DNA of 64,000 nt from Thelephora terrestris (Eukaryota; Basidiomycota; Agaricomycetes; Thelephorales; Thelephoraceae): positions 1,736,001 through 1,800,000 of the forward strand of contig WIUZ02000003.1 in the NCBI GenBank assembly GCA_015956445.1. Direction: 5' to 3'. The notes below the pieces were generated by a model. It saw only the letters and a program-made list of their open reading frames with translations. It had not been told where the DNA came from and made no database searches. How positions within the stretch are numbered: position 1 is the first letter of the stretch; every line of letters starts with the position of its first letter. Shown piece after piece: positions 1 through 64,000 of this stretch. A program made the position numbers and the translations under genes.

Positions 1-266
1 ATGCTCAGATGACTTTATCTGGGTTCCGCGGGAGGTAGTTGGGCGTACTTCGAAACGGCCATCGGTAGTTCATAACTGCCCGGAACGCTCTGGACCACGA
101 TGTTGTGTTCCTTGACTTTGACGGCTTTGAGTTTTGAAAGTACGCCTTGGAGGAGGGCGTCGATTACGGGTTTGTTCCATCTGCCGTGGACGATTGCGAT
201 GCGGAGGGGTGAGCCGTCGAGAGATGATTCGGAGAAGGTGACTCCTTTGATCGTCGGGTCGGACAT
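1..266 (-). CDS. RIB4: 6,7-dimethyl-8-ribityllumazine synthase, 5' part
   Basis: Penultimate enzyme of riboflavin synthesis. It condenses 5-amino-6-ribitylaminouracil with 3,4-dihydroxy-2-butanone 4-phosphate. The start is taken at the ATG complementary to 264-266 (protein begins MSDPTIKGV). The visible part carries the family core: IAIVHGRWNKPVID, then a helix ending in the VPGSYELPMAVSK signature. In known enzymes this segment binds the ribitylaminouracil. Coding then meets a GTACGC donor-like site, and the rest of the protein runs off the left edge of the window. The frame is also open upstream of this ATG, but that part has no family similarity and is probably 5' leader. The family call is firm. 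The exon boundary near position 40 is not certain. Confidence 0.9.
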
Positions 267-491
267 GTGGCTTATATCCTTTGGATATCGAAGATTGGTG
301 GATGTGGGCCGAGAGAGGGTGGTAGGTCGCGTTGAGGGGTAGAAAAAAAGTGGGAGGGGCGCCGGCTGCGTCAGGTCAAAAGTCGATCGGGAATCGCTGC
401 TAGTTCTGGCTACAGCCGCCACGAGGCGGATGATAACGAACAGACCTTACTACGGAATGAAACAAAAAATATGCTAGGATCCCTCTCAAAA

Positions 492-1063
492 CTAGCGACC
501 GCTGAGGAGAGCGGTAACCTTCGCGTCGAACCCTTCTGTCCGTATCGGCATCTCCGGCGTATGGAACGGGTTCTTCATCACGGCTTCGGCATAGATCTCG
601 TACACTTTTTGTAACATCGCGTCTACCGTTGGCTCGACGAGCGAAGTGAGGAGGATGAATTTTGTTCCTGGAATACGACGATTTGGGTGTGAGCGCGCGT
701 GTGGAGGGTGGTGCGGGTGGGGTGGGTACGTACCTGTGTGGGTGAGGAGGACGTTCAGCTTGAACGACTCTCCTTCGATCACTTGGGCGCCGGAACTGGG
801 GCCGCTGGGGGACAGCCTGCTTGTGATTGCGTGGATTCCGTGTAGCGTACCGGCGAGGACGAGGTACTCGTTGGCCGTTAGGTGGGGTAGACCATCTACA
901 AGGCAACAAGCGTCAATTCGAGTCCGGATTTGGGAGAAGAGAGACGACCTCCGAAGTTGCGCTGGTAAACGAGACCCCCAGCTTTGTTGATAACCTCCAC
1001 GATTTATCAGAGTAGGTTCATTGTGAGATGAAAGAGGAATACCCAGAGGCCGTGGATGGCCAT
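492..1063 (-). CDS. TRS23: TRAPP complex subunit Trs23/TRAPPC4 (sybindin family)
   Basis: Core subunit of the TRAPP tethering complex, which activates Rab1/Ypt1 in ER-Golgi and related transport. Exon 1 encodes only MAIHGLWV, followed by a GTATTC donor. Exon 2 begins VINKAGGLVYQRNF, matching the TRAPPC4 N-terminus. The middle has LTANEYLVLAGTLHGIHAI. The last exons give GESFKLNVLLTHTGTKF and then KVYEIYAEAVMKNPFHTPEM, which is close to the conserved TRAPPC4 C-terminal block (KIYEIY...LKNPFY..EMPIR). At least three introns are needed. The start at 1063 is chosen because MAI plus VINKAGG reproduces the family N-terminus. The gene is divergent from the IPK1 gene to its right, with about 250 bp between the two starts. 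Confidence 0.9.
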
Positions 1064-1313
1064 GATGGTGATCGGCAAGAGGAACCTTGAGACGACCGAA
1101 AGGCGGATTCACCTCTCTTGTTACCGCCACCATCGCCGTTTTTGAAGATGTGTGGTCGCTCTCTCCGGTCCGCCGTTCACCACATACGCCGGCCGCACGA
1201 CTAGGCTAGAGTGAAGGTGCGAGCTCCGTTCAGAACAACCGGCTGGGAGGACCCCGAGCCATCCATTTCCTTCACCCGTTCTCCTCGAGCCCCGATCCCG
1301 GGAACTCTCCCAC

Positions 1314-2905
1314 ATGTTCTTCCCGACCATGACTGAGATCCTCAACCCCGACAAACCACACGCCAATTCGCAGGTCATTGCACCAGCTCCCACCCCCTCA
1401 TCTGACGCCAATACCTCAATATTCGATACAGATCCGCGTCACTGGACGTACATCGCAGAAGGAGGCTCAACCATCGTTTTCTCCTACGACGGTCCTCCCA
1501 ATCCCCACGTCGACGGAACCGTCATCCGGCTCAGAAAATCTCTTCCCCGCTCCGACTCGACACCCTCCACCTCCGGGACGACCAGTCAAGATGCGGACGA
1601 TCCGACCGTCGATTTCCAGCAACACGTAATTTCACGCCTCGTCCCATCAGGGTTCCTTCCGCATCTCGAACACGTTCAAGTCGAACGAGGGTGGTTGGAG
1701 AGGATGGTCGGTCTTCATGACGACCGGCGACCGGCGAAGCGACGGGCGAAGGACGGGATTGACGTTGAGCGCACAAGGGCCGTTTTAGCGACAGACTTGA
1801 TTGGGAGTAAGGGATGGGCTGTAGAAATCAAGGTGCATCCCAGATTACGACGCCTCTTCCGCATCCTTCCGCATCTAACTACGATAATGCTTGCTGCATA
1901 CAGCCGAAGTGGGGATTTAAGCCTAACACAGCTTTCCTCGCGCCTGCCTCCCATCCCGTAAAGTCGCGTGTGTGCAGGTTTTGTATGAAGAAACACGCGG
2001 ATCAAAAGCTGCACCCGGGAGCGCATGTTCCGGCTTACTGCCCGTTGGAATTATACTCTTCTGACCCGGAGAGGGTTAAGAAGGCGATGTGTGCGCTTTG
2101 GGATGACTGGGTTCAGAGCAAAGGGATGATAAACATGCTGAGGATCTTCGTCAATGGCAAAGCTCTTGATCCGAGCGAGGTAAACAGCGTCTCCCCGTCT
2201 CACCTTTCACAAACTCGCATCGCCCTCCTTGCTGACCCTTTTTGTGTTCCCCAGGCATCATCAGCGGAGGTCCTCGCCGCGCAAATCTACCCCAACCACA
2301 TTTTCTCCCCTCACACGCTCTCTGTTGATCTACGAACTAAGTTTGCGGAGACCATGATGCTGATATTGACGGATCACCCAGTTTTGGCCAAGCTTTCCGA
2401 GATCCAGCGATCCCTCGACCCATTGGATATCGAGGGACTTTCCGAGCTCGTCACCGGAAAATCCGCGTCCCAGTATCCGAATGAACCCCTTCCCCTCGTC
2501 GACGCACCGGAAGTTCAAGGAGGGGATAACACAACTTTGGACGAGTGGAGGAGATTCTTGGACGCCCATTTCCATCCCAAGCTCAAAGACGACCCTTCCA
2601 GCGCTCCGGCGGACTTTGAGGCCTCCACACACGGCATGTCTCAGAAGCGATACTATTTGCTCGCGTACCTTCTCTCCGCAACCTTCAAGGACTGCTCGAT
2701 TATCATCCGCGGTCGCGAGGATAACGTGAAGAGCGCGGCTGTGACGATCATCGATCTTGACTCGAAGGATTTGGGGAGGATGGGGAAGTGGGAGGAGCTT
2801 GATAGGAGTGTTGTGAAGTGCACGTTGGAGGCTGAGGAGGCCATCGAGGAGGGCGAGAAAAGGGTGTGTGTGGAGGACTCTGCTTCGTTGAAACGCGTAC
2901 CGTGA
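1314..2905 (+). CDS. IPK1: Inositol-pentakisphosphate 2-kinase (IPK1 family)
   Basis: Phosphorylates InsP5 at position 2 to make phytate (InsP6), which supports mRNA export and signalling. Exon 1 has an N-lobe-like stretch (WTYIAEGGSTIVFSYDG, VIRLRKSL) and ends in the EIK of the EIKPK motif. The intron 1833-1903 (GT...CAG) joins it to PKWGF. Next comes the zinc-site-like pair CRFCMKKH and the block AYCPLELYS. A second intron lies at 2180-2254. The C-terminal exon has RYYLLAYLLSATFKDCSI, which fits the family's last catalytic part, and ends at TGA 2903-2905. Two in-frame ATGs (1314 and 1329) are possible starts, and the second (MTEIL) fits as well. The total of about 480 residues is usual for fungal members. 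Confidence 0.88.
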
Positions 2906-3582
2906 TATCCGCCATCCTGCTCCGAGTCTGGGCTAAATGCGTACGTCGTCCGATGTCATGGCTTTGTTGGTTTGGCCCTTGGACTGAGACCTTAATCATA
3001 TTCATACTTCCCTATCTATTTCTTCATGGGGATTCCGTTTATCGTCTGCGGTCCAACAAACCCAGAATTCTACAGCTTTGATACGTTCTCGGAAGGTTTG
3101 CACAATCCTTCCCTAATGCCTTGACCGCAGATGGTGTGCTTAAGTGTAGGGGTCTTGTCGGTGGATCATTGAAAGTTATCGTCAAGCGGCTTCCTAGGCT
3201 ACATTCGCTGCCACTCCATAATTGAATACACGAATTTTCACAGGGTGTCCAGTAGCGCGCGCCCATTCTTTACAACTACTCATTCAGAGGTCCCCACTGA
3301 TTCAACACAATCGCAGATCCGTCGCAGCCCAGTAGACTGCAGTGCACAGTTTCATTTCCTCTGCGTCGACTGCACTGCCGCCGATCAGAATTTCTTGTAA
3401 ATCAAAGCATCACAACGTTTTCTCAACTCTCACGCCCAGTGCCCAAGGCAGGGGGCGGAGATGCAACCCGTTTGTGCGGGAACAAATGAACGATACCATG
3501 GTCCGGCGATACCCATCGAGGGACAAAAAACATGGGACACCTGGCTCCAGACATGGAACAAAGGGTTTGGTAGAACGGGCAA
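2906..3582. other. Intergenic gap, nothing recognised
   Basis: The gap between two convergent gene ends (IPK1 stop at 2905, helicase stop at 3583). I see only short open frames without family motifs, no repeat and no RNA gene. It probably holds both 3' untranslated regions. Confidence 0.5.
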
Positions 3583-6306
3583 TTACCACCGATAAAAGTC
3601 CAAATCCTCCAAAGTCACCCAGTCCGCTTTATGCGTATGCTCCTTAGCAAGCCGCCCGACAAGCGTCTTCGCCACATCCCAATACCGCAAAAACTCGCGA
3701 TGGGTCAAAATCAACATGCTCCTCTTGCACCTCGAAAGCATCACGTTCGTCCGCCTCTGGTTCTTCATAAACCCCGGGCCCGACGTGCGGACGATCGAGA
3801 CCACGACGTGATCCTCTTCGTTGCCTTGGAAAGAATCCACGTTGAACACCGTGTTCTCCCAGGGGAGGTGTGAGGTCTTGAGCGCGTTCTCGATCGCGTT
3901 CCGTTGGGCGTCGTAGGGGGTGATGATCTTGAAGTTTTTGCCTTCTTGGAAGTAGCGTTTGGCGATTAGTACTGCGGCTTTTGCTTCGCCTTCGTTCTAA
4001 ACGGTGGGTTGGGTCTTTAGTGTAAGCGGTGGGCCTGGGCTACTTGGAAAGCTTTTGCGTACCATCCAGCTGACACCTTTCTTCACCTCCTCTCCGTTCC
4101 ACACATCCACGAAGCGACAGCAGGTGTGAGTCTCAATCGCGTGTTTGGTGAAGAGTTTCGAGTCGTATACTTGACGAGAGATAAAGTCCCCGATGACCTT
4201 CGGCATTCGGTCTACCGAGAAAACGTCATCGGCGGGGTACTCGACTTTGTGAAAAAGTCCAAACGTACATTGGGTATCGAGGAAGACGGCGTCTTTCATA
4301 AGGTGCGGCCACTCAAACACGCTCCTCAGTTCCGGAATCTCCTCTTGTCCATATGGAGCCACTACACGGATAAAATGTCAGCACACGATAACCTCACACT
4401 ACTCCCATCCCCAACACTTACATTGCTTGTCGTCACCGATCAGCACCATCTTCCTCAGCGACGTCTTGTACCTGGCCAACACTGGCAAGTAATCCCCGAC
4501 CTCGATTTGACTTGCTTCATCGATGATCAAGGTTTGGACTGGAACGAGCTGTGTAAACCCGCATTCCATGATCCAGTCCGTCGACAACATGCTGATCGTG
4601 CAAAGCATGACCCGAGATCCCGATATCAGTCCTTCGTTCTCTATTGCGGTCTCCTCAAATTTTGAGGATTCGATCACGTTATGGCGAATGGCTTCGTACA
4701 GATGCTCGTGCCTTCGAAACCTTTAGGTCAGTTCAACGGACGCTTTAAATATGGGTCAGCTCACCAATCGAAATGGAAGTCCGTAGAGACGAGGAGCTTG
4801 AAATCCAAGAAACCGGATTCGGCCAATTTCTCTGCGACGTTCTTGACCGCGACGTTTGACTGTGCGATGATCCAGATTGTATTTTCCCAATGCTCTGTGA
4901 CCTTGCTTCGGACTGTGGCGGCAATCACAGTGGTTTTGCCGGTCCCTGGCGGCCCCTGATACTCGCGGTTAGATGAGGTAAGGTAACGAGGGGATGGAGC
5001 TTACAACGATAACCACATGCCGATCTTCTTCCTTATTGCTCAGACACTTTTCCACCGCCTTCTGCTGCGATTCGTTCAGTTGTCGGTGGGTAAAGTTGAC
5101 CTTGGGTTGAGTCTTGGGCAAGGCCGGCCACTTCAACGTCTCAAGAGGATAGTCGGGGAAGAAAATCTTCCGCACGAACGGAGTGGTGAGGAGTGCGTCC
5201 CCACCCTTGAAAGCGTCCAATATAAGGCTCGCACGGGAGGTTTCGGCGCCGGTGAGGTCATCCTTGCCGACAGTGACGACGGATGTGATTATCGCTGTGG
5301 GGTCGAACTGAGCGTGCGCAGTGACCATTACAGCTCTTCCGCGAACGTCGCTCACGTGACCTCTGACTTGGCCCTGGTCGGTATTGAACTGTATATGCTA
5401 TAGCAAGCAAGAAATGTTCCCGTCACAACCCGTGCCGATCAAACGATGATGGAGTTAACGAATGGGCCTCACCTGGTTGCCCCGGGATTGCCGGATACGG
5501 GTTCTGAAGCGCGTGCACTGAAGGCCTACAGCGCCACGTAAGATACTGAACTCGTTGTCGACATCGTTCACGGTGGAGTGGGGTTTCAAGTAATCCAGAC
5601 GATCCGCAACCCGAGCACATCTACACATCCATCTCAGCTCCTATCATTCGGAATTTCAGTCAAAAATTAGACGTAGTTGGCAATCGGTACGTGCCTTGGG
5701 ATCCTTGATCGATGTGTCAATCACGCCAGGACTTTCGTGGAGAGCCTTGACCGCGATATAGGAAGCCCAAGCGCGTAACGCAAACTCGTGTTTCTTGGAT
5801 AGGTCGAACGGCCTTTCGGCGAAGATGTGCTCCACGACGGATTCATTGAGCAAGTCTTGGTCCCCCGCTTGTCTAAGAAGGTTCTTGTATGCCGCTATAG
5901 AACCACGATTGGCACCGTCTGAGGTGATGTCGTACGCGTTCTGAATACAGAGGCCCAAATCCAGGTACAGTGCTGTGGCAAGGCGTTCCATGAAGAAGCC
6001 ATGTTTTTCCAACGAGCCGTCGCAAAAGAGTTGATTCTTCAAGATTTGCTTCTGGCGTCTCGCCGACTTCGAGGTGGCGTCCATCGTGATCAACAAAACT
6101 CGAGTTTCGGTAGAAAAAGCCAAAGCCACCGGAAAACATTTCTCTCCGTACGACGCGGCGACTCCAAGCTTCTTCCCATTCCCCAACGTTTTGACCAATT
6201 GGGAGACGGGTTCAGGGGTGAGAGAGGCGAGAGGGAGGTGTTCGAGTGTTATAGGTGAGAAAGAAGCACTGTAGAACTGTTGGCAAATAGTGGTAACCGA
6301 GCCCAT
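3583..6306 (-). CDS. Superfamily-1 RNA/DNA helicase, UPF1/SMUBP1-like
   Basis: ATP-driven nucleic-acid helicase. It starts at MGSVTTICQ (ATG complementary to 6304-6306) and ends at 3583, with several short introns. The motifs appear in order. QLNESQQKAVEKCLS is the Q/adenine motif. GPPGTGKTTV is Walker A. LIIDEASQIE is motif II (DEAS). MVLIGDDKQ is motif III, where most relatives have GDHKQ or GDPKQ. DTQ plus YRMPKVIGDFIS across an intron is motif IV. VDSFQGNEEDHVVVSIVRT is motif V and NVMLSRCKRSM is motif VI. All catalytic motifs are present, so the enzyme should be active. The first ~215 residues form a separate domain that I cannot assign with confidence. It might be an exonuclease-like fold, but that is a guess. 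Substrate and pathway cannot be read from the sequence. Confidence 0.85.
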
Positions 6307-8022
6307 CTGTGAAGTTAGTGGTGTAGCGGTGGCGGGGATGAAAGAGAGTAATGGGGTATGGGGTGGAAAGTGTGGCTGGAAACGTGTCGTCTTAGGTCAT
6401 GGCGGAGATGCCCAGGCCCACTGTTGCCACAAAGGAGCCGTGCGGATCGTCATAGGGAAACACTGCTGTCACGTTAGCACATGCCGGGAGGCAGGATACG
6501 CGAGACTAGAAAACTAACTCCTTGTTCGGGTGGACAGAAACGAGTTAGTTGAGATGTAAAGGGAATTTAGGTTGTCACTCTTCGTGAGGATGCTTAATCC
6601 TCCGTCTCGCCTAAGAATCGGAGATGAGATTAGTGGAGAGTAAAATAGCGACGGCGTCGATTCCTTAGCGCATACCGGAGAGGTACTCGTCGGTAAATGT
6701 GAGGAGGACTATCTGCCGCCAAGGCGTCTACTCAAGTGCGGATTGGAAATAGGGAAAAATACCTCCGAAATTTTTCTGGTAAGTGGGACTTCTAGCTAAT
6801 CATCTGCATGGATCCTCAGGTTGAGGCGAAGCGGGGGAGGGAGGTGGAGAGGTAAATATACAAAGGACACGACAGTGATCGACGGGATTGTGGCTGAAGC
6901 CCACTGCGATCGATTTTCTCGGCTGATCGACTCTGTTTCTTTTACCGCCACTGCACTTTTCGAGATCCAGGGTCGTTGGTCTAATACGTTGCTCCATCTT
7001 TGTTGGTCATAAGACTATGCTGGAATTGGACCGGGGAGGGGGGGAGCTCCGTTTCAGACATCGAAGTGAAACTGCACTTTGTCAGGCTTCTGAGGGACGC
7101 GGCAAGCTATCATGACATTGACAGTTGGAGAGACAGCGAAGCAAAACGCTCGTTGATGAGGACGAGAAACCAACTCCTTGGCCGACGAAAAGGCGGACGC
7201 CCACCAAAGAGGGTGAAGGGTAGTGGGGAGGAGGCGTTGCTGATGGAACAAATGCCTCGTCTTACTTTGTAGACTGGTTGGGAGTGTGAGTTGCAGAGAG
7301 TAAGGGAGTCGGCCGGTTAGTGGGTGAATACTCGGGGCTTAGTTGACCCTCTAGATTCAGTCGGATGAGAGTGGGTGGTACACAGGTTTTAAAATACATT
7401 CGGTGGGACCACGTTTTGATGTCGTGTATGTACATTGCTTCTGTACCCGGCCAAATTCTGGAACCAAAGTGGGACGGGCTTGACCCAGCGGTGGAGGGGT
7501 TTAGAGGAACGGACGTAGTCGGCGAGAGAGACACCGGGGGGGCCGAAAGGCGGTCATCGTTTCGAGGTGATCGGAAGGGAAGGGAAACGGGAGGGATGGG
7601 ATTTGTCGATCTGTGCTTTTCTGTTCAACGCGTGATGGGAGTGCGAGATCAGGTGTCCGGAGGGGTAGGCTGGAATCTAGCCTCGAATTCCGGGTAGAAG
7701 ACCCCCGGTCGGCGAAATCCGCGAGGAAGGTCAAGTGGTGCAAGCCCAGTGACTGGGCGTCTGACGAGTTTTTGCTCTGTTACAATGGTGAATCTTTTGG
7801 GCAGGAGTCTCTAAAGTTGGCTGACCTGACACTATCTACAGTCTTTCACCCGCAGAGCACGTACTAGATAGTTATCTTCCAATGAACATGGATCCAGCCT
7901 CTGGAGATGTTCGAAAGTACCAAGCTGCCGAACAGCAATTCTATCGATGCCGCGCCCGACGCCCTTCACGTGCTGGCCGTTAGTGAGGCGCCAACGGAAT
8001 CACGGAGGTGGATTTAGCCAAG
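6307..8022. other. Gene-poor gap of 1.7 kb
   Basis: Several open frames of 60-110 codons occur on both strands (for example 7262-7534 on - and 7365-7697 on +). They overlap each other, none shows a family motif, and none has a convincing exon chain. I see no repeat or RNA gene. The right end should contain the promoter of the kinase gene and the left end that of the helicase gene, which are divergently transcribed. Confidence 0.45.
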
Positions 8023-9492
8023 ATGTCTACATCCCAGGTCTTACAACACCTCTACTCGCTCGACACTTCTTCTCCCGATCTGCTGCGCTACCTCTATTAC
8101 TTGATTCAAAACGACGACGAAGACCAATATTTGTCCAGTCTCCAGGGATCGGAGTTGACCCGGCTTGTGGATTTTCTTGACGGGGTGCGTTCTTCTCCTT
8201 CGGCCTCTTTCCCGCCACTGGTGACTGACGACACAAACTCCGCAGGCTCTCGACGTCATTCCGATCACTGACGATGTTTCTCGACGTTGTCTGCACAAAC
8301 TCCAGGCAATCTGCGGCCGCCACAAGATCCTACCATCCTCGTACAATATTCCTGGTGACCTCACGATAATCGACGATGATCCAGTCGCTTTTGGTGGGTT
8401 TTCGGATGTATGGGAAGGCACCTATGATGGCAAGAAGGTTTGTATCAAACGCTTGAGGATCACCCAGCAAACTCGCAAGGTCATCGGGAAGGTTTGTCCC
8501 CCTGTTGATTCGTCTTGCACTCACTGAGAGGCGCCTGTCGGCACGTAGGCGTTCTGCAAGGAAGCGGTGATGTGGAAGAGGTTGAAACATCCAAACATCG
8601 TTGGTTTTATCGGCGTCACGCAAAAACCCTTGCGATTTGTGTCGGAGTGGATGCCAAATGGGACTCTGACAGAATATCTATCTGAGAATCCAGGCGCGAA
8701 TCGGATCGGCCTAGTGGGTCTTTCTCTACTGTGATGCATGACTTGACTGATAACAGTTTTTCCCGAGTTATTGGATGTTGCAGAAGGCCTCACCTTTCTT
8801 CATGCAATTTACACAACACACGGAGACTTAAAAGGGGCAGGTGCTTCCTTTTGGTTGTTTTAAACCCAAAAGCTCAGAACTATTGGCTAGCCCAACGTCC
8901 TAATCGACCATACTGGTCACGCCCGTCTGACAGATTTCGGCTTCACCTCGGTCGTTCGTGGGGTGAACTCTGTCCTCGTGACTGAAGTACAGGGGTATTC
9001 TGCCAGGTGGGCCGCACCGGAGGTCCTTGAGAATGGTGATCAAAACACGAGAGAGGCAGATGTCTTTGCTTTTGGTATGATTGTTATAGAGGTCGGTTGC
9101 TAGCCCTCCCTAGGCCGAGTGTTAGACACGGACGACGGATGGTTCATCTGACATCCTCACCTTATCCAAGGTGTTTACTGGAAGCCATCCATTCAGCGAG
9201 TTCACCGCGCTGGTCGCCGTTTCGAAGATTATCGCAGGTGAACGCCCGGATCGCCCGCAGGAGCCAGGTTTAACCGATATTATCTGGGACATGACACTCC
9301 GCTCTTGGACCCAAGACCCCGCCCACAGGCCTACAATGGCAAGCGTGGTCGGTATTTTACGCGAATGGCTAGTATTTTTTCTCTTCAAGGGGCTGCAACA
9401 TTGTAACATTCTGCCACGTTTCGCAGCTCCAGGTCATGTACTCCAAGTCTGCATTTGCTTACTTCAACTCCGCCGGAGATGAGCGTGTATGA
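8023..9492 (+). CDS. TKL-like protein kinase of the basidiomycete HGDLK type
   Basis: Probable serine/threonine protein kinase. Exon 1 (MSTSQVLQHLYSLD...) ends at 8184 and exon 2 begins at 8246. Exon 2 carries a glycine-rich loop (FGGFSDVWEGTYDG) and the ATP-binding lysine in VCIKRL. Later exons give KEAVMWKRLKHPNIVGFIG with the helix-C glutamate, the hinge VSEWMPNGTLTEYL, the catalytic loop HGDLKG, DFGFTS, the activation-loop end RWAAPE, ADVFAFGMIVIE, and HRPTMASVV. HGD in place of HRD is usual in the large kinase families of mushrooms, so activity is plausible. At least six short introns are needed. The last exon is uncertain: one frame stops at 9490-9492, and another continues into the PH-domain exons that follow directly. 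Confidence 0.82.
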
Positions 9493-10163
9493 TGCAGAAG
9501 GCTCTACATCCATTTCTGTGGATGGAAAAATAACCCCAAGCAAACCATCGGGAACAGCTGTCACGAACCATTCACTCAACCTATCGACTCCCATTGATAG
9601 GGAGCCAACTTTGTTGAGGCAATGTAAGTTGCTTTTTAAGGCGTCCCAACTCACCCGATTGATTTGCTTCAGTCACAAGCCACGATACCACACTACTGAC
9701 CACCTCGTCTTCGACAGCATCCCCACCTACCCTCAAAGGCTACTTGCAAAAGTATACCAACGTTGTGAGGGGTTACAGCACAAGGTGGTTCGTGCTCAAG
9801 GACGGAACCCTCTCATGTGAGTCCCATTTCTTTGACCTCCACTTCGTCCTGAAGCCGTGGACCCCAGACTACCGCGATCAAGAAGACGAGAACATCTCCT
9901 CCCGTGGGTCGATCGCAATGAAAACAGTCGTTCTGAAAGTTGCTTCGGGTTCCAACGAACAGAGGTTTGAGATTCACTACACCCCTAGCCGTGGTCACCA
10001 GATTGTTCAAAAGTGGTATCTCAAAGCCGACCACCCTGTCGAAGGGACGCGCTGGACGACTATGATCCGCAAGAACATCGATTGGTACAAACAGAAAGAG
10101 CAGAGGGAACTGGCGTCACGGATGAGCGAATCGAGTTTACGGGCGCCGTCAATGAGAAGCTAG
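9479..10163 (+). CDS. PH domain of oxysterol-binding-protein (Osh) type, fused to or abutting the kinase
   Basis: The first exon has MSVYDAEGSTSISVDGK and a Ser/Thr/Pro-rich linker. After an intron come TLKGYLQKYTNVV and YSTRWFVLKDGTLS. After a second intron come RDQEDENISSRGSIAMKT, FEIHYTPSRGHQIVQKWYLK and WTTMIRKNIDWYKQKEQRE, ending SLRAPSMRS at a stop at 10161-10163. These blocks match the PH domain of fungal Osh1/Osh2 proteins, which binds phosphoinositides at Golgi contact sites. The oxysterol-binding ORD domain (EQVSHHPP signature) is not seen downstream. This is therefore either the tail of the kinase gene or a truncated Osh copy. Its first ATG overlaps the last codons of the kinase frame, which favours one spliced gene. 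Confidence 0.7.
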
Positions 10164-10807
10164 GCTCGACAAATACAGGACCAATCATCCTAAGCAGCAG
10201 AAACACCAAGAGCACCTTCAGTAAGGGAAAGGACGCTCGGGGAGCATCAGCGACAATGGGAACGGTGGTCCTGGTTCTGAAACATGTTCCGTTTCTGGCA
10301 TCTTTGGAGACTAAAATCCTAGGAGGCTAAGATCCTTGCGCTTCACCGGATGGCAGCTGAACCCCAGATTGCGGACATTCTCCCTGCTGGGCAATAGTTC
10401 AGTTTGCTTCCCGATGTAAGGTCCACATCCTAAGTTTAAGGACCTCAAGTCCGACTGATTCACTTCCGTCGGACGCCAGTACACCCTCATCCGAGAAGGA
10501 TTCACCACCCTCGATCTTAGCCCAAAGAGCTTGAGCGCGTGTATGTCGGGCTCTGCCTCGTACTATAGCTGGAGGTTCCACTTTTATCAACTGCCACGCC
10601 TTTTGTGCTCATCGCTACGTGAGCTCACAGGGACCTCACCGTCCCTCACCCCCTTTATGAACCCTCACGATGCGATGTAGCCACACGCAAATTTCCTATT
10701 CGCCCACTCTGGGAAACGGTCGCAAGCGTGGATCCATCCGCACTTCCAGTGGACAAAGCAAACTGATATCATCTGTAAATGGTGGTTCCCATCCGCCGAA
10801 CCGCCGT
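10164..10807. other. Gap between PH-domain exons and the first DUF6533 gene
   Basis: There are open stretches after the PH stop, for example a Gly/Ser/Asn-rich frame near 10230-10300. No ORD-domain signature is present and no frame stays open. This could be the worn remnant of a longer Osh gene, or simply two facing 3' ends. Confidence 0.35.
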
Positions 10808-12577
10808 CTACGACTCGGGAAACGTTTCCAGCGGTATACCGTCTTCCCTCCAACCAGTACCCCTCTGGGTAGAAAAGAACCGAATGCTCTGGAAATTGGT
10901 ACCCGTCGAAATTGGCCCCATACTAAGGGACCAAGCGCTCTCACGAGAGCCTGCTGCTTTCCTCAACGAGAGCATTATTCGTGAGATCATGACAGGAAGA
11001 TACCTGAGTCCGGCCGTCAGTCATTCGAACCATTCTGAGCATAATTCAAACCTAGAACGCACACGACGATGCCGCTAATGACGATGGAGAGGGGGTAATG
11101 AGGACGGTTGTTCTAAGGGTAGATCAACGACAACTTACGGGCCTGGAAGAAGTTGGATCGTTGGCTAGAGAAACAACGGACGTCACTGGTTGCGGCTAAA
11201 AAAAACAAAGGCGGTCGCACTCACCCGTGCAAAATTCAGGGTTAACACGAGCACGAGATGGGAAGAGAATACAACGAGGAAGTACCACGTCGCATCCTTT
11301 GCAATGATGTCCAAGATCATCGGAGCACCTCCCGGCGCCCTCAACTTTCTCGCCAAATACATGACCAGCGAGAACGCGAGGGAATCTGATGTGTGAGAAT
11401 TACCGCAACGATCAGCACCAGTTATTCAGTCTGAATGTAAGACCACTCCACGTACCGTAAACGAGCGAGAGGCTTGTATAAGCGACCTCTATATTCCTAT
11501 GTCGGTTAAAGACACACAAGTGATAGGCGTCAAGGGGTATTTGAGGGAGCGGTTGGCCTACGTAGCAATAAAATGAACGGTGCCCTAAATTGTGGACGTT
11601 TCCCCGAAGACCTTAGACTTACCTCCCTCCCTCGCTCCAAGGGTTACCATACACACCCCAAGTGCAAATTGAGAGGCGGTAAGAGCCAAGAACACAAGTG
11701 TTATTGGGATGCTCTTGATCGTAACGGCGTATATCCTGTGACAGCATATACATGAGTCAACCCAGAACTATCGAAGATAATAAAGGATCCTCAACCTGAT
11801 GGTCAGCACCATCTGCGCGAGGATAGTGCAGACGACGAAGACGACGAGGGAAAACCACGCGGTTTTCTCGCATCTGTTTCGTGGGGACGTGAGCAATGTG
11901 ACGAAATCCGGCGTCGGTTAACTATGATTCGTACACCTAACCATATTGTCAAAAGAGTTTACGCGGCATCGTTCAGATGGGACTCACTACTGTGGGGAAG
12001 TTCGAAGGATAGTCCACTGTGGTTTTACGAGTGTCAGTCAACATTTTCCCTCTAGGAAACAAGGTCAACTACCGACCTCCAAGCTCCCATAACAGGTAAG
12101 TTATCGGGAAATACCTGTTCTGAAACAGTCAGTCAGACAAGCAAACAGTTTCGAGATAAAGGACACGCACGAAAATGTAAAGCCAAAATGCTGCGTTGGA
12201 GATCAGCAGGAGAGAATATGCACTTCAGGTGGTGCGCGCACTCCATGACTTCTTTCCGGACCAGGCATATTCAACCTTCAACAGAACGCAGTCTCAGCAA
12301 GGAATCTCAGGGTTCTTGGTCAGTAATCTCAACAAACCTCATCCGCAAGCGTCAACAGATAGTCGTAACAAAGGACAGTACCAGTCGCTACCGCGTGATA
12401 CTGAAGCGATAGGCCATTGTCAATTCAACCAACACGGCAGGAATTCAAAACAGCAGGATACCTTATGCGACATACTGCGACGTGCTTCTGCTTCAGCAGC
12501 TGACGAAAGACGCGCGGATGAGACGGAACTTACACATCATGCCCGAGTTGGATGATGGAGTCTGTTTCAGAGGACAT
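10808..12577 (-). CDS. DUF6533-type multi-pass membrane protein, copy A
   Basis: The start is the ATG complementary to 12575-12577 (MSSETDSIIQLGHDV, then GTAAGT). Exon 2 holds the family hallmark CYDYLLTLADE, exon 3 VEYAWSGKKSWS, exon 4 FWLYIFVRVLYLE, and exon 5 NRYFPITYLLWELG. After another intron comes CEKTAWFSLVVFVVCTI, then IYAVTIKSIPITLVF. A later exon has DATWYFLVVFSSH, and the last has VMISRIMLSLRKAA with a polar tail ending at 10808. All exons I traced are open and bounded by GT...AG, so the gene appears intact. The hydrophobic blocks suggest about seven membrane helices. The function of DUF6533 proteins is unknown. Exon borders are by eye. Confidence 0.75.
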
Positions 12578-13210
12578 AGGGAGCCAGGGCCGTTGGCGAG
12601 GAGGGGAAAACGGACGACGGAGAACAGCATGCCGTCAGTTGCCCGCCTTGAACCACATCGCAGGTACGTAAATCGTTTAGCGGGTCCGCAACGTCACACG
12701 TCACGCGTCAACCCGGAGACATGCGATCCACCAGGCTCCCGTGGCGGAAATGTCTCACCTTACTTATCCTGGGTTGAGGTGGGACTGTAACGTCGGGCTT
12801 GACGTTATTTAGAGGCAGTTTCAGCTTTCAACCCAGTTCATAGCAGCGGGATCATGAACGGGGAAGTTGGGGTGATCGAGTGACGGATTTCGGATACTCC
12901 CGTGGCACTTCCAAGTCCAGGAAGAGAATGGGAATTTTTCCTCCAAATTTCCTCCAGGATGGATATCCACGCAATGAATGAGAGCTATCCGCAAATAGGC
13001 TTACACACATCTACCACTTGTGCACTTCGAGTGGCCACCAAGTGATCGAGTTTCCACGGAATGCGCCATCTCCCTCGAGACCCATTGATTGGGATGCACA
13101 ACCCGAGATTTATTCGCAACCGACTACTCGTTTTTACCGGAATGCCATCCTCCGGCCCCAGGATGCGTGTTGGGCGGTATGATGTCTTCCCTATAGGCTG
13201 CACTGCCCCT
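12578..13210. other. Intergenic spacer between DUF6533 copies A and B
   Basis: No coding exon was recognised. It should contain the promoter of copy A (right of its start at 12577) and the 3' end of copy B. Confidence 0.45.
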
Positions 13211-14948
13211 TCAAAGACGAGAGAGCTCCACGCCCTGGAGACTGGGAGTGCTCGCAGGTGGTTCCACAGGTGTCTGGCTGTCCTCCAGGCGCGAATCTGC
13301 CGCCTTCCTCAACGATAACATCGTCCGCGAGACCATAACAGAAAGATACCTAAAATCAGAAATTAGTTTATACGATTAGAGAGAATAAGTCAAAACTAAC
13401 ACGTACACGACAATACCGCTGATTGCGATGAAGAAGCATAGGGTGAGAAGTGACCGTGTTCATGGCGCTGGGGACAACTTACGAGGCTGGAAGAAGCTGG
13501 ATTGGTTGCTAGAAAAATACGCGGCGGAAACAATTGGCTTCGGTCCAAAACAGAGAAACCGTCGCACTTACTCTCCCAAAGCTGAGTGTCATCACTAATG
13601 CGAAATGGGAGGAGAAGATCAGTAAGAAATACCACGTGGCACCCTCTTTAATCGAGTCCAGAACGGTCGTAAAGTTGCCCCCTGACAGCGCCTTTGACTT
13701 TCTCGCCCAACGAATGGTGAGCAAAAACGCGAGACAATCTGGTTTGTGTGCGTTGTGGTAGGATCAGTGACGTCCAGCTTTCAAGGCGAATTCTACCCAC
13801 CAAAAAAAAGGGAGAGGCTGGCATATATGACCTCCACGCTTCTGTGCAGGACGAATACACACAGATGGTATGCGTCAAGGGGTATCGGTGGGAGCGTTCG
13901 GGCTACAAGAGCACAATTGCAAACAGGGGATCCGGATGAAAATGGTTCATCTAACGCGAAAGCCGATCCATACCTCCTAACTTTGCTGCCTGAACCGTCC
14001 CCCACAACCCAAACACGAATTGGGAGGCAGCAAAAATCGTGAACCCGATCGTAATCGGAAGGTTTTTCATCATCACGGCGTACGTCCTGCGATGGGCATT
14101 CTCTGGAGTCAACGAGAGCCACCGAAAGATAAACGAAACCTCAACCTGAGGATCAACATCACTTGCGCGAGGAAAGTACAAAAGATAAACCCGAAGACAG
14201 GGTACCACGCGGTTTTTTCGCATCTGAGTCCACGGGTACATCAGTAGGGTGATCACATCCAAGGTTTGTCAAGTGTGGTATTTACACCTGGGATATATTG
14301 GCCATCGCAATCCCCTCGTCAATGCAAATTTCTGAAGCCTCGGATCGAATAAAGCTCACCCCGTGATCAAACTGTGGAGCGTATGCCACTGCGGTTTGGG
14401 AGGTGATGGTCAACGTGATCCCAACGTACAGGCGGCGAGACTGAACACTGACTTCCGAGTTGCCAAAACTGCCAAGTCATCGGAAAGTACCTGATCTACA
14501 AGAAGTCCAGTCAGAGAGGAAAACGGTATTAACTAGAAGGCGCACGAAAACGTAGAGCCAGAATACTATGTACTGGATATCAGTGGAAGAGAGGAGGCTT
14601 CTCGAGCGGTGGGCGCACCCCACGATCTCTTTTCGGACCAGACGTATTTTATCTCAGGGGAAACACGATATCAGGGTCACGGAATATTTGAGATGTGATC
14701 CCAATGTACCTCGTCCGCCAGGGTCAAAAAATAGTCATAAAAAAGGACCACGCCAACCGCCAGCGAATGATACTGAAATGACAGATATGGTCAGTTCGGC
14801 TAGTTTGGCAGGGGTTCAAGGTGGGCACCTTGACTGATGTGCTGAGATACGCGTTCAATTCAACAAACAATAAGAGAATTGGGTGCGCGTGAGATCTGAC
14901 TTACACATCATGCCCGATCTGAATAATGGAGTCCAAGTTGGCGGACAT
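13211..14948 (-). CDS. DUF6533-type multi-pass membrane protein, copy B
   Basis: Starts MSANLDSIIQIGHDV at the ATG complementary to 14946-14948. The following exons read LFYDYFLTLADE, FWLYVFVRLL, IRYFPMTWQFWQL and CEKTAWYPVFGFIFCTFLAQ. Next are YAVMMKNLPITIGF with a helix ending FVFGLWGTV, then GATWYFLLIFSSHFALVMTL and VMVSRTMLSLRKAA. The C-terminal tail is shorter than in copies A, D and E and stops at TGA complementary to 13211-13213. The YAVMMKNLP wording is shared only with copy C, so B and C look like the most recent pair. No disruption was seen in the exons traced. Confidence 0.74.
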
Positions 14949-15190
14949 GGGTCACAGGAGTCGCGAGTGAGGTGGCACAAGTGACGGGGGGCGGCGAGAA
15001 AACTCAGGCTGGAAAGGCCAAAGGACAGCTTAAGAGCCAATCCACGGATGTATTGGCATAGTCCTTCGAATTTTTCTAATGTCAGCTTCAGAAGCGTGAT
15101 TACTAGACGAATAAAACCGTGACTCTGTCAGCGCCGAGGTCTCCGACCAGTCGAATTGGTTTGAATGGAAACTGTGAAGTCACCCAGTCA

Positions 15191-15258
15191 GACTCTACTG
15201 TAAATACAAACGGAGGCGGACCTCAATGCGTCTTTCCTCCGTCGGTCCCGAGTCGGTC
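15191..15258. repeat. Duplicated non-coding block, first copy
   Basis: Pairs with 18488-18550. Both contain CAGACT, an ATACAA tract, GGAGG followed by CGGACCTC, and then CCTCCGTCGG. The GGAGG and CCTCC parts could pair as a short hairpin. The position, each to the right of a DUF6533 gene start on -, suggests it travelled upstream of the gene when the unit was duplicated. Confidence 0.5.
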
Positions 15259-15392
15259 CGCTGCCAACTTCTGAACACATCACATGCACATTCGAGATCT
15301 GCTGCTTTGGGAACGGGTGGAGGTTACGTACTTGGAACGATGACCACATCGTCGAATTCACCTCTACCTGCTCCCCCGACCTGCGGCCGATC

Positions 15393-15413
15393 TGATCGAT
15401 GATCGATTGATCA
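15393..15413. repeat. ATCGAT-rich palindromic block, similar to 30096-30116
   Basis: TGATCGATGATCGATTGATC here and TGATCGATGATCAATTGATC at 30097-30116 differ at a single base. Both contain overlapping GATC palindromes and both sit in non-coding DNA, one between DUF6533 copies B and C and one in the gap next to the G-alpha gene. They may be a shared regulatory element or part of a duplicated flank. Confidence 0.4.
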
Positions 15414-16261
15414 CGCGTCCCGCGTGAGGGCTCCGGCTCCGCCGGACCGGACTTGCGCCAAGCCTCGCCGAGTCCACAAGAGCGCGTTTCAACTGCTCTC
15501 GAGGTCAAGGAGCCGCCACCCCAGTCGCGTGGTCAGGTAGATAAAAACATCAGTGAGACCCGAAACGTATTTCACTTACTGGAATCGCACTAAACAAGTG
15601 TTTTCAGCAGGAGTCGGGGTTTTACACACCCCGCTGCTCCGCTGCCGGTTATTATTTGCAGCTTCAGTCTTTGTCCTTCAGAAAGTGCAGAAAACCATGT
15701 CGCAGTCCGGAACGCTCAATCTTTGCACTCAGTGAGATCTTGTGCATAACAACGACATCTTCGACGAGCTGCCTGTGGGGCACATATCTCAGGAGTAAGG
15801 GAACTGCAGCGGCGTATGAGTCGTAACGCCAGGCGGGAATGCTGAACGGGACCTAAATCAACCATGACGAGATCCTCCTACAAAGGACAAGACTCGAATT
15901 GATCAACAGGGACCTGTGGCAGACTTACCGAAGGCGTCGTAAAACTATATGCCGCTGGCTTGGGGAGATGCCAACGATTTGACCGACACAGCAAACAGGA
16001 AGACATAATATTCTGCGTTGAGATGCGCAGGGCAAGGCAGGTGGTCTTATCCAAGTTTAAAATAGCTTCCGCTGCCTGAAGGGGCAGACACCAAATCAGG
16101 AAGCACCACCAGGATCTCACACATCCAGCGAGTTCGACTTTTTTTATAATTGACTAAGCGGAATACAAATTTCGGGATTTACTCGCGCCGAGGGGCATTT
16201 ACAATCGCAAGAAACCATATCGAACATCCCCCCGGTAAAATTACAGTGCCACAACCTGTAG

Positions 16262-18080
16262 CTAACAATGCGTTTTCACTGGACTGCTGCATTCCGGCTC
16301 CGAATGCGCGTCAAGTGGTATACTCGCTACCGCCTGGATTTCACCTCTTCGAAAACGGGAGAGCTCTACGTCCTCCAGGAGATCATGACTGGCCATAGAT
16401 GGATCCATGATGCCGTGTGGGTTTTGCCTCAACTCTGCCGCCGCTTTCCTCAACGATAGCATCGTCCGTGAGATCATAACAGAAAAATACCTGAAACTAG
16501 ACGTCAGCCGTGTTAATAAGAGAAAACGCGTCAAAGGACGTACGCGACAGGTCCGCTGATGGTAGTGGGGAAAAGTACGATGAGGGGTGATCTTATATAG
16601 GGTAGCTTGTAGGCGACTTACGGAGCTGGAAGAAGCTGTATATTTGGCTAGAGAGATACGAAATGGTCACAGTCAGCTGTAGTTCAGTGAGAGAAAGCGG
16701 CACACTCACTCTCCCAAAGTTCAGTGTCATCACTAACGCGAAGTGGGAGGAGAATATCAGTAGGAAGTACCACGTAGAATCTTCCGCGATGGTGTCCAGA
16801 ATTGTCGCAACCGTTTGATTTCGCGCCTTCGACCTTTCCACCCAGAGAATAATCAACGAGAACGCCAGGAAATCTGATTGATATGCGTTATGGGGTAAGA
16901 TCAGTACCGCTCGGTTTTCGGGATGATTCCGACCCACCAAACAAGAGGGAGGTGCTTGTATACGCAACTTCCAGAGTTCTGTCCCGGGAAAATACGCATA
17001 GATGGAATGCGTCGAGGGGTATCTGTGGGAGCACTTGGGCTAAGGGAGCACAATTGCGAGAAAACAAGCAACCGATCTGAATGAGAGTGGTTCATCTGAT
17101 GCAAAAGGCGATCCATACCTCCTCTCTGTCCCGACCGGATCGTCGCCCACAGCCCAAGCACGAACTGGGAGGCAGCAATGACCGCGAGACCAATCGTGGT
17201 TGGAAGGTTTTTCATCATCACGGCGTATATCCTGCGGCGAGATTCTCGGGAGTCAACCCAGAGCCACTGAAAAAAAGGAATCGCAAACCTGAGGGTCAAC
17301 ATCGCTTGTGCGAGAACGGTACAAAAGACAAACGCGAAGAGAGAGTACCACGCGGTTTTGTCGCATCTGATTCCGTGATTAGATCAGTGAGGTGATCACA
17401 CCCAGTGTTTATCAAGTGTGGCTCGTACACCTAGGGTACAATGGGAATCGCAACCTCCCATCAGCAAAAAAAAAATACGCCGCGTTGGATAAGGCTCACC
17501 GTCGCGTTGAAATTTGGAGAGTATGCAACTGTGATTAGGCAGGTGATAATCAATATTCCCGCAGAGTCCGTGCGGCGGGATGAAACACTGACTGCTGAGC
17601 TGCCAAAACTGCCAACTCATCGGAAAGTACCTAATCTGCAACCTTCAGTTAGAAGGGAACGACTTCGACCAGAGGAAGAGGCGCACGACAATGAAAAGCA
17701 AGGATGCTGTTCAAATTTCAGCAGATGGAGGGAGGCCTCTCAAGCGGTGCGCGCACCCCACGTTTTCCTTTCAAACCATACATATTCTATCTGCGGGGGA
17801 AAATCTTATCAGTACCGCAACCACAATGTGTTCGAAGAGTGATTTCAACATACCTCGTCGCCCACGGTCAAAAAATAGTCATAGAAAAGTACCATGCCAG
17901 TAGCCAAGGAATGATACTAAAACAGCGGACCATGGTTAGTACGGCTAGTGCGGCGGGTTTGAGGCAGCCACCTTATGCGAGGTACTGGAACGTGCTTTCA
18001 ATTTAACTATAGGTAAACGAGTGAGATTGGACCTACAGATCATGCCCGAGCTGAATAAGAGAGGCCAAGTCGGAGGACAT
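16262..18080 (-). CDS. DUF6533-type multi-pass membrane protein, copy C
   Basis: Starts MSSDLASLIQLGHD at the ATG complementary to 18078-18080. Exons in order read LFYDYFLTVGDE, IEYVWFERKTWG, LLFIVVRLFLW, IRYFPMSWQFWQL, CDKTAWYSLFAFVFCTVLAQ and YAVMMKNLPTTIGL. These are followed by DSTWYFLLIFSSHFALVMTL and VMISRTMLSLRKAA. The C-terminal tail is the longest of the array and ends at 16262. It is closest to copy B (same MMKNLP block and same FSSHFALVMTLNFGRV-like helix). All traced exons are open, with GT...AG ends. Confidence 0.74.
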
Positions 18081-18487
18081 GAGGCACGGGAGGCGCGAGG
18101 GAGGCGGCACACACAACGGGGGACAGCAAGAAGACTTGGGCTGGAAGGGCCAAAAGGCAGCTTAAGAACAAATTTGCAGACGTTCCGACATGGTTGTTCA
18201 AGGCCCGTTCGGCTACTCCAACGCGCGATTTAGATGGATGAAATTCAGCTTCGGGCAGAAATTAGGCTACGACCACTATCGTCGGTCAGCAGCTTGGAAT
18301 TTTTGGTGGGGTGGCTGACCCCGGCTGACCCGCACCCCGCATTTCGCGCGCGAGAAACCTCGGAGAAATGATTATGCCCCCGCAAAATCCAGTGGCTAAT
18401 AGAAATTGACGTCTGAAGGAATCACAGGCACCTCCAGAGCCGAGGTAACGCCGGCTGCTCGGATTACCAGGATTAGCCATCAGATAG

Positions 18488-18550
18488 ACAGACTTCTGTT
18501 GGATACAAGCGGAGGACGGACCTCCTCCTCCTCCGTCGGGCCTCGGCTCC
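18488..18550. repeat. Duplicated non-coding block, second copy
   Basis: Pairs with 15191-15258 and has the same order of motifs. Here the central part is a CTC microsatellite-like run (CCTCCTCCTCCTCC), which is short in the other copy. Confidence 0.5.
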
Positions 18551-18649
18551 CCTTTCTCTCGTATAGGGTACGAAAACTGCCAAGGTCAAGATCTAGAGCC
18601 TCTACCTCAAGACCGTCGTAGGGACACTACTTCGTCTTCGCGTAAGAGG

Positions 18650-18877
18650 TTGGGGGGTTCCCCATTGACTGTGGCTCAGCGCTCAGCCTTCGAGTTAGAC
18701 CGTTACGATCACAAGCTCCGTAGATATATAGTCGCGAGTATGCCTTCAGTTTTGCCTTCAGACATTGTGGAAGCTTGGTTGCTTTCAGCACCTCGATGGC
18801 ATGAGTTGATTGGCCAGAGGGTGTCAGAAGCGTTTACCTGTTGGTCCGATCGCGCACATGACTTAGACTCATCATAG
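18650..18877 (+). CDS. Short protein-like open frame of unknown function
   Basis: 75 codons. The inner part (LDRYDHKLRRYIVASMP, then a tryptophan-containing stretch SDIVEAWLLSAPRWHEL) has the composition of a helical protein. I know no family for it, I see no flanking exons, and it lies in a region of relics. It may be a remnant of a larger gene or chance. Confidence 0.2.
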   Translation: MGGSPLTVAQRSAFELDRYDHKLRRYIVASMPSVLPSDIVEAWLLSAPRWHELIGQRVSEAFTCWSDRAHDLDSS

Positions 18878-21399
18878 ATGTCGACTCCTTCAAAAGTGAA
18901 CCTGGCAATTGTCCTGAGGGCAACGCGAACGCGCCTTGGCGGGGGAGATGTGGGTGATAGCCGCCAGCGCATGACGTTACCTACTCTATTTTTGAATTCG
19001 CTGAACAGTTGGCCTAACGAACGCAGGGAGGAGGGGGGATGAGGAAGTTAACGTTCGTCACCCTCCGCTTTCCAATATCACCAGCGACGGACTCCGACTG
19101 TTTTAGCTCTTTGGCGTCTCGAAACGACTCAATCACTCCCACCAGATACTGTCCCGGTCCTCGAGATCCAAGGTCATATCCACTCTGCGCGACCAAGGAT
19201 CGTCACTTTAGCCACCATCGGTCAGTGATCTTGACCCTGACGAACCGGTGCCCATAGCAGCACGGCGGACCTCATCAGAGGATAAATGTCTTCACATCCT
19301 TTGACGCGCAGCGGACTCGGGGCAACATCTCGGTGGACACCTGTCCAAACTTATGAGGCCTCTCGTTGGCGCAAACTTCGGTTTACTGCGTTAAGGAAGA
19401 AAAGTGGCTCCTGGAAAACCATCACCCCAAGCCAAGGAATCATGCTTTTTGGAGCTCCCGCGGTTTTTAGGTTCTCGAGAATCCTCTGGAACACGGATTA
19501 CTCCTCACTCAAACTTTGCAGTCCGCGAGTTGCTGGGCGTACAAAACTAAGGCGCGAGTCGATGCAAATCAAGACGGAGAATTTCTCGGTTGCTTTAAAT
19601 TTGACGACCTGACCTCGCGGAAGATGCCGCGTGCCACGCAGTCAATCACTTTCTGCATCAAGGAGAATTTTTGGTATGCGGTTTTCTTCTCGGTCGCATA
19701 CATCATTAACACATGCGTGGAAACAAACGATTTCAAGAACCCTCGTGCAGAGATACAGAGGGAAGACGTCGGATCCATCAATATATATTTAAGGTTCCGG
19801 ATCTTCTTGATGACTCGTCCCGGTAGGTTGTACTCGTTTTCAATCCATTCAAACCGGCGATTCTACCCAACCCGATCGTGTTTAGATTTCATTGAGTACG
19901 AAGGGAGAGTGTATTCTCCTATGCGCTTGAGAATCGTACCACACAGGCGAATACTTATACCCATAGATGGCCCGCCGGGTCACATAGGGCGCCCGACAAA
20001 ACGACCATCTCAGCATTCTCGACCCACATTTGCAAGGCCGTCAGCTCCCACGTGCGGCGGTAGTATATCTGCACACGCAGCCAGCTTTGAGCCAAATCGC
20101 GGGCCTCGACCGCAAAGCGACTACCCATAGCTAACGCATTGAAGTGAGATTTGAACATCATCAAACATCTGCTTCATGGTCCTTGATCAGAGCGAAAATA
20201 CTGCATAGAAGGAAGTTTGATAAGAGGACCAGTAAATGAGTGCGTCAGGCTTCGCATCTTATCAGTTCGTAATCGTGGTTCTCTAACAGCCAGGCACGAG
20301 ACTCTCACCCTATCTGGAAAAGTAGGCTACTGCAAGGTCACCGGGGAACACGTCGAAGGTTTTGCAAAGAATATAGCAACACGTCACACACTTACAGCTA
20401 GCGGTCGACCTTCGAACCATCCACTTCGGCTAAACAAAATGGATTGCCGCTCTTCCACTCTCTACAGCGTCTTTACCCACAAGGAGAATACCAAGTTTAT
20501 AAACTGCCTTTGTGATAGAAGCCTTCAAAAGTACCGAGATAGTAAAGGTGTGTTGGGTATGCTTCGCGTCACCAGGGGTTCGAATCGGTGGCTTTAAATT
20601 TTCTCTAGTGTGTATTATCGCGGAAGCATTTAGCGTCGGAAAACTTCACGACTCACAATGGCACAGGAAAAGAGCAGAGGGTGTAGCAACAGGGATACTT
20701 ATAGCGATGTTCAATGTCGTTGATGAATGACTGGACCCTCGCGGACTTAAATGGTCAAAGGGGTGTGGTTGATGCACCCTTGGTTTTTCCAGGGTGCGAA
20801 ACCAGAATCCTCGCAGATAGCGTCCGTATTGACTCCCTACATGATCGCCCTGACAGACCATTGCTTGTATTGGGATATCGCTTCGTGTTATCTCACGTAC
20901 ATGCGTTGGCGTGGCAATCTGTATGACAGAAATGCGGATATGAACGGGCAAAGGCAGCCTCTTCGAATTCGGTCCCGCTACGTGCGGATGCAAGTGGGTT
21001 AACTATCATTGCAGATCGGGGATGCTTGCTTTCTCTGACTGTACATTTCCATCGACATGGACGTGGTGGACTTTGAAGGAGCAGCTTTCGCTACCCAAGT
21101 ACCGGGAATAGTCAAGGAGACTCGGGTTGTCCGGCGTGTCCAGGGATTCCAGATGTATCGGTGTCCCCAGTCCGTATCGACCTCGAAAAGTTTCAGGCGA
21201 AGGCGACTATTTTTGCCGGATCGGGGAGTGCGGTACGAGGTTTGATCACTACGCATCCGCTAGTGATGTGCAGCGAAACCTGCGGCTAATCTCTCAGGGC
21301 GATGTTGACGAAGATATGCTATCTTCCCACCCACTCGTGACTATAATGATCGTCAGTCGTAATACTAATACCTGGTCTGCTTGAGGAGACTACATAACT

Positions 21400-21590
21400 C
21401 GTGACCTTCGGGAGGCTTGGAGAACTTGATGCCCCGGAAAATGGTTCCGGTAGTCGTTGGTCTCATGAGGGACCAAACGTACTGGGAAGAGCACTAGGCG
21501 GCCTTTCTGAACGAGGGCATGATCCGCGAAAACATCAACGGGATATACCTACAACCAGCCACCGGTCACTCGGAGGATGCTAACCGAAAA
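21400..21590 (-). pseudogene. Relic of a DUF6533 last exon
   Basis: On + the sequence reads GGCGGCCTTTCTGAACGAGG followed by CATGATCCGCG and ACGGGATATACCT. This parallels the block CTTTCCTCAACGAGAGCATT...CGGGAGATA found in the last exons of DUF6533 copies A-E. No upstream exons of the family were found to its right, where the P450 gene begins to end. It is therefore a stranded fragment, probably left after rearrangement. Confidence 0.5.
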
Positions 21591-21824
21591 GGGCCTCGAA
21601 CACTAAGAAATTGGAGCGCGCAGTCTTCAAAACACCAAGTGCGGTTCTGGGAGACTTGGTCCCCAAACAGTTGAAAACGATCCATGGAGAGAGCGAGTTC
21701 TGATTCCAGAACTCCGGACGTAAGAACTCAAAATCGGTTTGGCTTTGGTTGGATCTGAGCCTCCCGGGCCCTAGTTCCGTCGTGTAGGGAACATGTTATT
21801 GCTGTCATTCGTAAGCCAGTGTAT

Positions 21825-24291
21825 CTACGAGTGAAGGTGCGCACCCCTGCGAACAACAGAGACATTAAGGGGCAGCTGGACACCCTTATCCTCCTCTCCC
21901 ACAACCGTCGGTACCAACAAACCCGGCCTACAGATCCTGATCTCTTTTCCTTCCACCACTTCAAACTGGAACTCTCGAACAAGACGCGCAATGAACGCTT
22001 GCATCTCGATTAAACTGGGAAAACGAGGTATCGATCAGCCTACAAACCCGGTGTAGAGAAGGAAAGGAACAGGCGATCGGCAACTCACGCAAACCTCCAG
22101 CCGATGCAACTCCGTTCGCCCGCAGCGAATGTCATTCTACGATCCCAAAGGAAAGAACCGGTAAGTGAACGTTCAACGTGGGGAGAAACGTTAGGATGGT
22201 ATCATACAAGTTGCCATATATACCAAGAGGTGTGTCCACCTTGTTCGCACCCGGTTCAAGCCATCGACCGGGCCTGAAATCCCTAGCATCACTACCCCAC
22301 ACAGCAGGGTTCCTACACGACAAAATTTTCGCTTCAGCGCACAGTTAAAAGGGTGGTGTTTCCAAACGCACGCGTTGTATCCTGATAATGAGGCGTGTAT
22401 CAAAGTTCCTTTGGGGACAGATATCTCGTGGTATGCCTTTCCCGAGCGACCAACGACGGGCTTCGAGAGAGGCAGTATGTCATCCACGGATACCTCTCGC
22501 ACAATATCTGGCACAGAAGTATGTACACGTAATGTCTCCTAGAGCGCATCGTCAAACTGTGCTCGTAACGCTCGATTCTGGGGCGGAGAGTTTACAAACC
22601 TTGATTACGGCGTTGAGATAGGGCATTGTCTCCAGTTCGATTGCCGTAAAGTCTGCATTCCCCTTGACAGCCACGAAATCATCCAGTTCCTCCCGGAGCT
22701 TGGTCTGATACTCTGGGTTCTTGGCAAGTTCCCAAAGCATATGAGCCATCTACATGGATGGTCAACGTGCAACGCATGGGTGACAATACCTAAAGTACAA
22801 ACCGTCTTGGCAGTGGTTTCATGGCCGGCTAACATGATCGTTCTAGGAAACAGTCACTCGCTACCCCTTAGGAGCATAAATCCTCACTTACCGGACTTGC
22901 GATGCGATTTCAACATCATCCATCTCCCCGTCGACATCTCCGCTCCCTTTCACTGTTCAAGAGAATTTGGTCGGAAACCTGCCAGCAAACTCCCGATACC
23001 TCCTGGAGGACTTACTGAGCAAGCCAAGCAAATCCTTCCCAATTTCCCCATTCTCGATGTTCTGTCGCTTGGCATCAATCAACTCCTTCGCGACCTCTCG
23101 TGCATACTTTGCGTTGTCACGCATAGGCGCTCTTCCCGGGCTCGTATCCCGCTCAAAGAGCCAAGTCATAAATCCGTGTGGGAGGTATCGCGAAGCGTCA
23201 CTGACGAATATGTCACTTAGAAGGGGGGTTGTGCCGAAGGTATCGCTCCTATGGTTTTGTAGTGGGTTGTGCCGACGTTAGAAATGGTGCAGTTAAGGCT
23301 ACAGGGTAGGGGAGCATGTGATGCAACATACAAGAGGTTGAGGTACGTCCGTGTTAGGGGGTTTTCAGTGCCGTCCAATGCACAGAAATCGTATTCAAAC
23401 GCAGCTGGCAGCAACCGTGAGCGGAAAAAACACGCAAGATTTCTCGGTTGGTTCTCACCGTTCCCAATTCTAAAAATTTGGTCAGTCAGAACCCGGTGGG
23501 AGGCGGAGAAAATCACTGACATATCGAGAGCAGCTCGACCGAGCCATCCGGCAACGTCTATTTCTACCGGCTCGTTGGGGGACTCTGCAAGAAGATCTTT
23601 CCACATTGCTTCGGACTACCGTCATCTCGGTGAGCCACCGCCGACTGCACATGGATGGATTCGGCTTACCTTGTCCACGACTTCAACGAAGCGGGGAAGC
23701 AGCTCCCTCGACGCACTTAGCCCAAACGCAGGCATCATAGCCTTCCGTTGCCTTCGATGGGCAGCTCCTGATGATAATATAAGCTAGAGTAGAATTATGA
23801 CGCGAAACCTTATGTTCACCGTCTGCATATAAAAGCCCCCGGTCTGCAATGATAGCGTCCATCTCCCTACGGCTCGCAGACTTTCTGTAGAGGTAGCTTG
23901 TGGCATGGAAAATATGGTGCAACGCTTTAGGGTCCGCGACCCAGAGTCGGTTCTCCTGACGCCGGGAAACATCAGCAAGAGCAAAGGAAGCTAAGATACA
24001 TATCGTAGACACACCGCGAATGGAGCTTTGAATCGGACCACACTCCCGTAGTTATCTAAGAACAACTTTTCGACACCCCCAGCTTCAGAATGCCACAGCA
24101 GTTTGAGATGACCTGCAAGGAAATCAGAACGTCTGGATAGTGTCTAGAACATAGACTGGTGTACCCATGAGGAATGACCAAGAGGTATCAGGTCCCCGTA
24201 TGTCAGCGACTTCCGATTGCTTGAGCTTCTTGAACAATAGCCATATGGCTGGGACCACCACAACAGCGACGATGGTTTTACTGTATTCCAT
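21825..24291 (-). CDS. Cytochrome P450 monooxygenase, complete
   Basis: Haem-thiolate monooxygenase anchored in the ER. It starts MEYSKTIVAVVVV at the ATG complementary to 24289-24291, and the first ~20 residues form a membrane anchor (AIWLLFKK follows). Later exons carry HRRQRKAMMPAFG (helix C region), the I-helix motif AGHETTAKT, ETLR (ExxR) at the start of its exon, and a PERF-like FRPGRWL. The haem loop is MTFAAGERSCIGWRF across a GT...TAG intron (FxxGxRxCxG, with the ligand Cys present). The last exon reads IEMQAFIARLVREFQFEVVE and ends at TAG complementary to 21825-21827. About ten introns are needed. All key residues are present, so it should be active. The substrate is unknown. The clan looks like the large agaricomycete P450 families of secondary metabolism and detoxification. 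Confidence 0.88.
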
Positions 24292-24345
24292 GGGGATGAA
24301 GGTGGGGGATCGCAGCAGAGACCTACTTAAGGTTCAGTTCTGGCG

Positions 24346-24358
24346 CCCCCCCCCCCCC
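24346..24358. repeat. Poly-C run of 13 in the P450 upstream region
   Basis: Uninterrupted C tract about 55 bp upstream of the P450 start codon (G on the coding strand). Such runs change length easily and could alter promoter or leader properties. Confidence 0.6.
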
Positions 24359-25879
24359 TCCCAACTCCTGCGGAAGCCGACCTGATTGCCTTGGCGCAGC
24401 AAAGGATTGGCGTTTCGACCGCTCGGACCCTTTGGTCTGGTAATCGGCTTGCGGAGACCCTAGTCCCCAACACGGTTGAAAGGCCGTCCACATTTGGCCT
24501 GGTAGACGGGGAAGCGAATCACTACACGTAGCAGCCTTTGAGGATACATTACCTGGAACGCAACGTCGAGGACGGATGGTCTCCGGAAAGTAGATTCGAG
24601 GACGGAGCAAAAAGTTCGGCGCGCATGCGCAGGCACGCGCGCTGATGCATGATGGTTTGATTGACGTGGATTTTCGCTCTCCGCCGACCAGAGTCAGATC
24701 AGAAGCGCCGAGGTCTCGTCTTCCCCACAATGCATACCTTGCACCTCGATTCCAGGGCCTGTCGAGGATTCAGTGACAACAGTTGTTTCACCCTCAGGAT
24801 ATTTCTCAGTCTTTACAGTCAGTCTCAAGAAGCGCCTCTGCTGGACCTCAGCCCCAGTCTCTGCACCGGCATCAGCATGCGCAGCCTTGCCCATTCGTGA
24901 CCAATGGCAGGTTTTCGTGACTCAGAGAAGGATAGTCCGCAGGTCGATGAGTTCAGCGAAGGCGCAGAAAGCACCGAATTTCCCGTGATACCAAAGTCCA
25001 TTACGAATAGACAAGGTATGATACGTGGCAGCGACGTTTACCGCGCAGAATCGCGGGGAGATTTGATTCTATGATCACGAAGTTGGCCAGGAGCTGGCTG
25101 GAACTGGTGGTACAACTTTTTGGAGGGGGGGAGAGTCGAGACGTAAGGCACAAAAGCCGCCACTCCACCTCTTTGGCAGTAGGAGAATCTTGAAAAAACC
25201 ACTGGTGAGCGAAGGACCCAGTCATAGACTGGAATCCAGCCTTGAATTCAAAGCGAATTCGGAGGAGGATGCGAGGGGGGGGACTGCTGTGGGGGGACGC
25301 TCTGCCAGCCACACCTGGGAGTCGAGATGGATCCGATCGGTGAAACAAAAACGGACATGAGAGATGCTCTTGCCTTGGCAGCAACGGGGAGACTGTAATT
25401 TTCATTGCCCAGTGAATATTTTGGACCTTTGCGCTTGAGTGGTGGGCTAAAAGGTAACCGTTAGGGGGATGCAGGATGGTGACCACAGCGATCTCCCATG
25501 CATGGTCTTTCCCCCCCATAACCCCAGCGGACGCACCTTAAAACCTGCGCGTGGACTTGTCCTCTCGTGTTTGCAATTAGTTGCTGGACCATAGTGTCCA
25601 ATCGCAAAGAACCCGAGTCACAAAGCGTGCATAAACTGGAGCTCGGCTGGTTTCGATCCGCGATTCTGTCACCAGAGTAGCAAACGACCGCGACCACGAA
25701 CCCCATCGAACGAACGTCTAATCTGTGCTCATGCTATGAAACAGTCTGCAACTTCCGCCGCCTCGAAAGCCCCTCCACTAGAAGCACGACAAGGATGGTG
25801 AGGGGAGGGAGCAAGCCAGGGCAGATGGGTGACCTGCGCGCGCCTCCGCCACTGCCGCTGTGAAGCACTGGTAGGAAAA

Positions 25880-26030
25880 TCAAATGTCTCAACGGGATAA
25901 GTACACGGAAGCGACATAAGAGAAATTTTTGGTGTATATTAGGTGCGTAGGTGTGTTGGTCACACCGGTCAACTGGATCTCTCTCGCGCTCCGAGTTTCA
26001 GCTCAAGCTTGCAAATGCCGCAGATGCTCC
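25880..26030. repeat. Diverged repeat, copy 1 (pairs with 30890-31030)
   Basis: Read on -, both copies have CATTTGCAAGCTTGAGCT (end of an open frame, FASLS plus stop). Downstream, both have GTGTGAC...ACACCTACGC and a run ending TTTCTCT. Identity is partial, so the duplication is old. It may be the 3' end and trailer of an unrecognised gene. Confidence 0.4.
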
Positions 26031-26388
26031 CCATGCTCCAGGCCCAGGGGCGTCTGCATCGCCATCGCCGCCCTCATTCACAATGGGCGAATCAATCCCG
26101 ACCACGTGGACGGGCTCAGGAGTCAGACTGAATGATGGTCCGGCCTTGGTCCGCGCACGCCTCGAGCGCCCAAAGTCGCCTCTTATCAACCTACTCAAGG
26201 GGGAGCGACGACCCGTTCGCCAGCGATTCCTTGGCCTACATCATACCCCGCCCTATTGGACGAGCAGGATTTCGCAGTGATCAGACCGGGTGGAGTAAGA
26301 CCGACCAAGGTGATAATGACGAAAGACATGCCAGGTCGCTCAAGTGAGTAGATAAGTTCCTCTGGTATCGCGTACGGCTTTTCTACTG

Positions 26389-27742
26389 GTGCATATAGTT
26401 GGTTCTGAACCCTTCGTTTTTCACATCCTAGAACCTCATATCCAGAATCGCGCGGCGACGACGATCTGGGGTCGGGGCCGAGCCACAATCAACCGCTTGT
26501 TCGATAACGCCAAGGCGCAGACTACACATGAATCGTCCCCCCTCCTTCCCTACGAAATCGTAGAAATGATCGTCGCCCATTTCCTCCAAGACTTCGAAAC
26601 TCTCAAAGCATTCTCACTGACTTGTCGCTCCTGGTACGTCGTCGTGGCCCCACACATCCACCGCGCCTTCGTCCTCGGTAGGCGCAAAGACTTGTACAGA
26701 GCCCGCGGAGGGCTGGTCCGGCTATCCGAACTGCACGAGCTTAATCTGATCCCGTTCACAAGAGACCTCCAAGTGCGTCGGTGGGGGTGGCCAGGCGGCT
26801 GGTTCGGGCCTCAAGCGTTCACACCCAACGGCCTGCTCCACTTTTCCGCTTTCACGAACGTTCAAGTCCTCAAAATTCAAGGGATGGACATCGGCCGCTT
26901 TTTCCCAGGCATCGAACGCTACTTCCATCAATTCTCACCGACGCTACGATCCCTCTCGTTGGAAGATCCGGCTTGTAGGTCACCTCAACAACTCTCGTAT
27001 TTCCTCTCTCTCTTCCCGAACCTGGACGACATCGATATCCGGGGATCTTACCCTTCCGAAGCACCCATCCCCGACACCCAGCCCGTTCCGTTCTCCGCAC
27101 CCAGTTTACAAGGGCGGTTGACCCTCCATTCCTTTACCATGTTCCAGACTTGGGCGCACCTGATCGAGTTATGCGGTGGCCTGCGGTTCCGCTATATGGC
27201 CCTCTACAACGTCGGAGAGTGTACGCCCACCCTATTGGATGCGTGTTCCGAAACTCTCGAGACACTTCGGTTCTACGAGTCAGATCGCATCGGTTAGTAA
27301 ACAATCCAAAAGATGCGTATCGAAAGAGTCGAGCTGATCGTGATCGTTAGACAACCCATCCCTCACACTCAACTTATCTCGACTCAAGGCCCTCCGGTCT
27401 CTAGAAGTTGTGAATTTAACAGGCAGGATTTGGGAACCAATCACTCATTGCAACGTCATCAAGAGAGTGTTCCCGACCATCAAGTCCCCTGTATTCTCTG
27501 AATTCGTCATCGTCTTTCTGTGGAACCAGCGCAACGATCTACTGTTGGCTAGCGCGTTGTTTGAGACGTTGCGCACGTTGCACCGAGTCCGACCCTTCAA
27601 GTTAGTCTTTTTGTTTCAGGGTTGGTATTCGCCCTCCAGGGATGAACACGGGGTATTCGAGGAGATGATAGAGTCGATGACCGCAAAGGGTTTCCTCGGG
27701 TTTCTCGACTCCCCGCCAACAATTCGCGGAGAACCCCTTTAA
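26389..27742 (+). CDS. F-box protein with leucine-rich-repeat-like tail
   Basis: Likely substrate-receptor subunit of an SCF ubiquitin ligase. The F-box core is LPYEIVEMIVAHFLQDFETL followed by FSLTCRSWYVVVAPHIHRA. The rest has weak leucine-rich spacing (LRSLSLEDPA, LSLFPNLDDIDI, MALYNVGE), as in the large F-box families of agaricomycetes. Exon 1 ends near 27293 (GGTTAG region). A short intron leads to an exon containing LKALRSLEVVNLTGRIWEP, which ends at a stop at 27740-27742. The start at 26389 is the first ATG, but an upstream exon joined by the GTGAGT...CTAG segment at about 26343-26431 is equally possible. In that case the first codons would differ. Confidence 0.75.
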
Positions 27743-28118
27743 ACAAAAGGGTGATGCCTCAGCTTAGATACTTTCCATGTGTGCCTCACTCACGTCGCAT
27801 ACCCTGCAGATTTGTGGTGTAAAATAGTGTATATCATGCAACGGATCAGAAGATGTGGAGGGGCAGTTAGCCTCTGGACTACACTTGTATTTGTACATGA
27901 TTCGAACGGTTGTCAGAAGTGTCCGCGTCGAACCGCCGCCATGTGCGAGGTTCATAAGATCGCAAGCATCTACCGCGGCAGCATCGGGTTCGGGATGGAG
28001 AACCAATCGAACTTACGATGTGCTGGCCCTACCTAACAGATTACAGCATATTAAAGATCTAACCGCACCCTCCACATCATATATCCCAGGAAACTCGACT
28101 TGTCGATCCTCACTATTT
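27743..28118. other. Spacer between convergent F-box and G-alpha genes
   Basis: No gene was recognised. Part of it (about 28050-28110) resembles 31180-31235 (ACCCTCCACAT...ATA..CC pattern), suggesting that the G-alpha 3' flank was once duplicated. Confidence 0.35.
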
Positions 28119-29793
28119 CTAATTAGCGTTCTTGATATTGTTAATAGAGGCACGAAGCAATGTGCTAAAGTCGCAGTGGCAGGGGAGGAGGGGGTTGAAA
28201 ATCGCAACGAGAGGGAAGGGAAATCGGTGCTCACTCTACGAGCTCGTGGTCAACGTCTCGAGCGCGGAAAAGATTGGGGAGACTCACCTTCAACGGCGGC
28301 CATGACGACTCTCAGCATGGCGGTGTCAGTGGCAGAGGTGACGCTGAAGAAGGTGAGGGCTGGAACGACTCAAAACGAAGGACACTAACTGTATGTAGAC
28401 CTCTCGCTCTTTTTTTTCAAACTTCTGGGCCAATCGAGCGAACCTACGCTTAAAGTAATCGCGACCATCTTGAGGGTCACCCGGTTCGCCTTCGTAATCC
28501 TGGCCGGAGAAGGATAGTTGACTTCTGGACGCAGCAAGGAAGTCGCAGAGGGCTCACTGGGAAAAAGTTTTTGATTGGCGAGTGCCTGACCTTCTTTTCG
28601 AACAAGTCGTAGTGGTTCAAGACAAGAATCTACGGGTCGTGACGCGGGTGAGTGTCATCTGGCGAGAACGGAAGCAAGTTCACCCACAATCGAGGTGGAC
28701 CTGAACCATTGCGAACGACATATCGACTCCCATATGGCCATCGCATCCTGCATCTGATTCTGAATAGAAGGGCGGGTGATTACCTATCTGGAAAGGTCAC
28801 GGGAGCATATCGTCTATACCGCATCTCTGTCTTCCACCAAATGCTGATCATATCCGCTTAGGTTGACGAGGAACAGAACGTTTGTCACGTCTTGGAAACA
28901 GTGAATCCACTTCCGCCGTTCGCTCTTCTGGCCACCCACATCCACTACCAACATTTCATAGTCCCTCAGATTGAAACGCGTTTCCGTGATGCCGGTGGTA
29001 CGAGCGGTGCAATGGAAGATGTCTTGCTGGTTCGGGGTATAGTGGGGATCAAATAGTCTCTCCAGGTCAGAGAAATAGTAGTGCAGACTGCGGGAAAAGG
29101 TGAGCGGCGCCCAGGATCAAACATGCACTGAGCATGGATGAACGAAGACTCACTTTTCCGGTAGATCCGCTTCATTGCCCCTCGAGCAGGCTTTCTGGAC
29201 ATTAGCGTCCGCCCACAAGGCTTTCAGGGGTTCGAGAAGATGAATGGGGAACGGCTCGCCATCCGAGAGTTCCGTAACTTCAGTCAACATCTCGAGGTAC
29301 TTCACATTATCGATAGAGACTTCCAGTTCCATATGTTCCATTGCCTCGAAAACGCATCGTAAGCCGAACGTTAGGTTGTTGAATACGAGCTGCCGATAGT
29401 CTTCAATTTCCTGAGATGAGAAGGGGACGTGGTGGATAAGCCGCATTTGCTGGATGAAACCCATTAATTAGGTTATGGGCGGAGCCTTCACGGTTCGAGG
29501 GACAAACCTTGAGGAACGTGGACCCTCCAGCGTCTCCTGACCCCAATAGCAGCACCTGATAGAGCGACGTGAGCGGAGCCGAGAATTAGGCGAGACGGTG
29601 ACCCCCCCACCTTGACCTGCGAAGCCATCTGCAGTTTGGCCTGCAACGAAGACGTTACAGAGTCAGTCATCGGCAAATGTGAAACGAGAGAATGACGCAC
29701 CGCTTTCAAGGCTTGCTCAGCTTCGCGATGCAACCGCCTGTCCTCCTCTGAGACCTCTATCCACGGGTTTTGTGACGACGTGCAGGCACCCAT
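28119..29793 (-). CDS. Divergent heterotrimeric G-protein alpha subunit
   Basis: Family: GTP-binding signal transducer downstream of seven-helix receptors. It starts MGACTSS, which has the Gly2 and Cys of acylated G-alpha N-termini. Exons then read KLQMASQVK, VLLLGSGDAGGSTFLK (P-loop), QMRLIHHVPFSSQEIEDYRQ, SDLERLFDPHYTPNQQDIF, TARTTGITETRF (switch I), VVDVGGQKSERRKWIHCF (switch II), ILFLNKNDLF (NKxD) and TSATDTAML (TCAT region). Two key residues differ from normal G-alpha. The P-loop lysine of GxGESGKS is Gly. The catalytic Arg before TTG is Thr, if aligned on QDxxxxxxxTTGI. The switch-II Gln is kept. The last exon (LLRASINNIKNAN plus stop at 28119) matches the family C-terminus, but the splice phase into it is unclear. 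The gene may be a non-cycling paralog or an early pseudogene. Confidence 0.78.
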
Positions 29794-30095
29794 GGAAGCG
29801 TTTTCAACGAGACGAGTGTAAGGAAGTGGAAGTTAGAGGTTCACGGAGCCCAAAGCGCCGGGGGGTGATGCTGGGAAGGAGGAACTGAGGGGATAAGTGG
29901 GCTGATGACGGGGGTATTCAGCTGTTCCGCGAAGAATTGGTGGAGAAGGGTGCCGATGAACACGCAAGATGGCACCGAAGGGGAGAACGAGAGGGTGACG
30001 ACGCCGGGGGGCGTCTCGAAAGACAATGCAGCAGGGCAGGGCTGGAACTAGACCCATCAATTACGCGTTACGACAGAAAAGTCGACATGGGGCAC

Positions 30096-30116
30096 TTGAT
30101 CGATGATCAATTGATC
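30096..30116. repeat. ATCGAT-rich palindromic block, similar to 15393-15413
   Basis: TTGATCGATGATCAATTGAT. It lies about 300 bp upstream of the G-alpha start. See the entry at 15393. Confidence 0.4.
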
Positions 30117-30399
30117 CGTCACTTACCTCGTCCGAGTTTCCCACGTATCAGCAGGGTGAGGGAGTGGCCAATACTCGCTGGAGCAATAATTTTAGTTAGG
30201 AGGGTTCCCTCATTGTAGTGCGGGGCTCACCCACTCTGGAAGAGGTCCCTGTATCGCCAGAAATTATGTCGCCACGTCCAACGCGGGCTGGCCAACTCAC
30301 AGGAGTTAGAGAGGCAAACTATACCACCAAACGCCGCCGTTGAAACGGAGCGGGTAGGCCCCCTGAGCCTGAGTTCTCTATACTGGGCGAGAGCCTTAC

Positions 30400-30790
30400 T
30401 TTATTCCCGCGAGAGCTACCGTCCATCCCCAAACACAAGTCAGCAACTAGCGATCTGAACCCCAAATCCGATGGAGGTAGAGATGGTTTTCATTGTCACG
30501 GCATGGGACCTGTGGCAGCATCGACAGGGAGAAATCGACAGGAATAAATCGGGAACTTCGGACGACGAAATCAGTTCCTGACTAGGGGGTACCGCAGTTC
30601 GTCACCAACAACAGCCTTTCGTACGTCCACGACGCATAAGAAAGTCAACTTCACTGTCAATAGGTTTTCGGTGTTAAGTTCGGTCATATGAGGTTCGAAA
30701 AACAGCAGGCAATGCCCACGAAAATGGAGAGTCAAAATGCTGCATCAATCAGACGAGAGGCGACATTTCATGCAACTCCAACCGTTCCGA
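30400..30790 (-). pseudogene. Relic of a DUF6533 gene
   Basis: On - the stretch near 30430-30520 reads SHAVTMKT then SIGFGVQI, followed by an LVFGDG-like piece. This parallels YAVTVKSIPITVGFGIITIVQLVFG of copy E but contains a stop. Near 30715-30750 the + strand AAAATGGAGAGTCAAAATGC parallels the exon-4 block AAAATGTAAAGCCAAAATGC of copy A. The order and spacing fit one decayed copy on -. It has no recognisable first or last exon. Confidence 0.5.
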
Positions 30791-30889
30791 CTCGGAAAGG
30801 CGCATCCACAAGAAGTACGACGACGATGTTCGGGAGAGCGAACGTGCGGGAGGCGTCGGAACCAGACGAATGACCCGGACGTGCATCCC

Positions 30890-31030
30890 CACCGCTGCTG
30901 CTGAGAGAGAAACATTTGATGTGTAGCAGGGGCGTAGGTGCTTTAGTCACACAAGACCTCTCTTTGGATTTTCGCTCCCATCCCGGGCTAGACTTCTAGC
31001 TCAAGCTTGCAAATGGGTCACCTTGACATC
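30890..31030. repeat. Diverged repeat, copy 2 (pairs with 25880-26030)
   Basis: Shares the CTCAAGCTTGCAAATG block and the flanking GGCGTAGGTG...GTCACAC segment with copy 1. Confidence 0.4.
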
Positions 31031-31298
31031 ACACATACGACAGGGTCAGCTTTGATTGAGGCCGGGGATCGCATCGAGGAGGATCGGCTGCGATAGCATC
31101 AGGTCCGATACAGAGAAGCAATCGGGTTCACTCTACGCCAGCCCCGTAGTTCACATGCTGAAGTGTATCAAGATTTACTCACACCCTAACCCTCCACATA
31201 ATACACCCCAAGAGACGGCTCTTGTACATGCGTCTAATCCTCTCGATATATAACGGGACCACCGGTAAACGGTCGTTTGCTTCTGCTAGATCCGCGAT

Positions 31299-33067
31299 CT
31301 ACGGCTCATGGAATGTGTCAAGCGGTATATCACCTTCCCCCTCGTTTTGACCCCTGTGGGGACGGAAGGATTTGACACCTCGTGGAAGGTCACTTTCCGT
31401 GGGTGGCATCAGAAGGGACCAATTTTGTTGTCGCGAATCTGCGGCCTTCCTCAACGAGAGCATTATCCGTGTAATCATGACGGGAAGGAAACTAGAACTT
31501 TTCGTCGGTCACCCGAATGAGAGACCACGCGGAAAGACTTACACGACGTTTCCACTGGTTGCAGTAGCGAAGCGCATGAGAGGTTGGTTATGGAGGAAGT
31601 GGATTGGCGACAACTCACTTAGCTGGGAGAAGTTGGATCGATTCCTAGGGATATACGTTGGATGACTTGGCGCGCGATGAAGAGAGAGGAAAGGTTGCAC
31701 TCACTCGTCCAAGCGCCAGGGTCATCTCGAGCACGAAATGGGAGGTGAATATAACCAGGAAGTACAGCGTCGCATCTTCGACGATGGTCGCCAAAATTCC
31801 CGTGAACTCGAGTCCGCCCATCTTCGACCTTCTCGCCAAGAAAAGAATCAACAAGAACGCGAGGGAATCTGGCGTGTATAATGTTGAGGTGGTCAGTCCC
31901 ATCCTGTCTAGGTCCAAAATTGCTCCCACGTACCATAGAAGAGAGAGATGCCTGTATACACTATCTCTAGCGTTCTGTGCTGGATAAATACGCACAGGCG
32001 ATACGCATCAAAAGGTATCGGTGGGAGCGTTTGGGCTGCGCGATATCATGAAGTAAGTCAGCGGTCTGGATTAGAATGGCACTTCTGATCGAAGAGTTAA
32101 TCTTACCGCCTTTCTCCGCAGCAAGTACCACCGTACATATCCCAAGAGCAGCCTGAGAAATGGTGATAATCGCAAACCCAGTTGCAATGGGGATGTTTTT
32201 CTTCGACACAGCGTATATCCTACCACAAGATCATCAGATATCAATTTGAAGCCGCTGAGTTGAAGGAAAGCCTAACCTCAAGGTCAACACAACTTGCGCG
32301 AGAAAGGTGCATACGTTAAACGCTATGATGGAATAGAACGATGACTGGTCGCATCTGTTTTCGCGGGAATATGAATGTGAGGAAGGTGACCCCTATCAGA
32401 GCTAGTTGTGATACGTACGCCTGAGATTCAATGGAGCATCATATCGCCGCTGTCAACGATTGTTTGACGCTACAGGATAGGGCTTACCTTCTTGTTGGGG
32501 TTTGAACTATAGGTCACTGTGATATGATTGACGGTCGTCAGCGTACTCCCAGTTCCAGGCGGCATTGATCACTAACCCGCGAACAGCCAAAACTCATACG
32601 TCATGGGAAAGTATCTATTCTAAGACTTCAAGTCAGAAAAAAGACCGCTTCGAGAACCGAACGGGCGCGACTCACGGCAATGAAAAGCCAAAATGCTAGC
32701 CAGACATCAGTAGTAGGTAAGATCCATCTCAAATGGCGTGCGCACTCCAAGATTTCCTCCCGGACCAAGCGTATTCGATCTTCAAAATCCGTGGAAATCA
32801 GTATGGAGTAGCAAGAGGCTCGAAGGACAGACCTCGTCCTGTAGGGTCAACAAGTAGTCATAAAACAGGATCGTGCAAACGGCTATTCCATAATACTAAG
32901 AAAACAGGCAATTGTCAGCTTGGTCACATAGTGGGAATTGAGGGAAGGATACTTTGATTGCGGTACTGTCATGCACTTCCGCTTTAGCGATAATCAAAGG
33001 TATGCACGTGAGATGTGACCCACACATCGTGCCCAACGTCAATAAGTTGGGTTATCTCGGAGGACAT
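31299..33067 (-). CDS. DUF6533-type multi-pass membrane protein, copy D
   Basis: Starts MSSEITQLIDVGHDV at the ATG complementary to 33065-33067. Exons read LFYDYLLTLQDE, FWLFIAV, CDQSSFYSIIAFNVCTFLAQ, IYAVSKKNIPIATGF with a following helix, DATLYFLVIFTSHFVLEMTL, and VMITRIMLSLRKAA. The polar tail ends DTFHEP at TAG complementary to 31299-31301. CDQSSFY replaces the CEKTAWY block of copies A and B, so this copy is an older branch. No disruption was seen in the exons traced. Confidence 0.73.
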
Positions 33068-34195
33068 GGGATACGAGCGTTGCGAGGGAGGTGAACAAGC
33101 GGCGATGGCAGAACGAGGGTCTCATATAAACGCAACGGGAGGGCTGTTCAAGAATACACTCTGGGAACATTTTTTTCGGCGTGCCACTCGACCCTGCTAG
33201 GACCTGTATTCTATCTTTCATGTCGCCTCATCTATGTCTGCGATCAGACCGGAATTGAGTGAGTGCAGCCGCTAGCGGTGGAGACACCGTGTAGACTCTG
33301 TTGCACTTACGATCAAATAAACCCCCGCAAGCTTCTTATCTCCATCACTCAGTCCCACGATCGCGGGTTTCAAGGAACAGAGAATTAGGCGCATTCGACC
33401 GACTCGGGATCTCTCGACCGCAACAGACGCCAGGCAGACGCGGAACCCGTGACGAAGTCTCCGACAAGCCATCCAGAACTTGACGTCAGAAAGCCTAAAA
33501 GCTGAAGATACACCGCTGGGTTTGTCTGCGTACACTCACGCGTGCTACGGAGTCCTGCGAAGAGTAGCATTAGAAAGAGAGGACGATGGAGCTCGCGGAG
33601 TTCTATGTGGGTCATTTATGATCGGGAGTATCCGAGATCACAGCTGTTCCGGGCCGAGGCATGTGTTGTAATACTAATACTCTGAAATGAGATGTCGAGT
33701 CTCCCGGGGCACTATGCAACATTTACACCGATATATGGCGCAGCATGCTATTTAACGAATGGAATGAACTACAAAGTAGTAGGCTCAGCTGTGATCGAAG
33801 ATGTCTAAGGAACTATCCAAGAGTTCCGTGGATTCCGCAGATGAATAAAGCAACAAACGCCGTAAGGGATCGAAGTCTTGAAGCCGTCGCACGCTCATGG
33901 TCTGAGGCGCACAGTGCTTGGTGACTAATCCCATTGAGGTACAAAGAACGCCGGGCGCACCGCGATTCAAGCATTCATCTGCTGTATACCGTCATGGGAA
34001 GACTCGATCTAGTGAGCGAGCGGGATGGGGCATGTCGTGAGGTGAGTTTCGCGCCAGTCGCACGCGGCCTTTTTTGACTGTGAACTTGAAAGAATGATCG
34101 GAATGCGGGGAGGAAGCATCGAAACTTGCCAAAGATCAACGCGTTACATTGAAATCATCCGTCACCAATACAATTTACATCGGCCAGATCACCGC
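33068..34195. other. Spacer between DUF6533 copies D and E
   Basis: Short overlapping open frames on both strands (for example 33272-33535 on -). No family motif, repeat or RNA gene was recognised. Confidence 0.4.
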
Positions 34196-35981
34196 CTACG
34201 ACACAGGATACACATCAAGCACTATAGAGTCTTCCCTCCCATTGGTAGCGCTCCGTTGGTGGAAAAATCTAATGCTCTGGAGATTGGTTACGTGCTTTGC
34301 CGGTTCCCCGATGTGCCAATCCCCACGTTGTGGATCTGCTGCTTTCCTCAACGAGAGCATTGTGCGCGAAATCATCACCGGGAGATATCTAAAACCAGTC
34401 ATCGGTCGTTTGAATGAGTGGACCCAACGTGGAACTTACGCGGCATTGCCGCTGGTCATAGTGATGAATGCGTAATGAGCGCAATCGTGTTCGGGTCAGG
34501 TCAAGGGTGACTTACGGAGCGGGTAGAAGTTGGATCGATTCCTAAGAGAAACCCATTGGATATCGTTAGAAATCGACCTCAGAACAAGCAACCGCACTTA
34601 CCCTCCCAAGTGTCAGAGTCAACATGAGTACGAAGTGAGAGGTGAATATCACTAGAAAATACCACGTCGCATCCTTCACGATGACTCCCATTATCCTCGG
34701 CACCTTGATTCCGGGAGTCTTCGACGTCGCTGCTAAGAATATGATCAACGAGAATGTGAGGAATTCTGATTTATGAGCAGGGTCAGTACCATATCGGCTA
34801 AGTTTGGAATAATTCCAGCGCACCGTAGAAGAGTGAGATGCCTATACACGTGATCTCTATAGGTCTATGCCGGGTGAATACACATACGCGATATGCGTCA
34901 AGGGGTATTTGTAGGACAGGTAGGGCTACGGCACGGGTGTCACCGTGACGCAGGAGGTCGATGTGCTGGGTGAGGGCAGACTTTGCGAAAGAAGGACTTA
35001 GCATTGCTTACCTCCCCCTCTCCCCGCAACAATTACCCAAATTGTCCCAAACACGAGCTGGACAATAGTAATGATCCCAAACCCAACCGTGATAGGAATG
35101 CTCTTCACCGTCACGGCGTATATCCTGCGACAAAATTCTTAAGGTCAACTCGGAGCCGTTGAGTAACAAAAGGGTTTCGAACCTGAGCATCAACGTCACC
35201 TGTACGAAGAGGGTGCAGACGATGCCCACGAACAGGGGGTACCACACGGTCCTTTCACACCTATTTTCACGGGGACGTAAGGAATGTGATGGCATCGAGG
35301 CACAGAAATCGGAATTCTTACACCTGCATCAAACCAACGTCGTAGCCCCGCCGTGAACAAAAGTGTTACATGGCCCGGGTTGGACAAGACTTACCTCCAT
35401 GTTGGGGTGAAGACTATAGGACGCTAGTTTGGCCGACAATGTCAACATAACCATTGAAGATAAGCGACGGCGGAAAGTACTGACTTTTGAGCAACCAAAA
35501 TTGATATGTCATTGGAAAGTATCTATTCTGCAACCTTCAGTTAGGCGGAGGGCGACCCCAAGATGAACAGACAAGACTGACGACAACGAAAAGCCAAAAT
35601 GCTGCCGAAAAATCAGCAGAGGACGTGTGATTCACTCCAAGCGGTTTGCGTACCCCATGATTTCTTCGCGGACCAGGCATAATTTATCTTTAAAAGCCCC
35701 GTCTCAGTGTGGCCCGAGGGAATGCCACAAGAATGAGCTCAACAAACCTCGTCCGCCAGGGTCAACAGATAGTCATAAAAAAGGATCGTGCAGGTTGCCA
35801 ACGCGTAGTACTGAGGACGGATGTTGATTAGCAAAACTAGTACTCTAGGAATTCAGGAAAAGATACCTTGATTGCGGTACTAACGTGTACTTTCGCTTTG
35901 AATATGGAAGGAGATGGGTATCTGATATGGGACTCACATATCGTGCCCCACCTCGATAACCAAGTCCAATTCAGAGGCCAT
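34196..35981 (-). CDS. DUF6533-type multi-pass membrane protein, copy E
   Basis: Starts MASELDLVIEVGHDM at the ATG complementary to 35979-35981, then GTGAGT. Exon 2 reads YYALATCTILFYDYLLTLADE without its last residue, and exon 3 INYAWSAKKSWG. Exon 4 is FWLFVVVSLVCSSW and exon 5 NRYFPMTYQFWLLKS. Next are CERTVWYPLFVGIVCTLFVQ and YAVTVKSIPITVGFGIIT, then DATWYFLVIFTSHFVLMLTL and VMISRTMLSLRKAA. It ends DVYPVS at 34196. This is the clearest example of the exon pattern shared by the whole array: eight or nine exons with introns near 50 bp, placed between hydrophobic segments. Confidence 0.76.
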
Positions 35982-38900
35982 AAGAAATCTGCGTCGCGAG
36001 TGAATAAGCGGAACGAACGACGGCGGAGGGAGGGAATATTCAGCCCAACATTACCAAAGAACAGCTTAAGAACCCCGTCCAGGTATGCCTGACATGTTAC
36101 TTCGGGTTCCGCGACCCATGTCTCAGGGTTAAGTCAACGCCTGCCGCATTCATGCTGGGATCCTACAAGCATCGCCCCCTATTGCAGTGCCCTCTCGTAA
36201 ATTTGAACTTGTGGTCATTCCCCCTAGGCCTTACCATCAGATAATCATTTCCCCGATCACAGGGCTAGTGAGGACTTTGGGAGGTGTTAGGCCACAAGAG
36301 TTTTGATGAATTCAGCTCGAGAAACTAGGTGTCATTGCCAGGGCTCTCAACCACTATCAGAACCTCTCAAAGCAGTCGGACTAGATCTGAACGACCGTTC
36401 AGGACCCGAGGTGGTAAAGGAGCCTGAAAACGTAGAGAACCTGTGCACCTGTTTATATCAGCGTGTGATGACTCTAACACCTGGAGGGCGCTTCCGAAAA
36501 GGGAAGGCAGGACCTCCCAGGCTTCGTTCAAGAACGGGACTGTCCGGGGTGATGATTCGAGGAGCGAACAAGATTTGTGGTTCATCATGATCCCGAGGAA
36601 CGCTGTGCCTTTTGGGGGTGGGGTGCAAGAATGATTCAATGTCAAGTGACAGAACAGAATAGGAGCTTGATGGGCGCTGATCTCGAACAGGATAAGAATT
36701 GGCTAGAAAATCTGTAATGCTGCACCCGAAGGGGGGTTCAAGGGGTCATCAATGGCTTTTATTCTTTGTTGAAACGGTACAGGGTAGGTCGGAAGTGTAT
36801 GGTCTGGGTTCGGGGTGACCCGCGCACCATAGAGGAGGGAAACCATGGTCGCCGTGGTCTCGAGGGTTCTATCAGCAGACGATTCATGGGCCATGCACGC
36901 CAATTCACCATGACCTGATCGAGGTAAACAAGTGCGGAATGCCCGCGAGCCAGCTTCCAGTTCAGTTTTGTAGACACCGATCAGAACGGGATGGGCGGCG
37001 GGCGCGACCAGGCGTTCACGCCCATTGGCGGTCCGGAACCCGGAAAGGACGCAAAGCTGGATGTCATGAGATCCCTGCATGGCCATACGGTAGAGTCGTA
37101 TCACTTCGGAGTACCCTAGTCGCAAATGCACGAGACGACTGTTTACGGGACGGGATGAATTCTCTAAATGAACGGGTCAGGGGAGGCAAAAAATCAGGGA
37201 CGGTGGAACCCGATTCACCAGTAGTGGCTCAGGGTATGCCTAGAACGCGGAGAGATCTTCCCCATGTCGTCCACCAAATAGTTGGTGTTGATCCTTAAAC
37301 CGCGCGGAGGCGGTGGTACTATAGGTAAAGCACGGAGTTCCACTTAATGCTGCAAGGGAAGGGATACGCTCCGGCTGAATCCCTGCATCGGCTAGTGTAG
37401 AGCTGGTAGTAATCGCCGTCGTGTCACCCCAACCGCCAGCGCCGCAAGGAGTTATGGAAGAAAGGGACTTGCACAGGTGATGGCATCTAGATGAATCAAC
37501 ACTGGCCAAAGTCTATTCGAGCGATGCATACCGTGCTCACAGCTCCAGATGTCTGACCACACCAAGGGCACTCCCGCGGTCGCTCCCTTGTAATTGTGCT
37601 TTCCACGGTCGGATTACTGGAGCGTTGAGCGAAACGTCCGCGCCCCTGGGAGGGAAGTACAGTAGGTTGGGTCAACCGTTTGGGCCATAATTAGCGGAGA
37701 CATACCGAACATTGAAGAGGCTTCATAATCTGTTGAGTTCCGTCACGGGGAGAGCGAGCATTCCTGACAGAAGAGATTGGCGATGCGATAGCTGGGACAG
37801 ATGACGCAAGGCTGATGCAACGGCGGAGAGCAACAAGACACTAGGAGTCACCGGTCAACGTCTTAGACATTGGGAAATCGTGATATCTGCGCGTAGATCA
37901 GTGACCGACTCTACGTGTTCGTCGGATTTGAACTTGTCGCATCAAAGTGCCTGGAATGTCAACTTACTCCCAACCGGGGAATGAGGCCTTGAGGAAGCAG
38001 AGAATCAGAACACGAGTGACACCGAGGGAAGGACTGGAAGGACCAAGAAATGAGAGTGTAAGCAACCCTTTTGTGCCGCTCGTGACGGTTGGAAGCCGAG
38101 AACAAGGGGCGAACTAACGTCTGTGGCAGGTACGCGTGTTCCCAGCAACGAGGACCGAGGGGTACCTTCCAATGTATTTATGTGCTCACCTCAGCTGACT
38201 CCCAGGGAAACTGCCTGGCGTTCGTAAATGCGCTTCCCTTCTCTTCTCGTATTTGACTAAGTATCCGCGACTTGCCGAGCTGTGGGACCCACATGTCAAA
38301 CGAACATCTCTGCCGAGGGGATGGAGATCGGCGCTGAGGAAACCTCAACTCCTTGGGCCAAATCACAGCCGCGGGCCACGTTCTAAACCTCAGGGAAGAA
38401 TGTAAAAGGGCGATGTCCCCATTAGGACGCGCGTGTGGATGAGCACAATAGTAAGTTGTGGGTGGAGGGTTCAGCCACAGCTCCAACCGTCGGAATAGGG
38501 ATCTAGTGAAAAGAGTTTAAGCGACAGTACAACGGGTCCTTTGATGTGGAAACGTACATATGTCATACGGTGCATCTCCTGTCGTGTTGGCGGTCTTCCA
38601 CGTCGCTTCAGTGTCGGATGAACCACTCGCGTTCGACCTCCCGACTAGCAGGTCGTCCGTGGCAAAGCGTATCAACTTCCACGTCGATTTGGGCTCGGCC
38701 AAGCGTCGGTTCGGTCAGGAGGAACTGATTGAAGGGCGAGACCTCCTTCCGCGATTTTCTTTGCGAATCCTTACAATATGCTCCGCTTGAGCTTCACAAA
38801 CTGATCGCTTGTTACGCTCGTCCGGCGAGGGGTGACAAGATAATGAAAGGGTAGAACAGCAAGACAGCGCAGACGCGTTCAATGGACGTGTTCAATGTGG

Positions 38901-39866
38901 GCCACTGCAGACTGGCGTGGGCAAGACTCGCGGCCGCGACGAAAAGCGGGTGGACTGGACACGGGCGTGGCAGGCATCATGAGTGACTTATGGTGACCGT
39001 CCCAGCGACGAGGAGGACCAGGGAATGTCTTCGAGTGGATTTACACACCTGAGTTGATGTTGATGCCTAGGGATGGTGTTCATAGATGTGCTCTCTTTTT
39101 TGCCCGTTGCCCGGAACAGTGGCTGCGATTTTTAACTCGGAGGATCGGAGAAAACCGCCGATTAGCCTGGCTTGATCGAATTTCGGTGGATTTGCCGAGC
39201 TTGCTCTCTGCTTCAAACTCATTCCACCAACTATCCCGCCCTTCGCTTGCGATCCATCGAGCTCCCCCAAGCCCCCGACAAGCTATAACATCCTTTCGAG
39301 ACCACCCATGTGTCCTGGCCTCTCGAAGCTACTTGCGGATGAACCAAACGAACCATCTTCATCTTGGATTGCCAGACGTGATGTTTTCCACGTCGCTACG
39401 GTGAACGATACTTCTGGCACAGGACTTCTAGGACCCCCCTCGAATCATGTTGTTGAACATTGAACTCTTTGATTGTCTCGGACGCGTCGCGTGCGCGCTC
39501 CTCGCGCTGCATAGAGTTGCCATCGCTTGATCACTTCCTGGTTTGGCTGGCTTCCTGCGTATCCTAAGTACTCCTGTTCCGTCTGTCATCCCAAATTTTA
39601 CATACACGTTCCGGTATCTGATTCCCCTAGTACCAGGGTCAACTCCTGAAATTTGTCTATATCTTCCAGATTGTAGCGGGAGTCATAACCATTCCGAACG
39701 CGTCCACAATCAACTCTAGCATCTTTGGGACAATCCTTAGCCCGGCTGGGTCTCATTCAGTGTATTCTAACGCCCATCCCCGCGTACAAAAACCTGACCT
39801 GCAGGACTCCGATGGTCCACCGACACCCTCGCGCTTCGTTCTACCACGTTTCTAGACCCCGACGCA
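35982..39866. other. 3.9-kb gene-poor stretch
   Basis: No gene was recognised. Open frames such as 36703-37131 on - (142 codons) and 38178-38486 on - lack known motifs and exon context. No long repeat or RNA gene was noticed. It separates the minus-strand DUF6533 copies from copy F on +. Confidence 0.45.
36703..37131 (-). CDS. Unrecognised 142-codon open frame
   Basis: Begins MHLRLGYSEVIRLYRMAMQG and ends SGAALQIF. It is longer than most chance frames here, and its middle has ETTATMVSLLYGARV, which resembles a helix-turn of some P450s. No haem loop or ExxR motif is present and no flanking exon was found. It could be a fragment of a dead gene or chance. Confidence 0.2.
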   Translation of the reverse strand: MHLRLGYSEVIRLYRMAMQGSHDIQLCVLSGFRTANGRERLVAPAAHPVLIGVYKTELEAGSRAFRTCLPRSGHGELACMAHESSADRTLETTATMVSLLYGARVTPNPDHTLPTYPVPFQQRIKAIDDPLNPPSGAALQIF

Positions 39867-41581
39867 ATGCCCTCTATTGTGGCGTTACAAACCCTGATCG
39901 ATGCTGGATTTGACATGTGCGTCCTACATCCACACGATCTTTCGCGAACCTCCGGTTGATTTTACGCTGACAGCATGACCATCAAGGTTTGTGGTACGGT
40001 CGGATGTTTCGTGCAGTCGCTGAGACGAGTTCAAGTATTATGTTGTCGCTGGAATGACGTTGTTGTTCTTTGACTACCTCCTGACACTTCCGGACGAGGT
40101 GTGTTACACCTAGTTTCGGTGTCAACGACTACTGATTTATGCCGATGCTACGTAGATCCGCTATGCTTGGAGAGGAAGGAAACCATGGAGTAAGTCGAAC
40201 ACCCTGTGGTTCCACCCCGTCGACCTACTAACGACCGCTTAGCTTTCTATCCCTTTCTTTTGGTGAATCCGATGAACCTAATCTACACGCGATTGCACAT
40301 TGACCGTCAAGGGTGTCTCTTAGAACAGATATCTCCCAGTCCTGTACGAAATCTGGGTAGTTTTCGTTGTCTGGTGGCCTGGCTTGACCGATGAGGTGTG
40401 TATTTATGTCGAATGAGGTGTTCACTCAATTCATGGTATTTCGCAACATTAGATGTGCGCAGTTTCGTTTCCTACTCGAGTCGTTCATCACATCACGACC
40501 CTGACATCCCTCCCGCCTGGTGTAGGTGTAATCACACCGCCTGGATGGACATCGCCATCTTCGTTTTCCTCACACTGATGGCTCAGATGTTTCTAACTTT
40601 GAGGTCGGTTCATATATTTCAATCCTTACCATCAGTGATTCATTTGCCTGTTTTCAGGATATACGCATTGACGATGAAGAATAAGATGATAATGGCATTC
40701 TTTTCGGGAGTGACCATATCTCAACTGGCACTTGGCATATACCTTACTTTTCTTGGTGCGACCAACCCGGGTGGGTATTCTTTACTACTCTACATCCGTC
40801 TACTGCTTTTGATGGTGGATTTATGGTCCTCGGTGATTTCTGCAAACAGCGGTTGTATCGTCCTCAATTCCGCTGGACGCTTTCCGACTTTGCTCATTCG
40901 AAATACACCGCCTCCTCGGAATCGGGTATGCCTCCATCTCTATATTCTTTGGTAAGCTCGCCCACGCTCCCACGCGATACCGCCCCTTGGAGCCTCACGC
41001 AGTTTCAGACTTGGCCGCTTTCTCCCTCATCATCGGTTTCGGTCGCAGGACTGGTTTGAACGCCAACTCGGTGGCTATGTCACGACCAAGTTTGGTGCAC
41101 ACGATCGTGCACGATGCCACCGTTTACTTTTTCTTCGTCTTCACATCACAAATAATTTTCTTATTGACCCTCATCTTTGGAAGGGTAGGAGCCTCCTCTG
41201 TCGCCATCGGGTTTATTTCTGTTGTTGACCCCTTTTCCGTAGCCCATTATCCAGGTCCTTCCCGCGATTGGGACCGACGTCTTCTTACCGATAATGATCG
41301 CACGCCTGATGCTTTCCCTCAAAAAGGCTGCAACCGTTGATGACGGTTGGTCGTTCTCGGAGATTACGACCGTTCGTCGCTTGGGGGAACTGCGGTTCGC
41401 GAGAGACCAGAGCGGCGATCACACGCGGTCTTCGGTTGATGAAGGTTGGGCTAGAAATATATCTCGGATGCCGAGAAGGGGGGGTCCGCACCAGGTCACG
41501 GCAGATACCTATGAGGAGATCGGAATGGAGATCACGGAAAGTTGGGAGGAACCCAGTCTCTCTCGGGGTCAGCTTGAGTAG
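39867..41581 (+). CDS. DUF6533-type multi-pass membrane protein, copy F
   Basis: The only family member on +. It starts MPSIVALQTLIDAGFDM at 39867. Exons then read YYVVAGMTLLFFDYLLTLPDE without its last residue, IRYAWRGRKPWS, FYPFLLVNPMNLI, RYLPVLYEIWVVFVVWW and CNHTAWMDIAIFVFLTLMAQ. These are followed by IYALTMKNKMIMAFFSGV, DATVYFFFVFTSQIIFLLTL, and IMIARLMLSLKKAA with a polar tail of about 75 residues ending SLSRGQLE at 41581. It is the most diverged copy, with the same exon plan and about seven hydrophobic segments. Its stop lies about 400 bp left of the KDZ transposon end. All exons traced are open. Confidence 0.77.
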
Positions 41582-41981
41582 GGACACACTTGCGTTTTCA
41601 TGGGAGTTCGGCTTGTCCAGGAGTGCGTTGCTGCTGGGGGTCCCAACTGCGACCATGTACCTTGGCGACTGCCCGTAGGGCTAGGTTAGACAATAAAGAT
41701 AAAACAGACAACCTTCAGGCAGACTCTGAGGTAAATGGTACACCCAACGACATACGTCTGGTCCAGGGGCATCCAAGCCATCACCTGCTTTCCCTCCTCC
41801 TCCCACCATCCCGGGCTCTCACTATCCGCCAAGCCATGTCTGCTCGAGATCATGGAGGATTCGTGATTTCCTTTCATTTCAATATAACGGCCGACTCACG
41901 TTCGCTTTCACAGCAAAATGGACGAAGGGAACGATTCGAATGGCAGCACGAAACGAATGCGATACGTTCCATCGCGGTTTT
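41582..41981. other. Left flank of the KDZ transposon
   Basis: Short spacer between copy F and the element. A frame starting MDEGNDSNGSTKRMRYVPSR at 41918 runs into the terminal repeat and ends there by chance. It could be the first exon of an interrupted gene, but no continuation was found on the right flank (51071 on). Confidence 0.35.
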
Positions 41982-42307
41982 CACCTCGTTCTCACGCAAT
42001 TGCCGCCTCCGTAGGGGTGCTACGGTGTAAGAGGGTGCACCCTAACGAGGCAAATTCCCGATCAAGCCTCCCACCAGCGGTTTCACCGCCAAAAACCCCC
42101 ATTATGGTATCCACCTTTTATCCTTTTTTGTAAAACGTTCCCAGTTACTGCAAGGTCCATAGAGCCGAACCACACGTGACACATTCTCTGGAATCACCCG
42201 CAAGAACGAACCAGTGGGACTTGCCGGCCGAGAGGGATAGAGGTCGGTGACGTAGCGCGTCAGATTCCAGTCGCGTTACAACGCACTGAGTGGGCTATAC
42301 ACGCGTA
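41982..42307 (+). repeat. Left terminal inverted repeat of the KDZ element
   Basis: Starts CACCTCGTTCTCACGCAATT and ends GGGCTATACACGCGTA. Its reverse complement recurs at 50744-51070 with scattered single-base differences and one more diverged patch near 42180-42200. Very long repeats of this kind are known for KDZ elements. Confidence 0.93.
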
Positions 42308-42642
42308 TTCATTAGATTATGCATTATTTTGCTTCGCTAGCATCTTAGATTAATATACATATGATCTAAAGCCCCCCACAAAGTTCACAAACCATTTGCC
42401 TCGTATTCGGCACTGAAATCCCCTCGGGTGTTTTGTTTTGTAGGCCCTCGTCTTTTTCTCATGCACTCAGACAGTTCCTACGTATTACCAACGGAAAGGA
42501 ATCGAAAGCACTGCTTGCATGAGCATCTGTGCTCGCTGTGCCATGTGATGATGGCGCCTTGCATCGATCGCGTGTTTTCTCACACCTAACCCCTCCCATT
42601 TTGACACGCTTTGACACGTCGCTCTTTCCCTCTCGTCCCCAC
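42308..42642. promoter_or_regulatory. Probable transposase promoter region
   Basis: 335 bp between the left repeat and the transposase start. AT-rich at first (TTAGATTATGCATTATTTTG), then a pyrimidine-rich part just before the start codon, as is common in fungal promoters. No specific site can be proven. Confidence 0.4.
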
Positions 42643-45600
42643 TATGCCCAGGTATGTGGTGAAGAGGTCTTATACGATTTCGCGTGCGGTGTACACTTCG
42701 CAGCCATCGGGATCAAGGTTCATTAGCAATGGGCCATCTGTACGACACGGTATGGCTGATATGGCTGCTGAGCGAGCATGGAGCGAAAGGAGGCACCTTG
42801 AGCAGATCTCAAGTACGTATCCTGCCGAACCGTAACAGTTCGGACACTGACTACGACCAGTGCTTACTCCGAGCGAGAAAAAAGCGATGGCGGACCTTGA
42901 AGGCAACCTGCCCGCTGATAGCCCTGATCAAGATGACGACGTGTCCGATGCGATTGACGTGGAACACCTACGAGATTGTACCAAAGGAGATGAAGCATTT
43001 GTTGAGGAGCTTCAAGAATCGCTGCGCCCATTGCAAGTTCTACCGTGCATGTGCGCTACTCCGCTGACTTTCTGTCCAGCACTAGATTCCGGCGCGATGA
43101 GCGGACTTGGAGGCACCGCCTCGATAACCTCCACCAGAGCTGGGAACCCCTCATTGACAGTATGGCAGACGCCTACCTTCGTTGGAAGTATCCGGACGAC
43201 CTCGACCCGAACAAATCCCTGTTAAATCCGAGCGAAACCAAGGATCCACTCCCTCCTTCACAATCCTCGCTCCCAACGAATGACTTCACAACAACAGCCG
43301 AGGTTGAGATCCTCGTCATCGATCTCTACACCTTATCAACGTCAGTCAAAGTTTCCTGTGCAGGGGATCAAACCACCGCATCGACACTCGCTGGTCTCGG
43401 ATTCATTGGGAATGCACCGTTCCGTCCCTCAGTTGCAGTATCCATCAAGACACTCGAACTTTATCGAGTACTACGTCGGCGAAAACCATCGTTTAGCGTT
43501 GAAGCGTTTGTCAAGGTTGTGTCTGACCTTTATATGGTATGCATTTTGTCCGTCATATGTCGCTTACACTCATTCCGTGATAGGTGCCATATCGCCCCAA
43601 ATACCGCCGCTGGTTTTCGAATGCATTTGACGCATATCTAGAAGTCATCAGGGTCGTTGACAAGCGTGTCAAGGTAGCCCTCGGCCATGATGGTCCCAAC
43701 TGGCGGGTACTGAATGCCTGCCCTGCATGCTCCTACGAGGTATGTGCCTGCTTGCATATCACTCTGACGCACGGTTAATCTTTTGCAGTTGGAAGATGAG
43801 CCCGACCTTCTATTTCGGCGGATGTTTGCTCTTGACGGCAATGACTCCTTGAAGAGAATCGCGAGAATTGGTTCTCGAGACGTTGGTGACACACGGTGCT
43901 TTATTGACAGTGACTATTACATTCCAGCTGAAGAGGTGAATGAATGGGCAAGGGACGCCGGATCAGCACTTTCAGCAGATGCGGCCAGTGACGACGAGGA
44001 CAATATTGAAGGCGACATCACGGAACGGGGCACAAATGGTGGCGCTGACCCTGGTCCTTGTGCCAACAATTGGAAGGCCGCACAATCGGACTCGAAGAAG
44101 CGGGTGTGGGGTATATTTGCAGAAACTGGCCTCTTTGCGAGTGCCTGCCGTCACGGCTTTATCTTATGGATTACGGATATGATCCGGAGTGGCGAACAGT
44201 AAGTTTTAATATTGATTGATCGACGGCGTCTCACTATTGTCTTATCTTTAACTAGGGCCAAGTATCCACTCGCGGTGACAGCTAGGGCTCTACGCACCCT
44301 TGGCCCTCGCCTATTGATTGGATATGACATCGGTTGTGTCTTCCAGAAGACGATTTCTTCAAGTACACTTGGAGCCCAGTTTGCCGAGTCAAAGTCTCGC
44401 TGTTGCGTCAACGCGTTTCACGGATACTCCCACAATTTTGCCTGCCAAACTCAAAACCACCCCAACATCATTGACGGAGTGGGGATCGAGGATCTCGAGA
44501 CAATGGAACGGATTTTCAGCTCATCCAATCAAGTTGCCGGTGTTACTCGATACGCATCAGCCTACCACCGCCGCGTATTCATTGATATGTTCTTCCAACA
44601 GTGGGACGATGACAAGTACCGGAACCTGGCTTCAATGCTGTTCAACAACTACCGGCAGGCACTGTCTATTATCGAGGACGAAGGGACTGCTGTTGAGGAA
44701 GCTATGCATGCGTTGGGGATTTCGTCGACTGATCTTGAGACTTGGCATCGCGAACAGGTTTCATTCTTTGAGACCGTTGGTGAAGAGTCGCCGTGGGATA
44801 TCCATGCAATGGCGTACGTCGAGCTCCTTCAGGAGCTCAATTCCACTGAGTAAGTCTTAATTACATAAGTCGACGGTTGTTGCTGATATCCCATAGGTCC
44901 CAGGCTGATGCTTCGTTGACGCGGTTCCTCAACGCCATTCCCACCGATTATCATTTCAGTCTTCCTAGTCAGGCCTTGGCAAAGTCATCGACATACACAT
45001 CCGACCTCTCGAAAACACGCCGTCTGGAAACCGAGCGACGCTATGCGCGTGAACGATACGACAGGGTCCTCCACCAGGTTCTCGAGCTCGAAGATCACAT
45101 GGGAATCGACAATCGCTGGACTCCAGTCACCCCGGAGTATGTCGAGACGGTTCGCTACATCTCTGAACGACGGTACCACCAAGCCCTCAACAACCTCCAA
45201 CGTCTTGTGACACAACGATTATTTGAGCTACACAGACTCAACTTGAGTGGCGTTGGTTGGTCGTTTACCTTCTCTATATCTTCTTGGGCTGAGATCAGGT
45301 CAGGTTACAAAGCCCGTACACATCTCGCAAAGTCCTTGCAAACGCGGTGCAAGGCAATTCGCAGCGCAACGGAGGCTTATAATCGTGCCGCACAGGCTCT
45401 CAACCCCCCTCGCCCACCGCTCGACTGGGCGCAGGTCTCACGATACAGCTTCTTGGAGGAGTTCAGTCTTTTGCGCAACACCCGACGTGACATCACCAAA
45501 GCACCGTGGGCCGATCCAGTCATTCGCGAAACCATCAAAAAGTTCTTTCGTGTTCGCCGTGCACGTGAAGAGATCGAGCGGTGCAACGTCGAGGTTCGCC

Positions 45601-45941
45601 GTCTCTTCACGTCCATCTATGATGAAACTCGTCGACAACACGCCACCCTGGAGGAACTCGCCAGACAGAATAGTCCCATCTTCGGAGCCGTGAAGCAACA
45701 TTCTACTCGCCGCGCACATGTGAACGCTCTACTCCTGGCCCAGATCCAGCAGGTCTTCAACCTCAATGGATTCACTGGTGACAGAACATTAGGGCACAGG
45801 AAGGGTTGTCAAGTTGTTCGAGAGGATGGAGAACTGGGTAGGCACGACCACGTAGATGACGACGAGGCAGAGGGAGAAGACGCAGACGACGTCGAGCATG
45901 ATCAAATCAACAGTATTCTAGATTTCGTTACAAGTTTGTAG
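42643..45941 (+). CDS. KDZ-family transposase with CxC zinc cluster
   Basis: Cuts and joins the element ends. Start ATG at 42643 (MPRYVVKRSYTISRAVYTSQ). Short introns follow each of the first exons. The N-terminal half has a cysteine cluster of the CxC type (LNACPACSYE). It is followed by LFALDGNDSLKRI-like sequence (here MFALDGNDSLKRI), CANNWKAA, and FAETGLFASACRHGFIL. The RNase-H-like core has LLIGYDIGCVFQ (likely first catalytic Asp), CVNAFHGYSHNFACQ, and LETMERIFSSSNQVAGVTRY (likely catalytic Glu). A long helical tail with an acidic end (HDHVDDDEAEGEDADD) closes the protein at TAG 45939-45941. The exons from 44256 on are large and open, and the whole chain is uninterrupted. About 950 residues, usual for the family. 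Confidence 0.9.
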
Positions 45942-47132
45942 GTGATACATTCAGTCCAAAATCTTGTCCGTGAACCGTATAATTGAGACATTGAGCCCGA
46001 TATTACAAGAGAATGAATGCTTTAATGTCTGAGGTTCAATAACTTGGGAGATGTCTCGTATCGGACAAACGTTAACATGAGCACCCTCGATATGCATGAT
46101 ATCATAGATACGGCTAAAAGCAAGCCTACACACCAACTCTATCTTGAGTAAGCACAAGTGGCATGCCACGAGAGGTCTGAGGATTTGATAATTAGTGTCG
46201 TGCCTTTATATGAAGCTGAAGATCATTGATTGGTGTTTTCGATCGGCGAGTCTGAGCAACCAGCAAAGTGAAATTAAGCGTCTCGATAATCTGTGAGTCG
46301 CTTCAATATATACCCTATATCTTACATGCTATATAATGCGAGGAGAGAATTGTATTCTATGTTAGATGAATATATGTAAGGTGACAAATATACGTATCTG
46401 ATTCGAAACAGATGTATCCGGTTTGAAGTAGACATATCTGCTTTAAAATCATTTCGTCAAAAAGATCTACTTGCCGCTATCTAGATATACGCCATACACC
46501 ATTTTAGCCAGATAATGTACTGTCCAGGTTCCACCAATGCGTGGCGGGGTTGATGTAGGCATTGTTGCAGAGTTTCCCAACGCCAGTAATGTGGAACTCG
46601 CTCTTGAATAAAACAGCCGTAGTGCAGCAATCGACTCGTTCGTGATATGTGAAGTGTCACTGACACCCGCGGTACCCAACACAACAGATAGGATTCCAAC
46701 AAGAACTTGGACATTCGTTCGCCCACAATAGACGTTAGAATCTTACAGATAGTCGTTCGTCATATATCATATTTAATGTTAGCTATCTACACCAACTATG
46801 TTGTCCACCGCGCGCGTTCATATCAGCGATTGATAATCACCTCTGGAGATATACCCAGAAGTACCCAGATCTCCATTCCTCGCTTACTAGCCAACCGAAG
46901 ATCGCCACCGCTCTGATAATTACTATGCCTAAACATCACCCTCTGCCCTCGAACTAGCTGAGGTGCACTATTGGTGATGTCGTGGCTTTTCCACCCCATC
47001 TTCCCCATTGTGGAATCGGGTTTGCCTATTCTACACCGCAACATCCCGGAGTACGTCGCCAACAATAAAAAGAATCGTTCCACCCGCTTTTCTCCCCTCT
47101 CCTCTTTGCTAACTACCACCACCACAGCAAGC
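45942..47132. other. AT-rich spacer inside the KDZ element
   Basis: 1.2 kb between transposase and first cargo gene. It has three degenerate 20-bp units at about 46392-46451 (CGTATCTGATTCGAAACAG, ATGTATCCGGTTTGAAGTAG, ACATATCTGCTTTAAAATC). Two open frames on - (46467-46682, 46823-47134) lack known motifs. The last part is probably the promoter of the cargo gene (pyrimidine-rich CCACCCGCTTTTCTCCCCTC). Confidence 0.45.
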
Positions 47133-48290
47133 ATGTGGGCAGTCCTCCGCGAAACGCAGGTGGAGACGATAGATCAGGCTTCACCGTGAGTAAAGTTATC
47201 TTCTGTCTTGCCCTGGGTTAACCGCTGTTCCACTAGACCCATGCTTCAGACCATAGGAAAGGGGGCGAGTCTGTTGCCACTGTACATCCAGTGCCGGTCG
47301 CTCGAGGACGTCGAAGACGTTCGCAGGATCCACGCTCCACTTGTGGAGCTCTGCGCTCGGTTCTCAAATGAGAAAAAGTTGGCACGCGCGATTTACCGAA
47401 CTCTTGATTGCTTGTCTATCATGAGTGACGTCACCCCGTGGTTCGCAATCCTCAATGGCCGTAGCTTCAGGGGTTTATCATTCTCGGCAGAGTTTGTCCC
47501 CTCTACTCTCTTGCAAGTGGTGTACTGACACACCCTAAGTCTCGTTGACCTACAGACTCGAGACCACCTATATCCATCATGGCGCAAGACGGACACATTC
47601 GAAGACGTGTTATTGGTCATGGCCCTCAAAGGGGAGAAATCTATGCTTCCTGAGATAAAAGCTCCATCCCCTTCGCTGTCATCCGTCACAACCGACCTCG
47701 ATCACCTCACTGTATCCTCGTTATCAATTCTCAGTGAACGTAGGTATTTTAAATGATGTTCAATTTCACAAACACTGATTGCCACGGCAGAGGAGCTAAG
47801 GATGTCGCCCCCGACCTCGGCTTGTGGGGGAAAGACCACACAGTTCTACGGTATGTTGGAACTTCTTACCTAGGGTGACTGTTGCTGATCGTAATCAGGT
47901 ACCACGCGCTCCAGCAACCTCGGCTCATCTTCCAAGAGCCCGCACCTTCGAAAAGAAGGACGGAACCCTACGTTTCGACCGCCGCCATCATTCACAGTTC
48001 AGAGTCGGGGCGCTCCTGCGAGACCCATCTACAAGTTTATCCGAAATATTGCAGGAACCGTTGGGACGATCACCGATAGATCGGGCGTGCTCTCGCATAT
48101 CACGGCGGAGGACCACAGCGTCCTAGGTCACACCCGTGCTATGTATCTCGACGCTCACGGCTATGGGGTCGTGGAGATCTCAAAGATTGTCTCAGCCTTT
48201 GATGCACCCACTATTGATGAGTTTATTGCACGTGCTGAAGGGTGTGGGATGGCGATTGTCGAGTTGGAGTGGTTCTGGGCCCTCGAATAA
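47133..48290 (+). CDS. KDZ cargo protein 1, unknown family
   Basis: Start MWAVLRETQVETIDQASP at 47133. GTGAGT...CTAG then joins an exon with MLQTIGKGASLLPLYIQCRS and VTPWFAILNGRSFRGLSFS. Further exons are TRDHLYPSWRKTDTFEDVLL and a short one ending TTQFYG. The last exon begins TTRSSNLGSSSKSPHLRK, a basic Ser/Pro linker, and continues into the compact C-terminal domain HITAEDHSVLGHTRAMYLDA. It ends AIVELEWFWALE at TAA 48288-48290. Every joined exon is in frame, so it should be expressed. I know no named family. The basic linker between two folded parts suggests a nuclear or nucleic-acid-associated protein, which is inference only. No catalytic motif is evident. Confidence 0.65.
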
Positions 48291-48586
48291 TTTTTGTACT
48301 CAACAAAATGTATCTCCATTTCTTTGAAATTTACGTCACATATTTCTTGGTATCACTACACGTGCATATGCCTGTCTGCGAGACAGAAACGACCCCAAAC
48401 CAAGAAGTTTCTTGTCTAAAGAGGGGTCGGTTAGTAGACGACGAGGAACATGCAATAAGGATATTGACTTCTAATTGAAGTAAAACATGCCTGTTGCTAA
48501 GAGCCTACCAACATATATCTGGTGACACGAAATGAGGGAGAAGACACCTTCGCCGACTGCTTACCCTCCTCCCAGCCCACACTGCC
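48291..48586. other. Spacer between the two cargo genes
   Basis: About 300 bp holding the end of cargo gene 1 and the promoter of cargo gene 2. Nothing else was recognised. Confidence 0.4.
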
Positions 48587-50465
48587 ATGGCTCCGCCCTC
48601 ACCACAGCCAGGATTGGACCCCGACTCCAGCACGATATCAAAAACGCGGGTGGTATCCAAGAGAGCCCCTAGGTTGGCCACAAACAAACCGTTCACACTA
48701 TGGCGCCAGAGATTCCAACGGCGTGCGCAAGGCAAGCGCGTTTTCACTGCTGGCGACAGACTCCTCCAGGCAAGAAAACGCGAGCAACACCGTCGCGACT
48801 ACCGCGACGCGCTCCGAGAGGCCCAGGGCAAGATCCAGGCACTTGCTCAAGGACTGAAGGAGCGCTTCGGCAAGTATAGTGTGGACCACTATTACAACGA
48901 GCTTGTCCACCGAGCACACAAATCACGGTCTACACGGGGGGTCAGTAGATGGAACGCATTCCAGAAGTTGGAACTGAGGCGTATAAAAGGTTTGCGGGTT
49001 GCACAATCATCGAGAACAACGCACCTTAAGCTGATTTGTCTTCAGAAGAAAACCCTGGTGTGGTGAACCTTACGGCGGTGACAAAGGAGATTAGTGCGCG
49101 TTGGCAGTCGCTATCCAAAGAGGACCGCATTCGCGTCACCGCCGGGTGTGTTGAGGAGATCAAGGAAGAACGGGAAGCCAAGAGCCTCGGAACGCACAAC
49201 GTCCCACTCAGGGCATTCTACGATGCAAGGGGCACATTGCAATCTGTTGAAAAAGAGGTAAGCAGCACGCACGTTATTAGATCATCAATCACAGATCACT
49301 CGTTCTCATGGAACTCCCACAGTTATCCCAACTACATGCGAGAACTGGATTCGAGTTCTTTCTCATCGCCTCCCGGTCCAAGACTACAGACTTCATGAAG
49401 CCGTTCATATATTACTCATCCGACGTCGTGAAGGGATTCATTGCCGACTCGTTCGGCCGGTCAATCGATGACTTCGCAGTTCAGATGGAGGCCTATGTGA
49501 TAACTGGGCTCAAAGGTATCATTGCCCCAGCCTCCGCCGGGTTCACGATCCGACCTGATCTTCTCTTGCAGGTGTCGCTATGAATTCCAAGAACAGAATA
49601 CTCGAGATCAAGAAGAAGACGACGTCGTTGATTCTTGAACAACTACGTAGGTGTATCTCGACTTGCAGTTTGCCCAAGGACTTCTGATGAACACGTCACC
49701 CCAGGAACTGTTACTGGGGCCAGAATCACGCGCATGGAATACGACCGGTTCGATGATCTCATCACTGAGAAATACGATGTCGTCGTGAAGAATTGGCCGC
49801 TCAAGAAGTTCTGCAACCCCAGCGGCGTTACCTCTAGCATCGAACTCAATACACTGTATAATTCGTGGAAATCTGGAGCAACTCGTTTTCAACGGCTTAC
49901 GGGAGAAGAAATGAAAGAATGGAAGAGCAACCGGTTCGCCTCTGCCATGGAACTGATGCCTCCTCCTCCCGCAGAGCTTGTTCCCGCACTCGCGTTACCA
50001 CAATCCTCAACCGAGATGATGCTGATCTCCGAACTGCCTTGTCAAGACCGTTTGGCCCTCGGTCCAACTCCCCCTTCTCACACCCTTGCAAGTGCACCAT
50101 TGGCACCCATCACCAACCTTGCCTCTGCGCCGGCGCCGATAGCCGTTCCATCCTTATCGCCACCAAACCCTGACACGATCACCATGATGATCCGTGCTGA
50201 TCCTACACTTCAGAACGTAGATCCAGCTCTCATCGCCATGGGGATCACGCAAAGCAATCAATGCCAAGTGACTGCGACGACAACTATGGCCCCTCCAATC
50301 GAACAGCCAACTCAACACATCTCCCATGCAAGTGGGTTAAAGCGGAGCTGGCAGGAGGTTGTTACACCCCTTTCTTTCAACACTCACATAGCCAAGAAGC
50401 CAAAGAGACAACGAAAAGGCAAGCACTCGCAAACCTCCCTGGCTGTGGGGAGCTCCGAGAATTGA
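48587..50465 (+). CDS. KDZ cargo protein 2, HMG-box protein
   Basis: Start MAPPSPQPGLDPDSSTISKT at 48587. A basic helical region (FTAGDRLLQARKREQHRRDY) precedes an HMG box: SRWNAFQKLELRRIK, an intron, EENPGVVNLTAVTKEISARW, then QSLSKEDRIRV. HMG boxes bend or bind DNA. Further exons read TGFEFFLIASRSKTTDFMKP and FIADSFGRSIDDFAVQMEAY, then ARITRMEYDRFDDLITEKYD and FCNPSGVTSSIELNTLYNSW. The C-terminal third is Pro/Ala/Thr-rich and disordered and ends with a nuclear-import-like KKPKRQRKGKHSQ. The stop is at 50463-50465. About 510 residues with five exons, all in frame. It may help package or target the element DNA (inference). The part after the HMG box has no named domain that I know. Confidence 0.72.
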
Positions 50466-50743
50466 TTGAAATGACCCGTCGTGGCGACCTCGTAGACAAC
50501 GCCTCTTAGAATTCTTGTGCCCGGTTACTATCGTCCGTTCTGTAGTACTCGTTATATGTGTTGACCGTGAATTTGTGATATGAATAAATGATATCTTGCC
50601 CTAATCACGAAGCCGGTGTGATCTTTGTTGATCACGAGTCGTGGTGGAAAAAACACTACTAATTCACACAGCGTATTGTTGTGGGGGGCTTTGGAAACGA
50701 GATTACACGTATATAATTCGCGGCGGTGCAATAATCTTGTATT

Positions 50744-51070
50744 TACGCGTGTATAGCCCACTCAGCGCGTTGTAACGCGACTGGAATCTGACGCGCTACG
50801 TCACTGGACCTCTATCCCTCTCGGCCGGCAAGTCCCACCGGTTCGTTCTTGTGGGTGGTTCTACAAAATGTATCACGTGTGGTTCGGCTCTATGGACCTT
50901 GCAGTAACCGGGAACATTTTACGAAAAGGGATAAAGGGTGGATACCATAATGGGGTTTTTTGGCGGTGAAACCGCTGGTGAGAGGCTTGATCAGGAATTT
51001 GCCTCGTTAGGGTGCACCCTCTTACACCGTAGCACCCCTACGGAGGCGGCAATTGCGTGAGAACGAGGTG
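50744..51070 (-). repeat. Right terminal inverted repeat of the KDZ element
   Basis: Reverse complement of 41982-42307, outer end ...GAGAACGAGGTG. The remaining spacer between cargo gene 2 and this repeat (50466-50743) shows no gene. Confidence 0.93.
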
Positions 51071-51566
51071 TCCCTTCCCTGCACCCAGTGACAGTAGTTT
51101 ATGAATTTCGATTCGATGGGCTTCTTTCCACACTGAATGCTCTAAGACCCAGGTTTTTGCCTACTGTCCGAGCGACGTGGGGTGCAACGCCTCGGCATCA
51201 ACCGCTTCGTAGGTTGACCTCTGGCAGGTCGCAAACGGTATCGCCAAACACCCGTGAATAATCCCGGGGCGCAGTCGCGCGGGACAAGAGGGTAATCGAA
51301 TCGGCTTTTAAGTGAGCCCAGAGTCCACTGAGCGTTAATTATTCCCTTCGACTTCCCGTCATCGTGTATCTCAGACGAGATGCCGAGCCCCGATGCCACC
51401 AAAAGCTACACGGTCTATCGAAAAACAACAAACCCCCAATCTATCCGCAACGAGACGATCCAAACGCCCACCCACTCACCCAAACCAAATTCTACCATCT
51501 GCACAAATACAAGATACCGCAAAAAAGTCCACGGTTCCCTATCACTTCAATTCATCTCTTTCGTTC
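51071..51566. other. Right flank of the KDZ element and 3' side of DOA1
   Basis: Nothing coding was recognised. Probably the DOA1 3' untranslated region and spacer. It does not continue any frame found at the left flank of the element. Confidence 0.4.
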
Positions 51567-54500
51567 TCACAACGTACTCAAGATTTCTTTGGCCACATTC
51601 ACAATCTTTCGTTTTTCAGCAGCCAGGTCCGCCGCCGATTGACCGGCCTTGGGAGTAACAGGCATCCTCTCGACGCCTTCAAGCGTCGATCTCGCCTGCG
51701 CGACCTCTTCGGCCGGCAACGGAGCGTTGAGCTGCTTGGCGGCGTAGAGCAAGTTCCCAAGAGCAACCAACGTTCGGTATACAGCTTCAGCGTCGTTCGG
51801 TTGATTGGCGATGCCCTAGTCAATCTCATGCGTCACGAACGTAAAAGTACGAGAAATGGAGGTGGTACACACCCGCAACGTCAAACCGAAAACCAGGGAT
51901 CGCAAAGCAGGTTCCGGCGACGAGCTCAGTGCCAAACAAGAGAAGCTAACGCCCAAGGGTCACCATATCGCACAGAACAATCGTAGGAAATCCACGTACT
52001 TGAGCAGGAGGGTCGAACAAACGATCCTTTGGGGCGACGTGAGCAACTCGTTCGGGGGAGGTTCCGCGAATATCTGTTTGGAAGCGGGGTGAGCGAGTTG
52101 CTCATCGCGATACTCTGCTTCAGATAGATGGATGAAGGAAAGCACAGGTACCTTCAAGGCCCACGTGATGTTCCCAAGTTTCGCGTTCTCTTGTAAGGCA
52201 TTCGCGACCGTTCTAAGGAGTAACAGAATATTCCTCTCCTTTGCTTTTGTCATCGGTGGAGTCCAATGCTCGTCCCAGTCTGATGCCCTCAATAGAGCAT
52301 CCATGAACCTATCGCCAAGTCCAGCGTTCGCGTGCAGTGATTGCGGGGCAAACGCCACGATTAACCGAGCGAGGTCGATGACTGTGTAACAAACGAATTG
52401 AAAGACCAGGTAGGAGAACGGGGAAGAAGCAATCACGCACGAGGGAAACGATGGATGGCCGGCCACCTATCCAAAACGTGAATCAACGCCTCAATATGGT
52501 TCTCGTTGGGCACGATCTGCCCCGAACCCTTCCGTCCTCCGTTCACAGCCGCCAGATAATCAAACATCTGGGTGAAAAGCGCTACCTCGTCCGGGTGCAG
52601 AGCCAAGGTAGAAGTCGACTGTTCGCTCGAGCCCTCAATTCGATCAGCAACCCAAGACATGCGGGGAAGCCACATACAATCTCCCTCTGAATCTCACTGT
52701 TCAGCTCCGTCAACTTCGTTCGCATCGCAGGAATATTGCACTGCTTGAATGTGATCGGCGATGTCTAAATTGGAAAAAGATTAGCTGATCACCACCTGAC
52801 ACGAAAAAAATCGAACGCACATGAGGGATGACTTTACCAGAGGCAGGGGTTGATGAAACGGGGCTAGACGGCGCGGGCCTAAATCCGGGAGAAGGTGTCG
52901 GTTGGTATCGATTAGCCCCAGTCAACGGGTCCGAGTATCCGCTTTGAGTGGGACCGGATTGGGGAAGTGACGGTTGGTACCTGGACCCTCCAGTGAAAGG
53001 ATCAGCACCGGTGTTCTGGCTCGGCGCGTTGCCACCGGCCGGCTGGTATCGTGATGCGCCTTCAAAAATGCAGGAAGCGTCAGTGTCACCTCAATACGGG
53101 TGCCTGATGAACCCATGCCTGTGTATGGGTCGTTGTATTGCCCCCCATCTGCGCCGAGAGAGACTCCGGTAGTGTTCTTTTCAATGAATCTGACGACTTC
53201 GTCCAGATAAGTCATCGGTAGTTCGTTGGCTTGTAGAAACCGTTGGGCGGCCGTCCACGGATTTTCTAAAACCGATCTCAGAGAAGGGCTTGGAGTGTGA
53301 GGCGTCCCAGCGGCGCACCTGAGGCGTTATATGGGAGTTTCAACGGAGGAGCACCTTCATGCACATCCACGTCGAACACATAATCCCACTCCTTGCCTTG
53401 ATACAGCTGCTTCCTCGTTGACCCAACGGCATCAACGACGGTCCCGATCTTGACCCATTGGTTCGAGGCGGAGTCCCACTGCACCCCACGTTAAGTTCAC
53501 TTCATGACTAGACAGATCTTGGGCTCTACCTGGTGTGCTTCGACGGCATCTCCATTCTTGACCATCTTCGTCTCGCCAGGCTTCCGACCTATTGCCCTCG
53601 TCAGCAACGAATGCAAAAATCTGGGGGGGATTAAACCACCCGCCTGAAACTTTGAGAGCCTCGAGTCCAGGAAGGTCCGACTTTTTCACGTCGCCAATTT
53701 GTTGAGAAGGCAACGCCTGGTTAGCAACCTGCTCATCGTAGACTTTGAGGTCCGCCTCTGGCAACCATCGTCCCTCCTCGACACTGAAGACCCGGACTAC
53801 GTGATCGCTGCAACCGCTCACGATGTCTCCGTTAGGAAGGGAAGAAACCGCCCACACAGAGACCGCGGGATGGGTAATAGTCTGGATGCATTCACCGTCT
53901 GTCCACGCATACCAGAATGGAAATCGCGGTCAAGTAAGGCACTCGGGGAAAAGGAAACGACGCACCTCGCCAAACGCGTACGGACCGGTCTTCTCCGCAG
54001 GAAACGATGTCACCGTTTGGTAAGATTGAAAGCCCGTAGATGAAAGAGGTATGGCCGGATAGGGAATAAACAAGGTCTCCTTCCAACGTCCAAACGTGTA
54101 TCTCGCTGTGTCAATCGGTGAATAAGATGCAGGGATGGGTAGCGATGAACTTGCCTATCGTTGGAACAGGATGCAAAGCCAATATCCGTTACAAGCGCAA
54201 GGCCCCGGACCGCATCTTTGTGCTCGGTAAACGTCCTAACGGCCTTGTGTTTCTTCCAGAGCTTAATGGTTTTATCCGCAGAACCTTCGTTACCGCAGTC
54301 AGTCAGATGAAGGCGGAAGATTTTCGATGGGTCCTAACCCGTTAGGAACTCTTCCCCGTTGATCGCTACAACGGCCAAAATCGACTGAGCGTGACCTCTC
54401 AAATCATATGCCAACTTGAAGCCCTTCCAGACCTTTGCCGTACTGTGGAGCCGAAATTAAGTAACGTCGACCGGTATTTCTTTCCAATGACGTACCTGTC

Positions 54501-55052
54501 CCACGACCCGGAGATAATGGTCCCATCGGAGGCAGTGTGCAGAGCGCAGACGTTGTGTTCGTGACCAATCAAGCTATATTCCGGCTCTTCTTGCGGGGAA
54601 TCCAATCGATAGACGTTGATAATCATATCTTGACCCGCCGTGACCGCATAGCCTACGCCCAATCCAGATCAATCAAAAAGGAAAACGTAAGTAATTTTGC
54701 ATTCGGTCGCCACAAGCATCCCCAAACGGGACCGACGAGCGAGAACGGAGTTGCGACATACCTTTTGGAGCGTCCGAAGTCGGTGGTACTATCGTGACTG
54801 CGTTCACGTACCCGGAACCAGGTTTGAAGGTCCTTTCCTGCTCGAACGGCGCTGAAGGGTTGGGTTTCTTCCACAAGATCGCGGTTGCATCTCGAGATGC
54901 GGAGAGTATCAGATCATCGGTAGGAGATGCGAGCGCGCGGACCTGTTCCGTTGGACGCAGCGAGATCGGTCAACGCGTGGTCAAACTGTGCAAGGAGTAG
55001 GACGCACGTCTGAGGAGTGTAAAGCCAAAGATGCCGATAGTCTGTAAGGCAT
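51567..55052 (-). CDS. DOA1: Doa1/Ufd3/PLAA ubiquitin-binding WD40 protein
   Basis: Adaptor of the Cdc48/p97 segregase that binds ubiquitin and keeps free-ubiquitin levels up. It starts MPYRLSASLALHSSD at the ATG complementary to 55050-55052, then joins VRALASPTDDLILSASRDAT. The first ~300 residues are WD40 repeats (TAGQDMIINVYRL, YSLIGHEHNVCALHTASDGT, LSGHTSFIYGLSILPNGDIV, SSLPNGDIVSGCSDHVVRVF). Next is the PFU domain, which binds ubiquitin (WVKIGTVVDAVGSTRKQLY, YVFDVDVHEGAPPLKLPYN). After a Pro/Ser-rich linker comes the PUL domain, which binds Cdc48 (LARLIVAFAPQSLHANAGL, LGNLLYAAKQLNAPLPAEE). The stop is at 51567-51569. All three domains stand in the usual order, with about ten short introns. 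Confidence 0.9.
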
Positions 55053-55622
55053 TGAAGATCGCGAGATGGCGGTGGCTGGAGTCGTGGAGTAAAACTGGTT
55101 TTAGGCGTGGTATTGTTATCCGTCTAAGGTTCAAGTTCGCTTTCATTCCAGAGCGATAAAGATAAGGAAGGGTATAATCATATATTCCAAGCACATTCGA
55201 GAATGTACACCACGCTAACGAACCCCACATTCTTCGCAGCATAAACGAAAGCAGGGTAGATACGGAGGTGCAGAAACTATGCGATGCACCATTACTTCAT
55301 CTACTGCGAGGGCCCCAACTCGCGCATCGCCAAACCACGAACGAGATCCAGCAACAATCGAGCGCGTCGAGGGTGTGTGCAAGAGAAAACCGTTCGAAGT
55401 TTCTTGAGACCGCGTTCACTTCAGGGCAGGGCTAAAATTTGACTTGTGCGTCGGAGAGTGTCTCGGAAGTCGGGCCGGTGCGTTCCGGATTTTCATGCGT
55501 GCTGAGTGGAACACCATCGTCCATGTGCGTTGAGGCGCCTCGGCGACTCTCAGTTTCCACCTACTCAAAAACTGCGGTTCGGCTTTTGACGACCCCTACG
55601 TTACCTATCAACTCCAACGACA

Positions 55623-57079
55623 ATGAGCGGGGTCGTAAACAGGACGGGGCGGGTGCCGTCACTCCCCGCCACGCTCCCGTTGCTTTCCAAGTTCAGCAAA
55701 ATAGCGGCGAGGGTTCTCCCAGGTCTCTCCAAAGCCGCTCTTTACTTCGCGGCTTTCCTCGTCCTCGTCAACATGAACTCGTTCCCGTTCACCTGGCACT
55801 GTGAGTCGCCACCGCCCATATTTCGCCATCGACCCTGGTCACTGAACCGTCACGCGAAATTCAGATAAGATTTTCCGACACATCTGGATCATCAGAATAA
55901 AGTTCCTGTTATACAAGCTTAGGTTGCTGGGAAAGTCGAGGGAAACGAAGAAGAGGCTTGAGACCGCTTGGCTGGACAGGTTGACTCCAATGGGCTCAGG
56001 TACGAATTTGTATCAACTCAACGAAAGCGTCTCATGCGTCTGCTTTAGACCCCTGGGGTTGTGGTACGGTCATCAAGAAGTTTGCTGGACCCGATGAATC
56101 TGATTACAACCTGCACCTCAGCAACTCTTCCTACCCAAAGGTACACCCGCGACACGATCACCCTCCCCTCGCTCGTCTCCTCTTCTAAACGAACGCTTCT
56201 CGCTGTAGGTCATCGACGAAGCCCGGATGATCACCGCCATAGTCTCCTTCCCCAGCTTCTACCGCGTCGGTGAGCCTTCGTTCGAAACCGTTTGATCAAA
56301 TCCCCCACATTGACAAAAACTAAAACCGACCAGGCGGTTGGACGGCACTAGGGGGAACCCATTTCACTTTCTACCGCGAGATCCCACTATTCTCAAGCTA
56401 CGAAATCCGTACCAACATCGCCTGTTGGGATGGAAAGTGGGTAAGTGCCCCAAACCTATCGCATCCATCGCTCTCCGTCTTAATCCCAACGCTGTACCTC
56501 TCAAAGCTCTACATCATCCACCGTTTCGTAAGCCCCCAGAAAAAGAGAAAGGGTCGAGCTAGGAACGAAGACAGCGAGAGCCAACCACGAAACCCCCCTT
56601 CCAACTCCGCCCCAGCGCCCATCTTACACACACCCGCCGTTGGAACAATCACCCCATCCTCCAGCCAATCCATGATCTCCCCAGCAACTATGAAGATCAT
56701 CACAGACGCCAGACTACGTGCCGAGGAACCAGACGGCGCGACGCTCAACTGCGTAGCCGTCTCTGAGGTTTGCTTCAAGCTCGGCCGCATCACAGTCCCA
56801 CCTTCCATCGCCTTGGCCATGAACGGAATTTCCCGACCCTCGCCGGGTACTCCTTACTCCCACGAGAACCCGCCGCCGCATTGGAACAAAGTAACGGAGT
56901 TGACGAATGATCCCAAGGCGATCCGAGCCTTTCTAAGTGGCGGTTGGCGCGAAGTTCCTCCCGCAGAGTGTTGGTGGGAACATGCTTTGGCTGGTCCTAT
57001 CGAGGAGACCAGGAAGTCAAACCTTGAACTCGTTGATGGTCTTCGCAGGAGCATGGAGGGTGCAAAGGCTCTGTATTGA
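55623..57079 (+). CDS. THEM6-like hot-dog-fold (thioesterase-like) protein
   Basis: Start MSGVVNRTGRVPSLPATLPL at 55623. A membrane-anchor-like stretch follows (KAALYFAAFLVLVNMNSFPF), then an exon IFRHIWIIRIKFLLYKLRL. The hot-dog domain has DPWGCGTVIKKFAGPDESDY, LHLSNSSYPKVIDEARM, and GGTHFTFYREIPLFSSYEIR. DxxLHLSNSSY...DEAR is the signature of the THEM6/4HBT-like group, in which the Asp/Asn and surrounding residues line the acyl-CoA pocket. A serine/proline insert (PPSNSAPAPILHTPAVG) precedes the C-terminal helix region ending SMEGAKALY at 57079. About six introns. Enzymatic activity of this group is little known, so the lipid role is inference. Confidence 0.8.
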
Positions 57080-57379
57080 ATCATTTTTTGGGACCATCCT
57101 TTTGTTTTGGTGTACATCCAATACTCGGTGTGTCTATAATACTTGGTACCTTCTTGGACTCCCACAATAGTTGCCAGATCTCTAGAATGCAATGTTCCCT
57201 AAGAATACACATCTCCGTTCAGGTTCTTTGATTTGACTATTAATACAGCACAAGACGAGACACAGCAGAAGACTTTGATATCCGTTGGGCACAGCAAGAG
57301 GGCAGCCCAAGAAAGAGATGACAAGCGAGCAAGGAACAGAAGGCACAGCACGACGTAACCCAGGTCAGTCAGAATCCAG

Positions 57380-58415
57380 TTAATCGCCCAGATCCATAGC
57401 ACCCCCAACAGAGATCTTCACTCTTTTCGAACGTTCGCTTTGATCCTCGCGGCTCTTGCGCTTTTGCCTCATGTCGATGCTGGAGACCGGTTGAGTCTCC
57501 AACTGGGTTTGGCTGTTAATGTCGACCACCATCCTGGCCCTATCGTAAAGCGTGAGCATCGCAAAGGTGTTCTCGGAGTCAACTAACGGTCTTTCGTCCG
57601 GCCCATCCTGCAGAAAGTAGCGTGATCCACCTTTAGCGAATTGGCTTCGGCAGTCTGGTTAGACGTACCAAGTCACCCAATCGCTCCAACCGCATCTTGA
57701 TGTCCTGCTCAGGATCGAAGTATTCCTTGTACTTCTGAGATTTCTTCATCGCCGCGACAAACTTGTACTTGGAGCCTGCCTTGGCGCGCGGGCGCCTTCG
57801 TTTACCTTTCACCGGCTCCTGAATTTCCATCAGTCCTAATTCATCAGTGGCCGTTTCCACTTGTACGACGAATCCTTCGCTGGAGAGTGAGTTCACATGT
57901 TCCAGATATAAGCCACAGTCGGCGTACCCTCCGTCTGCAACCGCCTGAACAACTGCATTGCCACTTCGGATGGGCAACCAATCCTCCTCACGAATGTCAG
58001 ATGGCCGCTGAAATTTTTCATCGACTCGGCGATTTTGATCGCCCGCCTGCATACACCAAGTCAGCCAGAGGTCCTCGGTATATGACCTACCCCACACCTG
58101 AAAATCGCAAAGTCCTTGTAGTCCGAGATGAGGATTAGGTGCTGATCGCGCATCACGATCAAGTCCCAGTTCTTGTCGGAGCGAATCCTGCAATCAAAGC
58201 ACTGGTAGCTGGTTGGGATGCGCTTGTCCCGCGCGTTGTGATACCTGTGGACGGAGTGTATGCATATAGTACTAGAGGAATAAGCTTGCTTTACGAACCC
58301 CATACACCTGGAAGGATAGGTTAAATCGACACTTGCGGCATTCCAGATACACTTACCAGGCATGATACCAGCGCCCGCAGTTCTCACACCAGCAGGTGTC
58401 TGTATCATTGAGCTA

Positions 58416-58449
<34 letters not shown>

Positions 58450-60629
58450 GGCCGGGTCGAATCAACAAGAAGAATCGCACATCGACTTCACAACAGCAGT
58501 CTAGCCCACGATCGGCGACGATGGAGTCGACCTTCATCGGCTGGTCTCCGGTGGATGATCCAATCGACTCTTCGCGAGGCAGACTCGGCTGCTGAGTCTC
58601 GAGGTCTGAAGTCGACTGAGATCATTCTCAATTTTGGTGCAGGAGACCGACGAACCCAACATCTCCGACTCAACAATTTGGCTACTCGGGGGCAAGCTGT
58701 CGAACATATTCTTGAGAACCTGAGTCTCAACCCCCTGACTCATGCCTGCGAGAGCAGAGGCTTGAGTCAGGAGAATGGAGCCTGAACCCTCCTCCGCTCC
58801 CTCGCCACTCATCGGTTGAGTCGAGGGCAGGACTTGGGTCCTTTCAACGCCAACCTCATGGAGAGAACGAACCTGGAAAGAATGTCGTGACAATTACTTG
58901 TAATTGAGGTAAGCAACGCACCAGTTCACGAACATCCGTTACACACTTCTCAGCGTGACCAACATCAACGATTTTCTCCTTAGAGGGGGCTTTTTGACCG
59001 GCTACCGCAACAACCGTAGTCAAGTCCGTCGGGCTTGCAACAATATTCCCATCATCGTCCATAACACCCAGGGGTACCCCGGGGTCAACCACCTCGCTGG
59101 TAATCTCTGCGACAGGAGAAGGATCTGCATCAAACACCACTTTCCTCTGCTCAGCGTCTCTGAGCTGCGCCTCAGCTTGTTTCCTACGAAACTCAGCCTC
59201 TTGTAGAGGTGTGGGGAATGAAGGTATTCCTGGTGCACGGGCCATCCCTGAAAACTCCTCCTTGTTGGTCTCGGGGCTCGGGAGGAAGCTGGTGATAGAT
59301 GCGACTTGGACCTCGACTCTGTCGCAAGAATATATTCAGCGCAATAAATCAAAAGATCCCAGTATCAACTCACGAATGCCAGCCCGTTTCGAGCCTCCCC
59401 ACGTCTGTCCGCTCGGGGACTTCTGTTTTGTCGTGGGTTGTGAAATACCACTTGTCTTTATCCGCGTCGCCTTTCCTGAAATGAGGAGGCTCGTAATCAT
59501 CGGGAGTGTGGTCATAGTAATACAATTTGAAGGCCGCAAAACGGCGCTCTGCATTCACGATTAGTGGTTATAGATCCGGAACAGAAGAGGGCTCTCAACT
59601 TGGAAGCTCGTCCATTTGACTAGCCGCGTGTATCAGCCGTCTGGCAAGTGACTAGAGAACGACGAGATGAGTTATGTGCTCCCAATACAGCTTTTGCGTA
59701 CCCTGAGGCTTTTTTTGACCTCTCCGAGCGTTGGGGGCTTGATGGGTTTATTTGTAGCCGGGGCGGGATCGTCAAGCGACATCCTCACGAGACCTTCCCC
59801 AAGGCTCATCACCGGCGCCTTTACACCAGTCCCGTCGACTTCAAAGTACTAAATAAACAATTAGAGAGATTCATCGCTATGCCGCCCAACTCACATTGAA
59901 GTTGAATGTATAAGATTCCACAAGACTAGAGGCGCATACATTAGCGAAAACCTGAATATATGCGCTCAAACTCAACTTGTTTGGGTTGTTGTCGTCCTAA
60001 CCTGGATCAGCCGAGTATTCGCAGCCGTTTGAAAATGAGAACTCACGAGATAAATTGCGAACACGAAGCTTTTGAGATACTGGCGCTCCAAAGCATCGAA
60101 TATACCGCGTTCCTGGAGGAACGTGAAAAGAAGATGCGATCAAAACGTGGGTAAGTACCAGGCAGTTTAGTAGCTGATCTGCTTCCTCTGTGAATCCCCG
60201 CTTGATTGACCTTATCGTGAAGCTGCTGACGGTTTGCCTTGGGGTCATTGGGGAAACGGATGAGCCCCTTTGAGAAGGCTCATGCGCAAGACCGGGTGTG
60301 CTCGAAGATGTTAGATAACCTTCGGAACTTCATTGGATTTTCGGGCCTTCGTAGGTCGGAGAGACGGACGTACTTTCACTAAAGTTCTCCTCAGGAAGCA
60401 AGTCCCTGCATCGTGTGTAAGAAAAAAATATGCTTAAGGAGTCAAACTAAATCACCTCAAGTACGCAATACACCCGAGTCCAGCTTGCAGCAGAGTCTGC
60501 ACGGACTGTAGACTCTGTTGCGCCGTGACGGTTGCCTTGGCAGAAGTCTTAGCATCAATCAGAGCGACTTGACAAATTCAATACTACCTGCAGACGCGTT
60601 GTCGAGGATCTCACGGCTTGAGCTTGCAT
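57380..60629 (-). CDS. HOP1: Meiotic chromosome-axis protein Hop1 (HORMA domain plus PHD-type finger)
   Basis: Axis protein that promotes meiotic double-strand breaks and homolog bias. It starts MQAQAVRSSTTRLQ at the ATG complementary to 60627-60629. HORMA-domain exons follow: QQSLQSVQTLLQAGLGCIAY, DLLPEENFSE, SSFTIRSIKRGFTEEADQLL, GIFDALERQYLKSFVFAIYL, and RRFAAFKLYYYDHTPDDYEP with VGRLETGW. A long disordered middle leads to a PHD-type finger, LDCCCEVD, intron, DTCWCENCGRWYHA, then YQCFDCRIRSDKNWDLI. The tail is basic (KGKRRRPRAKAGSKYKF). The last exon (GGSRYFLQDGPDERPLVD ... SVGGAMDLGD) is reached by a 46-bp intron and ends at TAA complementary to 57380-57382. This is a more likely end than the stop at 57633, because the sequence stays coding-like. 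About 15 introns. Confidence 0.87.
58416..58446. repeat. 31-nt uninterrupted poly-G (poly-C on the gene strand) at a HOP1 intron acceptor
   Basis: On the HOP1 strand the run reads as C31 directly before TAG and the exon LNDTDTCWCENC. It thus forms the pyrimidine tract of the intron that splits the PHD finger. It is the longest homopolymer in the window and is prone to length change and sequencing error. Confidence 0.85.
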
Positions 60630-60790
60630 TTGGGATGCAGATAAGAGGTGGTGGGGGATTTGGGTTGGAAGAGAACGAAAAGCGCGCGTTGGGTCCAGCT
60701 CCGAGATAGGTCGGAGTTTGAAAACGGATGATCTCAACGCGAGGGCCGCACGTGACCCCAGATTATCAGTTGCCTGCGGTGTCTCTCAAA
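60630..60790. promoter_or_regulatory. Short shared promoter of HOP1 and MTR3
   Basis: 161 bp between two divergent start codons. Both genes must be controlled from here or from within each other's 5' end. No specific site can be proven by eye. Confidence 0.4.
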
Positions 60791-61845
60791 ATGTCGACCA
60801 ACTTTGACCGGCGACGGATAAATGGCCCCGAAGACAGTTTCTCCCCAGTGCTTGTTGACGACGACGAAGACGAGACGAAATGGCGCCCCGGAAAGCCCAG
60901 GCAATCGAGGCAGCCTCAAGATATACGTCCGATCTGTAAGTAATTTCCGGCTTCAGGCAGCGCTTCTTTTACCCGACGACCCCAGTTCTTCAGCCGGGTT
61001 TGATAAGCCAGGCAAACGGCTCGGCTTATATCGAAACCGAACGGACGAAGATTGCGTGCGCAGTGTACGTGCACAACGCAATTGTCCAATAGCGTCAGGG
61101 CGACAGACTGAACCGCGCAGTGCAGGTACGGTCCCCGTCAGTCGAAGAACGTGGGATACATCGAACGCGGCCGCTTGAACGTACAAGTGAAATTTGCCCC
61201 ATTTTCCTGCCACAAGCGTCGTGCCCCAATTCGAGTACGCCCTTTCAATTCCTTGCTGCAAATCCCTCCAATGAACCTTCCTGATTCAGGATGCAGAAGA
61301 CCGTTCGATAGCAGTCCTAATTCATCAATCCCTCGTTTCGAGCGTACGCCTCGAGCTGTTCCCAAAATCAACGATCGACGTCTTCTTGACTATCATCGAG
61401 AACGACGGGATTGACTCCTGTGTGGCTACAGGGACTGTCGCAGCAAGTACTGCCCTTGCAGACGCGGGTATCGAAATGCTAGGTCTCGTCACATCTTGCG
61501 CAGCGGTAAGCCAACTCAGAAGTAACTTTCGCTTGCTGACTCGAAGACTCGGAAAACGTAGACATTGATGGGCGAAGAGATCTGGCTCGATCCCAATCAC
61601 GACGAAGCCACCGCGGGTGCGAGTACGTTGGTATTGGCTTGTATGCCCGCTCTAAACGTGGTGACGAGCGTCTGGCAAAATGGGACAATTTCTCCCAAGC
61701 AAGGACTTGAGGTCAGTTTCGCAGAATCGTGGCAGTAGTTTCCTAAACATTCTCGACACAGTGCATGAAGGCTTGTCAGGAGCGATGTGAAACAATACAT
61801 TCAATCGTTGCTCAGTCCCTCGTCTCCAACTTCACGCCAGAGTAG
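60791..61845 (+). CDS. MTR3: Exosome subunit Mtr3 (RNase PH-like)
   Basis: Ring subunit of the RNA exosome, with an RNase PH fold but no activity of its own in eukaryotes. Start MSTNFDRRRINGPEDSFSPV at 60791. The first exon ends in DIRPI. The next gives LKTGLISQANGSAYIETERT and KIACAVY (GSAYIExxxTKxxCxVYGPR motif). Then come GRLNVQVKFAPFSC, an exon with SIPRFER-like overlap whose real frame reads LIHQSLVPSVRLELLPKSTI, and IIENDGIDSCVATGTVAAST. The end is EEIWLDPNHDEATAGASTLV and VWQNGTISPKQGLECMKACQ, with the stop at 61843-61845. The gene is divergent from HOP1 with only about 160 bp between the starts, so the two may share a promoter. Confidence 0.86.
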
Positions 61846-62167
61846 ATTGTTTCCAGCATGTGGACCGGTCGCTGGGAAAACAATGTTTTGGATGCTCATG
61901 TACATCACAGCAAAAAACCGTGACTCTCCATTCCATATTCTCTGGCCAAGATGGCACACAGCAAACGCAACATGCAGATCTACAGTATAGCAACAGCTCT
62001 ACAGAATGAAAATAAAATAACTACCTACATACATATGGCAACAACTATGGACAACAAATAAATTAAGCACTTCGTTCACTTGTCTAAAAATTGCACACAA
62101 CCAACATGGACGAAAAGAAAGCTATCAGTGAGGTCTCCAAGCGACATTGCAGAACGCGCGGGAAGTA
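61846..62167. other. Spacer between convergent MTR3 and WD40 gene
   Basis: AT-rich (ATAAAATAACTACCTACATA), which fits polyadenylation regions of two facing genes. No coding sequence was recognised. Confidence 0.5.
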
Positions 62168-64000
62168 TCAAACCCCCAACGGAATGGGCCCCGCGTTCTG
62201 TCTAGATGGGTTAAATTCCATACCCTTAGACACGCCTGCGTTGGGTCCGGTATGCGTAGTCGGAGTCTGATGGTGCGACCCCCTCCTAGCTGTGGGTAGC
62301 GGTCTCACCCAGTATTTGACGAGCCCTCCCTTAGTCGAGGTCACCACCGCGCTCGAGATGAACTTGACGTCAGTCAAAAGTTCCGCGTCAAATGACTTGA
62401 CGAGGACGGGCTGAACAACTGCCACTTCGTTTCGTGACGGCGATGGGTGGTAGTGTGGGAGCGGCGGGAACTTGCCGTCGGCAGATCCGTCAGGTGGAAG
62501 GTTCACAATCGAGTCTCCCCGACGACGGATGGCTAAGGAAAGGCTCGAGGCCATAGATAGTCTCTGGTGGTGAGTTGCCTGGAAGGGTATGGTGAGTAAC
62601 GCGAATTCAGAGACCAAGCAAACAAAGACTAACCTTAGGTCGGTGGAGTGATCCACTGGAGAAATCCCACTAAGGCACGTGGTCAGTCACAAAGGTGTAG
62701 AAGTGGAATCCTCAAATACCAAGATGAATTTGTTATCCTCCCCAACACTTCCGAACCGATACGTTCTCCCATCAGATCGAATCTCGTCGAAAGCCAATCC
62801 CGATACGAATGAAGAATGTCCCTGGCATCTGGCAACTACCCGTTGTTCCCAGGGCGAGTAGATCGTTATCAGGTCGTCTTGACCACCGGTCTAATCAGAG
62901 GTGTCATCGCAATTGAATCTAAATTCAAGCTAAATGCTTACCAATATGAACCTACCATCAGGCGACCACGCAACAGCTGTCAGCGCACCGAAATATGAGG
63001 CGTAGCAGTCAACGAGCCTGAGAGGGTTGAGTACAATGATATACCCAGGAGGTGATCGTGGTGGAACTCACTGCTCCGCCATAGCGTCAATCACCCGTAA
63101 ACAACCATCCTCAGAAATCGCCGCGACGTATTTCACATCCGGTGAGAACACAAAATCTAGCAGATGTCAGCGCGCCGTCGGGAAACCCATCGCATGAGTC
63201 TAACCTACGACGCTCCGCTTGGACACCCTCCAATGGCTTACGGGGTTCTTGGCCGACTTGTCCCGGTCTGACTTCCCAGCGCCGTTCGCGACGGATACAG
63301 GATGCCACGGAGGCAACGTGACAAATATGCTATCGAGCGGATTCCACTCTCCTTGTGATGAATTCGATAGAGATCCACTTCCGTTCGTAGAGGTAGAGGC
63401 CGTGGTGGAAGAGTGGGTCGGTTCTTGAGGAACGAAGGGTCCATCCTGACGGTCCCTGTCATACACAATGACAGTCCCATCTGCATGGGCTACAAGGAAG
63501 AGAGTCTGGGACGAGGGTACCCAGTGAACAGCTGTGCACCGCGAATTCGAGATACGGCCCTAAGGTACCCAATCAAAGCGTTAAAGGGGATCGACAGAAG
63601 ATCTGACCGAATTGAAGGGCGGTTTTGTGACGTACCTGTTTGTTCAGCCTACAGTATCTGTTCGATATTGGATCTGATTATGGCGAAGTTTGAGGGTCGC
63701 ATGGGAATATGTCAAGGAAAAGTTAACGCACCGAACCAGACGATGTCCCCAGTGTTGAACCCGATAATAACATCCATTCTGTCCGGGGAGGCCGTGGCGG
63801 GATTGACGTCGTGACATGTTGGGTAAGCAGAGAAGAACAGCCGAACGAGAGGCTCCTGTGGTCAGACAGGATGAATGGAGCTTCTTCGTGATCCCGAAAT
63901 ATATAACGAGTCAGAAGGTAGACGGACCTTGACTTTACTCCCTACTTCCGTCCATATAAAGCTCTTGAGATGGTTATAAAACACGTAGGTGACTTCTCCC
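62168..64000 (-). CDS. WD40 protein of the CreC/WDR20 (DMWD) group, 5' end missing
   Basis: In fungi CreC works with the deubiquitinase CreB in carbon-catabolite control. WDR20 binds USP12/USP46 in animals. The part in the window reads from the right edge: [20 protein letters not shown], then [15 protein letters not shown], and [20 protein letters not shown]. Next come [69 protein letters not shown], and [20 protein letters not shown]. The last two blocks are the hallmark of this group. The C-terminus ends GPIPLGV at 62168. Several short introns. The start lies beyond 64000. Confidence 0.83.

Follow-up and report, generated by a model that had tools for sequence, protein, structure and literature searches.

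A probable autonomous KDZ-superfamily transposon with long inverted ends and two putative accessory genes

The region 41982-51070 of the window (the whole stretch of DNA analyzed; 64,000 bases, 51.6% G+C, no N) is, in all likelihood, one autonomous KDZ-superfamily cut-and-paste DNA transposon with two putative accessory genes. In the window analysis three same-strand genes were enclosed by long inverted ends, and the inverted repeats (41982-42320 and 50731-51070) surrounded the KDZ transposase gene (42644-45941). A complete KDZ transposon with three whole genes had been proposed in the first-pass annotation. The KDZ assignment was borne out by the inverted repeats together with a full-length Pfam KDZ domain, and the three genes by splice models with open frames of 984 aa, 322 aa and 552 aa; completeness held for the ends and genes, but not for the target-site duplication, which was absent at the ends. 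Within the 64-kb window, tblastn and blastn revealed no further copy of either the genes or the ends. The specimen is new as far as seen and mostly ordinary, its kind (9-11 kb KDZ elements with long inverted repeats) being already published. Because its ends and genes can all be read, the element opens KDZ passengers beyond TET/JBP to study.

The left terminal inverted repeat (41982-42320, forward strand) starts CACCTCGTT, with weak similarity onward to 42381, and the right terminal inverted repeat (50731-51070, reverse strand) continues in weak similarity to 50679. Two pairs of pieces were reported, 41982-42245 with 50807-51070 (94%) and 42247-42320 with 50731-50804 (92%), which were merged by blastn into 340 columns at 93.2% identity; no others were reported anywhere in the 64-kb window with an exact seed of 14 and a minimum length of 40 nt. 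The gapped local alignment to 42381/50679 scored 571; among 200 pairs of pieces drawn at random from the window, the highest score was 26 (pairs less than 600 bp apart were set to 0). Of the 410 columns in this extended alignment, 356 match and 28 contain gaps; the other 26 are substitutions (19 transitions, 7 transversions). The arms begin and end at corresponding places, and the element termini read 5'-CACCTCGTT...AACGAGGTG-3', i.e. 5'-CA..TG-3'. Matching inverse ends of about 326 bp had been annotated earlier; their coordinates stand, but the arms measure about 340 bp. Short repeats were present inside the arms.

CpG columns of the arms differed more often than other columns (8/57 and 10/272, respectively; P = 0.005). 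When same-kind substitutions were placed at random, the null mean was 4.9 CpG differences and at least 8 were obtained in 8.6% of 5000 trials; the AG/CT and CA/TG substitution classes in the arms looked alike, and CpG observed/expected was ~1.0 in the element and likewise in the flanks. Methylation (CpG) decay of the ends was dropped on these grounds. A terminal hairpin was also rejected, as the first 70 bases were barely better than shuffles (z = -1.33, with 22/200 as good).

No target-site duplication was found directly at the repeat ends (3/8 and 2/7 flank bases alike), and a clean single insertion is therefore unsupported. We infer that a recognizable duplication was lost or never present, and that the element's arrival, or some rearrangement since, was not a simple event. 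It is unlikely that the copy is composite or rearranged, its ends stemming from two separate KDZ insertions or one flank having been removed by recombination with another copy, but this would account both for the missing duplication adjoining the ends and for the differences between the ends (26 positions and 28 gap columns of 410). Three open genes would hardly be expected of such a decayed composite, however, and the corresponding starts and stops of the arms also argue against it. Very unlikely is an element about 40 bp longer on each side, in which the inverted repeats are subterminal and the 8-mer CGATTCGA is the target-site duplication. This 8-mer forms a direct pair outside the element (41932-41939 and 51109-51116, both forward strand), a possible but unproven target-site duplication that sits 42 bp (left) and 38 bp (right) beyond the repeat ends and has a length, 8 bp, known for KDZ elements. 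An 8-mer was common to two random 50-bp flanks in 2.3% of 20000 trials, a figure that is flattering because the 8-mer search was made after the flanks were inspected. The outer 40 bp, moreover, are without an inverted match, and the repeats end sharply in CA..TG, which are the termini reported for Kyakuja in the excerpted text of PMC12730594; both speak against the longer element. When the flanks of the transposon bounded at 41982 and 51070 were joined across it, as a look for an interrupted host gene, six open stretches ran over the junction (145, 94, 90, 65, 57 and 33 aa). The right-flank ORF at 51339-51986 was without a Pfam match up to E = 0.01.

The transposase gene (42644-45941, forward strand) was modeled with 8 exons encoding 984 aa and no internal stop, and its introns were placed at 42813-42860, 43033-43079 (GC-AG), 43537-43583, 43740-43788, 44199-44255, 44850-44896 and 45256-45303. 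The KDZ (Kyakuja-Dileera-Zisupton) domain (residues 327-572) matched Pfam PF18758 over profile positions 1-217 of 217 (E = 3.1e-77), with a score of 259.6 bits vs. the cut-off of 26.6. D334 (DGNDSLKR), D479 (GYDIGC) and E536 (ETMER) are taken by us to be candidate catalytic-core residues. For intron 2, a donor at 43037 (GTTCTA) with a good acceptor was rejected because it shifts the frame; the GC-AG form (GCAAGT..CAG) was picked among the frame-keeping choices for its donor, a branch-like CTGAC and its ordinary length. A GC-AG intron with a GCAAGT donor is likely in this gene, as a judgement among alternatives.

For an N-terminal cysteine cluster, no CxC match up to E = 1 was obtained with the whole transposase (Pfam), and the only cysteines before the KDZ domain (residues 1-326) are at 96, 207, 312 and 315. 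In one raw ORF, CxC1 scored 14.3 bits (vs. 26.9) and CxC3 13.5 bits (vs. 26.6), both below cut-off, and a faint kinship of the transposase ORF to CxC domains is possible. A GH95 match (E = 0.087) in a transposase ORF was put aside as chance. Searches for relatives covered two collections, viral contigs and genome contigs, which belong to a set of bacterial, archaeal, viral, plasmid and phage sequences with no fungal genomes among them. Against viral contigs, 653/984 residues of the transposase gave 3 pattern matches, none confirmed, and the KDZ core motif gave 0 matches; the single core motif match in genome contigs was attributed to chance (aligned over 11 residues, E = 0.29).

Splice models for all three genes were assembled from enumerated introns compatible with an open frame, and where an intron had alternatives, as several did, one was chosen. 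Freedom among intron choices makes an open path easier to obtain, so that the long open exons weigh more (gene 1: 457, 594 and 638 nt; gene 2: 392 nt; gene 3: 761 nt). The three spliced frames totaled 5583 nt of coding sequence including stops. A host codon score, trained on 5 Pfam-matching ORFs (1328 codons; one ORF below cut-off, introns left in), was best of six frames for the modeled frame over the whole gene in 3/3 genes, with small margins. Per exon, the modeled frame outscored the other two forward frames in 15/18 exons (exceptions: gene 1 exons 1 and 4, gene 2 exon 4). The exon joins are predictions, made partly by judgement. The short introns, together with the KDZ transposase and in line with the first-pass annotation, point to a fungal host, probably an agaricomycete.

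The similarity of the ends had earlier been read as a sign of youth, and this reading was not borne out. The ends of cut-and-paste DNA transposons are not copied from each other during insertion, nor made identical by it, so that their 7% difference is uninformative on the insertion date. A stop-codon estimate was made assuming 3.4% change per arm since insertion, the same change in the genes and no selection, with all substitutions equal and indels left out. Under that neutral change 7.6 stop codons were expected, and the probability of zero was 0.0005. As none was present, either the end difference predates the insertion or selection kept the genes; both alternatives fit a recently active element. 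Indirectly, then, the open frames argue better for recent activity than does the similarity of the ends.

The second gene (47133-48290, forward strand) lies 1.2 kb from the transposase gene and was modeled, as one choice among several, with 5 exons encoding 322 aa and introns at 47186-47236, 47517-47555 (39 nt, the least certain), 47740-47790 and 47851-47898. Searches with its protein found nothing in Pfam (up to E = 1) or among PDB sequences (up to E = 5), and the predicted structures of two of its exons were unusable (pLDDT 37.7 and 46.8). Most likely it serves the element in a further accessory or regulatory role.

The third gene (48587-50465, forward strand), 0.3 kb from the second, was likewise modeled as one choice among several, with 5 exons encoding 552 aa and introns at 48990-49030 (41 nt), 49258-49322, 49516-49571 and 49647-49704. 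Residues 135-169 were matched by 3 HMG models (E = 0.00037-0.057), all below their curated cut-offs (HMG_WDHD1, 20.8 bits vs. 51.6; HMG_box_2, 17.0 vs. 22.4; HMG_box, 14.3 vs. 25.4). A 95-aa piece alone was matched by the same three models, with HMG_box_2 at 20.2 bits vs. 22.4, and also weakly by the plant YABBY model (E = 0.17); among shuffles of this piece, 0/9 matched an HMG model. The shuffles and the agreement of three models on one stretch speak for the HMG-box protein of the first-pass annotation, but it fell below every curated cut-off, and the third gene may, with weak confidence, be said to encode an HMG-like protein. Neither the third gene nor its HMG part had a PDB sequence match. 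A DUF7206 match in a gene 3 ORF (E = 0.046) was put aside as chance, and the whole of gene 3 gave 3 pattern matches in viral contigs, none confirmed. Among the literature matches listed, which were excerpts, none described an HMG gene in a KDZ element, and in papers inspected for the term HMG it occurred solely among the references, a silence that proves little. In mushroom genomes, HMG-like and cysteine-poor KDZ proteins of a similar sort seem to be common.

It is rather unlikely, in our estimate, that genes 2 and 3 are merely genes of the host, trapped between the ends with no role in movement. Fungal KDZ elements with passenger genes are on record: in the excerpt of PMC12730594, Kyakuja and Zisupton elements of Agaricomycetes carry a TET/JBP dioxygenase, and fungal KDZ elements are said to often carry accessory genes (PMC12477816, excerpt). 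Gene 2, moreover, shows no link to DNA work. Against trapped host genes, both genes are oriented like the transposase, with gaps of 1.2 kb and 0.3 kb, and the HMG-like gene 3 would be an apt partner for a transposase. For the two genes as accessory parts of the transposon, a mechanism may be proposed. The transposase would bind the ~340-bp ends and bring them into a pair, and its RNase H-like DDE/D core, as expected from the family, would excise the element and insert it elsewhere. The HMG-like third protein might bind and bend DNA and so help to unite the two long ends or, alternatively, might aid expression of the transposase; the analogy for such a helper role comes from HMG proteins and from Sleeping Beauty. 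The product of gene 2 would have an accessory or regulatory part in the element. A bolder version, to which we give little credence, is that the N-terminal zinc cluster was lost in this KDZ lineage, and that a separate, element-encoded HMG-like bender and the second gene recognize and pair the long ends. If true, the three genes would together form a transposition module distinct from the TET-carrying KDZ elements. The absence of CxC at cut-off beside an HMG-like gene is the one feature that could be new. Were the HMG-like protein a conserved partner, the element would be a DNA transposon with its own DNA-bending helper, directly assayable; if it is not, the element is still a useful annotated fungal transposon specimen.

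The element was compared with known systems as described in excerpts of the cited sources. Cryptococcus neoformans KDZ1, KDZ2 and KDZ3 are 9.2-11 kb long, with inverted repeats of 139-241 bp, a CxC1 domain and target-site duplications of 4-8 bp; the excerpt, which does not describe their other genes, makes no mention of TET (PMC12810828). The present element resembles them in its KDZ transposase, its size (9.2-11 kb in Cryptococcus) and its long repeats (~340 bp here), but differs in having no recognizable target-site duplication and no CxC1 at cut-off. With the TET-carrying Kyakuja and Zisupton elements it shares a KDZ transposase and passenger genes, and with Kyakuja also the CA..TG termini. 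The Laccaria elements Kyakuja-1_LB and Kyakuja-2_LB lack inverted repeats and have CA..TG termini with 7-bp duplications, and Zisupton has 8-bp duplications (PMC12730594, as excerpted); unlike Kyakuja-1_LB and -2_LB, the present element has long inverted repeats and no 7-bp duplication at its ends. The 3 spliced proteins and the 9 raw ORFs of the element that were scanned gave no TET/JBP dioxygenase match up to E = 1. In Pleurotus, every intact KDZ element had a CxC2 cluster before it (PMC7641404, in the part of the text seen), unlike the transposase here, which is without a CxC domain at cut-off.

Two further systems offer analogies for a separate DNA-binding protein. The host HMG-box protein HMGB1 aids Sleeping Beauty. 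HMGXB4 is likewise a host factor of Sleeping Beauty (PMC10138897, excerpt). The putative likeness is that of an HMG-box protein aiding a DNA transposon, with the function here suggested by analogy; the HMG protein of Sleeping Beauty, however, is host-encoded, whereas the HMG-like protein here is element-encoded. Nuwa elements, of the Harbinger superfamily, encode a separate Myb/SANT DNA-binding protein (PMC12730594, excerpt), and resemble the present element, by analogy only, in combining a transposase with a separate element-encoded (here putative) DNA-binding protein, but they belong to a different superfamily and use a different DNA-binding fold.

Elsewhere in the window, Rfam and ARAGORN gave no matches. 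The ORF at 16901-17383 (reverse strand), the one scanned ORF that overlaps the repeats at 10942-35984, had no Pfam match. These repeats comprise at least 5 diverged copies of one gene-sized unit, with pieces ~60-80% identical and start spacings of ~2.3, 3.1, 15 and 2.9 kb. Part of a sixth copy lies at 21487; judged by sequence, the units are a tandem gene family. A run of 31 G at 58416-58446 is an unusual homopolymer or an assembly feature. At the left window edge (492-2905), host genes for a Sybindin-like protein and an inositol-pentakisphosphate 2-kinase were observed.
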